The position numbers were made by a program, and so were the translations under genes. Below, piece after piece: positions 1-64,000 of a stretch of 64,000 bases of DNA (the first letter of the stretch is position 1; each line of letters opens with the position of its first letter). Origin of the DNA: Bacteroidales bacterium (GTDB lineage: Bacteria; Bacteroidota; Bacteroidia; Bacteroidales; UBA12077); assembly GCA_028282785.1 (NCBI GenBank), contig JANQHE010000002.1, forward strand, positions 115,581-179,580. Direction: 5' to 3'. The notes under the pieces were generated by a model that worked only from the letters and a program-made list of their open reading frames with translations, had not been told where the DNA came from and did not search any database.

Positions 1-681
1 TCTTTTAAATCGATCAAAAATGATTTTTTTATTTTCATCAGATACTCCGCAACCAAAATCCTTTACGGATATCATTAAGTTTTTATCATCTTGCCAAACT
101 TTAAGAATAATTGTACTATCATTTTCACTGAATTTAATTGCATTAAATAATAAATTTGCAATTATTAATCTCATCTTTTCGGCATCAGTTTTGAAATAAA
201 ATGGATTTTCCACAGAAGATTCTATTTTAAAGTCTAACTCAACTTTAATGCTTTTCTTATCCGACTCGTAGGTAAATGATTCAACAATACTTTCCAGTAA
301 CTGTAAGATATCTACATTTAGTACCTCAGGTAAAACTTCTCCGGCTTCCAGTTTAGCTGCAACAAATATGTTTCTTAACTGAAAATCCAGATTAAATGCT
401 TCTGAATAAATTAAAGTAACCATTTTATGTACCTCATTCCAATTTTGCTTTCCAACCTTTATAATGTTTTTTGAAAGTGCTAAAATAGATGCAAAAGGAT
501 TTATAATTTCATTGGTAATATTTGATATAAAATGACTTTTAAGGGCCTCTGATTCCTCGAGCTTTTTATTAACTTCCTTCAGCTCTTTATTAAGTTGTTG
601 AACTTCGAGGAGTGCCTTTTTTGTTTTATCGAAGCGTTTCATTAGTTCTTCGATTAATTCATGATCTTTTAAATCGCTCAT
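1..681 (-). CDS. Sensor histidine kinase-like protein (partial, runs off the left edge); HATPase N/G1 motifs present but H-box His replaced by Asn
   Basis: Manual minus-strand translation MSDLKDHELIEELMKRFDKTKKALLEVQQLNKELKEVNKKLEESEALKSHFISNITNEIINPFASILALSKNII...NLLFNAIKFSENDSTIILKVWQDDKNLMISVKDFGCGVSDENKKIIFDRFK; HATPase N box and DxGxG recognisable. Confidence 0.8.
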   Translation of the reverse strand, partial: MSDLKDHELIEELMKRFDKTKKALLEVQQLNKELKEVNKKLEESEALKSHFISNITNEIINPFASILALSKNIIKVGKQNWNEVHKMVTLIYSEAFNLDFQLRNIFVAAKLEAGEVLPEVLNVDILQLLESIVESFTYESDKKSIKVELDFKIESSVENPFYFKTDAEKMRLIIANLLFNAIKFSENDSTIILKVWQDDKNLMISVKDFGCGVSDENKKIIFDRFKR

Positions 682-691
682 AATTTTTTGT

Positions 692-1552
692 TTAAATTCT
701 TTCGTAAATTGTAGGTTTTATCTGTTTTAAAGGTAAATTCATTCCTAAAATAGATTCCGAATGTCCGATGAATAAATATCCTCCTGATTTTAATTTTTGA
801 CACAATCTATTCAACACTTGCTCTTGGGTTTCTCTATTAAAATAAATCAAAACATTCCGACAAAATATCACATCAAAAATATCAGCAACATTATACGATG
901 TATCCATAAAGTTTAATCGTTGGTATCTTATCTTATCTCTTAACAATTTTAGAACACGAACCGTTTTGTTTTCCTTATTTTTACTTCTCAAGAAATATTT
1001 CTTTTTAATATTCAGAGGAACTACATTTATTCGATCTTCTTTATAGATCGCTGTATTCGCCTGTTGAAGTATTTTTGTTGAAATATCCGTACCTAAAATA
1101 TCATAATCGAAACCAGGATATTCACCTCTAAATTCATTCAATATAATAGCAATTGTATAAGGTTCTTCTCCACTTGAACAACCTGCGCTCCAAACTTTTA
1201 AGGTATTTATTCTTTCTTTTTCCATAAAATCAGGTAAGATCTTATCTCGAAGAAAATCGAAATGAACCGGTTCTCTGTAAAAATCTGTTTTATTTGTACT
1301 AACAGCATCAAGCATATGAACTATTTCATTTTTTTGTCCCTCATCACTAAAAACAAAATCGGCATATTCCTTAAAACTAAGTATTTTTAGTTCTCTTAAC
1401 CGTTTTTGTAAACGACTTTGCAACATAATCTTTTTAATGGGAGGCATTTTAATTCCTGATTGCTGAAAAACAAAACTACTTAAACGATCAAAATCTTCGT
1501 CTGTCATTCGAGCATTAAAAATTTTATTTAATAAAGGATCCACCTGTTTCAA
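692..1552 (-). CDS. cheR: Chemotaxis protein methyltransferase CheR
   Basis: 286 aa; CheR N-terminal helical domain, SAM-binding VWSAGCSSGEEPYTIAI, FDVIFCRNVLIYF. Confidence 0.96.
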   Translation of the reverse strand: MKQVDPLLNKIFNARMTDEDFDRLSSFVFQQSGIKMPPIKKIMLQSRLQKRLRELKILSFKEYADFVFSDEGQKNEIVHMLDAVSTNKTDFYREPVHFDFLRDKILPDFMEKERINTLKVWSAGCSSGEEPYTIAIILNEFRGEYPGFDYDILGTDISTKILQQANTAIYKEDRINVVPLNIKKKYFLRSKNKENKTVRVLKLLRDKIRYQRLNFMDTSYNVADIFDVIFCRNVLIYFNRETQEQVLNRLCQKLKSGGYLFIGHSESILGMNLPLKQIKPTIYERI

Positions 1553-1667
1553 TTTTAGTTTTAAAGAGGGAGAATTTTTCTCCCTCTGTCTATTAACCCA
1601 AAGGATTTGATATGATAATATAACCCTAACCTTAAAATATAACCCCTTTAGACTAATTCGAATTTAA

Positions 1668-3722
1668 TTAAAAACTTTCGTAATCATCATCTATCTTTTT
1701 GTTACCAAACATTTGCATTTTAACTCCTGATGATTTTATATTTGTTGTATTCTCTTTAAAATTAGTTGGATTTGTTTTCTTCACTTCTTTATTTTCTGTT
1801 TTATCAGTCAACTGCTTCCTAACATTAAGCTTTTTTTCATCACCTACTTTAAAATAAGTAATGTTTTCTTTTAAATGTTCAGCCTGGCCCGCCAGTTCAG
1901 AAGAACTGGTTGCTAACTCTTCCGAAGATGCAGCATTTTGCTGTGTTACCTGATTAAGTTGTTGAATTGCACTATTCACCTGGTCTGCTCCGGAATTTTG
2001 CTCTAAACTTGCGGCCGAAATTTCCTGAATAAAATTAACAGTTTTTTCAATTTCAGGAACAATATCAAGTAACTGCTTTCCAGCCTCCTCTGAAATCTTA
2101 ACTCCCTCTCGGGACAATTGATCAATTTCATCAGCTGCTACTTTACTACGTTCAGCTAATTTCCTCACTTCAGCTGCAACAACTGCAAAGCCTTTACCAT
2201 GTTCTCCTGCTCGAGCTGCTTCCACAGCAGCATTTAAAGCTAAGATATTTGTTTGGAAGGCAATGTCGTTGACAATGGTAATTTTTTCTGCTATTTCCTT
2301 CATTGCATTCATTGAAACTTCGGATGATGAGCTTCCTTTTTTAATACCTTCAGCCGTTCGTATTACTATTTGTTCGGTTTGTTGTGCATTTTCATTATTT
2401 TGTTGAATATTCGAAACCATTTCTTGCATTGATGAAGATACTTCTTCTGCTGAAGACGCTTGTTGATTTGCCCCGAGGGACATTTGCTGTGCATTTGAAC
2501 TCATTTCATGACTTGCAGAAGTTATATTTTCAGCACTATTATTTACACTTACAACTATCTCCCTTAGTTTTAACACCATTTGATTTAATGCATTTGCCAG
2601 ATCGCCTATTTCATCTTTTTGTTTTATATCAAATGTTGCTGTTAAATCCCCATCAGCAACATTTTGTGCAAAGATCACGCCTTTTTTAAGGGCAGTAGTT
2701 ATATTTTTACTTAGTATAGCAATGATTAATACTAATAATAAAATCCCAACTACACCTATTATTATCGATACTCTAAAATTATTATCGGCTTTTTCCATAA
2801 TTTCTGTCACTGGTACTGAAATGGCCACCGACCATGGTGTATTTGTTTTTCCAACATAAACCGGTACATAAGTTACAAAATGACTTTTTCCATTTTTATT
2901 AATGCTAGTATAACTAAAACTTTTGCCTTTTTTTATTTGTTGATTTACATTATGCATTTTAACATCTTCCGGATAAATTTCCTGAATATGCTTACTTAAA
3001 TAGTTCTTATCAGGATGTCCTGCAATTAAACCTCCATTAGATACTAAATAAGCATAACTACCTGTGTATGGATTAATCTCTTGTATTATATCTTGGAAAC
3101 TTTCTAATGTAATATCAATGGCTACAATACCAACATATCTACCATTTTCTAATATAGGTGCATTTATACTTGTCATTAGAAATTTATCTGATTTATTTTC
3201 TGCAAAAACATCTTCATATGGTTCCCAGATTGACGGTTTAGTTCGTTGTTTAATTTCTGCGTACAATTCAGGATCACCATCTAAACTTCTAAGCTCTGTA
3301 TTACTTTTTATTACACTATTTTCTCTCCAGTAAATATTCACATACCTGCCGGTTGGCTGGTTCCATTCAGGATCAATAGCATTTAATTCCCAACTATCCC
3401 ATAAGCTATAAATATGAGGATTATTTACGAAGATCTCCTCATACATTTTAGCAAATAATTCCTTCCATTGTTCTGTAGGTAAATACCTAAAAGTTCTATA
3501 CGCTTCTGCAAGAGTTTTAACCATTGATAAATCAGAATCAAGTTGAGCTTTTATATCTTTTGCAACCCCATAAGCATAACTATTAGTTTTTTCAATAGCA
3601 TCCTTATAAGCAGCTTTACGTGCATTAATACTTATATAGCCTAATGCCATTGCGTAAATAATAATTGAAGCTCCTATAATAAACAGTTGAACCTTTTGCT
3701 GAATTTTTAAATTTACTCCCAT
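1668..3722 (-). CDS. Methyl-accepting chemotaxis protein with periplasmic Cache-type sensor, HAMP, signalling hairpin and C-terminal DYESF tail
   Basis: 684 aa; N-terminal TM, Cache-like region, HAMP, hairpin tip [40 protein letters not shown]. Confidence 0.96.
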
Positions 3723-3802
3723 AATCCGTCATTTAAGGTTAATCGTATTGTTTCATACAAATGTTCCACTTCATATTTTATTTGACATATACAAAATTAA
3801 GA

Positions 3803-5878
3803 TCAGAAGCTTTCGTATTGATCATCTATCTTTTTATCGTCATACATTTGTAGATCAATACCGGTTGCATTATTGTTTGCCTTAACCTCTATTTTATTTT
3901 TTTTAGGCATAGTTTCAGATGTTTTGAAATCTTTTTTCATCTCAAAACTTTTCGTTTTATATTCTTTCTTCTTCTTTCCTATTTTAAAATAAGATATATT
4001 CTGTTTAAGCTGTTCGGCCTGGCTTGCGAGTTCTTCTGAACTGGTTGCCAATTCTTCTGAAGCTGCAGCATTTTGTTGAGTTACCTGGTTTAATTGCTGA
4101 ATTGCACTATTTACCTGATCGGCACCGGAATTCTGTTCTAAACTTGCAGCTGAAATTTCTTGAACCAGTTTTGCTGTTTTATCAATTTCCGGAGCGATTT
4201 CTTCCATACGCTTTGCAACCTCTTCATTCACAGCAACACTTGATTTTGATAATACATCTATTTCATCAGCTGCAACCTTGCTTCGTTCTGCAAGTTTTCT
4301 AACTTCGTTAGCAACCACTGCGAATCCTTTTCCATGTTCACCTGCACGAGCAGCCTCAACTGCGGCATTCAATGCTAAGATATTAGTTTGAAATGCTATA
4401 TCGTTTATAATTGATATCTTTTCTGCAATGTTATTAATTGATTTTCTATTTTCCTGAGCAGCATGCATAACTGCTATCATTCCTTCCGCAGCTTTTATAG
4501 ATATCTTTTCTGTCTGTTGTGCATTATCTGTATTTTGCTGAATATTTGAAGCCATTTCTTCCATAGAAGAAGATACTTCTTCTGCAGAAGATGCCTGTTC
4601 ACTTGCTCCTTGTGACATTTGCTGAGAACTTGAACTCATTTCCAGGCTGGCACTTGCAATATTGTCAGCACTCAGTTCAACACCTTCAACGATTTCACGA
4701 AGTTTAATGATCATTGAGTTTAGAGAATTGGCAAGAATTCCAACTTCATCTTTTTGCTCAATGTCTATTGTTGCAGTTAAATCACCTTCCGCTACCCTTT
4801 GCGCAAAATCTACACCTTTGTTAATTGCCTGTGCTAAATTTCTAACCACACTAGTAACAATTAAAATAAATAAAAGTACCGCGATAGCAACTGATACGAA
4901 AACAGTTAACCTTACACTCTTCAAATATTTAAAAAGAATCTCTTCATAAAAAGATGCAGCCACATATGAATTTATTTCAGGTATATATTCGAAATACTGA
5001 AATTTCCATTTTCCCTCCTCTGTTTCGGGCCATTTGTATCTTGATTTGCCATGTCCGTCATCATCAGCTTTAATCTGTTTATAAAAGGTAAATTCTTTAG
5101 CACTTTTACCTTCATTGGTTGGGTGAATAACAAAAGTACCATCATCGCTTATTAAGAAAGGATACCCCGTTTCAAAATAAATTTTATTATCGAAAATACC
5201 TTTTAAACTACTTAAATTTTTTTCCTTTATACCTACATATAATATTCCTTGTACTTCTCCATTAATCCAAATTGGTTCATAAGCTGTAAGATAATAATCA
5301 TCAACAACAAAAGCTCTGCCTCTGTATGTTTGCCCTGACTCAACTACCTGAATTACAGGCGAATTATTCGGGATATAAGTACCAACAGCTCTTTCTCCAT
5401 TTTCTTTTAATACATTTGTTGATATTCTTAAATATCCACCGGGGATTTTCTGAAATATGGTAGAAGTAGCACCTGTCATCTCTTGTATCTTATCAACAAA
5501 GGAATAATTATTGTTAATTCTTTCACCTCCAATTATAAAGTCTTTGATTGTAACTTGTGTAGCATGTTTAGATATTTGATTTATCGCAGTAACTTGAGAA
5601 AATGTATCTTCCATAGAAGGCTCACCTAAGCTCTGAAACATTTCATGTGCCGTTTTTAAAGCATAATTTATTCTATTTTGTCTTTCATTCAACTGAACTT
5701 TGATAATACTAACTAAATCAACAAGTTGTTCATACATTCTTACATCTGTATCTTCAATGATTCTAGTTTTAGTAGCTCTATAAGTTAAAATACCAAGTGT
5801 AGAGATTACTAATATAGTTGCTAAACCTAATATCAGGTTTAGCCGAAGCCCTATTTTTAGGTTATTTAATGATTTCAT
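3803..5878 (-). CDS. Methyl-accepting chemotaxis protein (second, paralogous; different Cache-type sensor) with C-terminal QYESF tail
   Basis: 691 aa; cytoplasmic half nearly identical to the upstream paralog; TM-Cache-TM-HAMP layout. Confidence 0.96.
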
Positions 5879-5935
5879 ATCTCCAGGTTTTTAGTAGTTG
5901 TAATTCTTAGTTTGTTGTTTGTTGTTGTTAGGAGT

Positions 5936-6451
5936 TTATTCTTTGTTTTCTATCTTTTTTTCTCCTTCCTGAGTTTTTTCTTTAACTATTACAACTTCAT
6001 CTACCGAGAATACTTTATCCATATCTAAAAGCATAATAAATTTCTCGTCTATCTTTGCCATTCCATAAATGAAATCAGATTTATATTTACTTCCAATACC
6101 CGGAGGTGGTTGAATTTGATTATCAGCAATTTCGAGAACTGCCTGAACTGAATCAACCAGGGCTCCAACTTGTACTTCATCACCCTCGATATTTACTTCC
6201 ATAACTATTATACATGTGTTGGTAGTGTATTCGGTAGGCGCCATACCGAATTTTATTCTTGTATCCACTACAGGTAAAACTGTCCCTCTTAAGTTGATAA
6301 CTCCTTTCATATATTCAGGTGATTTTGGAACTTCCGTAATTTTTGTCATCTCTAAAATGTTGATGACTTTACTTACATGTGCAGCAAATTCTTCCTCACC
6401 TAAATTAAATGATAGGAAAGAGTTAACTTTTTCTATTGTTTCTTTACTCAT
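5936..6451 (-). CDS. cheW: CheW coupling protein
   Basis: 171 aa; FNLGEEEFAAHVSKVINILEMTKITEVPKSPEYMKGVINLRGTVLPVVD. Confidence 0.96.
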   Translation of the reverse strand: MSKETIEKVNSFLSFNLGEEEFAAHVSKVINILEMTKITEVPKSPEYMKGVINLRGTVLPVVDTRIKFGMAPTEYTTNTCIIVMEVNIEGDEVQVGALVDSVQAVLEIADNQIQPPPGIGSKYKSDFIYGMAKIDEKFIMLLDMDKVFSVDEVVIVKEKTQEGEKKIENKE

Positions 6452-6460
6452 AATTGTCTC

Positions 6461-8524
6461 CTATTTTGATTCTATTTTTAGATTATCCTTTGAAAATTGT
6501 AATATCATTTTGTTAGTATCCATTACCAATGCAACTGTTCCATCACCAAGTATTGTAGCACCGGAAATAATCTCCTGGTTTTTAAACAATTTACCTAATG
6601 CCTTTAAAACAGCTTGATATTCTCCCACTACTTCATCAACTACGATTCCTATTTTTTTGTCTTCGTAACTTACAACAATGATCTGCTCATGATCTTCATT
6701 ATTATTAGGAAGATTGAACTCTTCGCGTAAATAATAAAACGGAATCCGTTCTCCATCAAGAACTATTAGATTATTAAATTTATTTACTACACTTTCCTGA
6801 TTTGCCGAATATATTTTACCAACAACAGACAGCGGAATGATATAATAGTTATCGGCTATTTTAACCAGTAAACCATCGATAATAGACAATGTTAATGGTA
6901 GTTTTATAGTGATAGCAGTACCTTTATTAATTTCTGAATCAACTTCAACTTCACCCCGAACTTCTGCAAGTTTTCGTTTAACTACATCCATACCAACTCC
7001 CCTGCCTGACACATCGGTTACATTCTTAGCCGTAGAAAAACCCGGTTCGAATAATAAATCGAAAATCTCCTTACGGGATAATTCAGCATCTTTACTAATT
7101 AAACCTTTTTCAACTCCCTTTAATCTTATTTTTTCCGTATCAATTCCCGCACCATCGTCTTTTATTTTAATATGCACATTGGTACCTGAATAATAAGCTT
7201 TTAAAAGAATTGTACCTTGTTCAGGTTTACCCGATTCAATTCTTTCATTAGGGGATTCAATACCATGATCAATACAATTTCTTAAAATATGTAATAATGG
7301 ATCTGTTAATGTTTCAATAATGGTTTTATCTAATTCCGTTTCTGCACCTTCTGCTATAAATCTTACACTTTTATTTAATTCATTCGAAAGGTCACGAACT
7401 AATCTTTGAAAGCGCGTTAGCATTGTTTCAATTGGAACTAAAACAATATCAAATGCATTATCTCTTAATTGCCGAGTTAATTTTTGAACATTTTCCGCAA
7501 TAGAAACCAATTCCGAACTTCCCGAGTGTTCAGCATAAAGGCTTAAGCGAGCTTGTGTGGTTACGAGTTCACTTACAAGATTCATTAAATTATCCAGTTT
7601 TATTGAAGAAACTCGAATGCTTGATATTATATTTTCTTTAACACTTGGAGCATTAGTAAATCGCTTACTCAAATCATCTACCTGTTCGTCAGAGATTTTT
7701 TGTTCCGTATATTTTTTAACAATTGCCTGAATTTCTAATAATCCTACATCGTTTTTAGATAAAGCAAGGTTTGAAATCTCTTGCATTATATCCATGTTTT
7801 GAACAATGTTATGGTCTACTATTTCATTTATCTCCAGTTTACAGTCGTCTTCAACAAAAATAAAAACGTCAGATATTGAATTTACATCTTCCGAGGTTGC
7901 TAAAATTGCTTCCCAATAAACATAACATCTGGTTATATCAATATTTTCAGAATCAGGAACTTTATTAAAATGAGAAAATACTTTACAATCACCTAATCCG
8001 TGTAATTCATCAATTAAGAACAGTGGGTTGGTACCATCGTTAAAAATATAATCGTCAGGCTCGAAATATATGTAATAACTCTTTACTCCTGAAGATTCTT
8101 TTTCAGAACCACCTTTCTCCTCTATAATGCTATTTTTATTATCGTCTTCAATTATTTTTTTTATTTGTACCACCAGTTCGGTGTGTTTGTTTTTTGCTTG
8201 TTCTAAACTTAAATCAGGATCAGATAAAAGGGTTTTAAGATGATCTACGGATGCTAAAGTAACATCAAGCAAATTTCTTGTAATCTTTAATTTACTATTC
8301 CGGACTAAATCATAAATATTTTCCAGATCATGAGTAAATTCACTCAGCTTAGCAAATCCAAACATTGCACCACCGCCTTTAAGCGAATGCATGTCTCGAA
8401 ACACACTTTCAATAATTTCATTATTTTCTGTATCATTCTCAAGTGCCAGAAGAGATTGTTCGAGGTTTTCAATCTTTTCAGCTGCCTCTTCCAGAAATTT
8501 ACTTCGGAATTTATCTATATCCAT
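6461..8524 (-). CDS. cheA: Chemotaxis histidine kinase CheA
   Basis: 687 aa; Hpt motif MHSLKGGGAMFGF, P3 dimerisation, HATPase (HILRNCIDHGIE, GRGVGMDVVK), CheW-like P5. Confidence 0.97.
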   Translation of the reverse strand: MDIDKFRSKFLEEAAEKIENLEQSLLALENDTENNEIIESVFRDMHSLKGGGAMFGFAKLSEFTHDLENIYDLVRNSKLKITRNLLDVTLASVDHLKTLLSDPDLSLEQAKNKHTELVVQIKKIIEDDNKNSIIEEKGGSEKESSGVKSYYIYFEPDDYIFNDGTNPLFLIDELHGLGDCKVFSHFNKVPDSENIDITRCYVYWEAILATSEDVNSISDVFIFVEDDCKLEINEIVDHNIVQNMDIMQEISNLALSKNDVGLLEIQAIVKKYTEQKISDEQVDDLSKRFTNAPSVKENIISSIRVSSIKLDNLMNLVSELVTTQARLSLYAEHSGSSELVSIAENVQKLTRQLRDNAFDIVLVPIETMLTRFQRLVRDLSNELNKSVRFIAEGAETELDKTIIETLTDPLLHILRNCIDHGIESPNERIESGKPEQGTILLKAYYSGTNVHIKIKDDGAGIDTEKIRLKGVEKGLISKDAELSRKEIFDLLFEPGFSTAKNVTDVSGRGVGMDVVKRKLAEVRGEVEVDSEINKGTAITIKLPLTLSIIDGLLVKIADNYYIIPLSVVGKIYSANQESVVNKFNNLIVLDGERIPFYYLREEFNLPNNNEDHEQIIVVSYEDKKIGIVVDEVVGEYQAVLKALGKLFKNQEIISGATILGDGTVALVMDTNKMILQFSKDNLKIESK

Positions 8525-8889
8525 TATCTTAAAACTTTTTTAAGTGCTGCAATTAGTTTGGCAGGTACAAATGGTTTAATTATCCATCCGGTTGCTCCAG
8601 CTTCTTTAGCTTCCATTTTTTTTGAAGACTGAGACTCAGTAGTAAGAAATAAGATTGGAATTCGTTTATATTGATCCATTGCTCGAACGTTTTTTATAAA
8701 CTCTATACCATTCATCTCTGGCATATGAAGATCGGTTATTATTAGATCAATATGTGAACCATCCAGAAACTTTATAGCATCTTTTCCGTCCACACCAACT
8801 AATACATTGTAGCCTTCATTCTTTAGGGTGAAGCTTACAACTTCGCGTATACTTTCTGAGTCATCGACAATTAAGATAGTTTTACTCAT
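8524..8889 (-). CDS. cheY: CheY-like response regulator
   Basis: 121 aa receiver; DDSES, DLIITDLHMPEMNG, TTES, KPF; stop overlaps cheA start (TAATG). Confidence 0.93.
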   Translation of the reverse strand: MSKTILIVDDSESIREVVSFTLKNEGYNVLVGVDGKDAIKFLDGSHIDLIITDLHMPEMNGIEFIKNVRAMDQYKRIPILFLTTESQSSKKMEAKEAGATGWIIKPFVPAKLIAALKKVLR

Positions 8890-8901
8890 AATGTATCAAT
8901 A

Positions 8902-9219
8902 TTATTTAATTATTTTTGTTATATCTGTATTATTGAACAGAACGTTCTGCTCTTCATTTAATTCAATATTTAATATTAAAGTCTTTTTTGCTTTTTCTGC
9001 TGTTTTTTGAACTGATCTTATTAACTGAACAAAGGTTAAATCCATATTTTTTATTGATTTTCCAATAATTTCGATAATTTCGTATTTATTTACCGCTTCT
9101 ATTATATCATCTTTAACATCCTCAATTGAATAAATTGTAAGTTCATCAATTAAATTGATTTCTACTTTATTTTCACCTTTTTTTCTTGAAGGTTTAACCT
9201 GAATTCTCTTTGTGCTCAT
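8902..9219 (-). CDS. Small STAS-domain-like protein of the che operon
   Basis: 105 aa; KVEINLIDELTIYSIEDVKDDIIEAVNKYEIIEIIGKSIKNMDLTFVQLIRSVQKTAEKAKKTLILNIELNEE resembles the STAS fold pattern. Confidence 0.7.
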   Translation of the reverse strand: MSTKRIQVKPSRKKGENKVEINLIDELTIYSIEDVKDDIIEAVNKYEIIEIIGKSIKNMDLTFVQLIRSVQKTAEKAKKTLILNIELNEEQNVLFNNTDITKIIK

Positions 9220-9230
9220 AAGTTAGATTT

Positions 9231-11042
9231 TTAAAAAAACTCTATTTCATCATTTTCTTTAATATCAAAATCTATATCAGCCTCATCACCTTTTGCAACT
9301 TTCTCATGAATGCTATGTTCAGTTTGCATGGTATAATATTGCTTAATATTTTCTAAATTTTCTTCTCTTGAAATTCCGTCTAACTCCTTATTTAATTTAA
9401 GTTTATAGTTTACAGTATTTAGCTCCGTAATTATTTCCTGAATTACCTTTTCGAAATACTCGTAATATTTAATTTTTGAAATAGAATTTTTAATATTTTT
9501 TATTACTAATTTACTATCATCGTTATTCTTTTGTATCAGTATTTCAATTTCTTTTCCTGATATTTTTAATGAATCAATTTGAGTTTTTAGTTCAGAAAAA
9601 TCTGTTTCACCTAATAAACTTTGATCTGTTTTATTTACAAATCCTTCAATATTATTTTTTAATGTAAATAAATACTCATACAATGAGTTAAGTTTTTGTG
9701 AGTTATCTTTCGTTTCTTTTAATAAATTAATGAATTGGCTATTTGCCTTTTTAAGATTTGAATCATTATTAAAAAGCTTCTCAAAGTATTTTTTTGATTC
9801 GTTTAACGATTCCTCTAGCTTTAAAGATAAGTTTTTAAAGTTTTCTATCATGTTCTCTGCTTGAAGATACTTATCATGAATATTATTTAGTTCTTCATCA
9901 AGGATATTAGTTTGCGTGTTATAACTATCGATAAATATATTTGCTTTATTTATATAAGAATCAATTCTTTCAAACATTCTGTTATAGTTAAGTTTTCCGT
10001 AAGAATAAACTCTTTGAGATTTATACGTAATATCCTGTATATTATCTCCGATTAGAATGAAATTATCAATAATAGCCTCTATTGCGGATTGATATTCTTT
10101 ATTTGCCTGTATTAGCTGCGCTGCTTGTAACCCGGAAATATCTCGTATTCGTAAGAAACACTTTACTTTTTCATTTAATTTATTTATTTCCAAATCGGTT
10201 TCATTAAATTCAACCAGTTCTTTAATTAAATCCTTATGTGTATTCTGGATGTGCTCCATCTTTTGTTTTATAATATCCTGATATTGAAGTTTTTTAATTA
10301 TTTCTGCATTGCTGTTTTCTAAATCTCCAATTTTTTCCGTTATATAGGGAATTAATTTTGTGTTATCTTCATTTTTTTTATCAATTAACTCAATGCTTGA
10401 CTGAATTTCTTTTAATAAACATTCAAGATTGAGTTCATTTAATCCGCTTAAATCTTTAATTCGTTTATAAGAATTTTTGGTTATTTTGCTTAGTTGATTG
10501 AAAGAGTTAATGATATTATCGGTAATGAGCTTAATAGCTTCAATCAACTTTTCTGTTTGCAAATAAATATTTTCCAAATATTCATTTTCTGATTCTTTAC
10601 TATAGGAAAGAGATACTTTTAAGTTTGCAATTAAGTAATTTAAGCTCATTAAATTTTGACCATAGCTTTTAATCGGGAAAAAAATATGTCTTATATGATT
10701 AGATAGTTTCTCCAATTGATCAGATATAACAACAATTCTATAATCCAGAATTTCAAACTGGATCTTCAGTTTTTCATATAGCTCATTAATAATTTGATAA
10801 AGATTATTATTCTTATCAATATTTGATGTATTACACACTATCCCAATATTCTCAGATATTTGGTTTGACTGGCTATAAATTTCTTTATAGCTTTTATTCA
10901 ACTGTAAAAAATCTTCTGCCGATCTATTATGTAATGATATTAATCTCTCATCGATTTTTGTGAAAAGATCTGTAATATCTTTAACCGAGTACGTTTTCAG
11001 CAGTGAATCTAAATGTATAGCAAATTCTTCTTGTTCAGACAT
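9231..11042 (-). CDS. Long coiled-coil protein with CheZ-like motif (LQYQDIIKQKMEH); candidate CheY-P phosphatase or scaffold
   Basis: 603 aa, no signal peptide or TM seen, mostly helical; DIIKQ matches CheZ DxxxQ spacing; located between STAS and REC genes of the che operon. Confidence 0.55.
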   Translation of the reverse strand: MSEQEEFAIHLDSLLKTYSVKDITDLFTKIDERLISLHNRSAEDFLQLNKSYKEIYSQSNQISENIGIVCNTSNIDKNNNLYQIINELYEKLKIQFEILDYRIVVISDQLEKLSNHIRHIFFPIKSYGQNLMSLNYLIANLKVSLSYSKESENEYLENIYLQTEKLIEAIKLITDNIINSFNQLSKITKNSYKRIKDLSGLNELNLECLLKEIQSSIELIDKKNEDNTKLIPYITEKIGDLENSNAEIIKKLQYQDIIKQKMEHIQNTHKDLIKELVEFNETDLEINKLNEKVKCFLRIRDISGLQAAQLIQANKEYQSAIEAIIDNFILIGDNIQDITYKSQRVYSYGKLNYNRMFERIDSYINKANIFIDSYNTQTNILDEELNNIHDKYLQAENMIENFKNLSLKLEESLNESKKYFEKLFNNDSNLKKANSQFINLLKETKDNSQKLNSLYEYLFTLKNNIEGFVNKTDQSLLGETDFSELKTQIDSLKISGKEIEILIQKNNDDSKLVIKNIKNSISKIKYYEYFEKVIQEIITELNTVNYKLKLNKELDGISREENLENIKQYYTMQTEHSIHEKVAKGDEADIDFDIKENDEIEFF

Positions 11043-11062
11043 ATAATTCAGTTAAATATATC

Positions 11063-11443
11063 TTATGTTTTAATTGTTAGTGCATTACCTATTTTTCCAA
11101 GAAATTCCGGAATATTTATTGGTTTTTCAATTACATCAATAGCTCCCAGTTCCTTAGCCATTAACCTATTTTCTTTATTAGCAAAAGCGGTAACAATAAT
11201 TATAGGAATATCTTTGAAAATTCCATTCGACTTTAATCTTTTCAATAAATCAAATCCGTTTTCATTTGGCATAAGCAGATCTAATAAAATTAAATTAGGA
11301 ATACTTCTTGTTAAAGAAACAAGAGCTTCCTTTGCACTATAAGCTTTTTCTACATTACATCCAGCATCTTCCAGAATAGCCTCCAATAAAACCAAATTGG
11401 TTTCCGAATCATCCACAATAAGTATGTTATTTCCTTTTATCAT
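11063..11443 (-). CDS. Single-domain response regulator (receiver only)
   Basis: 126 aa; ILIVDDSETNLVLLEAILEDAG, NLILLDLLMPNENG, VTAF, EKPI. Confidence 0.9.
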   Translation of the reverse strand: MIKGNNILIVDDSETNLVLLEAILEDAGCNVEKAYSAKEALVSLTRSIPNLILLDLLMPNENGFDLLKRLKSNGIFKDIPIIIVTAFANKENRLMAKELGAIDVIEKPINIPEFLGKIGNALTIKT

Positions 11444-11642
11444 AATGTATAGTTTTTATTCAAAATAATATATAGTAGTCTTGCTAAAATTAATGATGTA
11501 AAATTACGGATTGATTATAATTGTATACAAATAAAACATGATGACATACATTACCGCGAAGTGATGATTTAAATCACCAAAAATCTTTAATGATGAAGGA
11601 GTTTTCAAAAGAATTTAATAAATTTACGGAAATGGCTACCTT

Positions 11643-12326
11643 ATGATTACAAATAAACCTAATATTTTCGACACCCTTTTACCGGAAGGTGATATTTTAA
11701 CAGATCAACAAGTTGAAATTATTAAATCGAACGGTAAAGTAATTTCATTTCAAAAAAAGGATGTTATTTTCAGGCAAGGTACAATTACTTCACATGTAAT
11801 GTTTTTGGAATCAGGACTTGTTAAACTTTTCAGAGAGGGAAGAAATGAGAGATCTTTAATAATTAAAATTGCCAAACCAGGCGAATTTATTGGTTTGGTA
11901 TCAATGTATGGTAATGAAATTTATCATTATTCCGCTACTGCTGTTGAAGATGCTAAAGTGTTTTTTATTGATTTTAAAATCTTTAATTCGATTCTATTAG
12001 AAAATGGAAATTATGCGATTTACCTGTTAAAAGAAATAGCAAATGACAATTTAGGTATTTTTGATCGAATTATTTCCCAGTATCATAAACAACTCCCAGG
12101 TAAAATTGCCGATATTATTTTATACTTTTCAACTCACATCTATAATTCAGAGACTTTTGAATTTCCTATAACCCGCAATGAGTTAGCTGAACTTGCAGGT
12201 ACAACTAAAGAAAGCTTTATCCGAACTCTTGCCGAATTTAAGAACGATAAAATTATTGAAATTCAAGGTAAATTGATAAAAATTAATAGTATCGATATTA
12301 TAAAAACTCTTAGTAGGCTAGGATAA
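11643..12326 (+). CDS. Crp/Fnr family transcriptional regulator
   Basis: 227 aa; cyclic-nucleotide-binding fold (MFLESGLVKLFREGRNERSLIIKIAKPGEFIGLVSMYG) and HTH ITRNELAELAGTTKESFIRTLAEFKNDKIIEI. Confidence 0.93.
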   Translation: MITNKPNIFDTLLPEGDILTDQQVEIIKSNGKVISFQKKDVIFRQGTITSHVMFLESGLVKLFREGRNERSLIIKIAKPGEFIGLVSMYGNEIYHYSATAVEDAKVFFIDFKIFNSILLENGNYAIYLLKEIANDNLGIFDRIISQYHKQLPGKIADIILYFSTHIYNSETFEFPITRNELAELAGTTKESFIRTLAEFKNDKIIEIQGKLIKINSIDIIKTLSRLG

Positions 12327-12697
12327 TGGAAAAATACAATGTTCTTATTGTTGATGACATTTTAATGAACAGGGTTTTACTCAAAGAACTATTGTTCGAT
12401 GTAGCCAATGAAATTAAAGAAGCAAAAAATGGCCTTGAAGCATTGGATATTCTAAAAGCAAACAGTATCGACATAATTTTAATGGATATTGAGATGCCAA
12501 AGATGAATGGTTTGGAAACAACCAAATATATAAGAACCAAATTACCCCATCCCCAAAATAATTTACCTATAATAGCATTAACTGCTCATAATCCGAATGA
12601 TTTTTTTGAAGATTTTTCAGAAGCAGGATTTAATGATCTTCTTACTAAACCATATTCTTTTGAGAAAATTAAAAAAGCAATTGATTCAGCATTATAG
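12326..12697 (+). CDS. Response regulator receiver protein, translationally coupled to the Crp/Fnr gene
   Basis: 123 aa; DDILMNRVLLKELL, DIILMDIEMPKMNG, LTAH, TKPY; TAATG overlap with upstream stop. Confidence 0.92.
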   Translation: MEKYNVLIVDDILMNRVLLKELLFDVANEIKEAKNGLEALDILKANSIDIILMDIEMPKMNGLETTKYIRTKLPHPQNNLPIIALTAHNPNDFFEDFSEAGFNDLLTKPYSFEKIKKAIDSAL

Positions 12698-12712
12698 TAA
12701 ACATTCTTAAAT

Positions 12713-15298
12713 ATGAAAAAATTAAATCAATTATTCCTGATACTTATTCTTTCTTCTATTTTATATAGTAGTTGTAAAGAAGTTAATCCAAAACTAATTG
12801 AACCTGGAGTATCAAAAGAATTAGCGCTACTAAGAGAAAAACAATTAAGTGACATAACGTATTTTTTGTCTTTTACTGTCCCTGATTCGGTAAATGAAAA
12901 AGTACAAGGGCATACCATTATAGAATTCAATTATAATAAAGATTTAAATAAACCTTTAATTCTTGACTTTAGAAATCCGGAAAGTTTTGTAAAGTCAGTT
13001 AAAATTGATAAAAAGGACATTAAATACGAATTTAAAAATGAGCATATTATTGTTGGCAACAAATTACTTCAAAAAGGTAAAAACAAACTTGAAATTGAAT
13101 TTACAGCCGGTGATCGTGCTTTGAATAGAAACGCTGAATATCTATATACATTATTTGTACCTGACAGAGCCTGTACGGCATTTCCAAGCTTCGACCAACC
13201 TTCATTAAAAGCTAAGTTCCAAACTGAAATAAACGTTCCCGGCGAATGGACATCCGTAGCAAATTCTCCATTAATTGATAAAAAAGAAGAAAATAATCGC
13301 TCTATCTATATTTTTGATAAAACTGAACCAATCTCAACGTATATCTTTTCATTTGTTGCCGGAAAATTTCGATCTGTTTCTAAAACTTATGATGATAGAG
13401 AAATAATCATGTATCACCGTGAAGATGAATTAGATAAGTTAGAGAACAATATTGATAAGATCTTTGATTTACATTACAGTTCACTAAAATGGCTGGAAGA
13501 ATATACGCAAATAGAATACCCATTTACGAAATTTGATTTTGTAATTATTCCTTCATTTCAGTATTCCGGCATGGAACATCCTGGTGCCATTCTTTATCGT
13601 GACTCCAGGTTATTCCTTGAAAAAAATGCTACCATAAGAGAAGAACTGAACCGGGCCAATTTAATAGCACATGAAACTGCCCACATATGGTTTGGAGATT
13701 TGGTCACTATGGAATGGTTTAGCGAAGTTTGGTTAAAAGAAGTTTTTGCCAATTTTATGGCAGGTAAAATTGTAAATCCTCAATATCCGGAGGTAAACCA
13801 TGATCTTAACTTTTTAATTAATCATTATCCTCCATCTTACTCTGTTGATAGAACCAAAGGAGCAAATCCAATTGAACAGGAATTGAACAATATGAAAAAT
13901 GCGGGAACTTTATATGGAAGTATCATTTATCATAAAGCTCCCATTGTAATGAATCAGCTGGAAAAAATTATTGGGAGCGAGTTATTAAAAGAAGGTATTC
14001 AGGAATACTTAAGCCAAAATATTTATGGAAACGCTACCTGGGACGATTTGATTAATATATTGGACAAAAAAACAGTTAAGGATTTAAAAAGCTGGAGCCA
14101 TGCATGGGTATATGAACCAGGAATGCCTCATTATAACATTCAAAAAGCATATAATGTCAATAATAACCTGGAATCTATGATTATTGAACAATCGGACCCT
14201 GCGGGTAAAGGCAAACAATGGAACCAGGAGATTAAAGTTTTATTGGAAAATGAAAAAGGTACACAAGAATTCCAGGTTGAATTAAAGGATACATTTTCCG
14301 TTATTAATCTTTTGGAAAAAAACTTGACGCCCGAATACGTTTTCCCAAATTCCGATGGTTTAGGTTATGGTTATTTCAAATTAGATAGCAATTCGGTTCA
14401 AAGTATTTTAAATCAATTATCAGAAGTAGAGGATCCTGTATTAAGATGTTCTATGTATATATCCCTTTGGGAAAACATGTTAAATGAAAATATCGATCCG
14501 AATGATCTTTATGAAGCATTTTTAGAAACTCTGGATTCTGAAAACAATCCACAAAATATTAATCTTTTGCTCGGATATATAAAATCTATTTATTGGAAAT
14601 TTACGCCAAACGAGCACAGAACATTATTAGCCAAAGATCTGGAATCTTTTCTTTGGGGAAAAGTTCTAAAAGCCGATTCTCCCGGTTTAAAATCTTCTTT
14701 TTTCAAAACCTATAGGTCAATCATTTTAACTGAGAATGGTATAAAAAATCTGTATAATCTGTGGAAAGATAAAATTGAAATTTCCGGTCTTGAATTTACT
14801 GAAAAGGATTTTACAGAAATTTCTTTTGAATTAGCTTTAAGAAATATTCCGGATTCAGAATCTATTCTCGATAAGCAGTATGAAAGAATAAAAAACAACG
14901 AAAAGAAGAATCGATTCAGTTTTATTAGACAAGCTGTTTCAAATCAAGATGAAGTTCGTGACAATTTCTTTGAAAAGTTAAAAGATGAAAAAAACAGAGA
15001 GAAAGAACCTTGGGTTATTGATGCACTTTATTATTTACATCATCCTTTGCGCACTGACAGATCTGTAAAATATTTAAGGCCTTCGTTAGATATTTTAGAA
15101 GAGATCCAGGTTACTGGTGATATTTTTTTTCCAAAGAGATGGTTGGATGCAAGTTTTGCTGGTCATACTTCAATTGATGCGGTTACTGAGATTAATTTAT
15201 TTTTAAATGAAAATCCGGACTTTCCTGAGAATTTAAAAAATAAAATTCTTCAATCGACAGATTTAGTGTTCAGGGCAAGCATTATAAGTAATGAATAA
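12713..15298 (+). CDS. M1 family metallopeptidase (aminopeptidase N-like), lipoprotein
   Basis: 861 aa; lipobox-like SSILYSSC, GMEHPGAILYR (GAMEN-like), HETAHIWFGDLVTMEWFSEVWLKEVFANF (HExxHx18E). Confidence 0.95.
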   Translation: MKKLNQLFLILILSSILYSSCKEVNPKLIEPGVSKELALLREKQLSDITYFLSFTVPDSVNEKVQGHTIIEFNYNKDLNKPLILDFRNPESFVKSVKIDKKDIKYEFKNEHIIVGNKLLQKGKNKLEIEFTAGDRALNRNAEYLYTLFVPDRACTAFPSFDQPSLKAKFQTEINVPGEWTSVANSPLIDKKEENNRSIYIFDKTEPISTYIFSFVAGKFRSVSKTYDDREIIMYHREDELDKLENNIDKIFDLHYSSLKWLEEYTQIEYPFTKFDFVIIPSFQYSGMEHPGAILYRDSRLFLEKNATIREELNRANLIAHETAHIWFGDLVTMEWFSEVWLKEVFANFMAGKIVNPQYPEVNHDLNFLINHYPPSYSVDRTKGANPIEQELNNMKNAGTLYGSIIYHKAPIVMNQLEKIIGSELLKEGIQEYLSQNIYGNATWDDLINILDKKTVKDLKSWSHAWVYEPGMPHYNIQKAYNVNNNLESMIIEQSDPAGKGKQWNQEIKVLLENEKGTQEFQVELKDTFSVINLLEKNLTPEYVFPNSDGLGYGYFKLDSNSVQSILNQLSEVEDPVLRCSMYISLWENMLNENIDPNDLYEAFLETLDSENNPQNINLLLGYIKSIYWKFTPNEHRTLLAKDLESFLWGKVLKADSPGLKSSFFKTYRSIILTENGIKNLYNLWKDKIEISGLEFTEKDFTEISFELALRNIPDSESILDKQYERIKNNEKKNRFSFIRQAVSNQDEVRDNFFEKLKDEKNREKEPWVIDALYYLHHPLRTDRSVKYLRPSLDILEEIQVTGDIFFPKRWLDASFAGHTSIDAVTEINLFLNENPDFPENLKNKILQSTDLVFRASIISNE

Positions 15299-15325
15299 AA
15301 AAGCCGGGAAACCCCGGCTCTATTT
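15297..15325. terminator. Bidirectional hairpin between convergent genes
   Basis: AAAAAAGCCGGGAAACCCCGGCTCTATTTT; GC-rich stem between stop codons at 15298 (+) and 15320 (-). Confidence 0.75.
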
Positions 15326-15598
15326 TCCATTTAAACTATTTAGTTCTTCAAGTAGTTTCATGTTCATTTCGTACATCTCCTCTATAATACTTCTGTAATA
15401 CTCCTTCTTACTTCCGTTTTCCGGCGGGTTATTAACCTTGTACAATAGATTTCTCCTTAATTGTTCCGCATCATGCATAATATCCAAGGCATTTTCCTGG
15501 TTGTTTACGGGAGAATATTCCATATATGAAAAACATTCGTTAATTACTTGATTTGCTAAGAAATTTATATCTTTTTTTATGTCTCGACTACTCGCCAT
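15320..15598 (-). CDS. Small hypothetical helical protein
   Basis: 92 aa ORF with plausible composition between other genes; no recognised domain. Confidence 0.7.
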   Translation of the reverse strand: MASSRDIKKDINFLANQVINECFSYMEYSPVNNQENALDIMHDAEQLRRNLLYKVNNPPENGSKKEYYRSIIEEMYEMNMKLLEELNSLNGK

Positions 15599-15664
15599 TT
15601 CAATCTAAATAATGCAAAATTTAATAGAAAGATATAGGTAAATATTTAAAAATCAAAATCATTT

Positions 15665-15700
15665 ATAAAAAAAAGCACCTTGCCATTTGAAGCAAGGTAC
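15665..15700 (-). terminator. Rho-independent terminator downstream of the LysM gene
   Basis: ACCTTGC/GCAAGGT stem (15677-15683 / 15692-15698); in minus orientation followed by T8. Confidence 0.75.
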
Positions 15701-15726
15701 CCATAATATTTCCATGTATTTTATTT

Positions 15727-17724
15727 CTATTCAATACTTTGAGAATATGAGGTAGCATAATTTTCTAACTCATCTATTCTAAAAATATTAAATCCTTCAT
15801 AGTACTTTACTATATCCACATTTACATTCTCGAAACCAGAGTTTTTATACCATTTAACAAATCGATAATTAGCCTGTAATAAATCAACCTGATAATTGTA
15901 AATACAATGCTCAAAATTTTCTCCATAATTCAGCATCGCAGAAAGGAAATAAAGGCCAACATCATACGCATGAATTGCCATTTGGTTAGGTTCCGTATGA
16001 TAAACATCTCTAAATTTCCTAACAAATTTCTTTACATCTTGATGCTGATAATCGATGAAAAACGAGGTAGCAATACATAGTTCAAGGTTAAAATAATACT
16101 CCGGATCAATATTTCTAAAACGCTGCCAACGCGATAAACCAATAACACGAACCTTTTTACCAAAAGCTTTTAATGTATTCAGTTTAGTCACAACATTTGT
16201 TACAAAAGCCTCCTCGTTTGAAGGAACAATGAATACATTTTCAAGCTCCTCATTTAAAGCATGTTCTAACACATAAATACTATCTTCGAAAACAACTTCT
16301 TTAAACTGTATATTATTAATCAAAGTATCAATTGATAAATTCGCAAAAATTTTATCTTTAACCATTTGCACATTACGATAACCCAAGCTATCTCCGCTAT
16401 GTACTAGTATAATATTTTTATCTCCGAATTCCGAAACGAAACGAGCAAATTCATTTATTTGCGATTCGTATGATGGATAAACCTGGAATAAATATGGATT
16501 CTCATCAACCAGTTTCAAATTATCCCGCAAAGGCGAAACCATTTTAATTCCATGTTGCTTTGAAAACTCCGAAACCAATTTAACTTCGTGATTATAAATC
16601 GGTCCTATTATTAAATCGGAATATTCTAATTCAGGGAAACTCAAAATTTCTTTTATTCTTGCCGTATCATTTTGTGTATCGTATACATGCAAATTAATTG
16701 ATAACCCCCTTTGCTTCAAACTATCAATTGCCAATAGTAAGCCCTCGTAAAATTCAACAAATGCTATTGATTTTGGGTAAACATAAAACGGTTCATAAAA
16801 AACTTTTTCATAGATCTTTTTACCTAATTGATCAACTTCTGAAGAATCAATAAAAAATTCTTCATCATTCTTTTCTAAATAAAACGGAAGTAATAATGAT
16901 ACATGATAAGGCTCGCTTTTTGGACTGAATAATTTTTGACATTCGGTGAAATTCATCGAATCAGAATAGGCAATAATGGTTCGTTTTTCATAGAAAACAG
17001 AATCGGTCAATTGTTCTTCCTGTTTCAATAAAACCGTTGTTGCTTCAAATCCTTCTTCTACAACCGGAATTTTTAAAACCTGACCATATTTCAATCCGTC
17101 TATTAAAAATGGATTATGTTCTTTTAATAACTCTTTTGTGATATTGTATTCCCTGGTAAGTGAGAATACGGTTTCTTTCTGTTCAACTTTATGATATATA
17201 AACTTACTTGGAACTCTTATAGTATCCTCAGTTAAATCATTTGATGGTGTTAAGTTTACAACATCCTTGTTTTCTCTTGTTTTTGGAATCCTTATGATCT
17301 GATTTACTTTAATCACATATTCAACCGAAGGATCATTAAATGCTATGATATCTTCCTTTGGAACGTTATACATTTGCGAAAGCGAAAACAAAGTTTGACC
17401 GGGTTGAACCCTATGATATAATACATATTTTTCTCCTCCTGATTTTTCCTCGGATTGTTCTTTAACTACTGGAATTTTTAATGCCTGTCCAGGTTGTAAG
17501 CCCAAAAAGATTTCAGGATTTTCTTTTGCAACTTGTTTTTGACTAACATTATATGCATTACACAGCGAAAATAATGTTTCCCCCTGTTTTATGATATGAA
17601 CATAATAATGCTGTCCTCCAATAATTACTTTATTTTTTGAAATTTCAATTTTTATTGAATCATTTTGAGCAAAAGCATTAAAAGTGACCAGAAGTACAAC
17701 AAAAATATTAAGAAGCCTTTTCAC
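15727..17724 (-). CDS. LysM-repeat protein with C-terminal type-1 periplasmic-binding-like domain
   Basis: 665 aa; signal peptide, at least three LysM repeats (HIIKQGETLFSLCNAYNVSQKQVAKENPEI..., HRVQPGQTLFSLSQMYNVPKEDIIAFNDP..., HKVEQKETVFSLTREYNI...), then PBP1-like fold. Confidence 0.88.
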   Translation of the reverse strand: MKRLLNIFVVLLVTFNAFAQNDSIKIEISKNKVIIGGQHYYVHIIKQGETLFSLCNAYNVSQKQVAKENPEIFLGLQPGQALKIPVVKEQSEEKSGGEKYVLYHRVQPGQTLFSLSQMYNVPKEDIIAFNDPSVEYVIKVNQIIRIPKTRENKDVVNLTPSNDLTEDTIRVPSKFIYHKVEQKETVFSLTREYNITKELLKEHNPFLIDGLKYGQVLKIPVVEEGFEATTVLLKQEEQLTDSVFYEKRTIIAYSDSMNFTECQKLFSPKSEPYHVSLLLPFYLEKNDEEFFIDSSEVDQLGKKIYEKVFYEPFYVYPKSIAFVEFYEGLLLAIDSLKQRGLSINLHVYDTQNDTARIKEILSFPELEYSDLIIGPIYNHEVKLVSEFSKQHGIKMVSPLRDNLKLVDENPYLFQVYPSYESQINEFARFVSEFGDKNIILVHSGDSLGYRNVQMVKDKIFANLSIDTLINNIQFKEVVFEDSIYVLEHALNEELENVFIVPSNEEAFVTNVVTKLNTLKAFGKKVRVIGLSRWQRFRNIDPEYYFNLELCIATSFFIDYQHQDVKKFVRKFRDVYHTEPNQMAIHAYDVGLYFLSAMLNYGENFEHCIYNYQVDLLQANYRFVKWYKNSGFENVNVDIVKYYEGFNIFRIDELENYATSYSQSIE

Positions 17725-17807
17725 ACTTTAATTATTTAGGTTTAAATTTTAACTTTTAGAGGGTAATTTTATTGTTCAGTGACAAAATTAATTGAAGTCT
17801 TGGAATA

Positions 17808-17848
17808 AAAAAATAAGCATGACATAATTTGTCATGCTTATTTTTTTA
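17808..17848 (-). terminator. Rho-independent terminator of the ferritin-like gene
   Basis: AAAAAATAAGCATGACATAATTTGTCATGCTTATTTTTTT; near-perfect hairpin with poly-T just past the stop at 17862. Confidence 0.85.
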
Positions 17849-17861
17849 TTTGGTTTAAAAT

Positions 17862-18317
17862 TTAATTTTCTCTTAATACATACTCATCATATTCTATCTC
17901 AAATCGTAACTTATGTTTTGACTCTTCCTGGGCCAAAACTATAAACACTTCTTTCATTTCTTCATTACTTGATGCTTTTGCCAGGTCATAATATAATTTA
18001 AATGCTGCCTTTTCTTTGCTCATTGCTACTACCAAGGCTTCTGAATAAGTCATATCAGGCTTTACCGAAACCTCGACCATATAATCACTTATTTTTAAAT
18101 CAGTAATTTGTTTCTGTTCAATTTTAAATGAACCTTCATTTTTAATTTTTGTTAAACGGGCTTTATGCTCAATTTCTTCTTGTGCAAAAGACGTAAACAC
18201 AATTCGCATATCTTCAGTTTTTGCATTTTCAGCTAACTCATTATAGAAATCTACAGCTTCTTGTTCAGCATTAATTGCAAAATCCAGGATATCATTAATA
18301 GAGTTAAATTCTTTCAT
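17862..18317 (-). CDS. Ferritin-like/rubrerythrin-family diiron protein
   Basis: 151 aa; two repeats with ExxH (FAQEEIEHKARL; LAQEESKHKLRF), EQEAVDFYNELAENA. Confidence 0.88.
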   Translation of the reverse strand: MKEFNSINDILDFAINAEQEAVDFYNELAENAKTEDMRIVFTSFAQEEIEHKARLTKIKNEGSFKIEQKQITDLKISDYMVEVSVKPDMTYSEALVVAMSKEKAAFKLYYDLAKASSNEEMKEVFIVLAQEESKHKLRFEIEYDEYVLREN

Positions 18318-18699
18318 CTTTTTTAGTGATTAGTTTTAATGTTAACAATATTTATTCCTTTTTGTTTTTAATAATTTTATTATGTATTGCAAATTTTACA
18401 GTTTGCTTATTCCATAACTTGCTCGCTGCAATGAGAACACCTTTCTTTTAAAGATATGAAATTACACACGGCTATTATTCTTTACATATTGAACAACTCA
18501 AGTTTCTGATTTATAAGACATTTTGAGATTTTCAAAATCTATTATAAATTATTAAATAAATGCTTATAATGCAAACTTTTGGGATTATTTATTAAAGTTT
18601 GATTCTAAATAGCATGATCCGATCAAGAGGAGTATTTTTATCAGAGAGGTCAAAAAACAAGGGATACGTTAAATACTGCATCCCTTATTCTAATATTTA

Positions 18700-21600
18700 T
18701 TACTGCTTAAAAGCTTCCTTAAAATTATCGTCAAAAATTTTAACCAGATTATCACAGCCATGCTTAAATAGCTTGTTCTGGTTATCCTTTTCGGTATAAA
18801 TAAATTCAAAACCTTCAGTTTTCTTAACATCAGATAGAATATCGAAAATTTCTTTTCTGATATACTCCACAGATTCCACATTCGTTTCGTTAAATTGGTT
18901 AATGATGTTAACCAGTTGTTTATAATTCTCTATTTCAATCTTGCCTTTAAGTTGTTTTTCAAACACTTGAATATTTTTCTGGGTATTTGTAAAACTTCCT
19001 GATGTTTCTACAGGGAAAGTTGCCGGAAGAATTAAGTTTGCTTTTTGAGCTGTTTCAGTCATAAAATAATCCTGAACCATAACAAACTCTGCATCGGCAA
19101 ACCATTTCTGCACTTTTTCTTTGTCTACTGCACATCCAATTGGGTCTTCACCAAAAATGTAAAACTTCTTAATTAAACCTTCGTTTAAGAGTTCCTTCAT
19201 ACATTTATCCCCTTGTTCAGGTAAACTATCAAGTTTCCAGGTTTTGGCAAGTTTGTTAGCATATTTCGTATCTGCTAAGTCAACATTTCCAACTCCATTC
19301 TTTGATGAAATACCCATATCAAATAATCCCTGTGAATTATTCTTTTCTTTCAAAGAAATTAATCCATTAGCAGTTTTACCAAGTTTACCTGTAATCATTG
19401 CTAAGTTGAATAATTCCCGGCTCACATTCGACGAAACTTCTTTTTCTGAGAATACCAAAACAGCATTTATTTCATTATTATATGATTTAGCAAAACTTTC
19501 TAACGTTTCTTTACTAATACCAGACTCTTTAACCAATTGATCGTAATTTTCCTTAGCTAATTCCTTCTTATATTCATCAAAACCAGTACAATTATCTTTA
19601 ATGAACATGGCATTTTGCAACCCATTTTCAATCAAATAGTAGTTAATTGCTTTAACATAATAATAGTAAGAATTAACCTTATTGGTTTTATCAACTTTAT
19701 GCTCTAATGCACTTAATTCTCTATTAGTAATTAATTCAATCGGAGTATTTTCGATTTCACGTGCATTATTGATCATAAAACTTACAACCGGGTTGTCCAT
19801 GTTTACTTCTGATCCTAATATATAGATTCGCGAAGCATCTTTAATTTGCTCAAAAGGAACATTTGCTTCTGAATTTTCACTATACCACCTTCCCTGTCCA
19901 ACATAATGGAAGCTTGAAATATTATTCGTTTTAGCTCCTGTTCTTGCAAGCTTTTGAACCATGTACATTTCTTCATTACTCAATCTTGCGCCGGCAAAGA
20001 ATCCATTTTCATTTGGGTCAGCACCTTTAATTTCATCTGCAACCACATCAAATGCTTTTTCCCAACTGATTACTTCAAATTTTCTATCTACCTTAAGTAA
20101 TGGTTGTGTAATTCTGGAAGTATCGTTCATTACCGGGTATCCAAAACGAGAATACCGGCAAATGTTTCCATCTTTGTTAACCTGCCCCTGGTACCCTTTA
20201 ACTTTCCATACAAATTCCGATTTATGGTAATATTCTACTTCGCAACCAACCGAGCAATAATGACATAACGTATTTACTTTATCAAGCTCAACTGGTCCGG
20301 GTTTAAAATTCACATTCTCTGTTAAAGCTCCGGTAGGACAAGTAGATATACAAGATCCGCATGATTCACAATCGGTTTCTACTAATGAGTTACCCATGCT
20401 AGGTGCAATAAATGTATTAAATCCACGATTAACTAATCCTAATGCATTTGCACCTACAACTTCTTTACAAATTCTAACACAACGTGCACAAAGAATACAT
20501 TTGTTGTTATCAATTTCTATAAATGGATGAGAGAAATCCAACTCATGAGCATGGTAATCGCCGGCAAAATTCTTTTGCTCAGCGTCATACTGAGTAGCAT
20601 ATTTCTTTAGATCACACGTGTGGAATTCGGTACAACCACATTCCAAACAACGTTCAGCTTCGTGTTGAGCAATATTTTCGTTTGTATAACCCAGCTCAAC
20701 CTCTTTAAAATTAACCCTGTCATCTGCTGCTAACACCGGCATCTCTTCTCTTAATTGTTTTTGGTACCTTCCCAAGAAATCGTCCGAGGTTAATTCTTTA
20801 TAGCTCTCTCTCTTACTAATAAATTCTTTTGGTTCCGGCACTAATTCTTCACCCATTAAATATTGGTGACAACTGCGGCTGGCAATTTTCGCCTGTTCAA
20901 CCGCTTCAATAATTGTCGCTGGCCCGGTAACTCCGTCTCCGGCTGCAAACATAGACTTAATTCCAGTCTGTAATGTGTTTTTATCTGCATCAATATCACC
21001 CCAACGGTTAACTTCCAACTTACCATCAGTAGCAGATTCATTAACATCTTCTAAAAAGTTCACAACAGTTTTTTGGCCAATTGCAGCTAATATATAATCG
21101 AGTTCAATATCAAAATCAGAACCTTCAACTGGTACAGGACGTCGTCGTCCTGAAGCATCAGGTTCACCTAACTCCATTTTTAAACAAGTCATTGACTTAA
21201 CCTTTCCATCTTTGTCTTTATTCACTTTAGACGGATTGGTTAAGAATAAATATTCTACGCCTTCAACCTTTGATTCGTGAATTTCGATTGGATTTGCAGG
21301 CATTTCCTTTTCAGTACGCCGATAAATCACATATACCTTTTCTGCACCACAACGTAACGATGTACGGCAACAATCCATAGCTGTATTACCACCACCTACA
21401 ACTGCAATCGTTTTTCCACTAAAATCATATTTCTGGCCTGTCATTTCCATATTTCTCAGGAAATCGATTCCGGAAAATACATTCTCTGCATCATCACCCT
21501 CACAACCAATTAAAGTTCCTCTCTGTGAACCAATGGTTAGGATTACAGAATCATAATCCTTTTTTAATTCCTTATAACTTAGGTTATCGCCTAATTTTTT

Positions 21601-22398
21601 ATTGTAAAAAATATTTGTTCCCAATTCGGTTACAGCAGCAACTTCCTGGTCCAATACATCGTTTGGCAAACGGTACTCTGGAATACCATAACGTAACCAA
21701 CCTCCCGGATTTGGGCTGGCTTCAAATATATCACACTGGTGCCCTTTTTGTTGTAAAAAGTAAGCCGAAGATAACCCACCAGGCCCGGCACCAATAATTG
21801 CCACTTTTTTACCTGTTGATTTTGCAACCTCAGGAATAAACCTTGTTTCTGAAAGTAAATCCTGGTCAGCAGCAAAACGCTTCATATAATCAATACCTAC
21901 CGCAGCACCTTCATGCAAATGGTTTCTTCTACAAACTACCTCACAAGGGCGTACACAAACACGGCCACAAATAGCCGGCAATGGATTAGTTTCTTTTATT
22001 AACCCTACCGCTTCACTGTATAAACCTTTTTCGATTAATGATATATAACCTTGTACATCAACACCTGCAGGACAAGTTTGCTTACATGGAGCCTCACAAT
22101 CGGCATAATGATTACTAACTAATAGATCTAAAGCTGTTTTACGAGCTTTTCTCACTTTATCATTTTCAGTCTCAATCTTCATCCCTTCTTGAATTTTCGT
22201 AGAACAAGATGGCTGCATTCCACGCATACCGTCTACTTCAACAACACATACAAAGCAAGAAGAGAAAGGTTTCAAACGATCATCATGGCATAAAGTTGGA
22301 ATTTCAACCCCATTTCTTTTGGCTAACTGAAGAATGGTTTCTCCAGGATTTCCTTTTATATTTTTTCCGTTAAGAATTATATTTAGTTGATTGCTCAT
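18700..22398 (-). CDS. Fused redox subunit: 2Fe-2S N-terminus, GltD-like FAD/NAD(P) oxidoreductase, 4Fe-4S ferredoxin, NuoG/molybdopterin-oxidoreductase-like C-terminus
   Basis: 1232 aa; KKVAIIGAGPGGLSSAYFLQQKGH, KTIAVVGGGNTAMDCCRTSLRCGA, CILCARCVRICKE, CESCGSCISTCPTGAL, LCHYCSVGCEVEYYH. Confidence 0.9.
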   Translation of the reverse strand: MSNQLNIILNGKNIKGNPGETILQLAKRNGVEIPTLCHDDRLKPFSSCFVCVVEVDGMRGMQPSCSTKIQEGMKIETENDKVRKARKTALDLLVSNHYADCEAPCKQTCPAGVDVQGYISLIEKGLYSEAVGLIKETNPLPAICGRVCVRPCEVVCRRNHLHEGAAVGIDYMKRFAADQDLLSETRFIPEVAKSTGKKVAIIGAGPGGLSSAYFLQQKGHQCDIFEASPNPGGWLRYGIPEYRLPNDVLDQEVAAVTELGTNIFYNKKLGDNLSYKELKKDYDSVILTIGSQRGTLIGCEGDDAENVFSGIDFLRNMEMTGQKYDFSGKTIAVVGGGNTAMDCCRTSLRCGAEKVYVIYRRTEKEMPANPIEIHESKVEGVEYLFLTNPSKVNKDKDGKVKSMTCLKMELGEPDASGRRRPVPVEGSDFDIELDYILAAIGQKTVVNFLEDVNESATDGKLEVNRWGDIDADKNTLQTGIKSMFAAGDGVTGPATIIEAVEQAKIASRSCHQYLMGEELVPEPKEFISKRESYKELTSDDFLGRYQKQLREEMPVLAADDRVNFKEVELGYTNENIAQHEAERCLECGCTEFHTCDLKKYATQYDAEQKNFAGDYHAHELDFSHPFIEIDNNKCILCARCVRICKEVVGANALGLVNRGFNTFIAPSMGNSLVETDCESCGSCISTCPTGALTENVNFKPGPVELDKVNTLCHYCSVGCEVEYYHKSEFVWKVKGYQGQVNKDGNICRYSRFGYPVMNDTSRITQPLLKVDRKFEVISWEKAFDVVADEIKGADPNENGFFAGARLSNEEMYMVQKLARTGAKTNNISSFHYVGQGRWYSENSEANVPFEQIKDASRIYILGSEVNMDNPVVSFMINNAREIENTPIELITNRELSALEHKVDKTNKVNSYYYYVKAINYYLIENGLQNAMFIKDNCTGFDEYKKELAKENYDQLVKESGISKETLESFAKSYNNEINAVLVFSEKEVSSNVSRELFNLAMITGKLGKTANGLISLKEKNNSQGLFDMGISSKNGVGNVDLADTKYANKLAKTWKLDSLPEQGDKCMKELLNEGLIKKFYIFGEDPIGCAVDKEKVQKWFADAEFVMVQDYFMTETAQKANLILPATFPVETSGSFTNTQKNIQVFEKQLKGKIEIENYKQLVNIINQFNETNVESVEYIRKEIFDILSDVKKTEGFEFIYTEKDNQNKLFKHGCDNLVKIFDDNFKEAFKQ

Positions 22399-22442
22399 TT
22401 TCTTTTTAATTTAATTAATGATTCAATTATCAATTAGTTTGA

Positions 22443-24221
22443 TTATGATAATAAAATAGCATCAAATTTACACTTACTATAACACATACCGCACTGTATA
22501 CAGTCTTCTTGCCTAATTGTGTGCAATTCTTTCCTTTCACCATCAATTGCATTAGTCGGGCAATTTTTAGCACACACAGTACACCCTGTACACTTTTCAG
22601 GATCAATAGTATAAGTAAGTAGTTTTTTACAATTCTTTGCAGGGCATTTTTTATCATTTATATGAGCTTCGTACTCGTGCCTGAAGTATTTAATTGCTGT
22701 TAGCACCGGATTTGGGGCGGTTTGCCCTAAACCACAAAGAGAACTATCTTTAATCTGGTAGGCTAGTTCTTCTAACTTTTCAATATCTCCTTCTTGCCCT
22801 TCACCTTCAGTAATTCTTTCAAGGATTTCAAGCATCCGTTTTGTTCCAACGCGGCAGAACGTACATTTACCGCATGATTCTTTAACTGTAAAATCAAGGA
22901 AGAATCTTGCAATATCAACCATACAAGTAGTTTCGTCCATTACAACCATACCGCCTGAACCCATAATTGCTCCGGTGGCTGTTACAGAATCATAGTCGAC
23001 TTCAGTATCTGCAAGGTATTCAGGAATACAGCCACCCGATGGGCCACCTAATTGTACTGCTTTAAACTGTTTATCATCAATAATTCCTCCACCTAATTTA
23101 AAAATGATATCACGAATTGAAACTCCCATTGGAACTTCAACAGAACCACCATGTTTAATCTTACCTGTTAAAGCAAAAACTTTTGTTCCTTTACTTTTCT
23201 CCGAACCATACTTCGAATAAGATTCTGGCCCATTTAAAAATATAAACGGAATATTTGCGTAGGTTTCGACATTGTTATTGTTCGTTGGTTTAGCCCATAA
23301 TCCTGCTTCGGCAGGGAATGGCGGGCGTTTTCGTGGCATACCTCTTTCTCCTTCAATAGAAGCAATAAGTGCTGTTTCTTCACCACATACAAAGGCTCCT
23401 GCTCCTTCTTTTACAAATAAATCAAAATCGAAACCTTTCACTCCCATTACATCTTTTCCAAGAAATCCCTTTTCTCTTGCCTGCTCAATAGCGATATTTA
23501 ATCGTTTAATGGCCAGAGGATATTCCGCACGGCAATAGATCACACCTTCGTTTGCACCAATTGCATAACCTGCAATTGCTAATCCTTCCAGAACCGCATG
23601 AGGATCACCTTCCAGTAATGATCTGTCCATAAATGCTCCGGGATCACCTTCGTCTGCGTTACAAATTACATATTTTTGTTCTGATTTATAGTTAAAAGCA
23701 AACCTCCATTTAAGGCCTGTTGGAAAACCTCCACCTCCACGGCCACGAATTCCTGAATCTAATACAGTTTGGATAACATCTTCCTGGCTTATTTTTTCTT
23801 TTAGAATTTTTTCTAAAGCCTTATATCCACCTTGTTCCTCATACTCATTAATATTTTCAGGATCAATTATTCCACAATTTCGTAAGGCAATCTTTACTTG
23901 TCCTTCCCAAAATGAATCGTCTTTAGTTTCAAAAAAATCACTTTTAACAATATAATCTTTTACCGGTTCACCTTGTTTTAAGTGCTTATCGAAAATTGAT
24001 ACGGCTTTTTCTTCATCAATTTCACCATATAGATATGAGCCTGAGTCATCAATAACTTCAATTAATGGCTCCCGGTAGCACATTCCAATACAACCGGTTT
24101 TCTTTATTTCTATATCGAGTTTATCAGCATCCTGCAATGCCAATAATTTATTGAATACCTTGTTAGCACCCGCGGCTATTCCGCAACTTGCCAGTCCGAC
24201 TAAAACTTTTGTTTTTTCCAT
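22443..24221 (-). CDS. NuoF-like NADH-binding flavoprotein subunit with N-terminal thioredoxin-like ferredoxin and C-terminal 2x[4Fe-4S]
   Basis: 592 aa; GIRGRGGGGFPTGLKW, CNADEGDPGAFMDR, ESCGKCTFCRVGTKRM, CTGCTVCAKNCP, CIQCGMCYSKC. Confidence 0.95.
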   Translation of the reverse strand: MEKTKVLVGLASCGIAAGANKVFNKLLALQDADKLDIEIKKTGCIGMCYREPLIEVIDDSGSYLYGEIDEEKAVSIFDKHLKQGEPVKDYIVKSDFFETKDDSFWEGQVKIALRNCGIIDPENINEYEEQGGYKALEKILKEKISQEDVIQTVLDSGIRGRGGGGFPTGLKWRFAFNYKSEQKYVICNADEGDPGAFMDRSLLEGDPHAVLEGLAIAGYAIGANEGVIYCRAEYPLAIKRLNIAIEQAREKGFLGKDVMGVKGFDFDLFVKEGAGAFVCGEETALIASIEGERGMPRKRPPFPAEAGLWAKPTNNNNVETYANIPFIFLNGPESYSKYGSEKSKGTKVFALTGKIKHGGSVEVPMGVSIRDIIFKLGGGIIDDKQFKAVQLGGPSGGCIPEYLADTEVDYDSVTATGAIMGSGGMVVMDETTCMVDIARFFLDFTVKESCGKCTFCRVGTKRMLEILERITEGEGQEGDIEKLEELAYQIKDSSLCGLGQTAPNPVLTAIKYFRHEYEAHINDKKCPAKNCKKLLTYTIDPEKCTGCTVCAKNCPTNAIDGERKELHTIRQEDCIQCGMCYSKCKFDAILLS

Positions 24222-24252
24222 TTTATTTTTTTTAGGGTTTCAGTGGAAATAA

Positions 24253-24771
24253 TTAATTACTTTCGCTAATCTTGATTTCCTTCACGATTTTTACAGCTTG
24301 TTTTCCGGAAAGTTTTCCATAAGTCTCATCACCAATCATCATAACCGGAGCCAGAGAACAACAACCAAGACAAGCAACAGACTCTAAGGTAAAAAGTCCA
24401 TCCTCAGTAGTTTCACCATCTTTGATACCTAATGCATCCTCCAATGCTTCAGAAACAGCAGTAGCATTTTGCACATGGCAGGCAGTACCATGACAAACTT
24501 TAATAATATGTTTTCCAACCGGATTTAATCTGAATTGAGTATAAAACGTAGCAACTCCATACATTTCGCTAAGTTTTAAACCTGTTAATTCAGAAATTTT
24601 AATAAAAGTTTCAGCAGGCAGGTATCCGTAGATATCCTGTGTTCCCTGTAAAATTGGGATCAGGCTACCTTTTTTACTTTTATATTTTTCAATTAGCGGA
24701 TCAATTAAAGACAGATCCACAGAAGCCTGATTATCAACTTCTTTTTCTTGTAGTATTCGTTTGACACGCAT
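24253..24771 (-). CDS. NuoE-like 2Fe-2S subunit
   Basis: 172 aa; YGVATFYTQFRLNPVGKHIIKVCHGTACHVQNA, CLGCCSLAPVMMI. Confidence 0.94.
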   Translation of the reverse strand: MRVKRILQEKEVDNQASVDLSLIDPLIEKYKSKKGSLIPILQGTQDIYGYLPAETFIKISELTGLKLSEMYGVATFYTQFRLNPVGKHIIKVCHGTACHVQNATAVSEALEDALGIKDGETTEDGLFTLESVACLGCCSLAPVMMIGDETYGKLSGKQAVKIVKEIKISESN

Positions 24772-25063
24772 AGCTTAAAATGCTTAGTTTATAATTTATT
24801 GGTTTCGAAAAATAATAATCAATAATAAAATATTGATTTATGAATAACAAAACTTATTATATGTCCTATAATAGTTTTATGCCAAATCTTAAAAATATTG
24901 GTTTATTTAAATCAATTCTAATTATTTTTAATTCATCAAAAGTATAATCTACTGAATTATTGAAGTATACAAATTTGTTTCAAAAAAAGCATTAAAAGGA
25001 ATTTATAGCTCAGTCTAATTTGATATTTTTATAGAATTTTTTTTAAACAAGGTTTGAGAATTT

Positions 25064-28015
25064 ATGCAACGAAAAGAGTTTGTAATAGGTATTGTCGATC
25101 ACCCATTATTTGGATGGATTATGGTTCCATACATCTTAGTTATTAAACCAAACCATGGATTTTACAATATCGAAGCAAAAATCTCTCAATTCAATATTAG
25201 CCGGTATCTTGATAAATTCTCAGATAAAGAGAAGCAACTTATCAAATGGATTGATGAGTATAGTGATCAGAATCTTCATAAAGTTTTTTGTAAAAAAAGA
25301 GGTCAATCCGTAGTCGACTTTATATCAAAAATAAACAAGGATTTCTCTAAAGATTACATTAGGCCTTATATCGAGAAAAGGTTGGTAAAATGTACTGATC
25401 TTTTACAAGAGATGGATATTAATCTTTATTTCAAGGAAAAACCTAAATATGTAAACTCTGATGAAATCATTCATGTACAAAAGGGATATGCCCAGGCTGT
25501 ATTTAATATAAATAAACTGGAAAATGAAACACAATATTATTTGAGTATAAGACACCATAATAAGGAGCTTAATTTACTTGATAAATCGAGCTTTATATTA
25601 ACCCAGTATCCTTGCAGAATTATTATAGAAAACCAGCTTTTTGTTTTTAATGATATTGATGCCAAAAAACTTCTGCCATTTTTTAATAAAGATTGCATTC
25701 ATATTCCTAAATCTTCTGAAAAAAAGTGGTTTGAGACTTTTGCTTTGGAGAGTATTAAGCAATATAATGTGAAATCTAATGGTTTTGAAATAAATAAAAT
25801 TATTTCAAACAAAGATGCTGAATTAAGTTTTGAATATGATTTACAAGGAAATCCAACCTTGATCCTTTCATTTATCTATAATGGTCAAGTAAAGTTTTTT
25901 GCTAGCAAGGGTTCAAAATCGTCTGTTCGTTTTGAAGAAAGAGATGGAGAATATATGTTTCATCAAATTGATCGAGATCAGGTTTGGGAAAATGAAATCG
26001 TTGAAAAATTATTAAAGATCGGTTTGGAAAATTACCTGGATTCTCACTTTGGCCCAATTAAAAAAGGTTCCATTGAAAACGAAGAATATCTTTATGAATT
26101 TATTCTATGGCTTAGTGTTCACAAATCTGAAATTGAGGCTCTTGGAATTCAATTAACTCAAAAACAAAAAGAATTCCGATTTTCTTTATACGAACCCAAT
26201 ATACAATCTGATGTTAAAGAAGAAAATGACTGGTTTGATCTAAAAATCATTGTTCAAATTGGTGAGTTTAGTATTCCATTTCCTAAATTTCGTAAGAATA
26301 TTTTAAGTGGTAACCGTAAATATATATTACCAAATGGAGAAATTGCTATTTTGCCTAAGGAATGGTTTGAACAATACAACGAGTTATTCCAATTTGGAAG
26401 GGATGTTGATAAAAACATTCAGTTAGATAAACATCATTTTGGATTGATTGAAACAAGTATTCCTGAAAAAAGCAAATCCATTGTTGAGAAATATCGAAAC
26501 TTGATCGCCAGCTATTCAAAAAATAATTATGAATTACCTGGTGGTTTAAATGCAAATTTACGACCTTACCAAAAAGAGGGATATTCATGGATGCAATTAT
26601 TACAGGAAAATCATTTTGGAGGATGTTTGGCTGATGATATGGGATTAGGAAAAACTGTCCAGACATTAACTCTTTTATTAAACTCAAAAGGTAAATTGAA
26701 TAGCGAAGAGTATGAACCTGAAAATAAACCAGTTTTATCTCAACTAAGTATTTTCGACCAGATTAATCCCCAAAATATTAGCTCTTCTGCTACTTCACTA
26801 ATTGTAATGCCAACTTCGTTAATTCATAACTGGGAAGAAGAGATAAAAAAATTTACTCCCGAATTGAAATGTTATAAATTCATTGGACAAAACCGTCCAA
26901 AAGAATTGCATGGATTTAAAGATTATGATATCATTTTGACTACTTATGGAGTTGTGAGAAATGATTTTGAACTGTTAGGAGCCTACAAATTCTTTTATAT
27001 TATTCTGGATGAAAGTCAGTACATTAAAAATCCCGATTCCAAAATATATAAGGCCGTAAATCAGCTTAATTCCAAGCACAGGTTGGTATTAACAGGAACA
27101 CCCATTGAAAATTCTTTAACTGATCTTTGGGCTCAAATTAATTTTCTGAACAAAGGTCTTCTTGGAAATCTAAGGTTTTTCAAAAGAGAATTTGCTCAAC
27201 CTATTGAAAAAAATACCGATCCGGATAAAAGAGAAAGATTGCAGCAATTTATTCAACCATTTGTATTGCGACGCACCAAACACCAGGTTGCGAAGGATTT
27301 ACCGGACAAGTTGGAATCAGTTATTTATTGCGATATGTCCGAAGAACAGAAAACTTTATATGAAGAGGAAAAATCTAAAATTCGCAACTCGATTATGGAA
27401 ACAATCGAAAAATCAGAAAATAAACCTACCATACTCGCAATTGAAGGATTAAATAAATTAAGGCAAATTGCCAATCACCCGGTTTTAATTGATGAAGGTT
27501 ATTCTGCAGAATCCGGTAAATACGAAGAAATAACCCGTAATATTGAGAACCTGATAGCCGAAAAGCATAAGGTATTGATATTTTCGGCTTATGTTAAGCA
27601 CCTGAATTTGTTTGCTAATTATTTAAACGAAAACAATCATCCTTATTCAATGCTAACCGGTAGCACCCGAAACAGGGAAGAAATTATTAAAGATTTTCAA
27701 GATTGCGAAGATAAATATGTATTCCTTATTCAAATCAAAGCAGGTGGAGTTGGCCTTAACTTAACCGCGGCAGATTATGTTTTCATCATTGATCCTTGGT
27801 GGAATCCAGCCGTCGAAGAACAAGCAATCAACAGAACCCATCGTATTGGTCAGGATAAAAAAGTAATGGTATATCGATTCATTTCATCAGAAACTGTTGA
27901 AGAAAAAATACAGCAATTAAAAGCCAGAAAATCGAAATTAGCAGACTCATTTATAAATAATGAACAAGCTGTAGAAAAGATGAGTTTAGAACGAATATTA
28001 GAGTTTCTGAATTAA
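25064..28015 (+). CDS. SNF2-family DEAD/H helicase
   Basis: 983 aa; GGCLADDMGLGKTVQTLTLL, ILDESQYIKN, LTGTPIENSLTDLW, LIQIKAGGVGLNLTAADYVFIIDPWWNPAVEEQAINRTHRIGQ. Confidence 0.96.
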   Translation: MQRKEFVIGIVDHPLFGWIMVPYILVIKPNHGFYNIEAKISQFNISRYLDKFSDKEKQLIKWIDEYSDQNLHKVFCKKRGQSVVDFISKINKDFSKDYIRPYIEKRLVKCTDLLQEMDINLYFKEKPKYVNSDEIIHVQKGYAQAVFNINKLENETQYYLSIRHHNKELNLLDKSSFILTQYPCRIIIENQLFVFNDIDAKKLLPFFNKDCIHIPKSSEKKWFETFALESIKQYNVKSNGFEINKIISNKDAELSFEYDLQGNPTLILSFIYNGQVKFFASKGSKSSVRFEERDGEYMFHQIDRDQVWENEIVEKLLKIGLENYLDSHFGPIKKGSIENEEYLYEFILWLSVHKSEIEALGIQLTQKQKEFRFSLYEPNIQSDVKEENDWFDLKIIVQIGEFSIPFPKFRKNILSGNRKYILPNGEIAILPKEWFEQYNELFQFGRDVDKNIQLDKHHFGLIETSIPEKSKSIVEKYRNLIASYSKNNYELPGGLNANLRPYQKEGYSWMQLLQENHFGGCLADDMGLGKTVQTLTLLLNSKGKLNSEEYEPENKPVLSQLSIFDQINPQNISSSATSLIVMPTSLIHNWEEEIKKFTPELKCYKFIGQNRPKELHGFKDYDIILTTYGVVRNDFELLGAYKFFYIILDESQYIKNPDSKIYKAVNQLNSKHRLVLTGTPIENSLTDLWAQINFLNKGLLGNLRFFKREFAQPIEKNTDPDKRERLQQFIQPFVLRRTKHQVAKDLPDKLESVIYCDMSEEQKTLYEEEKSKIRNSIMETIEKSENKPTILAIEGLNKLRQIANHPVLIDEGYSAESGKYEEITRNIENLIAEKHKVLIFSAYVKHLNLFANYLNENNHPYSMLTGSTRNREEIIKDFQDCEDKYVFLIQIKAGGVGLNLTAADYVFIIDPWWNPAVEEQAINRTHRIGQDKKVMVYRFISSETVEEKIQQLKARKSKLADSFINNEQAVEKMSLERILEFLN

Positions 28016-28116
28016 AAAACTTTGATCGCTCCCAACTTTCTTTTGACTCGTGTTAATCTGTTTTGTAACTTTTCCCATTCTAAAGAGTAGAAACAAACAA
28101 ACTAACTTTAATAGAT

Positions 28117-28695
28117 ATGAAAAAACAATTACTCAGGTTATTCACATTTTTACTATTAACATCCTTTTTATCTTTAACAAATTATCTCTTTGCACAAGAA
28201 ACATCAACTGAAACTTTAAGTAAAGATGAACTTAAGCTCAAAAAGTTAGAGGATAAAGTAAAAAACATTGAAGCTAAAATTGAAGTAACCCAAGCTAAAA
28301 TTGATTATGCGGATAGTTTGGTTCAAGCCGGATTTGAAATGGGAAAAGAAGCAAATAATGAACTAAAAGTAATCAGCAAGGAAGAAAAAATGTTTGTAAA
28401 GGAAAATAATGCCAAAAGAAAGGAACTTAGAAAACAGTTAAAAAAGGCCGATGAGGATGATGAAAAGGCAATAGAAGCTGAGATAAAACAACATGATTCG
28501 ATGGTAAAAACTGAAATGAAAATTTTCGATAAACGATACAGCACTGAGGAAAAAAAGCTTGAAAAAGCTAAAAAGAATGATGAAAAAGGAAAAGATAAGC
28601 TGAAACAATATAATCCTAAATTAAAAGAATATGAAAAAGCCCTGGAAGAAGCTGAAGAAAACCTCTCTGAATTTAGGACTGAAAAAGAATTATAA
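28117..28695 (+). CDS. Secreted coiled-coil protein (paralog A)
   Basis: 192 aa; signal peptide then Lys/Glu-rich helical region; similar to the next gene. Confidence 0.8.
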   Translation: MKKQLLRLFTFLLLTSFLSLTNYLFAQETSTETLSKDELKLKKLEDKVKNIEAKIEVTQAKIDYADSLVQAGFEMGKEANNELKVISKEEKMFVKENNAKRKELRKQLKKADEDDEKAIEAEIKQHDSMVKTEMKIFDKRYSTEEKKLEKAKKNDEKGKDKLKQYNPKLKEYEKALEEAEENLSEFRTEKEL

Positions 28696-28720
28696 TAAAG
28701 CCTGATGCTAATTAGAAAAG

Positions 28721-28753
28721 GATGCCTAAAATTAAATTAGGCATCTTTTTTAT
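28721..28753 (+). terminator. Rho-independent terminator
   Basis: GATGCCTAAAATTAAATTAGGCATCTTTTTTATT. Confidence 0.88.
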
Positions 28754-28833
28754 TACCAATTTATTTAAATTTGATAAAATATAGATTTCCGTTGATAAAT
28801 GAATGAACCTTTTTTTAAAAAATAAGTAAATCC

Positions 28834-29436
28834 TTGCAAATGGAACGTCTTATTTTTAAAATTATGAAAGGGAATTTATTATTACTTTTTTCTTTAGTTA
28901 CTTTAAATTTAGCTACTCCAGGTTATCTCGTTGCGGAAAATCCGGCTTCAATCAGTACAAATAAAGAAGATTTAAAACTAATTAAATTACAAGAAAAAGT
29001 AGATCGTACACAAAATAAAGTTAATGCTACCAAAGCAAAGTTAGAATTAGCCGATAGTCTTATCCGATCAGGGGCTATACTTGAAAAAGAAGCTAAAAAA
29101 GAAATTAAAAAGATACGTGCAGAAGAGAAGAAATATATAAAAACTAAAAATGATGAAAGAAAAGTACTTTGGAAGCAATATAAAGAATCAAAAAAAGATG
29201 ATGTGCGTGTGATTGAAGACGAAGTCAAAGAGCTCGATTATCAATTTAAAGCACAATTGCGTCAATTTTATAAAAGGTATACTGCGGAAGAAAGAAAATT
29301 AAAGAAAGCTGAAAAAAACAGCCAAAAGGGTAAGTATAAAAGAAAACTATACGAACCAAGATTAAAAGATTACCAAAATACTTTAAAAATTGCTAAAGCA
29401 AATCTGGAAAAGTATAAGGCAGAAAAAAATCTATAA
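28834..29436 (+). CDS. Secreted coiled-coil protein (paralog B)
   Basis: 200 aa; signal peptide then collinear similarity to 28117..28695 (LKLIKLQEKV.../LKLKKLEDKV...). Confidence 0.8.
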   Translation: MQMERLIFKIMKGNLLLLFSLVTLNLATPGYLVAENPASISTNKEDLKLIKLQEKVDRTQNKVNATKAKLELADSLIRSGAILEKEAKKEIKKIRAEEKKYIKTKNDERKVLWKQYKESKKDDVRVIEDEVKELDYQFKAQLRQFYKRYTAEERKLKKAEKNSQKGKYKRKLYEPRLKDYQNTLKIAKANLEKYKAEKNL

Positions 29437-30318
29437 TATATCGCTTTGAGAAGGGAAAATCCCAGGATCGGTATTATTAATAGCTTTTTCTAACAACATT
29501 AACAAAACGTCCTTATCTTTTGATAAAGTTCCTTGTAAAGGAATATTGTTTGAAACATGATTACTTCGATATATTACATTTTCAACTTCCAAATTTTTAA
29601 TAAATAACCTTAACTCCTTAAATAACTCAACAATAGTTTGTTGTTGGTAATAACCCTCAAATCTGTTTTGGAAATGTTCCAAACCATAAGGTAAACTTAA
29701 GGTAAGAGTTGATAAAAACTTTGGATTTACTTTATTTATTATTTCAGCAGATTTCAAAGCATGTTGCTCAGAATAGACCTTCCCTCCCAGTCCGTTAATA
29801 ATCATGATAGAGGTATCAATTCCTATTTTATGTGCTTTTGTTATTCCATCTACTGTAGAATTAAAAGTTTCTCCTTTATGTATTAATTTTAGAAGTTCTT
29901 CATCTCCTGTTTCAATACCAATGTACAATAATTTTAATCCTAAGTCTTTCAATTCTTTCAGTTCTTGTTCTGATTTTGATAAAATATCTTTGGGTAATGC
30001 ATAAGAAGATACTCTTTGTATTTTTCCAAACTTTTTATTTATTTCATCCAGAATAGGAACTAATTTCTTTGTCGATAAAACAAATGCGTTTCCATCGGCT
30101 AAGAATATCTTTTTGGTCCCTTTATAATATTTCGCGATATTGGATATATCACTTTTTACATCTTCAATACTTCTTACCCTAAATTTCTTAGAAGTATACA
30201 TCTCGCAAAATGCACATTGATTCCATGAACAACCAAGTGTTGCTTGAACAATAGCAGATCTCGCCTCGGCCGGAGGGCGAAAAAGGGGCTCATCATAAGC
30301 TATTGGTGTAAAAAACAT
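29431..30318 (-). CDS. Radical SAM protein
   Basis: 295 aa; CSWNQCAFCEM (CxxxxxCxxC-type cluster motif variant), LKLLYIGIETGDEELLKLIHKG. Confidence 0.9.
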   Translation of the reverse strand: MFFTPIAYDEPLFRPPAEARSAIVQATLGCSWNQCAFCEMYTSKKFRVRSIEDVKSDISNIAKYYKGTKKIFLADGNAFVLSTKKLVPILDEINKKFGKIQRVSSYALPKDILSKSEQELKELKDLGLKLLYIGIETGDEELLKLIHKGETFNSTVDGITKAHKIGIDTSIMIINGLGGKVYSEQHALKSAEIINKVNPKFLSTLTLSLPYGLEHFQNRFEGYYQQQTIVELFKELRLFIKNLEVENVIYRSNHVSNNIPLQGTLSKDKDVLLMLLEKAINNTDPGIFPSQSDIL

Positions 30319-30423
30319 ATTCTGTTAGTTTTATAAATCTGTAAAATTAAACTTTTTGTTTCTTTTTGGCATCAAAGAAAAGAAATAGTAACTTACATAC
30401 TTTGTACAAAAAAATCTTTACCG

Positions 30424-33400
30424 ATGAAAAAATTAAATCTATTATTCCTTATTATTAGTCTTTTTAGTTTAAAATCTATCTCACAAGAAAACCTGGCTTA
30501 TTTTTTAACAGAACCAACTCTTTCTCCTGATGCTTCAAAAATTGTTTTTGTCTATGAGAATGATTTATGGCAAGTTGATGTAAATGGAGGAATTTCAAGC
30601 CGACTAACCGGTATGGAAGGTGCTGAGACAAATCCTCATTTTTCTCCCGATGGAAAATGGTTGGCCTTTTCATCAAGGCAAAATGGGAATGCTGATGTTT
30701 ACATTATGCCAATTGTCGGAGGTAAAATTGTTCAACTTACATTTCATGAAGCAGATGATTATGTAGACGGTTGGTCCTGGGATTCTAAATCCATTAACTT
30801 TAATTCTAATCGATATAATGTAATAGCTTCTTATAAAGTAAATACAAATGGAGGAACTCCAAGTCGGCTTTTTGGAGATGATTATTTTAATAATGTTCAT
30901 CATATTGCCGAAGCTCCCGGCGAAGATGCCTATTATTTTACCGAATCATGGGAAAGTTTCATGTTTCCTCATCGAAAAAGATATAAAGGAGATCATAATC
31001 CGGATATAAAATACTACAACCAAACAACAAAAGAATATAAACAACTAACAAACTACAATGGTAAAGATTTGTGGCCAAGTATAGATAAAGATGGTAATTT
31101 ATATATAGCTTCAGATGAAGCTAATGAGGTTTATAACCTTTACATTTTAACTGAAGGTGTAAAAAAACAGCTTACCGATTTCAAAACTGCTATTATAAGA
31201 CCTCAAGTAAGTGCTGATGGGAAAAAAGTTGTTTTTGTAAAAGATTACCAGATATTTGTTTATGACGTTGAATCTCAAACAACTTCAAAACCGGAAATAA
31301 ATATCTTTAAAAACGAAACTCTAGCCACTATCAAATCATTTAAGACTCAGGGAAAGATCTCAAATTTTGATATTTCTCCGGATCATAAAAAAATAGTTTT
31401 TGTTTCAAGAGGTAAACTGTTTGTTTCGGATATTAAAGGAAAATATGTAAAAGAGATTAATACAAATCCTAAAGAAAGAGTTACAGAGGTTAAATGGTTA
31501 GCCGACAATAAAACTATCTTATATACAAGAACCAATTATGGATGGACGAACCTGTTTAAAATCTCTGCTATCGGTGAAACAAGAGAAATACAACTGAGTT
31601 CTGAAAATAAGACAGAACGATTAATTGAACTATCTCCAAATCGAGATAGAGCAGTTTATATAAGTGGTTCAACAAATATCAATATTCTACATATTAAATC
31701 ATCGGAAATTGAAAAAGTTATTGAAGATGAATTTTGGTTCCGTGGTGCACAGCCTTATTTCTCTTCCGATGGCAATTTCATACTGTATACTGCCTTTCGA
31801 AATTTCGAACCGGATATAATGATTTATGACATTAAGCTTAAAAGAAGCTTTAACCTAACAAATACAGGAGTTCCTGAACATAATCCGGTTTGGTCACCTG
31901 ATGGAAAATATATATATGTTTCTGCCGAAAGGTATTTCCCAGGTTATCCGAGAGGAAAGGGAACTGATAAAATTTATAGAATTCCTTTGTATCGTTTTGC
32001 GAAAGATTTTAAATCTAATGAATATGAAAGATTATTTGATAAAAATAAAAAGGACACAACTATTGATATAAAATTTGAATTGGAAAATATTTCTGAACGA
32101 TGGGAAACTATTTTCAAGAAAGAGGGAGAACATTATTATCCGTTAATTTTTAAAGATAAAAATAAAGACATTTTATTTTTTAATTCATACAACGATACGG
32201 AAAAGTCTTACTTTAACTTTGCAGAAATTAAGCCTTTCGAAAAGATTGAAGTAAAAACAATTCATGATAATCCTTTTGACATGATGATTAAGGCTGGAGA
32301 TAAGTATTATGCATTGGTAAAGGGAGATATTCATGAGGTAAACATTTCCGGAAACAAGTTAGATAAAATAAAAGTTGAATTTACCTTTAATAAAAACTTG
32401 CTTGATGAGTTTGAACAAATGTTTTATGAAAATTGGTCTGCTTTAGCGGAAAACTTTTATGATATAAATTATCATGGTGTTGATTGGAAGGCTACTAAAA
32501 CTCAATATGAACAGTTCCTTCCTTTTATCAGGAACAGAGAAAATTTACGTCAGTTACAAATTGATATGTTAGGTGAATTAAATGCATCGCATCTTGATTT
32601 TAGGACCAAAGGCGATGAACAGAAAACTTTTTATGAAATTAAGAGCAATGAAACCGGAATAATATTCGAAGAACAAAATCCTTACATTGTTAAAAGATTT
32701 GTTGCAAAATCTCCAATCGATATATTAAATAATCCTATTAATCCGGGTGATGAACTACTGGCTGTAAACGGTGTTAATGTTGATAAAACAAAGAATAGGA
32801 ATGCTTATTTTAATAGTACTAGGGTCTTAGAAGAAACTTCTTTAACTTTTAAACGAGGAAACTCAGCATTTGATGTTAAGATTCATCCGATTAAATCCGA
32901 AATATTTAACAATTTACTTTACGATGAGTGGATTGCAAACAAACAAAAAATTGTTGACAACGCATCACAAAAACGTATTGCTTATGTTTACATGAAAAAT
33001 ATGGGACCGGAAAGCTTAAATAACTTTTTAATTGATATGACGACTGAGGCTGTTCATAAAGATGCATTAATTCTTGACTTAAGATATAATCGTGGCGGAA
33101 ATGTGCATGATGATGTTCTTCAGTTTTTATCGCAAACTCCATATTTGAATTGGAAGTATCGTAATGGGAAGCTATCTCCACAACCTAATTTTGCTCCTTC
33201 GGGAAAACCAATCATTCTATTAATTAATGAACATTCTTTAAGCGATGCTGAAATGACTGCTGAAGGATTTAAACAATTAAAATTAGGTAAGATTATTGGA
33301 ACAGAAACTTACAGATGGATTGTATTCACCTCTGCACGCGGTTTAGTTGATGGTTCATATACCAGACTTCCTGCCTGGGGATGTTATACATTAGAGGGTG

Positions 33401-33525
33401 AAAACTTAGAAATGACTGGAGTTGCTCCTGATATTTACATAAAAAACACATTTATGGATCGTTTAAATGGAGATGACCCACAACTTGATAAAGCAATAGA
33501 AGAAATTTTGAAAAAGCTAAATTAA
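30424..33525 (+). CDS. Tricorn-like protease: TolB-type beta-propeller, PDZ, S41 peptidase core
   Basis: 1033 aa; repeated LSPDASKIVFVYENDLW / FSPDGKWLAFSS, C-terminal LDLRYNRGGNVHDDVL and NEHSLSDAEMTAEGFK. Confidence 0.92.
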   Translation: MKKLNLLFLIISLFSLKSISQENLAYFLTEPTLSPDASKIVFVYENDLWQVDVNGGISSRLTGMEGAETNPHFSPDGKWLAFSSRQNGNADVYIMPIVGGKIVQLTFHEADDYVDGWSWDSKSINFNSNRYNVIASYKVNTNGGTPSRLFGDDYFNNVHHIAEAPGEDAYYFTESWESFMFPHRKRYKGDHNPDIKYYNQTTKEYKQLTNYNGKDLWPSIDKDGNLYIASDEANEVYNLYILTEGVKKQLTDFKTAIIRPQVSADGKKVVFVKDYQIFVYDVESQTTSKPEINIFKNETLATIKSFKTQGKISNFDISPDHKKIVFVSRGKLFVSDIKGKYVKEINTNPKERVTEVKWLADNKTILYTRTNYGWTNLFKISAIGETREIQLSSENKTERLIELSPNRDRAVYISGSTNINILHIKSSEIEKVIEDEFWFRGAQPYFSSDGNFILYTAFRNFEPDIMIYDIKLKRSFNLTNTGVPEHNPVWSPDGKYIYVSAERYFPGYPRGKGTDKIYRIPLYRFAKDFKSNEYERLFDKNKKDTTIDIKFELENISERWETIFKKEGEHYYPLIFKDKNKDILFFNSYNDTEKSYFNFAEIKPFEKIEVKTIHDNPFDMMIKAGDKYYALVKGDIHEVNISGNKLDKIKVEFTFNKNLLDEFEQMFYENWSALAENFYDINYHGVDWKATKTQYEQFLPFIRNRENLRQLQIDMLGELNASHLDFRTKGDEQKTFYEIKSNETGIIFEEQNPYIVKRFVAKSPIDILNNPINPGDELLAVNGVNVDKTKNRNAYFNSTRVLEETSLTFKRGNSAFDVKIHPIKSEIFNNLLYDEWIANKQKIVDNASQKRIAYVYMKNMGPESLNNFLIDMTTEAVHKDALILDLRYNRGGNVHDDVLQFLSQTPYLNWKYRNGKLSPQPNFAPSGKPIILLINEHSLSDAEMTAEGFKQLKLGKIIGTETYRWIVFTSARGLVDGSYTRLPAWGCYTLEGENLEMTGVAPDIYIKNTFMDRLNGDDPQLDKAIEEILKKLN

Positions 33526-33541
33526 AAAATTTCCAAATTTA

Positions 33542-33683
33542 AAGAGGTTGTCCAAAAAGTAGAATAGTTGAATTTTGTTTGTATTTTTTACGTTGAGTTA
33601 CCCTGTCTGCCGATTTATCTGCCGAAAGCATGACAGGCAGAGTTTCACAAAGTAGGCCGATAAGACTTTTTGGACAACCTCTT
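33542..33683. repeat. MITE-like or IS-remnant element with 19-bp perfect terminal inverted repeats
   Basis: AAGAGGTTGTCCAAAAAGT (33542-33560) and its exact reverse complement ACTTTTTGGACAACCTCTT (33665-33683); no ORF inside. Confidence 0.75.
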
Positions 33684-33920
33684 ATTTTCTGATTAGTTTG
33701 TAGCTACAAAATTTCTTACTCCTAAAAAATATGGCTTGTATTAAGTTGACAAAGGAGATAAAATGTTAAAAAATCTTCAAAAGAATTATTAACTTTAATA
33801 TTTAGTCAATTTATTTTTTTATACATCTTCTATTTAAGATTATTTATCAATATCTTAAAAAATTAAACAAAGTTATTTTGTAACATTGTTAATTAATAAA
33901 CAGAGCTAATAATATAGTGT

Positions 33921-35183
33921 ATGGAGGACAAGGTATCAATTTTGGTTGTCGATGATGAGCCTGATAATATAAAATTAATTGACTTATTACTAAGGAAAGC
34001 AAATTATAAAGTTGAACAAGCTGCAGACGGAGCTGCAGCATTACAAAAAGTACATGAGAAAAAATATGATCTTATTTTGCTTGATATATTAATGCCTGAA
34101 AAAGATGGTTATGAAGTATGTAAAGAGTTAAAAAACGATCCCTGTACTAGTGAGATTCCTGTTATTTTTCTTACTGCTCTTAACAATTCTGAGAATATAG
34201 TTAAAGGATTCTTAAATGGTGCAGTAGACTATATTACAAAACCATTTGTAAAAGAAGAATTGATAGCAAGAATAAATAATCATATACAACTCTCAAAATC
34301 AAAAAAAGAAATAAAATCCCTTTACGATAATATTGCAATAAAAAATAAAGGAATAGATGAAAGTATTAAATATGCCAAAAGAATACAAAAAGCTGTTTTA
34401 CCTGCACAAAATAGCTTAAAAGAAGTTCTTCCAAAATATCTATTATTTTTTAAACCAAAAGATATTGTTAGCGGTGATCTTTACTGGATAAAACAAGTTG
34501 ATGAAAAAGTTATTGTTTGTGTCGGTGACGGAACGGGACATGGAGTTCCCGGAGCTTTTATGAGCTTAATGGGTATAAGTTCATTGAATGCAATTGTTGC
34601 TGATATTGAGGAACCTGATGCCTGTATATTACTACAAGAAATGCGTAATCATATTAAAAAGACTCTACACTCATCCAGTAGTAAGGTTTCCGATAACATA
34701 GATATGGCATTTTGCGTTTTTGATTATGAAACAAAAGAGTTATCATATGCCGGTGCAAAAATACCATTGATAGTAATTACCAAAAATTCTACAGAAATAA
34801 ATAAAAATTATTCCGTTAAACATAAAACTTACCAAAGAAAAGGATATAACGCTTATTATATAAGTGGAAGTAAAAATACTTCAAAAAACCCCCAATTAGA
34901 AGAAAGTTATTGTAGCTTTAAGTTTTCACTATCTTCAGGAGACAGATTTTATTTATTCTCTGATGGTTATGTTGATCAATTTGGTGGTGAAAATGGAAGA
35001 AAATATTCCAGAAACCAGTTTGTTGAACTAATGTTAAATGCTATAAATACACCAATTGAGAAACAAGATGAATTACTTGATAAGGAAATACATACCTGGA
35101 TGAATGGAAACAAACAAGTTGACGATATGACGGTGTTGGGATTTGAAATTGAAGATATTTATGGCGAAGTTGATTTGTTTTAA
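33921..35183 (+). CDS. Response regulator with SpoIIE/PP2C-type serine phosphatase output (RsbU-like)
   Basis: 420 aa; receiver (DDEPDNIKLIDLLL, LILLDILMPEKDG) plus KPKDIVSGDLYW...GDGTGHGVPGAFMSLMG...DDMTVLGFEI. Confidence 0.94.
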   Translation: MEDKVSILVVDDEPDNIKLIDLLLRKANYKVEQAADGAAALQKVHEKKYDLILLDILMPEKDGYEVCKELKNDPCTSEIPVIFLTALNNSENIVKGFLNGAVDYITKPFVKEELIARINNHIQLSKSKKEIKSLYDNIAIKNKGIDESIKYAKRIQKAVLPAQNSLKEVLPKYLLFFKPKDIVSGDLYWIKQVDEKVIVCVGDGTGHGVPGAFMSLMGISSLNAIVADIEEPDACILLQEMRNHIKKTLHSSSSKVSDNIDMAFCVFDYETKELSYAGAKIPLIVITKNSTEINKNYSVKHKTYQRKGYNAYYISGSKNTSKNPQLEESYCSFKFSLSSGDRFYLFSDGYVDQFGGENGRKYSRNQFVELMLNAINTPIEKQDELLDKEIHTWMNGNKQVDDMTVLGFEIEDIYGEVDLF

Positions 35184-35214
35184 TAAAAATTTTCGGTTTA
35201 AATATTTTTTCAAT

Positions 35215-35246
35215 AAAAAATGAGGCCTTAATAAAGCCTCTCTTTT
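35215..35246. terminator. Bidirectional hairpin between convergent genes
   Basis: AAAAAATGAGGCCTTAATAAAGCCTCTCTTTT. Confidence 0.65.
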
Positions 35247-35261
35247 ATATGAAGTTCATTG

Positions 35262-35837
35262 TTAAAAGTAAAACATTAACCCACCTCCTACAATATGGTA
35301 AGCATCAGAAGTTAAACCAATATTTGTTTCAACCAAAAAGTGAATACTTTTAGAAATTTCGACTTCCACTCCTATTGGAATCCAAGCTAAAATTTCAGTA
35401 TCTCCAACTTCGTTTCCTGTATTGTTAATTTTGGAGCCAAAATTAACATCACCATCTGCACCTGCATATATCACAGCTTTATTTTTTATAGGTATATCAA
35501 ATAAGAACGTCCCATCAATACCATAATCACCAGATTTATGACCTCCAAAGGCAACAGACATATGTTTTGCCAATGCAAATTCAATATCGCCACCTACATA
35601 GTACGTGTTTAATCTTCCAACACCTGCTTTTACAGATACGTCGATACCTGAAGTAAGCCCGTACCCTGCATGCGCGTATACGATTGCTCCATTAACTCCT
35701 CCATTTATATGAACTGCGGGCTGAACTCCAAGTGCTAGTACTCCTTTTTTAAGTGTTTGTCCTGTATTAAAAACCTGAGCATTTGTTGTTAAAACGCTTA
35801 TATATAATAAACTTACTAATAATCCTATTTTCTTCAT
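35262..35837 (-). CDS. Outer-membrane beta-barrel-like protein
   Basis: 191 aa; signal peptide, alternating Gly/aromatic strands, C-terminal GGGLMFYF. Confidence 0.7.
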   Translation of the reverse strand: MKKIGLLVSLLYISVLTTNAQVFNTGQTLKKGVLALGVQPAVHINGGVNGAIVYAHAGYGLTSGIDVSVKAGVGRLNTYYVGGDIEFALAKHMSVAFGGHKSGDYGIDGTFLFDIPIKNKAVIYAGADGDVNFGSKINNTGNEVGDTEILAWIPIGVEVEISKSIHFLVETNIGLTSDAYHIVGGGLMFYF

Positions 35838-35941
35838 TTCCAGTTTAATTTAAATTGATGGATAAAAATAGAAAAATCCTAAAATGGATTAAAGCAAAAA
35901 AGAAAATATTAGAATAATTTAATAATTTGTTAAAAATATAT

Positions 35942-38107
35942 TTATACTAAATATTTTTCGACCAAATAATTAAACTGTTCTTCAACAATCGGTTTGGCAA
36001 TATAATCATTACATCCTGCATTGATTGCTTTTTCTCGGTCTCCTGCTAAAGCATAAGCAGTTTGAGCAATAATTGGAATATCCTTATTCTTCTTTCTGAT
36101 TTCTCGAGTTACCGCATAACCATCCATCTCAGGTAAACGAATATCCATTAGAATAAGATCAATATTCGGGTTTTTCATAAAAATATCCAATGCTTCTTTA
36201 CCTGTCTTTGCATTTATATAATTAATTTTTTTATTTAATAATAGCTCTTCTATGTAATTAAGGTTAAACTCTTCGTCCTCAACAATTAATACCGTAGAAG
36301 TTACAAATTCCCTTTCATTCCGTTTTTCTTTAATTATTTCTTCCTCTGATTCAATTCTTTCATATGGTAAAGTAAAATAAAAAATAGTTCCCTTCTTTTC
36401 TTCCGATTCAAACCTGATTTTGCCACCTAGAATTTCAACATAGCCTTTACAAATAGATAGTCCTAACCCTGTTCCTCCATATAACTCCGTTGTTGTTTCT
36501 ATTTTGCTAAATCTATTAAAGACTTTATTATATTCATTTTTAGGAATACCAATTCCCGTATCTTTTACAAAAAATTCTAAGTATTCATCAATCCTTTTAC
36601 AACCAATCTCGATTGAACCTTTTTTCGTAAACTTTAATGAGTTGCTTACCAGGTTGAATAAAATCTGTTTGAGTTTTGTTTCATCCATATCAACTAACGA
36701 ATCCTGCTTTACAAGATCGCAATTAAAAAATAGATTAAGTTTTTTTTCTCTTGTTTTATATTCAAAAAAAGTCACTGTGCCTTTTAAAACTTCATATAAA
36801 TCAGTTTTCTTTTTATAAATTTCAACCTGACCTGTTTCTATCTTAGAAATGTCAAGAATATCATTTACAATTCTTAACAATTGGTTACTGCTTTCAATAA
36901 TAACTTCAATAAAATGATTTCGTTTTTCTTCTGAAAGATCTGTTTTTTTCAACATTCCAACAAAACCAATTATTCCATTCATTGGTGTACGAATTTCATG
37001 GGACATATTAGCCAAAAATGCAGACTTTAACCGGTCACTTTCCTCTGCCCTTTTTTTAGCCTTTTGTAACTCTTCTATGGTTTGTGTTAGTTCTTCATTT
37101 ATAGCCTCAAATTCCTCTGTTTTTTCTTTAGCAACAATTTCATTTCTCTCCGCAATTTCCTTAGCTTTTTTTAACTGCTCATTGGCCTGTGTCAACTCCT
37201 CATTAATTGCAACATATTCTATATTTTTTTCCTTTAGCTGCATTTGTTTTGTTTCCAATTCAATAGTTCTTTTTTTTACTTTATCTTCTAACTCTTCGTT
37301 TAAAACTTCTAATTCATAGTTGGTCTCTTCAATTTGCTTATAGGTATTTTTTAATTCTTCAATCGTAACCGAGAGTAATTCGTTTTCAGTACTATATGCC
37401 TTTTCATTCGATACACTTACTTCTTTCAGGTATAATGCTCTGATTGCAGCTATAAATTCCTGCATAGGTACTAACGTACTTCTTGAAATTATTAAGGTGA
37501 TTAAACCACTTGAAGCGATTGCAATTGTTACAATTAAGAGAAGTGACTTAAAAGTTTGAGAATATGCTTTTTCAGTTCCTGACTTAAATTCATCTGCCTT
37601 TGTCTTTGCAAAATCAATCATAACCTGTGTTGATTCTTTTAAGTAACGTACATGTTTTGCCCCCTTTCCTTTAGTTATATGACCAGCTTCATAATCTAAC
37701 CCTTCTTTTTTAAGTTCTATTACCTCATTTCTTATATCTTTCCAATCGGTATAAGCTTTGTAAGCATTCTTTACATCTTTTTCATCGCCTAAGAAACGAT
37801 CAAAAACAATTTCAAAAGCTGCTAGAGCTTTATTATTTAGTCTATTAACGTCGTTTATTGCACTATCCAGTTCAGCATCATTTTCGGCGAGCACAACATC
37901 TTTCATAGATCGGTGTATTCCATTGATACTTATGTTAATGTCTCGCACTGCATTGCTTACAACTAAGGGATGGTCATATATTAATTCAACATTTCTTTCA
38001 ACCCTATTTAACTGAAATAGAGCAATAACACTAATAATAATACAAAATGCAATAACAATGGTATAACCTAAAAAAATTTTCGTACGAAAACGCAGATTTT
38101 TAAACAT
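35942..38107 (-). CDS. Hybrid sensor histidine kinase/response regulator with 4-helix-bundle-type sensor
   Basis: 721 aa; two TMs, coiled coil, [38 protein letters not shown]-terminal receiver [14 protein letters not shown]. Confidence 0.95.
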
Positions 38108-38172
38108 GATAAATTATTGATTTACAAAAATAAAATTAACTAAAAACAATACAGAATCAAAGCAAAGAAAGA

Positions 38173-38442
38173 TTAATTATGAACAATCAAAGCATCAACC
38201 GATTTTGCTAAACTGTAGTCTTTACAAGTAATTTTTCCTTCGTCATGTGTAATAGAAGTAACCTTTACCTGGTTGTAGGAGTGTATTAAAATATCGGGAT
38301 GGTGGTTTTCCGCTTCTGCTACCTTGGCTATATCATTAACAAAATTAATTGCTTTAAGAAAATTTCTAAACTTGAAAACTTTTACTAATCCACTTTGAGT
38401 TTCTTTCCACGTTTCCATAATTTCCTTTTTTCTCACTAACAA
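38173..38442 (-). CDS. Pterin-4a-carbinolamine dehydratase family protein
   Basis: 89 aa; FRNFLKAINFVNDIAKVAEAENHHPDILIHSYNQVKVTSITHDEGKITCKDYSLAKSVD; true start may be the internal Met (METWKE). Confidence 0.9.
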   Translation of the reverse strand: MLVRKKEIMETWKETQSGLVKVFKFRNFLKAINFVNDIAKVAEAENHHPDILIHSYNQVKVTSITHDEGKITCKDYSLAKSVDALIVHN

Positions 38443-38485
38443 TTCTTTTAAGGAAAAGTTTATAGAAATCGTTCCGAAGTAACTA

Positions 38486-38854
38486 TTAATTCAGGCTTTT
38501 CTTTATTACCTCTTCAATTACCTTTTTGTTGAACGGTTTTTTGAATAATTTCTTAATTAAACCTTGATTTAATGCCTCAAATATCTCTTCATCAATTTCG
38601 TAACCTGTTAATATAAAATAAGATATTTCTGAAAATTCTTCCTTTGAAGCTTTTATAAATTCTATACCATTCATTTCAGGCATTCTCATATCGCTAATTA
38701 CAGCCTTGATATGAGGATTCTCTCTTAAAATTTCCAGTCCTTCTATACCTGAATCTGCAATTAATATATCAAAAACCTTATTAAAGTTAAGTTCAAATAA
38801 TAATAAGTTAGTAGGCTCATCATCGACATACAAAAGAGTAATTTTCTCACTCAT
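38486..38854 (-). CDS. Single-domain response regulator
   Basis: 122 aa; YVDDEPTNLLLFE, AVISDMRMPEMNG, LTGY, KKPF. Confidence 0.9.
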   Translation of the reverse strand: MSEKITLLYVDDEPTNLLLFELNFNKVFDILIADSGIEGLEILRENPHIKAVISDMRMPEMNGIEFIKASKEEFSEISYFILTGYEIDEEIFEALNQGLIKKLFKKPFNKKVIEEVIKKSLN

Positions 38855-38855
38855 A

Positions 38856-41800
38856 TTATTTACTAATTATTGGTAAAGTTATAGTAACGGTTGTACCACT
38901 GTAAAGTTCAGAATTTATTTTAATATTTCCATTATGTTCTTCAATTATATTGTAAGTAATTGATAACCCCAAGCCTGTACCTTTTCCCGGGTCTTTAGTG
39001 GTAAAGAAAGGATCAAATATTTTCGATAAGTTTTCTTCACTAATACCGCAACCATTATCAGTTATTTGAATTTGAAGTTGCTTGTTTCTTGCTTTTGTTC
39101 TAATCTTTATATCACCTTTACCTTCGATTGACTGAAGAGCATTGGTTATAATATTAAGAATTGCCTGATGCATTTTTCCTTCATTACATTTTAAAAGGAA
39201 GTTCTTGTTAGTATAATTCTTTTCTATGCTTATTATATCTCTAATTTGATTACCTAATATGTTTAAACAATTATCGATAATATCATGAATATTACATTCT
39301 GTAATCTTAGATTCATCTTTATGACTGTAATGATTTAAACTGGTTACAATTGTAGCTGCCCGCTCTACGCCTTCATTTATACTATCAATAAATATTTGTA
39401 CGTGATCCAGGTGATCCGTTAAATTTTCTTGTAAATAATCTTCTAAACCAAATGCTCCGCCACGAATAAAATTAAGAGGGTTGTTTATTTCATGTGCAAC
39501 ACCTGATGCAAGTACACCTAATGATGCCATTTTTTCTGCTTGAATTAATTGTTTTTGTGCATTCTGTAGGTTTTTTAATGTAATCTGTAATTCTTCTCTT
39601 TGGCTATGCAATTCCTCATTTGTCGAAGACAATTCCTCGTTGGTTGTTTCCAGTTCTTCTGTACGTTCTTTTACAAGAAACTCAAGATGTTCTCTATACT
39701 TTGCCAACTCCTCTTCAATTTTCTTCTTTTCTGTAATATCTGTAACTGTTCCAATATAACCTTGAATCTTGTCGTCTACTATTTCAGGAACAGCATTACC
39801 AAGTACCCAAACTACAGATCCATCTGGTTTTATAAATCTATATTCCATAGATGAATCTTCTCCTTTAGCTGATTTTAGCTCCCAATTAATTTGAAGATTT
39901 TTTTTATCATCCGGATGAACAGCTTTTAACCATCCATTTCCCAATGCCTCTTCAAATTGTAAGCCTGAAATTTCCATCCATTTTGGATTTACATAAGTAA
40001 TATAACCATCTGCCCTAGTTCTAAAAATTCCAACCGGAGAAGTATGAGCAAGTGTTTGAAACAATTGCTGACTTTTTTTAAGTTTTTCCTCTGCAACTTT
40101 TCTTTCCGTAATATCTATCATATTTCCTATAGAACCTATCACATTGCCTTCTGGGTCCTTTACCGGTGCTCCACTTATTAAAAAGTCAAATTTGGTTCCA
40201 TCTTTAGCAATAAATCTGGCTTCATATTGATTGCTAATATTTGATTTTCTTCTTCTATTAGCTTCTATTATCTTCTCTCGATCTTCCGGATCAATTAATA
40301 TCTCATATCCAATTTTTCCAATTATTTCAGATTCAGAGTAACCCAATTTTTCACTAAATCTTTTATTCACAAAGAGCACTACATCATTATTATCTACTAA
40401 CATAACAATATCGTTCATGTTTTCCATTAGCAAACGATACTTTTCTTCGTTTTCCTTTAATGCCCTTTCTATTTTCTTACGTTCTGTAATATTTTCAATA
40501 AATCCCTCTAAAAATAGTCTATTGCCTTTATCATCGCTAACTGTACGCGAGTTTTCCTTTATAGTGATAATTTCTCCATTTTTCTTTCTCCATTCCGACT
40601 CAAAATCTTTAACATAACCTTGCTTTTGCATTAGGCTCTCAAAATCACTTCTGTCTTTATTTACAAAAAAATTGTTTTTAAGTAAATTTAGCCCTACCAA
40701 CTCTTTCACTGATTCATAACCCAACATCTTTACTAAAGCAGGGTTAGCTTTTATAATTTCACCACTAGGCATAGTTTGAAAAATCCCTATTTGTGCATTA
40801 TTAAAAAGCTCTGAATATTTAAGTTCGCTTTCTTTAAGAGCTTTTTCCGCTAGTTTTCGCTTTGTGATATTTACAATAAAGCCTTCGTAATAAAGTGTTT
40901 CTCCTTTTTCATTTCGTATCGCGCGTGCATTTTCTCTAACAATAATGAATTCTCCATTCCTTTTTACCCAGGTTGACTCGAAATCCTTTACGTACCCATC
41001 TTTTTCAATCTTTTCTCTAAATTCATCTCTATTTTTACTAATAAATACATCAACTTCTTCAATATTTTTATGTGCAACTTCATCAAATGACTTTAAGCCT
41101 TGTAACTTGAGCATTGCTGGATTTGCCTGTAAAATAGCGCCTTCAGGCGTGGTTTGATAAATACCAATTTGCGCATTTTCAAAAATTGAAGTGTACTTTA
41201 GTTCATTTTCCGCAAGTTTATTCTCTGCGTTTAGCCTTTTATTATAATCGGATTCTACTTTATTTAAAATTCTATCATTTATTTTTAAAAGCTGGTATCC
41301 TGATATTCCGATAAAAAAGAGTGCTATGGAAACATCAGTTATGAAGTCTATAATCTCAGCACTCTCTAAATTGAACTGGTTTTTTATTCGAAAGGTGAAA
41401 ATAATTAGAACTATTATATTAGCAATTATATAAACAAAAATTGTCCAGTGATTTTTACTTATGAATAATGGAATAATGTTTATTACAGCAAGAATTAAAA
41501 CTATAGTATCTGTACTTGTTATAATACTACCCCGGCTTAAAAACATTGCAAACCAACCACATACATTTGCAGAAAATATAAAAAGATGCGAAGAAATATC
41601 AAAAAACCCTTTTATAAGTAATCTTATGCAGGTAATAAAAATTATTAAAAGAGTAACCTCTGCGACTAATACAGGTAAATACAAACTTTGCAAATTATTA
41701 CTAAACTGGATAAAAACAGATGTACCAATTAAAAATAACAAACTTATTATTCCGGCAATACAGATTGGATAAAATATCCTAACCTTTTGCTTTGTTGCAA

Positions 41801-41879
41801 AATCAACCCCATCATATTTTTTCAATTTCTTATCTAAAAATGATTGAAAGAAATTATAACGAAATGATGTCTCATTCAT
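38856..41879 (-). CDS. Multi-PAS sensor histidine kinase
   Basis: 1007 aa; N-terminal TMs, about four PAS/PAC units (ITERKxxE repeats), [37 protein letters not shown]. Confidence 0.95.
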
Positions 41880-41981
41880 AAGCCCAGAGTAAAATAACTT
41901 ACTTTTATTAATATTATAAATTTAGGGAATGTTTTATTTTTATCCAATTCCTTGATTTAAGTACAATGGAATTAAACAATT

Positions 41982-42010
41982 AAAGGGTAACTGTAAACCA
42001 ATTACCCTTT
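41982..42010 (-). terminator. Hairpin downstream of the PfkB-family gene
   Basis: AAAGGGTAACTGTAAACCAATTACCCTTT inverted repeat just past the stop at 42031; weak T tract. Confidence 0.5.
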
Positions 42011-42030
42011 ACTATAAAATTATCTATTAT

Positions 42031-42996
42031 TTAATAGATTTTTTTTATTAGCTCCCAGGTTGCAGGGTTCATTTTTGCTCCAATTGTTTCGATTACCTTA
42101 CCGGCACATAAAGAACCAATTTGGCCACATTTATCTAAAGGCATATTATTAGTTAAACCATATAAAAATCCTGATGCAAAAAGATCACCTGCTCCGGTTG
42201 TATCAACAGGTTTTGCATGTATAGGATCAATTTTATAAATCTTTCCTTTACTTTTAACAAGAGAGCCCTTTTTACCAATTTTTACAATAGCAATTTCACA
42301 TTGTTCAGCTAACTCATTTAATGATTCTTCGGGTTCTTTTCCAGTAAAAGCCTTTGATTCTTCTTCGTTAGCAAATATAATATCAACATGATTTTTTACA
42401 TAATCTTTAAGAAATTCCAGGTTATCCTCAACAACATTGAAACTTGCCATATCAATGGAGATTTTCATATTATTTGCCTTAGACAATTCAGCCGCCCTTA
42501 ACATCAAATCATGGTTTAATGCTAAATAACCTTCAATATGTAAAATATCATAATCTTTAAATTGTTCATTAGTAAGATCTGCATGGTTTAACTCAATAGC
42601 TGCACCTAAATAAGTTGCAAAAGTTCGTTCGGAATCTTTAGAAACCATTGCCATTGCCCTTCCTGTATCAACATTTCCTTTTAATAAAAATGGTTCAATG
42701 TTATGTTCTTTCATATCACGACTAAAGAACTCCCCAAATTCATCATTACCTACTTTACCAATATATCCTGCATCTCCTCCCAGGCTTGCAATTCCATGAA
42801 TCGTATTTGCAGCTGAACCACCTGATGACTGTGATTTTTCAAAATCTTTGGTAGCATTATTTATTTGTTCAGCAAAATCTCTTTCCGATAGTTGCATACT
42901 TCCTTTTTTTAGTGAGAATTTCTCTAAGGTTGAATCATCCGGTAATTGGATCATAATATCAACCAATGCATTTCCTAGTCCTAATACTTTTGCCAT
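42031..42996 (-). CDS. PfkB-family carbohydrate/adenosine kinase
   Basis: 321 aa; GGSAANTIHGIASLGGDAGYIGKVGNDEFG, PVDTTGAGDLFASGFLYGL. Confidence 0.94.
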   Translation of the reverse strand: MAKVLGLGNALVDIMIQLPDDSTLEKFSLKKGSMQLSERDFAEQINNATKDFEKSQSSGGSAANTIHGIASLGGDAGYIGKVGNDEFGEFFSRDMKEHNIEPFLLKGNVDTGRAMAMVSKDSERTFATYLGAAIELNHADLTNEQFKDYDILHIEGYLALNHDLMLRAAELSKANNMKISIDMASFNVVEDNLEFLKDYVKNHVDIIFANEEESKAFTGKEPEESLNELAEQCEIAIVKIGKKGSLVKSKGKIYKIDPIHAKPVDTTGAGDLFASGFLYGLTNNMPLDKCGQIGSLCAGKVIETIGAKMNPATWELIKKIY

Positions 42997-43095
42997 TGTT
43001 ATTTATTTAATTTAAAAACCCTGCAAAAATAACAAGATTATTAAAAGATTATCAGCTAATTGAAAACAAATTCTAAAAAAATGCAAATAAATTTG

Positions 43096-43119
43096 GTTTA
43101 TTTTATAAACTAGTTTATA
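43096..43119. promoter_or_regulatory. Putative operator copy 1, overlapping a TAnnTTTG-like -7 element (TATATTTG, 43116-43123)
   Basis: GTTTATTTTATAAACTAGTTTATA; core TATAAACTAGTTTATA (43104-43119) is a perfect 16-bp palindrome. Confidence 0.65.
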
Positions 43120-43156
43120 TTTGTCTCAACAACCTTTTAAACTGATTATATAAAAT

Positions 43157-43732
43157 ATGGAAAAAGAACTAAAACCGGAGGAAAGTTTAAAGATCATCAA
43201 CGATATGATCTCATCCGCAAAAATCAATTTACGTGAACATAATTTTTATTTTTTGTTCTGGGGATATACAATCGCGCTCATTAGCCTAATGCATTTTATA
43301 GCTGATTATTATATGCTGCTAAATAATCCGGAAATAGTTTGGCTACTGGTTATTCCAGGTATGATAGTAAGTGGAATATACGGCTATGTTACCGGCCGTA
43401 AAAACAAAACATTTTCACACATAGATAAAATACATAGTTTTACCTGGTTTGCTTTTATTATTAGCTATATAATCATAATTATTTTTGGTAAAGAAGTAAA
43501 CTATAATATTTCCGAACTTATTTTTGTATTAGTAGGTATGGCCACTTTTATTTCGGGTACAGTGCTAAAATTCCGTCCTTTAACATTTGGTGCAATAGTA
43601 TTTTGGATTGGTGCTATAATTTGTTTCATTATTCCTCATATCTATGTAACATTAGTAGGTTTCTTTATTATTATCTTCGGATTTTTAGTTCCAGGATACA
43701 TGTTAAAAAATTACTCTAAGAAAAATGCTTAA
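43157..43732 (+). CDS. Multi-TM membrane protein, coupled to the downstream winged-helix regulator
   Basis: 191 aa; about six hydrophobic helices; 3' end overlaps next gene by 8 nt. Confidence 0.85.
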   Translation: MEKELKPEESLKIINDMISSAKINLREHNFYFLFWGYTIALISLMHFIADYYMLLNNPEIVWLLVIPGMIVSGIYGYVTGRKNKTFSHIDKIHSFTWFAFIISYIIIIIFGKEVNYNISELIFVLVGMATFISGTVLKFRPLTFGAIVFWIGAIICFIIPHIYVTLVGFFIIIFGFLVPGYMLKNYSKKNA

Positions 43733-44009
43733 AAAATTAAATCCATTATTACACTCTGAATTACGTTTAGCTATTATGTCGCTTTTGGTTTCTATACAAA
43801 AAGCAGATTTTACTTTGATCAAAGAAAAAACAGAAGCAACTGCTGGAAACCTTAGTGTACAAATTACTAAATTGGAAGAGGCAGGTTACTTAAAAGTGAA
43901 AAAAGGATTTAAAGGGAAAATGCCTCAAACAACCTGTATTATAACTAAAAAAGGAATTGATGCATTTGAACAATATGTGGAAGATCTAAAAGGATATTTA
44001 AAACTTTAA
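43725..44009 (+). CDS. Winged-helix transcriptional regulator (MarR/ArsR-like single-domain HTH)
   Basis: 94 aa; LHSELRLAIMSLLVSIQKADFTLIKEKTEATAGNLSVQITKLEEAGYLKVKKGFKGKMPQTTCIITKKG. Confidence 0.9.
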   Translation: MLKKLNPLLHSELRLAIMSLLVSIQKADFTLIKEKTEATAGNLSVQITKLEEAGYLKVKKGFKGKMPQTTCIITKKGIDAFEQYVEDLKGYLKL

Positions 44010-44026
44010 TTTTTTTTGCTGATTTA

Positions 44027-44050
44027 GTTTATTTTATAAACTGGTTTATA
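44027..44050. promoter_or_regulatory. Putative operator copy 2
   Basis: GTTTATTTTATAAACTGGTTTATA; differs from copy 1 by one base. Confidence 0.65.
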
Positions 44051-44172
44051 ATCAATTTAGCAAGATTAATCAACCGAATGGCAAAAATGATCAACATTAA
44101 AACAACAAACGACCATAACTTTGGATCAATCTGCCAAGCAGGCAGGTTATAAATTTTAAAACAAATATAGAA

Positions 44173-44922
44173 ATGAGAACACTAGCAAAAATTTTATCGA
44201 TCAGTATTTTGATATTTAATGTAAATCAATTAAATGCACAAGAAAACAAATTAAAACAATGGGAAAAAAAAGCTTTCCAGGCTTATGAAAACTCCAGTAT
44301 TTTTATGTGGAAACAATTGGCTACTCAGGCAGACCAAGTTCTAAGCAAGGCAAATGCCGATAAAGAATCCAAAATAGCTGCCATAAAGCTAAAATATGGA
44401 TTACTATATGGATGTTTATCTAACCAGGATAAAAATACCTATGAACAATATTTAGAGAAAACTTTAGAACAAATGAATACTTTATTGGAGGAGTATCCAA
44501 AATCATCTGATCTATATTGTATTTCAGCGGCATTAATGAGCGTTCAAATGGGCTTTACTCCAATGAAGGGAATGACTTTGGGTTCATTAAGTGGAAAACA
44601 CATTGATCAATCAATAAAACTGGATTCTCTTAGTGCAATGGCATGGAGGCAATATGCCGGTTCAAAATATTTTACTCCAAAAATGTGGGGTGGTGATATT
44701 GAAGAAGCTATTAAAAAATATGAATACTCTATAAAGCTTTATGAAAAACAGAATCTAACACAAGATTGGACCTATGTTGATGCAATTGTATGGTTAGGAA
44801 TTGCCTATAGAAAAGTTGGTAAAACAGAGAAGGCCAAAGCTGCTTTCGAAAAAGCATTAACTATTGCCCCGGAATTTGGATGGGTAAAAAATCAATTATT
44901 ACCAAGCGTGTCAGAACTTTAA
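44173..44922 (+). CDS. Secreted TPR-type protein
   Basis: 249 aa; signal peptide, C-terminal TPR (AIVWLGIAYRKVGKTEKAKAAFEKALTIAPEFGW). Confidence 0.8.
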   Translation: MRTLAKILSISILIFNVNQLNAQENKLKQWEKKAFQAYENSSIFMWKQLATQADQVLSKANADKESKIAAIKLKYGLLYGCLSNQDKNTYEQYLEKTLEQMNTLLEEYPKSSDLYCISAALMSVQMGFTPMKGMTLGSLSGKHIDQSIKLDSLSAMAWRQYAGSKYFTPKMWGGDIEEAIKKYEYSIKLYEKQNLTQDWTYVDAIVWLGIAYRKVGKTEKAKAAFEKALTIAPEFGWVKNQLLPSVSEL

Positions 44923-44932
44923 AATATTAAAA

Positions 44933-47056
44933 ATGAAACAATTCTTAGGGGTTATTCTGCTTAGTTGCATTGTTTCAGGATTATTTTCCCAGCAAACCAT
45001 AAAAGGAGTTATTCTGGATGCCGAAAATAACGAACCACTCCCTGGAGCAAATATATTTTTATTGAGTGATTGGAGCATTGGATCAACTACAGATATAAAC
45101 GGAGTATTCGAATTTAAAATAACAAATTTAAAATCCTATGATACTTTAATTGTTAGTTACGTTGGATATAAAGAAGCCCATATTCCAGTCACTAAAACGG
45201 ATAAACAGTTAACAATAAGATTAGAGGCATTTGCTCACATATTAGAAGCTTCAGTTGTTACGGCAAGACGAATTATTGCAGAAGAATTTACTGTTAAACA
45301 ACTGAAACAGTTGGATATATATCTAAATCCTGCAGCAAAAGCAGATCCTCTGTTAGCAATCAATGCTATGCCTGCTTCAACAACAACAGATGAATCTGCC
45401 AGCATTAGTTTACGGGGAAGCCGGCCCGATGAAACAGGGATATATCTAAACGATGTTCCAATTTATGATGCAATAAGATTTTCACAGTTAAATGGAATTG
45501 GAACATTTAGTATCTTTAATACGGATATTATTGAACGAATGCATGTATTTGCAGGAAACCCTCCATTGGAATATGGAAATTCTGCTTCAGGTTTAGTGAG
45601 TTTGCAAACCAATAACAAAATTCCGGATGGTCCGACAAACACTATTGCTCTTTCATTAGCAAATTTTGGAGCATTAACATCAAGAAAATTAGGCGATAAA
45701 ACTGCATTGGTTGCTTTTGGAAATTATCAGCCATCACAAATATTTACAGGCTTAAACCAGGATGCGATGCGCGATTTGGAAGACTTCAGTTCTTATGATC
45801 TTGGTTTACATGTAATGCATAACTTGAACTCTAATTTGAGATTTAAGTTATTTAATTACAGCAATGCAGAAGGTTATAAATTCAATACAAGGGTTCCAAG
45901 CTATACAGGTATTTTTGATATGTACAAAAAGAGAAATTATACGATTGCCAATTTCCTTTCACAACAGGATCATGGTGAAATAACTGTGAATGGTGGCTAT
46001 AATATTAGCCAGGAAGGTTATCAATACAGTATAACAGATATTGATGTATATAAACAAGATCTATTTTTCTCTGCAACTTATCAGCATTTCTTTGATAAAT
46101 TGAGTATTAAAGGCGGAGGATCATATGATTACAGAATAAATGATTCTAATGGATCAAAACCTATCTATGATCACGCACAAGATATGGATCATCCAACAAT
46201 TTCATTTTCAACAGTTGAAGAATACAATTTACCTGAATTCTTTGTTTATACTAAATTAAATCTTGCAGATCATTTGATTTTTGGAACAGGTGTAAGAAAA
46301 AATGTTGTAATCGGTCGGACTCCAAACTATTGGAGCTATCAGGGAAACCTAAATTACAACATCAAAGAAAAACATAATTTCAATCTTTCTGCAGGGCATT
46401 ATAACCGTTTGGCAATGCCGAATGCACAGGATTATGAAATTACCCATTACGAGTCAAATCAATATTCGTTGGATTATACATTAACTACTGATCTATTTGA
46501 ATTACAAACCTCTGTTTTCAAAAAAAATGTTTTTCATGGTGATTATGAAGACGATATTATTGGAGGTGAATTATATACCAAGATTAAAATAAAACCTGTC
46601 GAATTTCAGTTTTCCATAACCAGCCTTGATGTAGAAATAAAAACCGATATTGAGACGTATCCATCTGATTATGATTTAGATTACTTTGTGCGTTCATCCC
46701 TAAAATATAAGGTTAGAGATATTTTCGAAATAAGCACAATTTACATTTTCAGGCAAGGAAGTTATTATCGCCCTGTAATTACAAGTAATTTAGATACAGA
46801 GACTCAAACTTACCGTCCGGTTTATGAAGACTGGGATAATTCGGAACGTTTACCGGATTATCACAAAATAGATGTGTCGATATCGAAATATTGGGTACTA
46901 AATAGCAAGCTTGCATTAGTATTGTATGCTAATGTAAGTAATCTTCTCAATAATGATAACGTAATGGCAGTAAATTATAATCGGGATTATTCAGTAAGTT
47001 TTAACGAGCTTTACTCGCAGCGGTCTATTTATTTTGGGGTGAGCATAATCTTCTAA
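44933..47056 (+). CDS. TonB-dependent receptor with N-terminal carboxypeptidase-like domain
   Basis: 707 aa; IKGVILDAENNEPLPGANIFLLSDWSIGSTTDINGVFEFKI, plug SISLRGSRPDETGIYLNDVPIYD, beta-barrel C-terminus ending in F. Confidence 0.92.
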   Translation: MKQFLGVILLSCIVSGLFSQQTIKGVILDAENNEPLPGANIFLLSDWSIGSTTDINGVFEFKITNLKSYDTLIVSYVGYKEAHIPVTKTDKQLTIRLEAFAHILEASVVTARRIIAEEFTVKQLKQLDIYLNPAAKADPLLAINAMPASTTTDESASISLRGSRPDETGIYLNDVPIYDAIRFSQLNGIGTFSIFNTDIIERMHVFAGNPPLEYGNSASGLVSLQTNNKIPDGPTNTIALSLANFGALTSRKLGDKTALVAFGNYQPSQIFTGLNQDAMRDLEDFSSYDLGLHVMHNLNSNLRFKLFNYSNAEGYKFNTRVPSYTGIFDMYKKRNYTIANFLSQQDHGEITVNGGYNISQEGYQYSITDIDVYKQDLFFSATYQHFFDKLSIKGGGSYDYRINDSNGSKPIYDHAQDMDHPTISFSTVEEYNLPEFFVYTKLNLADHLIFGTGVRKNVVIGRTPNYWSYQGNLNYNIKEKHNFNLSAGHYNRLAMPNAQDYEITHYESNQYSLDYTLTTDLFELQTSVFKKNVFHGDYEDDIIGGELYTKIKIKPVEFQFSITSLDVEIKTDIETYPSDYDLDYFVRSSLKYKVRDIFEISTIYIFRQGSYYRPVITSNLDTETQTYRPVYEDWDNSERLPDYHKIDVSISKYWVLNSKLALVLYANVSNLLNNDNVMAVNYNRDYSVSFNELYSQRSIYFGVSIIF

Positions 47057-47058
47057 AA

Positions 47059-47119
47059 AAACACCGCCAAGACGCTAAGGCGCAAAGTTCATCTCTGCGG
47101 CTTGGCGCCTTTGCGGTTA
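47059..47119. repeat. GC-rich imperfect inverted repeat, dispersed-repeat style
   Basis: AAACACCGCCAAGACGCTAAGGCGCAAAGTTCATCTCTGCGGCTTGGCGCCTTTGCGGTT between convergent genes. Confidence 0.65.
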
Positions 47120-47123
47120 ATTC

Positions 47124-48074
47124 TTATAACAATTCATTCAACTTATCAGTTACGTTCTTTTCTATTCTATCAATTACTTCGCTTACATCTGCTTTTTGAA
47201 ATTTATCACCAGTGATACTCTCAAATAATTCGATGTAACGATCCGAAACCTGGTTTACAAATTCTTCCGGCATTTCAGGAACCTGTTGTCCTTCTTCTCC
47301 TTTAAATCCCTGATCCATTAACCATTCACGAACAAATTCTTTCGATAATTGCTTTTGGTTTTCAGCCTTATCTTGTCTTTCCTGGTAACCTTCCAGATAG
47401 AAGTATCTTGACGAATCAGGTGTGTGGATTTCGTCGATTAAATAAATTTGTCCATCCTTTTTACCAAACTCATATTTGGTATCTACAAGGATTAATCCCA
47501 TTTTTTCAGCAATTTCACTTCCTCTTTTAAATAACTCTAATGAATATTTTTCAAGCATAGCATAATCTTCAGCTGAAACAAGTCCTTGTCTAAGTATTTC
47601 TTCTTTTGAAATATTCTCGTCATGTCCGACTTCAGCTTTTGTTGTAGGTGTTAAAATTGGCTCTGGAAATCTTTGGTGTTCAACCAAACCTTCCGGTAAT
47701 GGAACCCCACAAATTTCTCGGCCTCCATTTTTATATAAACGCCATGAGCTTCCTGTCAAATATCCTCTAACAATCATTTCAATCGGAAAAGGTTCGCACC
47801 TATGTCCAATAGTAACCATTGGATCAGGAACGGCTATTTTCCAATTCGGAACAATATCAGCTGTTGCATCCAAGAATTTATCGGCAATCTGATTTAAAAC
47901 CTGCCCTTTATAAGGTATTCCCTTTGGTAAAACCACATCGAATGCTGAGATTCTGTCGCTAACTACCATTACCAAATATTGATCGTTAATGTTATAAACA
48001 TCACGAACTTTACCATGATAAACATCTTTTTGTTTTGGAAAATTAAAATCCGTTTTTACTACTGCTTCTGCCAT
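47124..48074 (-). CDS. purC: Phosphoribosylaminoimidazole-succinocarboxamide synthase
   Basis: 316 aa; [57 protein letters not shown]. Confidence 0.96.
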
Positions 48075-48104
48075 GTTTCTAGTTATTTAATAATTAGTAT
48101 ATAG

Positions 48105-49088
48105 TTATTTATTATTCTCTTTGCTTTCTCCATTACCATTATCGACATCCAGTTTTTTATAGGCATCTACAATATATTTTACAAGATGATGCCTGATAAT
48201 ATCACGTTCATCGAAATAAACAGCCGATATTCCTTTTACATCTTTCAATATTTTAAGTGCCTGAATCAACCCTGATTTATTTTTAGGGCGTAGATCAATC
48301 TGTGTTGTATCACCTGTAACAATAAATTTGGCGTTTTTACCCATACGTGTAAGGAACATTTTTAACTGGTTTACAGTTGTATTTTGTGCCTCGTCTAAAA
48401 TTACAAAAGCATTATCAAGTGTTCTACCTCGCATGTATGCTAATGGGGCAATTTCAATAATTCCATCTTCAATCAAATCTGCCAGTTTTCGTGGATGGAT
48501 CATATCCATTAATGCATCATAAAGAGGACGTAAATAAGGATCAAGTTTTTCTTTTAAATCTCCAGGTAAAAATCCCAGATTCTCTCCTGCTTCTACAGCA
48601 GGTCGTGTTAAAATTATTCGACGAACTTCTTTGTTTTTAAATGCTTTTACAGCCAATGCAATAGCTGTATATGTTTTTCCCGAACCCGCAGGGCCAATTG
48701 CAAATAATAGATCGTTTATATTATAATCATCAACCAGCTTTTGTTGATTAACTGTACGAGCACGAATAGGTCTTCCACTATTACTATAAATCAACGCATC
48801 ATCAATTTCTTCTTTTCTTTTAAGCATTGAAATACCTTCACCTTTGATCAGTGCTTTAAACTCATCATCATCCAGTTTTTTAAACTTAAAAAAATACTCT
48901 ATTAAAAGTTGAAGTTTTTCCTCAAACTCATTAATCAGATGCTCCTCTCCTTTTACCTTAAGTTCATCACCGCGGCCAATAATTTTTAACTTCGGATAAT
49001 GATCTTTTAAAATCTCCAGTCGTGAATTTTTTATTCCATAAATGTTTACCGGCTCAATGCCTTCTAAGAAGATTACTTTTTCTATCAT
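48105..49088 (-). CDS. PhoH-family ATPase
   Basis: 327 aa; FAIGPAGSGKTYTAIALAVKAF, LTRPAVEAGENLGFLPGDLKEKLDPYLRPLYDAL, FVILDEAQNTT. Confidence 0.96.
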   Translation of the reverse strand: MIEKVIFLEGIEPVNIYGIKNSRLEILKDHYPKLKIIGRGDELKVKGEEHLINEFEEKLQLLIEYFFKFKKLDDDEFKALIKGEGISMLKRKEEIDDALIYSNSGRPIRARTVNQQKLVDDYNINDLLFAIGPAGSGKTYTAIALAVKAFKNKEVRRIILTRPAVEAGENLGFLPGDLKEKLDPYLRPLYDALMDMIHPRKLADLIEDGIIEIAPLAYMRGRTLDNAFVILDEAQNTTVNQLKMFLTRMGKNAKFIVTGDTTQIDLRPKNKSGLIQALKILKDVKGISAVYFDERDIIRHHLVKYIVDAYKKLDVDNGNGESKENNK

Positions 49089-49325
49089 AAAGTTTTTTTA
49101 GTCAAAACAATCTTATGTATTTCTCTAAAGATCAGAATACAAAGGTAGAAATCTGATTTTAGAATCATCGAAAATAAGAAAAATATTTTCTAATTAACCC
49201 AAAAAATATTCGAGTTACTATAAAGTTTTAAACAAAATCGTTATTTATTTTAACCTGCCTTCAAAATCTGTAATAATCCTTTAAATTTGTATCTTTAAAT
49301 AAAATCCGGAAGCATTTTAAGTTTT

Positions 49326-50096
49326 ATGCCTGTAATTACCTTAACAACAGATTGGAACAAAAACGATTTCTATTTAGGAGCTGTAAAAGGTCAAATTTAC
49401 AACAACTATTCCGATGCAATTGTTGTTGATATTACACATCAAATTAAACCGTTTAATATTTATCAAGCTGCATTTATTCTAAAAAACTCGTACACGTTTT
49501 ACCCCAAAGGGAGTGTACATATCTTGGGAGTAAAAACAGAAGCATATAAGGATCAAAAATACCTGGCTGCGGAATACGATGGGCATTTTTTTTTAGGAAC
49601 TGATAACGGGATTTTCAGTTTAATATTCAAAGATGATGATCCGGTTAGGTATATATCAATTAATGAAAAAAGAACCAGTTTTCCGGTTTTGAATGTTTTT
49701 TCAAAAGTAGCGTGTAAATTAATACAGGGAGAAAAATTAGAAAAATTGGGAGATGCCGTAAGCAAAATTGAAAGAAGGGTTCCACTGCGTGCCACAATCG
49801 AAGAAAATGTGATATCCGGAAGTGTGGTTTACATTGATTCGTTCCAGAATGCCATTACCAATGTTTCAAAAGACTTATTTGATCGTGTGGGAAACAGAAA
49901 ATCGTTCAAGATATATGTCCAGAGCAACCATTATGTGATCTCTAAAATAAATCAGGCATACCAGGAAACATCGGTAGGTGAACTACTTGCAATTTTTAAC
50001 TCATTAGATTTACTGGAAATTGCCATAAACGGAGGAAATGCAGCTGAGTTACTTAACCTGGATACGAACTCAAGCATAAGGATAAAGTTTCGATAA
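49326..50096 (+). CDS. S-adenosyl-L-methionine hydroxide adenosyltransferase (DUF62/SAM hydrolase) family protein
   Basis: 256 aa; ITLTTDWNKNDFYLGAVKGQIYNNYSDAIVVDITHQI, GTDNGIFSLIF, IDSFQNAITNVSK. Confidence 0.92.
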   Translation: MPVITLTTDWNKNDFYLGAVKGQIYNNYSDAIVVDITHQIKPFNIYQAAFILKNSYTFYPKGSVHILGVKTEAYKDQKYLAAEYDGHFFLGTDNGIFSLIFKDDDPVRYISINEKRTSFPVLNVFSKVACKLIQGEKLEKLGDAVSKIERRVPLRATIEENVISGSVVYIDSFQNAITNVSKDLFDRVGNRKSFKIYVQSNHYVISKINQAYQETSVGELLAIFNSLDLLEIAINGGNAAELLNLDTNSSIRIKFR

Positions 50097-50114
50097 ACAA
50101 CTGGCTCTTAGATG

Positions 50115-50219
50115 TTAGCCATTAGAGTATATAACTAATTGATATCAACTATAAAAAAGCTCTTAACCATTAATTATTAGATAGTAGTGCTAATAGCTAA
50201 TGGCTAAAAGCTAAAAGCT
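50115..50219. repeat. Intergenic AGCTAATGGCTAA-type short repeats with an 11-bp inverted pair
   Basis: TTAGCCATTAG (50115-50125) and CTAATGGCTAA (50197-50207); iterated GCTAAAAGCTAAAAGCT. Confidence 0.55.
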
Positions 50220-50226
50220 TAATAAA

Positions 50227-51000
50227 ATGAAAAAAGAACTGGAAGCATTTGACCGCCTGTTGGAAATTATGGACGAGTTAAGAGAAAAATGTCCGTGGGA
50301 CCGTAAGCAAACGCTGGAATCGTTACGAACGTTAACCATTGAGGAAACCTACGAACTAGCTGATGCCATCATAAATAATGACCTGAATGAGTTAAAAAAG
50401 GAATTGGGTGATTTGATGCTTCATATCGTGTTCTATGCTAAAATTGGTTCTGAAAAAAAGGCTTTTGATATTGCAGATATATTGGAAGGAATCAATGAAA
50501 AACTGATCCGGCGCCACCCTCACGTTTTTGGGGATGTTAAGGTCCAGGATCATAAAGAAGTGGAAGAAAACTGGGAAGAAATAAAGATGAAAGAAAAAGA
50601 CAGGAATAACTCGGTTTTATCGGGTGTTCCCGAATCGCTCCCCGCACTGGTCAAAGCAAACAGGATACAACAAAAAGTTCGTGGTGTTGGTTTCGATTGG
50701 GACGAACGTAGCCAGATTTGGGATAAGGTTAGGGAAGAATTAAACGAACTTCAGCACGAAGTGGAAACTGAGGACCAATCGAACGTGGAAGCCGAATTTG
50801 GGGATTTATTCTTCTCTTTGATAAACGCTGCTCGATTATATGATATTGATCCTGAAATTGCACTGGAACGTACCAATAAAAAATTTATCAAACGTTTTAA
50901 TTACCTGGAAGAACAAACCTTAAAAAAAGGGCGTTCGCTAAAAGAAATGAGCCTTGATGAAATGAATACGGTTTGGGAAGCCGCTAAGAAATTTGATTAA
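50227..51000 (+). CDS. mazG: Nucleoside triphosphate pyrophosphohydrolase MazG
   Basis: 257 aa; LREKCPWDRKQTLESLRTLTIEETYELADAI, duplicated EE(L/T)xEL...EFGDL. Confidence 0.95.
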   Translation: MKKELEAFDRLLEIMDELREKCPWDRKQTLESLRTLTIEETYELADAIINNDLNELKKELGDLMLHIVFYAKIGSEKKAFDIADILEGINEKLIRRHPHVFGDVKVQDHKEVEENWEEIKMKEKDRNNSVLSGVPESLPALVKANRIQQKVRGVGFDWDERSQIWDKVREELNELQHEVETEDQSNVEAEFGDLFFSLINAARLYDIDPEIALERTNKKFIKRFNYLEEQTLKKGRSLKEMSLDEMNTVWEAAKKFD

Positions 51001-52000
51001 TGAATCCTTGTATTCTTTCATCTGAGTTATACCATTTCTTGTATAGTTCAAATCCTTCTTCATTAGATATTTGAGGATAGTATCCCAAATTTTGTTTCGC
51101 TTTTTTAATTGACATGGTTAATGATTTTGACATATAACCAACTGAGAATCTTGTCAGTTGTGGTTTTTTATTCCCAAATGGCATGCTACTTATAAACTCA
51201 CTTGTTCCTGCTACCATTCTCGCCATAGAAGCAGATATATTTTTCGGATTAAATGGAAGATTAAAAATTTCTAAAACAATAGAAAACCATTCTTTGACCG
51301 TTAATGGTTCTCCATTGGAAATATTGTAAACCTGGTTCCATGCTTTTTCAGGCGCTGCCAAACAATCTATTACAGCTTGTGTTAAATTATCGATATAGGT
51401 TATATCAATTTTTGCACTGCCGCCATCAATTAGTGGAAACCGTTTTTGTTCAGACATTTTTAAAATTCTAGGTACAATGGTATTATCATATTGACCATAT
51501 ACTGCCCTGGGCCGGAGAATAATCGTTTTGAATCCATCTTTTTCCAGGTTTAATAATTCAGATTCTGCTATTAGCTTTGTCCTTCCGTAACCAAATTGTT
51601 TTCCGGGCAATGGCTCGGATTCCGAAATATCAAACCTATCTTTCCCCGAATAATAAACACTTGGGGTTGAAATAAAAATAATATTATTGATATTGTGCCG
51701 TTTACATGTGTTGATTACATTTCCGGTACCTATAACATTTGTTAGATAGAATTCTGAATATTTACCCCAATCAGCTGATTTACCGGCACAGTGAATTAAA
51801 AAATCCGCTTGAGTAAATACCTCTTTCAACTCATCTTGATTAAGAATATCTGCCTTCTTAAATGTTATTCCTGTCTTTTCTAATTGCTGCCCCACGTATT
51901 GCGAGCGTCCTGTTGCCAATACATCATACCCTTTTTTATGCAATGATTCTGCAAAATTTCTGCCGATAAAACCCGTTGCTCCTGTTATTATTATTTTCAT
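50984..52000 (-). CDS. NAD-dependent epimerase/dehydratase (extended SDR)
   Basis: 338 aa; KIIITGATGFIGRNFAESLHKKG, FGYGRTKLIAE (YxxxK). Confidence 0.93.
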   Translation of the reverse strand: MKIIITGATGFIGRNFAESLHKKGYDVLATGRSQYVGQQLEKTGITFKKADILNQDELKEVFTQADFLIHCAGKSADWGKYSEFYLTNVIGTGNVINTCKRHNINNIIFISTPSVYYSGKDRFDISESEPLPGKQFGYGRTKLIAESELLNLEKDGFKTIILRPRAVYGQYDNTIVPRILKMSEQKRFPLIDGGSAKIDITYIDNLTQAVIDCLAAPEKAWNQVYNISNGEPLTVKEWFSIVLEIFNLPFNPKNISASMARMVAGTSEFISSMPFGNKKPQLTRFSVGYMSKSLTMSIKKAKQNLGYYPQISNEEGFELYKKWYNSDERIQGFINQIS

Positions 52001-52032
52001 ATTTATTGGTATAACATGTTAATCATAACTAA

Positions 52033-53370
52033 TTACTCCACTTTGTAATTCACAAATTCTTCTATTAAATCTTTCGACCTGTTTACGAATTTCTCTATAT
52101 AGTTTTGTTGTATTATTTCATGGTTATAACTGATCGCAATACTTAACTCCCCCTTAAATGTTACAATGCTAATATACTTCTCCATGGTATCGGACTGAAT
52201 AAATGGAGGAATAATACCGGTTAATTCAAAGTTTGTTCCGGTAGTTTGAATATCAGCTACTCCTAAATTGGTTATAGTAAAGGCTGAGTTTACCCTATCG
52301 AGTTTTTTCTTTTTTAGGAAACTTCGTATTGATTTATCATTTCGCTGATTATGTTTATTCATAAACAAAGCATCAACAAATTTAGGGCTGAATAATCCCA
52401 TGATTTGAGAACGAAATAAGCTTTTTAACTTAAATTTCGATTTAAACTTTGCCTGAAACCTTTTTGTATTCTCCCAAAACGGTTTATTAAAATCATATTT
52501 AAATTTTAACCGGATTGCAGATACAAAATACCCTACTTTTTGTCCCGGATGTTTCTTTAGGTATTCCCTTAAATTAAAGGAAATGGTATAATCATTAGAA
52601 TATGCCAATTTTGGTAATAAGGTTTGCTGGCAATAAATAAATACCATTGTAAGAAATGAATTCACGGTAAGATGGTTATCCTTACATTGTTTTATTAACC
52701 TGCCTGTCAATTCTTTGCTTAGTTTATTGTGCGTCACTTGTGGAAATTGCTTATCCCAAAAACGCTGAAACATTTGCAGGTAATTCTTATTTGTTAATAA
52801 TACATCGCTATTTTTCCATTTCTTATTGATTTTATTAACAAATAGCTTTATAAGGAAGTTATCTAATTTTATAGGGATATTCTCAGTATCCATAAAAATT
52901 AACTCGGAATTTATAGTTTCCGGAGCCAAGTTGTTGTTAAGATACTTAAGTATATCTTCAATTAAATAAAACATGGATAGTCCATCACAAATCATGTGGT
53001 TACAAGTAATCAGTAGGATTGTTGATTCTTTTTGATATATTAAGTTGTACCTTACCAGTGAACCAAAGTTCAGGTTTAAGGGTTGTTTGAATTCAGACAA
53101 AACAATATCTTTTAATTTTTGATTTTTATAAATATTAATTATGGGTTTGTATTCTCGATCAAAACTAAACCAGGCGTTATTACCGGTATCTATTGATATT
53201 TTAGCTTTTAATAAAAGGTGTTTACTTACAAGCAGCACCAATGCTTTCTCCAATTGCTCTGCGGTAATCATTCCATATATCTCAAATGCCATTAAAATAT
53301 TTGCATTGGGCATTGAAACAAAATTACGGGGTACACCTGATATTTTCTTTTTTGTTATGTTAACGTTCAT
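52033..53370 (-). CDS. Condensation-domain-like acyltransferase (stand-alone, HxxxDG)
   Basis: 445 aa; LLITCNHMICDGLSMFYLIEDILKYLN carries HxxxDG; overall layout of BAHD/condensation/alcohol O-acetyltransferase-type proteins. Confidence 0.8.
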   Translation of the reverse strand: MNVNITKKKISGVPRNFVSMPNANILMAFEIYGMITAEQLEKALVLLVSKHLLLKAKISIDTGNNAWFSFDREYKPIINIYKNQKLKDIVLSEFKQPLNLNFGSLVRYNLIYQKESTILLITCNHMICDGLSMFYLIEDILKYLNNNLAPETINSELIFMDTENIPIKLDNFLIKLFVNKINKKWKNSDVLLTNKNYLQMFQRFWDKQFPQVTHNKLSKELTGRLIKQCKDNHLTVNSFLTMVFIYCQQTLLPKLAYSNDYTISFNLREYLKKHPGQKVGYFVSAIRLKFKYDFNKPFWENTKRFQAKFKSKFKLKSLFRSQIMGLFSPKFVDALFMNKHNQRNDKSIRSFLKKKKLDRVNSAFTITNLGVADIQTTGTNFELTGIIPPFIQSDTMEKYISIVTFKGELSIAISYNHEIIQQNYIEKFVNRSKDLIEEFVNYKVE

Positions 53371-53448
53371 ATGTTTTTATTTTAATAGTAGTTTATTCCA
53401 AAATTTCCATCAACTTTTTTATTATGTGATGTCTTATTTATTTATTAG

Positions 53449-53461
53449 ATAACACTGTTAT
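53449..53461. promoter_or_regulatory. Putative TetR operator copy 1 (upstream of the acyltransferase gene)
   Basis: ATAACACTGTTAT, 6+1+6 palindrome. Confidence 0.65.
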
Positions 53462-53478
53462 GTAAAAAGTTAAAAAAA

Positions 53479-54108
53479 TTATATATCAACTAAAGCTTTC
53501 CATCCTTTATACAAGAATTGAGTAAATTCTTTTTCCATAATCAACATTTCTTCTTTAGATTTATTCTGTTTAATCATTTCTCGTATTAAATTGATATTAA
53601 AGCTTGCAAAATTTCTTATAAAGAACTCAGAAACAACCTCTCCTTGAAATTCTGAAGTTCGTTTAAAGTTTCTGAAAATCCTTATCCCCCTGTCTGTAGC
53701 CCTTTGTATTATATCCTCTTTGAAACTTTCCAATAAGGAACCATTGGATTTAAAGAACAACAAGTTTAACTCATCCCTGTATTGCTCTGTTAAGCTTATA
53801 AATAGCCTATACCCCCTGTTTAACCAAGTACTGTACGAAATATCCATTGAGTTCAGGCCTTCACGTATTTCTTCATCCGTTGCATTTTCTGCCTGGTTAA
53901 AACGGTTCTCAAACCAAATAATTACCGGGTTAACCAACGCTCGAAATATTTCATCTTTATTTTTAAAATACGTATAGATAGTTCCGGTAGTACCATTTAT
54001 TTTTTGAGCGATATTTCGTAACGAAGCGTCTTTAAAGCCTAAATTAAGAAACTCATTCTTAGCTACCTGCAGGATTAACTCTCTTTTTTTATCGCTTTTA
54101 ATTTTCAT
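53479..54108 (-). CDS. TetR-family transcriptional regulator
   Basis: 209 aa; REILQVAKNEFLNLGFKDASLRNIAQKINGTTGTIYTYFKNKDEIFRALV-type HTH. Confidence 0.95.
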   Translation of the reverse strand: MKIKSDKKRELILQVAKNEFLNLGFKDASLRNIAQKINGTTGTIYTYFKNKDEIFRALVNPVIIWFENRFNQAENATDEEIREGLNSMDISYSTWLNRGYRLFISLTEQYRDELNLLFFKSNGSLLESFKEDIIQRATDRGIRIFRNFKRTSEFQGEVVSEFFIRNFASFNINLIREMIKQNKSKEEMLIMEKEFTQFLYKGWKALVDI

Positions 54109-54109
54109 T

Positions 54110-54126
54110 AAATAACACTGTTATTT
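54110..54126. promoter_or_regulatory. Putative TetR operator copy 2 (immediately upstream of tetR start)
   Basis: AAATAACACTGTTATTT, 8+1+8 perfect palindrome; contains the 13-mer ATAACACTGTTAT of copy 1. Confidence 0.7.
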
Positions 54127-54212
54127 TTACAAATATATAAAAATTCTAACTATAAATAACGATTAGAATACCTAATTTAGCTAGATTTGAAATCAGCTTT
54201 AATCTAAACTCA

Positions 54213-54683
54213 ATGAAATACAACGAAATACTAAAACGCCTTGCACCGTGCGGACTAAGTTGCGAAAAATGTTTTGCCAATGCAAACGGACACATTCAAT
54301 ATCATAGTTCTCAATTAAAAAAATATTTGGGTGAATTCGATCAATATGCTGAACGTTTTGTCGATTTGGTTGGTGAACCCTCCTTTAAAAACTATCATGA
54401 GTTTAAAGAACTTTTAAATTATTTTATAGAAGTTGACTGCCCTGGATGCCGCGAAACCAATTGCCAACTCTTTAAAGCCTGCAATGTTAAAAACTGTTAC
54501 AAAGAAAAACAAGTTGATTTCTGTTTCCAATGTACTGAATTCCCTTGTGAAAAAACAGGCTTTGATGAACACTTGAAAAAACGTTGGGTAAAAATGCAAC
54601 AACGCATGAAAAAAATTGGTATTGAAAGATTCTACGAAGAAACAAAAGATGATCCTCGCTACGTAAAAGTAAAAGTGAATTAG
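54213..54683 (+). CDS. DUF3795-like Cys-rich protein
   Basis: 156 aa; APCGLSCEKCFA...CPGCRETNCQLFKACNVKNCYKEKQVDFCFQCTEFPCEK. Confidence 0.85.
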   Translation: MKYNEILKRLAPCGLSCEKCFANANGHIQYHSSQLKKYLGEFDQYAERFVDLVGEPSFKNYHEFKELLNYFIEVDCPGCRETNCQLFKACNVKNCYKEKQVDFCFQCTEFPCEKTGFDEHLKKRWVKMQQRMKKIGIERFYEETKDDPRYVKVKVN

Positions 54684-54764
54684 CCATTACTTAAAAAACC
54701 ATTCGTTAATTCTATTAAAGATAATTTTAACAAAAAATGTCAGACCAAGTTTTGTCTCACTCAC

Positions 54765-55338
54765 TTAATCAAGCCTATTTTTCTTTCTTAGTCGGGATAA
54801 TGTTGCTATATCAATGCCTAAGAATGAAACTATATGGCTAAGTGGGGCTATCTTAACCACTTCAGGGTCTTTTTTACAAAATTCCTTGTATCGTTCAATT
54901 GCTTTGTTGGTTTGAAACTGTATTTACCGATCTAATAATTCATTATTTTTAATTTCGGTAACCCCTTTACAAGTATACTGCCACAAAGGTGCCTTATTAT
55001 ATAATTCTGTAAATTCTTCCGATGAAGTTGTGATTAATTCAGTTCGTTCATAAGTTATTATATTTTCTCTTGCCGGGATTCCTTCATTAAAGCTATAAGG
55101 TATTATTACCACGGTTCCTCTCTTAAAAAACTGTAGAGTAACTTCTTAATAATCCCTCCTTTACAAAACCCAGTTTATTTGCAATTTGACCCTCTTTTAC
55201 AAAAAGTTGTTTGCTCTCTAAAGCCTCAATTTTAAAATACTCTTTTGTGATATCCCAGTCGGAATCAGACAAATTGAATTGCTTTTGTAAAATATCTCGA
55301 AACTCTTGCATATTAACCATATATTTTCCGGAAATCAT
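54765..55338 (-). pseudogene. Crp/Fnr-family regulator, disrupted by a frameshift and an in-frame TAA
   Basis: ORFs 55123..55338 and 54924..55112 plus read-through IQFQTNKAIERYKEFCKKDPEVVKIAPLSHIVSFLGIDIATLSRLRKKNRLD* together make one Crp/Fnr protein. Confidence 0.82.
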
Positions 55339-55471
55339 TTAATTTAGATTGCGTTTACTATAATTTAAATCAAGTTAATTTAATATAGGGTAATATATAT
55401 TTTTCAGAAACTTAGCCTGTTTTTTGTACAGGAGGGATTATTAAGTAAAACTCTATTTCTCCAATAATATA

Positions 55472-56959
55472 TTATTGATAATCACATGATATTTTTTTAC
55501 TGTTTCCAACACTTCTTACAGTTGTTTCGCCATATACGGAACCATTATAGCTCTGTTCAAATGTAATGTACCAGAATTTACAATCTCCGTTGTTTAATTT
55601 AAATGCAACAACAGTATTTAAAGCTCTGCTCAGAATTTCACCTGTAATTTCATGCCTATAATGATACCACTCGCTACTTCTGATATTTATTTTTATGATC
55701 TTTTTGTTTGATTCCCATCCGGCATTTTGCAATACTTTTTCCATTGAGTCTTCTATAACTTTATTTCTCATATTTGCCTCAGGTAACTCCGAGGAATGGG
55801 TTTCTTCAACTATATATTTCTGGGCAAGATTTAATAAAATGCCTTCTCCATCTGCCAAATCAATTTCAAACCCACCTTCAATTATTCGTTTATTCCAATT
55901 TGTTCCGCTTTCCATACCCGAAACTCTGATCTTTACATTATGAGTTGAAGGGGATATATCTGATAGCGCTTTAGCTATTTTTTGTGGACCATCATATTGT
56001 TTATTATGATTGGGATTAGGAAGGATTTCAAGTATAATATATGATTTTTCTTCATTAAGTTCACGCTTACTTACCACAGTTTGATATGCCAAAGCATTAC
56101 TCTCATCTATAAACACTTCTATATTTAGGTTGACTGTATTTGAAGCGCCCATAATATTTTTCAGACTTTGCTTTAAATAAGCTATTGCATATATTTCTTC
56201 TCCTACCTTAAACTGATCTTTAACAGACGATAATTCTTCTTCTCCTACATTAGTTTCTTTATTAAAAAAAACAATTTTGCCTGCATTCTTTTTATGAAAA
56301 TCGCTTGTAAATGCTTTTGCAAAATATTCCTCCCCGATCTCATTATACAATGCTTTTACTTCTAAATAAATCGATTGGAGGGTTTCATCTTCCGGGAAAA
56401 TCAAGGTTGTGGACTGTGAAAGTTGTTTAGCAGCATCAGCGTATTCAAAAGCCTGTAATTTATTCTCTGCCCTTAATTCTTTTGCCTTTTTCACAAACCA
56501 CTCAATACCTGGCTTTATGTCTGATTCAAGTTTTTTTGAATACCGCTCATGAAATGATAAGATTCTATTGTAACGATTTTTTTCAGAATTGTAACTTTGA
56601 TCAAAATTCCATCCTTTATCATTTAAGAACTTTATGGTGTTTTGATAATCCAGTTCATTAGCTGCTTTTAAATGAGACGAGCTTTCAACAGTGCCTTCCA
56701 ATATATTTATACAAAAATACTTAGTTTTTATAAAATCCAGGTAATCTTGATCAACCAATACCTGCTGTTCATTTGCGGTCTTAGTTTGATCCTCTTCATG
56801 CCCTTTGGAACCTTGTTTTCCCAGTTTCGAATTATTTACATTCTCTTTAATTGTTTTTTTCGTTTTAGTTTTTAGCTGTTTTATATTTTGTGCAGTTGAA
56901 AATACGGGAATCCACATAATAAATATAAATACAACTGCTCTCCAAGTTTTTCGTTTCAT
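55472..56959 (-). CDS. Secreted protein of unknown function
   Basis: 495 aa; signal peptide WRAVVFIFIMWIPVFSTAQ; no recognised domain. Confidence 0.8.
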   Translation of the reverse strand: MKRKTWRAVVFIFIMWIPVFSTAQNIKQLKTKTKKTIKENVNNSKLGKQGSKGHEEDQTKTANEQQVLVDQDYLDFIKTKYFCINILEGTVESSSHLKAANELDYQNTIKFLNDKGWNFDQSYNSEKNRYNRILSFHERYSKKLESDIKPGIEWFVKKAKELRAENKLQAFEYADAAKQLSQSTTLIFPEDETLQSIYLEVKALYNEIGEEYFAKAFTSDFHKKNAGKIVFFNKETNVGEEELSSVKDQFKVGEEIYAIAYLKQSLKNIMGASNTVNLNIEVFIDESNALAYQTVVSKRELNEEKSYIILEILPNPNHNKQYDGPQKIAKALSDISPSTHNVKIRVSGMESGTNWNKRIIEGGFEIDLADGEGILLNLAQKYIVEETHSSELPEANMRNKVIEDSMEKVLQNAGWESNKKIIKINIRSSEWYHYRHEITGEILSRALNTVVAFKLNNGDCKFWYITFEQSYNGSVYGETTVRSVGNSKKISCDYQ

Positions 56960-57026
56960 AATTTTTATTTAAAATTCATTAAACTTAATTTTATTGGAGG
57001 CAAATATCCTATCTTTTGAAAAAAAC

Positions 57027-57050
57027 TTTTTTTGACAATTGTCAAAAAAA
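57027..57050. promoter_or_regulatory. 24-bp perfect palindrome upstream of 55472..56959
   Basis: TTTTTTTGACAATTGTCAAAAAAA, about 68 bp upstream of the start codon. Confidence 0.6.
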
Positions 57051-57195
57051 ACATAAAATGTTAAATAAAATTATATTCTGCTATATGTATTGACTTTTTG
57101 TAAACAATATGTTTTTTGACTTCTTAACCTTAATAAAACTAATAACCCTATTAAACTTTATATCTTAATCTTTAACCGGTGCAATTCTTATGTAT

Positions 57196-58425
57196 TTAAT
57201 TTGTTACTATTATTTTTTTTGTTATGGAATGTTTTTTGGTCAATATTTTAATATAATATATCCCAAAGGGTAAATCACTAACATTGTATTTTGTCAAGTT
57301 CTTCCCATGACTAATCAACATTCCTGTCTCCGAATAAATCCTGACGTTGTACTCTTTAAATGGTGTTCCAATAAAAATGATATCATTAGCCGGATTAGGA
57401 TAAATTTTAATATTAATACCAGATTCGGCCTTGCCTATCATTGTACTAAAGTTTTTTCCATAATTCCAAACGCCGTTACCTAATTGTGAAAACATCTCAG
57501 TATTACGAATGCCTAACCGAACAATATGATTATAAACCTTAAGTTCATTGATTTGATAATTGCCATCAAGCCCCGGACAATGGGTAAGTTTCTTCCAACC
57601 GGTTAAATTATCATTTTTATAAACGGTAAAATATATAGCAGTGTCAGAAGCAGCATAAATCGTATCTCCTGAGACATCCAAAAAATAAATCCTATAAAAA
57701 TCATCATTTAGTCCCTGATCGGTAATTGGCCGCCATACGTATTCATCGTATTTAGATATAAACAAACCTTGTTCTGTTGCTAAAAGTATATCCTCCTCTA
57801 GTAAAATATAATCTGAAGAAAAAACATTTTTAATTCCTATTGCTTTCCAGTCTTTTCCCAAATTATATGAAACTAAAAGTCCGGAAAACAACTCATTAGC
57901 ATATAACACCTTATCTTGTTTCTTGTAATTATATTTATAGGCATCCCAATTGTAGTACTCATGATTCCATGTTTTACCATAATCTGTTGAACGTGCATAT
58001 TCATATACAGAACAACCGGTAGACAAACAAATAACAGAATCTATAGCAATAATATCAGTAGCCCCCCTAACATACGATGTGGGAGTCCATGAATTCCCAA
58101 AATCAAGAGAATAATAAATATTCCCTCCTGTACAATCTCCAACTGTTATATAAATCGTATCATTATTTTCTGTTATTGAATACACATGCTTTATAACTTC
58201 ATTTATCCCACTATTGGAGTCTTGCCAGGTTTTGCCGTTATCACATGAACTATAAATACCATAATTATAAGTACCGGCAAAAAGTTTTCCTGAGGAACAC
58301 TTAAAAAATGTGCATACATTTATCGTATCAATTCCATCAGATTTTTCCCAATTGTACTGAGAATAACTTTTATTCGCTATTATGTTAACTATAATAGTTA
58401 AAATCAAAATAACTATTCTATTCAT
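57196..58425 (-). CDS. Secreted BNR-type repeat protein with type IX secretion C-terminal sorting domain
   Basis: 409 aa; SCDNGKTWQDSN / SLDFGNSWTPTS / STDYGKTWNHE repeats; C-terminal IKIYPNPANDIIFIG...LPFGIYYIKILTKKHSITKKIIV. Confidence 0.88.
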   Translation of the reverse strand: MNRIVILILTIIVNIIANKSYSQYNWEKSDGIDTINVCTFFKCSSGKLFAGTYNYGIYSSCDNGKTWQDSNSGINEVIKHVYSITENNDTIYITVGDCTGGNIYYSLDFGNSWTPTSYVRGATDIIAIDSVICLSTGCSVYEYARSTDYGKTWNHEYYNWDAYKYNYKKQDKVLYANELFSGLLVSYNLGKDWKAIGIKNVFSSDYILLEEDILLATEQGLFISKYDEYVWRPITDQGLNDDFYRIYFLDVSGDTIYAASDTAIYFTVYKNDNLTGWKKLTHCPGLDGNYQINELKVYNHIVRLGIRNTEMFSQLGNGVWNYGKNFSTMIGKAESGINIKIYPNPANDIIFIGTPFKEYNVRIYSETGMLISHGKNLTKYNVSDLPFGIYYIKILTKKHSITKKIIVTN

Positions 58426-58438
58426 AACAAATATCGTT

Positions 58439-59964
58439 TTAATTCATCCTGATTGAAGAATCAATATTATAGTGATTCAAATATGTTTTAATGTTTAATT
58501 TTTCTCCGGTACCTTTTATTAATTTATCCTGCCAATCATAATACTCACCACTTGAATAAAAATATTTAACTAAATATTCACTTACGTCTTTATTAAATGC
58601 ATAATTCTCTCCAAATTTATTTTTCAATGCTCTATGAACCTGACAGGCTATCATATCAGCAATTAGATAGTTTTGTAGATATAATGGGTACGATATATAC
58701 CTCATACCTGCAATAGATTCATATTTAAAATCGTCATTCACTAATTCATTTGTTCTTCTTGAATAAGTTTATATGGCTTATCTGGATTTAAATAAAGTTC
58801 AATTTCCCTCATACTTCTATAAAGCCAATAACGTATAAAAGCGGTTGCATTTTCATCTGCAATTTCTTTTTTCCCGGATAAGACTTCTTCGTTTTGAGCA
58901 GTATATTTGAGTTGCCATGCTTTGGTACGGGTAAAATAAGCACATGTTTCTGCCATACCTTCGGCAAAACAGGTTGCACTACTTCCCGGCACCCACTCAT
59001 AACCTTCTAATATAGGGGTATTGATATTACAAAAAAGCCCTTGTAATCCGTGCCCCATTTCATGCATCCATATATGTGCCCCACGCCCAAGCGTAATTAC
59101 AGCCCTAAAATCATCCGGTACATTTATCATTAAACCCTGTCCCCCAATTCCGGACGGAAGCTGCTTTTCAACCAACTTTGAAGGTAATTCATTGTAATCG
59201 ATACCAATATTTTGTAATGTTTCTTTTACAAGGCTAATTTTATTTCCTATAACTTCACCAGGATTTTGATTATCATAAAACAATCTGAAAAGTTTATAAA
59301 AATCATTATAACTAAACTTTTCCGAGCCATTCTTGTTTTTAAGTTTTTTTACCAAATTTGAATATTCATTATCAGTTAAAGTATATAACTCATCAACAAA
59401 CTCCATGAACCATTCATAACCTAAACCATTAACCTCAAAAGTCAGTTGAGCATAATTTTCAAAGCCTAAATCAACCGCCTTTCTATTTCTTAACTTTATA
59501 AGCCGTATCATCATTCTCTCTAAACTATCCTGATCATGAAAGCTTTCATTGGAAACTTTCATTTGGTATTCTAACTCATTTCTTAATAACATAATTTCAT
59601 CGTCATACTCAACTTTAGCCATCAATAATATCTTATGCCAGGTTTCAATGCGTTTAATTAGTAAAGTGTCCTGAATCTTTTCAATTTGAAGGTAACCACT
59701 TTCAACCAGTGCATTTAAAGTATCATTCATTAAAAGTTTCTTAAATCTTTCTTTTGGGGTTTTTAAATCTACTTCTTTATCTGTATACAGGTTCCAATAG
59801 GCATTCCCTAACTCTATTGATATTTCTTCGTACCTGTTTTCCATTTTATCGAGCATGTGTTTCAATTCTATTTCATGATTAAATGTACATGCTTCTGATA
59901 AGAATAGTACGGAGGTTAAAAGAGTAATTAAATACGTATTAAGCTTTGTTTTCATTCTATACAA
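58439..59964 (-). pseudogene. Zinc metallopeptidase (gluzincin, M2/M3-like) apparently split by a frameshift into 58741..59964 and 58439..58741
   Basis: HIWMHEMGHGLQGLF (HExxH) and downstream EGMAE in the long ORF; the 100-aa ORF (YPLYLQNYLIADMIACQVHRALK...) looks like the missing C-terminus; ORFs abut in different frames. Confidence 0.65.
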
Positions 59965-60025
59965 TTTTGATTTTCAAATAACATTATTAATTATCCGAAT
60001 ATTAAAACTTCTTTTCTATTCAATC

Positions 60026-60043
60026 ATTTGACAATTGTCAAAT
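60026..60043. promoter_or_regulatory. 18-bp perfect palindrome upstream of the metallopeptidase
   Basis: ATTTGACAATTGTCAAAT, about 62 bp upstream of the start at 59964; shares TTTGACAATTGTCAAA with 57027..57050. Confidence 0.6.
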
Positions 60044-60058
60044 AATTGATATAACATC

Positions 60059-60259
60059 ACAGAACCTGCTTGCCAATTATTTAATACTCTTAATGTAAAA
60101 AGCCATTACAAAAAGAATAGTAGGTTCTGTTTCCAATGCAATGAGTTTCCTTGTGAAAAAACAGGCTTTGATGAACATTTCAAAAAACGTTGGGTAAAAA
60201 TGCAGTAATGTATGTAAGAAATTGATGTTGAAAGATCCTATAAAGAAGAACCAAGCTAA
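60059..60259 (+). pseudogene. Decayed partial duplicate of the DUF3795-like gene 54213..54683
   Basis: Reads TEPACQLFNTLNVKSHYKKNSRFCFQCNEFPCEKTGFDEHFKKRWVKMQ*CM*EIDVERSYKEEPS*; compare RETNCQLFKACNVKNCYKEKQVDFCFQCTEFPCEKTGFDEHLKKRWVKMQQRMKKIGIERFYEETKD. Confidence 0.9.
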
Positions 60260-60521
60260 ATAGAAATTTCGTAGTCATTTCTTAAAAACAAACAATCGTT
60301 CCGGTCCCAAAAATTATCAGTCATTACTCCCTTCGCTCGTGAAGATATATGTTCCGTGTCTTGGCATTTATGTTAAGGTGAAGGAGTTTTTAAAATTACC
60401 AAAATAATTAAAGATTGATTCTATCATCATATTTCTTGTAATCATAAATGTTAACCAGCTCAATGAACCTCATTTTAACAATATTGTTTATTACTAAACT
60501 CAACTGTTAAATTCTGTTTTT

Positions 60522-60872
60522 ATGGAAAAACTTGTAACCGACTGGTTTGATAAATGGAGTAATGGAGATTACCTCAACTTACCTATTTCCGAAAGTTTTA
60601 AACATACAAGCCCTTTTGGCACCATTGAAGGTAAAAAAGCATACCTGGATTTAGTTGAGAAAAACAAAGACAAATTCCTGGGTTATAGTTTTAAGATACA
60701 TGATGCTATTTATGAAAACGAAAAAGCTTGTGTCCGTTACACAGCCAGACAAAAGGATTTCTCATTAGATGTTAGCGAATGGTACCATGTAAAAGATAAA
60801 TTGATCGAGGAAATTATTGCATACGATCACATTGGAGATATACACGAAGATAGAAAGCTTAAAGGGAACTAG
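60522..60872 (+). CDS. SnoaL/NTF2-like protein
   Basis: 116 aa; short NTF2-like pattern (WFDKWSNGDYLNLPISESFKHTSPFGTIEGKKAYLDLV). Confidence 0.75.
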   Translation: MEKLVTDWFDKWSNGDYLNLPISESFKHTSPFGTIEGKKAYLDLVEKNKDKFLGYSFKIHDAIYENEKACVRYTARQKDFSLDVSEWYHVKDKLIEEIIAYDHIGDIHEDRKLKGN

Positions 60873-60889
60873 TGGTTTAAGTTAAGAAC

Positions 60890-61327
60890 ATGTTAATGAA
60901 AAATTTAAAAATAAGGACAAACCCACAGGTTAATGAGGTATTTGATAATTATCCCGATTCAGTTCGTGATAAAATGTTAAACTTACGGAGAATAATTATA
61001 GAAACAGCCCATGAAACTGAAGGGATTAACAATTTAGAAGAAACTTTAAAATGGGGTGAACCTAGTTACTTAACAAAATATGGAAGTACAATAAGAATTG
61101 ACTGGAAAGATAAAACTCCGGATCAATATGCTATTTATTTTAAATGTACCAGTAAATTAGTTCCTACCTTTAAACTTCTATTTAATAATATTTTTACTTA
61201 TGAAGGAAACCGTGCAATTATTTTTCAACCGGAGGACAAAATTCCGGAAACGGAATTAAAAAAATGTATTCAGGCTGCATTATTGTATCATAAAGTAAAA
61301 CATTTACCGGCACTAGATATTTTATAA
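60890..61327 (+). CDS. DUF1801-like protein
   Basis: 145 aa; LRRIIIETAHETEGINNLEETLKWGEPSYLT. Confidence 0.8.
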   Translation: MLMKNLKIRTNPQVNEVFDNYPDSVRDKMLNLRRIIIETAHETEGINNLEETLKWGEPSYLTKYGSTIRIDWKDKTPDQYAIYFKCTSKLVPTFKLLFNNIFTYEGNRAIIFQPEDKIPETELKKCIQAALLYHKVKHLPALDIL

Positions 61328-61432
61328 AATCAAAAAAGAATACCTAAATCACAAAACAAAAAAACGCCTAATTTGGCGCATACAATTTAATATATTTGAT
61401 GGTCGCCGATTTAATTGCTATCTTCGTAATAT

Positions 61433-61756
61433 ATGAACTTAATAAATCAACATAGAAGAATAATAAGCTCCTTATGTAAAAAGTATAAAGTTGATGAGTT
61501 GTATGTTTTTGGTTCGGTAGCCACCGGTTCGGAAAACAAGCAAAGCGATATTGATTTTCTTGTGAAATTTGGAGATGTTGAACTTTACAACTATTTTGAC
61601 AATTATATGGATTTTAAAGAATCTTTGGAGAAATTATTCAAAAGAAATGTTGATTTATTAGAAATTCAAACCTTAAAAAATCCCATATTAAAGCGTTCAA
61701 TTGACAGAAATAAAATAAAAATATATGGACGAACGGATTCTAAAATGGCTGTATGA
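61433..61756 (+). CDS. Minimal nucleotidyltransferase (MNT) of a HEPN/MNT pair
   Basis: 107 aa; LYVFGSVATGSENKQSDIDFLVKF (GSx...DxD). Confidence 0.92.
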   Translation: MNLINQHRRIISSLCKKYKVDELYVFGSVATGSENKQSDIDFLVKFGDVELYNYFDNYMDFKESLEKLFKRNVDLLEIQTLKNPILKRSIDRNKIKIYGRTDSKMAV

Positions 61757-62069
61757 CGTTAGCAAAGCAATAACAGAAATTGAAAGCTTTTTCGTTAACA
61801 CCCCAAAAGATTTTGAATATTATCAATCAAACATTTTGCTAAAAAGAGCTATCGAACGTGATCTGGAGATAATAGGTGAAGCAGTAAACAGAATCTTAAA
61901 AAGAGATCCCAAATTTCCATTAGAACATGCAAAAAAAATTATTGGATTACGAAATCATATTATTCATGCTTATGACAATATCTCTGATGAAAATATCTGG
62001 GCAATTATTACTAAACACATTCCAAATCTGAAAAAAGAAGTACTCAACTTTATTGAAACGGAAGAATAG
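61725..62069 (+). CDS. HepT-like HEPN-domain protein (DUF86)
   Basis: 114 aa; IGLRNHIIHAYDNI (RX4H motif); overlaps MNT gene by 32 nt. Confidence 0.92.
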   Translation: MDERILKWLYDVSKAITEIESFFVNTPKDFEYYQSNILLKRAIERDLEIIGEAVNRILKRDPKFPLEHAKKIIGLRNHIIHAYDNISDENIWAIITKHIPNLKKEVLNFIETEE

Positions 62070-62363
62070 TGTTTGGTTTATTTATAAAACAAATTCCCAT
62101 AATAATCTCCAATTGATGTACTGACTTACACCAAATTACATGCCACAAACCTTTAAAAAAAGTTTGTTTTTATTTCATGTTTTACTAACTTGAATACACT
62201 TCGGACTATTGCGAATACGAAAGGGAGAGAAAAGTATTTGTTATGGTTCAAAATTTCAAATTCTTTTTATTTCTATTCTTGAATTTGTTTCAAGCCATAG
62301 CTTGTTGCAGACATACGTTTTATTTCAAACCAAACGGAATATTCACATTAAAATTGAAACATT

Positions 62364-63518
62364 ATGAGATACTACAAATTAAAATCTGATTTTACAAAAA
62401 AAGAAATGCGCGATTTTGTTATTAATAACATTCTCGAACTTAGAAAAGGAATGCGTGCAAAAATTCCGGAAAAGAACCTGGATAAAAACCTCCTGATAGC
62501 AACATGGAATATACGAGATTTTGATTCAAATAAATTTGGCCACGGCCCCAGATTAAAAGAATCTTTTTATTACATAGCAGAAATTATTTCAGCTTTTGAT
62601 TTAGTAGCTGTCCAGGAAGTAAATAAGGACCTGAGGGCTTTTAACAGGCTTATGTATCTTTTGGGACCTGATTGGGATTTTATTACTACTGATGTTACCG
62701 AAGGTAAAAGTGGCAACAGCGAACGTATGACATTTATTTATGACGTTCGCAGGGTATCATTTAAAAATATTGCAGGCGAAATAGTTTTGCCTAAGAACAG
62801 GCTGATTCGTGGTGACATACAATTTGCCAGGACTCCTTTTGTTGTGTCATTTCAGGCTGGCTGGACAAAATTCAATTTATGTACGGTTCATATCTATTTT
62901 GGAAGTGATTATGGTGATAAAATGAAAAGGCGCAAGAGTGAAATTGCCGGCATAGCAAAATTCTTAAAATCCAGGGCAGATAAAAATAAGGAAAACCTTA
63001 TCGTATTGGGTGATTTTAATATTACCAATCCGGAACATGAAACCATGAAAGCCCTTACCGATAATGGTTTTAGAATACCGGACCAAATAAAAGAACGGCC
63101 CGTGGGAACTAACACATGGCAATCAAAACATTACGACCAGATTGGTGTCAGGTCTAAAACAGAGTATTTTCAAATGGGCGATAAATCCAATAGTGCTGGT
63201 GCATTTTTCTTCTTTGAACATGTTTTAACCGAAGAACAATTTGATGATTATAAAGAACATGCTGCTGCTTCACTTACCAAACAAAAAGTAAACAAAGAAA
63301 AAGATTTAGCCAGAGAAGAAAACAAAGCAAACCCGGACCCGAGAAAAATTGAAAAATTAAAGAAAGCTATAAATGAATTTAATGATGAAATTAACGACCC
63401 TGTAAAACTGAAAGATTATTACTACAGGTTATGGAAAACGTTCCAGGTTTCGGACCATATGCCAATGTGGACAGAATTGATAGTTGACCATAGTGAAAAG
63501 TATTTGAATAATATTTAA
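62364..63518 (+). CDS. Endonuclease/exonuclease/phosphatase-family protein
   Basis: 384 aa; LLIATWNIRDFDS, LVAVQEVNKDL, ENLIVLGDFNITNPE, QVSDHMPMWTEL. Confidence 0.92.
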   Translation: MRYYKLKSDFTKKEMRDFVINNILELRKGMRAKIPEKNLDKNLLIATWNIRDFDSNKFGHGPRLKESFYYIAEIISAFDLVAVQEVNKDLRAFNRLMYLLGPDWDFITTDVTEGKSGNSERMTFIYDVRRVSFKNIAGEIVLPKNRLIRGDIQFARTPFVVSFQAGWTKFNLCTVHIYFGSDYGDKMKRRKSEIAGIAKFLKSRADKNKENLIVLGDFNITNPEHETMKALTDNGFRIPDQIKERPVGTNTWQSKHYDQIGVRSKTEYFQMGDKSNSAGAFFFFEHVLTEEQFDDYKEHAAASLTKQKVNKEKDLAREENKANPDPRKIEKLKKAINEFNDEINDPVKLKDYYYRLWKTFQVSDHMPMWTELIVDHSEKYLNNI

Positions 63519-63706
63519 TAAAAACAAAGTCTTTTTTTAAATAACAATTTAGTAATACATATCAATACTTCAATTTAGATAACTTATAGTACGCATTATG
63601 ACTTAAAATAAAATACCTAAAAATAGGTAGTTAATTTCGTCATTCTTAGTGAAATAAAAGTAAGCTACTTATATGAACTTTGATTAAAGTTTAAAATTAA
63701 ATTCTT

Positions 63707-64000
63707 ATGAAAAAGCTTACTGTTTCCTTAATTAGCATTTTAATTTCATTAGTAACTTTTGCTACAGATGAAATTGTGAACTGTATTCCCCTTCCAACAG
63801 AAAAAAACAACCAGCTTGTTAAAATGGAATGGGTTTCCTTTATACCCATTATATTGGGTTTGATTGCTTTTGTACTAATATTTATAAAGTTATCTAAGTA
63901 TAACTTAAAAGAAGCACTCTCTACGGATCATGATCCCGATAATAGGATACCAAGCTCTAGCCGCCTGCTGGCTTTTATTTCCGGAATATCGGCGATTCTG
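63707..64000 (+). CDS. Membrane protein (partial, runs off the right edge)
   Basis: Manual translation MKKLTVSLISILISLVTFATDEIVNCIPLPTEKNNQLVKMEWVSFIPIILGLIAFVLIFIKLSKYNLKEALSTDHDPDNRIPSSSRLLAFISGISAIL. Confidence 0.75.
   Translation, partial: MKKLTVSLISILISLVTFATDEIVNCIPLPTEKNNQLVKMEWVSFIPIILGLIAFVLIFIKLSKYNLKEALSTDHDPDNRIPSSSRLLAFISGISAIL

Follow-up and report, generated by a model that had tools for sequence, protein, structure and literature searches.

Signal termination is essential in che systems. In the phosphatase CheZ of E. coli, the catalytic pair is D143/Q147; the Gln orients the attacking water, and the Asp contacts the Lys of the receiver. In proteobacterial CheZ, an F(Y)Q element is conserved beside the DxxxQ (PMC7750401). 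In rhizobia, CheT is described as a DxxxQ protein whose target is one of the two CheYs present, and it has been reported or proposed that CheT and the STAS protein CheS sort phosphoryl groups between the two receivers (PMC12654446).

The che systems of the Bacteroidales described here, apparently without flagella, seemed to have no phosphatase. Could the long helical protein encoded ahead of cheY and cheA serve as one? A literature search, weak because most subscription papers lay outside it, turned up neither this family nor any MCP-type protein carrying a CheZ site.

The che operon and the distribution of CCP

The window, by which we mean the whole 64,000-nucleotide stretch of Bacteroidales DNA that was analysed (contig JANQHE010000002.1, from an assembly of 81 contigs), contains a che cluster transcribed in the order receiver, CCP, STAS-like, CheY, CheA, CheW, two MCPs, and CheR (Table 1). 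"CCP" is the name we use for the 603-aa helical protein. Its open reading frame was confirmed as real and lies on the minus strand, a point absent from the first-pass annotation. The gaps from the receiver through CCP and the STAS-like gene to CheY are 20, 11, and 12 bases, and CheY and CheA overlap; hence, the cluster is operon-like. In most loci that extend that far, CCP lies immediately ahead of STAS-CheY-CheA, and the upstream receiver is present in most loci, not in all.

Table 1. Features of CCP and of the che cluster around it
Feature	Position	Strand	Evidence
CCP, tandem MCP-type hairpins (predicted) with CheZ-type motif	9231..11042	-	603 aa, ATG start; no Pfam/NCBIfam family above threshold
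N-module (residues 20-346), predicted to be a helical hairpin whose tip lies near 147-152; a helix break at 253 adjoins the motif	10005..10985	-	AF2 pLDDT 86; Foldseek
Motif LQYQDIIKQKMEH, residues 252-264, candidate catalytic D256/Q260	10251..10289	-	invariant in 32/32 orthologues; aligned to CheZ D/Q via short CheZ-like proteins
Degenerate second copy YYEYFEKVIQEIITELN, residues 526-542	9417..9467	-	N/C-half profile alignment, Prob 80%
Variable acidic linker, and the conserved tail IEFF at the C-terminus	9234..9275	-	almost all of the 32 orthologues end in [IVL]E[FL]F
Single-domain receiver encoded ahead of CCP, candidate for an alternative substrate	11063..11443	-	PF00072 E 1e-26
STAS-like protein, CheS-like position	8902..9219	-	orthologues match PF13466/PF01740; window copy weak, E 0.27
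CheY, likeliest substrate (candidate)	8524..8889	-	PF00072 E 9e-29; adjoins CCP-STAS in most loci
CheA	6461..8524	-	Hpt, H-kinase_dim, HATPase_c, CheW domains
CheW	5936..6451	-	PF01584 E 1.5e-38
MCP, tail DDQYESF	3803..5878	-	
MCP, tail DDDYESF	1668..3722	-	
CheR	692..1552	-	PF01739 E 9e-61

Several features of the surroundings are recorded here in their own right. The STAS-like protein between CCP and CheY has D-L-T at the position at which SpoIIAA-type proteins carry a phosphorylated Ser, and the order STAS-CheY-CheA is reminiscent of alphaproteobacterial cheS. A divergent open reading frame at 11643..12697 (+), which by eye looks like a Crp/Fnr-type regulator, is followed by a single-domain receiver (PF00072), and many related loci have open reading frames of matching size and order beside their che clusters. 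In one locus (L050, genome G059), CCP lies on the strand opposite CheY-CheA; this genome is the sole CheX-positive one among the 147 relatives.

Among these relatives, CCP co-occurs with CheA: CCP was present in 38 of 147 genomes, CheA in 52, and both in 36. The corresponding comparison (36 of 52 CheA genomes vs. 2 of 95 others) gave a Fisher p of 2e-19, a value that is optimistic because of fragmented or incomplete genomes and shared descent. A profile search of the 16 CheA genomes without CCP, run without a positive control, was empty; with none detected there, a che system can apparently run without CCP. Recognized phosphatases were rare or absent: among the 147 relatives, CheZ was found in none, CheX in one, and CheC in two. 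FliM/FliN was found in 0 of 44 CheA-positive genomes. The first-pass annotation had seen no CheC, CheX, or FliY in the window, and a domain search bore this out for the whole source genome, which has no CheZ, CheX, CheC, or FliM/FliN/FliY-type domain. CCP itself has no Pfam match to CheC, CheX, or FliY, and such an identity was rejected. The source genome does encode GldM, a component of gliding/type 9 secretion. A phage search and a search of viral contigs with CheZ returned nothing, and a short motif query against plasmids gave one insignificant match, an annotated MCP of Methylobacterium.

The DxxxQ motif, its second copy, and the tail

The claim that a CheZ-like motif lies around 10251-10289 held, as the codons of D256 (10275-10277) and Q260 (10263-10265) fall inside that range. 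The D-x-x-x-Q spacing is by itself weak evidence, since CCP contains 24 [DE]xxx[QN] pairs. In an alignment of 32 CCP orthologues, with identity down to 21%, the 256/260 pair alone was conserved at both positions (32/32 and 32/32), so that the Asp and the Gln both withstood the proposed check of their conservation. The lowest-entropy 12-residue segment of the whole alignment starts at residue 253 (0.43 bits vs. a mean of 2.35), and the invariant residues include Q253, D256, I257, I258, Q260, and H264. Furthermore, the DxxxQ is preceded in every row by [YF][QHN], with Q or H in nearly all, and this [FY]-[QH] pair corresponds to the F(Y)Q element of CheZ (PMC7750401). In the AlphaFold2 model, D256 and Q260 lie on a helix.

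An internal duplication with a diverged second copy had also been proposed, and comparison of the two halves of CCP supports it. The N half aligned with the C half at a probability of 80% (E 1.5e-5), where the reversed control reached 13% and heptad shuffling left no more than 1.5%, and the motif fell on the KYYEYFEK segment; the halves of the full-length relatives L102-L105, described below, aligned similarly (78%). Residues 526-542 form a true, though diverged, repeat of the motif region, with Asp/Glu at 528 and Lys at 532 in place of the Gln. Across the orthologues, the Asp/Glu of this copy is mostly kept and the Gln is lost.

The C-terminal tail of CCP, [IVL]E[FL]F, is conserved, and its sequence differs from that of the C-terminal CheY-binding peptide of CheZ. 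The MCPs of the window and its relatives end in [YF]ExF, which resembles the CheR-docking pentapeptide found at MCP C-termini. Given this likeness to the local MCP tails, the partner docked by the tail of CCP could equally well be CheR/CheB or CheY.

The helical scaffold and its relation to CheZ

Long helical proteins readily resemble one another by chance, and a comparison was counted only if it had controls. AlphaFold2 predicted full-length CCP as all-helical (pLDDT 81, pTM 0.59) and the N-module alone with similar confidence (pLDDT 86, pTM 0.54), the moderate pTM leaving the global arrangement in the model unsettled. The top Foldseek matches of the N-module were MCP cytoplasmic domains, namely 2ch7 (Thermotoga), 3zx6, and 3g6b, with E values of 8e-4 to 1e-3 and TM up to 0.60 for 2ch7, and alignment places the predicted tip of the hairpin (about 147-152) on the MCP tip, the part of the receptor that binds CheA and CheW. 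CheZ (1kmi) was absent from the top 50 matches of both the N-module and the full-length model. The full-length Foldseek search was unspecific and was not used as evidence. A PDB sequence search with the full CCP profile returned just generic coiled coils, MCPs among them, and was also set aside; weak Pfam matches such as DOCK and MCE were treated as helical noise.

The CCP profile, run on 399 genomes of the phylum, yielded four full-length relatives, several motif-matching proteins, and many weak coiled-coil matches. The full-length relatives (L102-L105) come from other Bacteroidota classes, occupy the same operon place, and carry the motif; they aligned with CCP at a probability of 99.9% (E 2e-31 over 578 columns; reversed control 7%). 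They match PF00015 (MCPsignal) with E values of 2e-15 to 5e-11, and against an MCP profile their C-module scored 96% and their N-module 21%, tip on tip. The window CCP has no match to PF00015, which was found in L102-L106 and L108, and the halves of the Bacteroidales CCP reached less than 1% against the MCP profile, the CheA/CheW-binding tip not being recovered. Taken together, the relatives that share an MCP domain and the motif, and the MCP fold match of the N-module, indicate that CCP is, as judged from sequence and predicted structure, a tandem of MCP-derived hairpins with a CheZ-type site.

Two further proteins, L106 and L108, contain one MCP domain, followed by IQFQDVLRQK and an IELF-type tail; their motif rests on a pattern search and hhalign, as a 14-row MAFFT alignment misplaced both at the motif. 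Encoded beside CheY/CheA (L106 7057-8415, L108 7684-9060 (-)), they are possible receptor-phosphatase hybrids. The source genome has ten MCP-domain matches, and none of these proteins has the motif.

How, then, is CCP related to CheZ? The window protein has no match to PF04344, which touched 2 of 32 orthologues with a best E of 3.9, and hhalign of CCP against six E. coli-type CheZ sequences gave a probability below 1%; direct membership in the CheZ family at the sequence level was rejected accordingly. The idea that CCP is an enlarged CheZ was likewise dropped, as the full-length relatives with MCP domains and the MCP match of the N-module point to a receptor origin. A link to CheZ was found through three of the motif-matching proteins from the phylum-wide profile search, short Bacteroidota proteins (L109-L111, 211-224 aa) that are encoded beside CheY in che clusters and have an LQFHDIV[ST]QK motif and SQADIDALF-type tails. 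L109 lies above the PF04344 cut-off (E 1.8e-7; 31.7 bits vs. 30.7), and L110 and L111 gave E values of 2.3e-6 and 1.7e-5. The profile alignment of CCP with these proteins had a probability of 70% (E 4e-5) and matched the Asp and the Gln of the motif each to its counterpart; five of six heptad-block shuffle controls were at or below 1% and one reached 33%. Thus, of the proposal that CCP is a CheZ-like phosphatase, the CheZ-type DxxxQ under strict conservation stands, and the direct CheZ profile match fails, the alignment being reached solely through these intermediates.

Proposed function and comparison with known systems

We consider it probable that CCP is a cytoplasmic auxiliary CheY-P phosphatase built on a receptor-derived scaffold in the Bacteroidales che system. 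Two MCP-type helical hairpins, having lost the receptor tip, would be fused to form CCP, and the N-module would present D256 and Q260 on one helix, like D143/Q147 of CheZ. By analogy, Q260 would insert into the active site of the receiver in its phosphorylated state, where it would position the water for attack, while D256 would contact the conserved Lys of that receiver. CheY, whose gene is the second one downstream, is the most likely substrate. The role of the degenerate C-module is probably to complete the helical bundle and not to catalyse, and a partner may dock through the acidic, flexible linker and the conserved tail IEFF. CCP would probably provide the means of ending the signal, which otherwise seems to be missing from these systems. 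Three observations count against this reading: the failed direct match to PF04344 and to E. coli-type CheZ, the absence of CheZ from the top 50 Foldseek matches, and the 16 CheA genomes in which CCP was not detected.

The MCP ancestry, the operon place ahead of STAS-CheY-CheA, and the resemblance of the tail to the MCP pentapeptide would also suit a soluble chemoreceptor relic or scaffold, in which the rods would arrange CheA/CheW/CheY or the STAS protein and the DxxxQ helix would bind receivers without dephosphorylating them. We regard this as unlikely, because the CheA/CheW-binding tip is lost in the Bacteroidales proteins, which have no MCP match, and because pure binding predicts no strict Asp and Gln, whereas the exact CheZ catalytic pair is invariant. 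That CCP is a coiled-coil protein of some other role with an accidental DxxxQ is very improbable and already disfavoured: the abundance of such pairs and the want of a direct CheZ match would allow it, but the invariance is limited to the 256/260 pair, and the bridging proteins in che clusters share the helix motif.

A variant that is compatible with the phosphatase reading, and to which we give somewhat under a one-in-three chance, makes the upstream receiver, or both receivers, the substrate, with CCP sorting phosphoryl groups. The receiver gene lies directly upstream in most loci, and rhizobial CheT, also a DxxxQ protein, is described as acting on just one CheY of a pair (PMC12654446). On the other hand, three loci (L048, L058, and L060) have CCP-STAS-CheY-CheA with no such receiver directly upstream, which makes CheY the more constant partner.

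More tentatively, and with slightly better than a one-in-three chance, L106/L108 (one MCP domain and a DxxxQ helix) and L102-L105 (two MCP-like modules, one putative active site) may be steps between receptor and phosphatase, CheZ-type sites and receptor stalks forming one line in which the Bacteroidales lost the receptor function and kept the phosphatase.

If the phosphatase reading is true, the Bacteroidales use a receptor-shaped phosphatase, the missing step becomes testable, the CheZ active site is linked to chemoreceptor stalks, and an unannotated family heading many che operons could be named.

The distinct architecture anticipated by the first-pass annotation is borne out, in a che operon without a recognized phosphatase. 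CCP resembles CheZ in the [FY]-[QH]-D-[IL]-x-x-Q helix motif, the predicted helical hairpin, the place in a che operon near cheY, and the linker with a conserved C-terminal tail. It differs in its length (603 aa vs. 214 aa), its tandem modules with one degenerate site, its MCP-type predicted fold, its tail (IEFF vs. DDLLxSLGF), its apparently non-flagellated hosts, and the absence of a direct profile match. With MCPs, it shares the long antiparallel helical hairpin, and its relatives L102-L105 still match PF00015, but it has no sensor or membrane segment, has lost the receptor tip, and carries the CheZ motif. L109-L111 share the motif and the position beside CheY, and the PF04344 match is theirs; they differ in their single-hairpin size and FliM/CheZ-type tail. 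CheT, as a review describes it, resembles CCP in being a DxxxQ protein whose fold is predicted to be CheZ-like and whose che cluster also encodes a STAS protein, CheS; on that description, CheT and CheS would be the nearest functional parallels found (PMC12654446).
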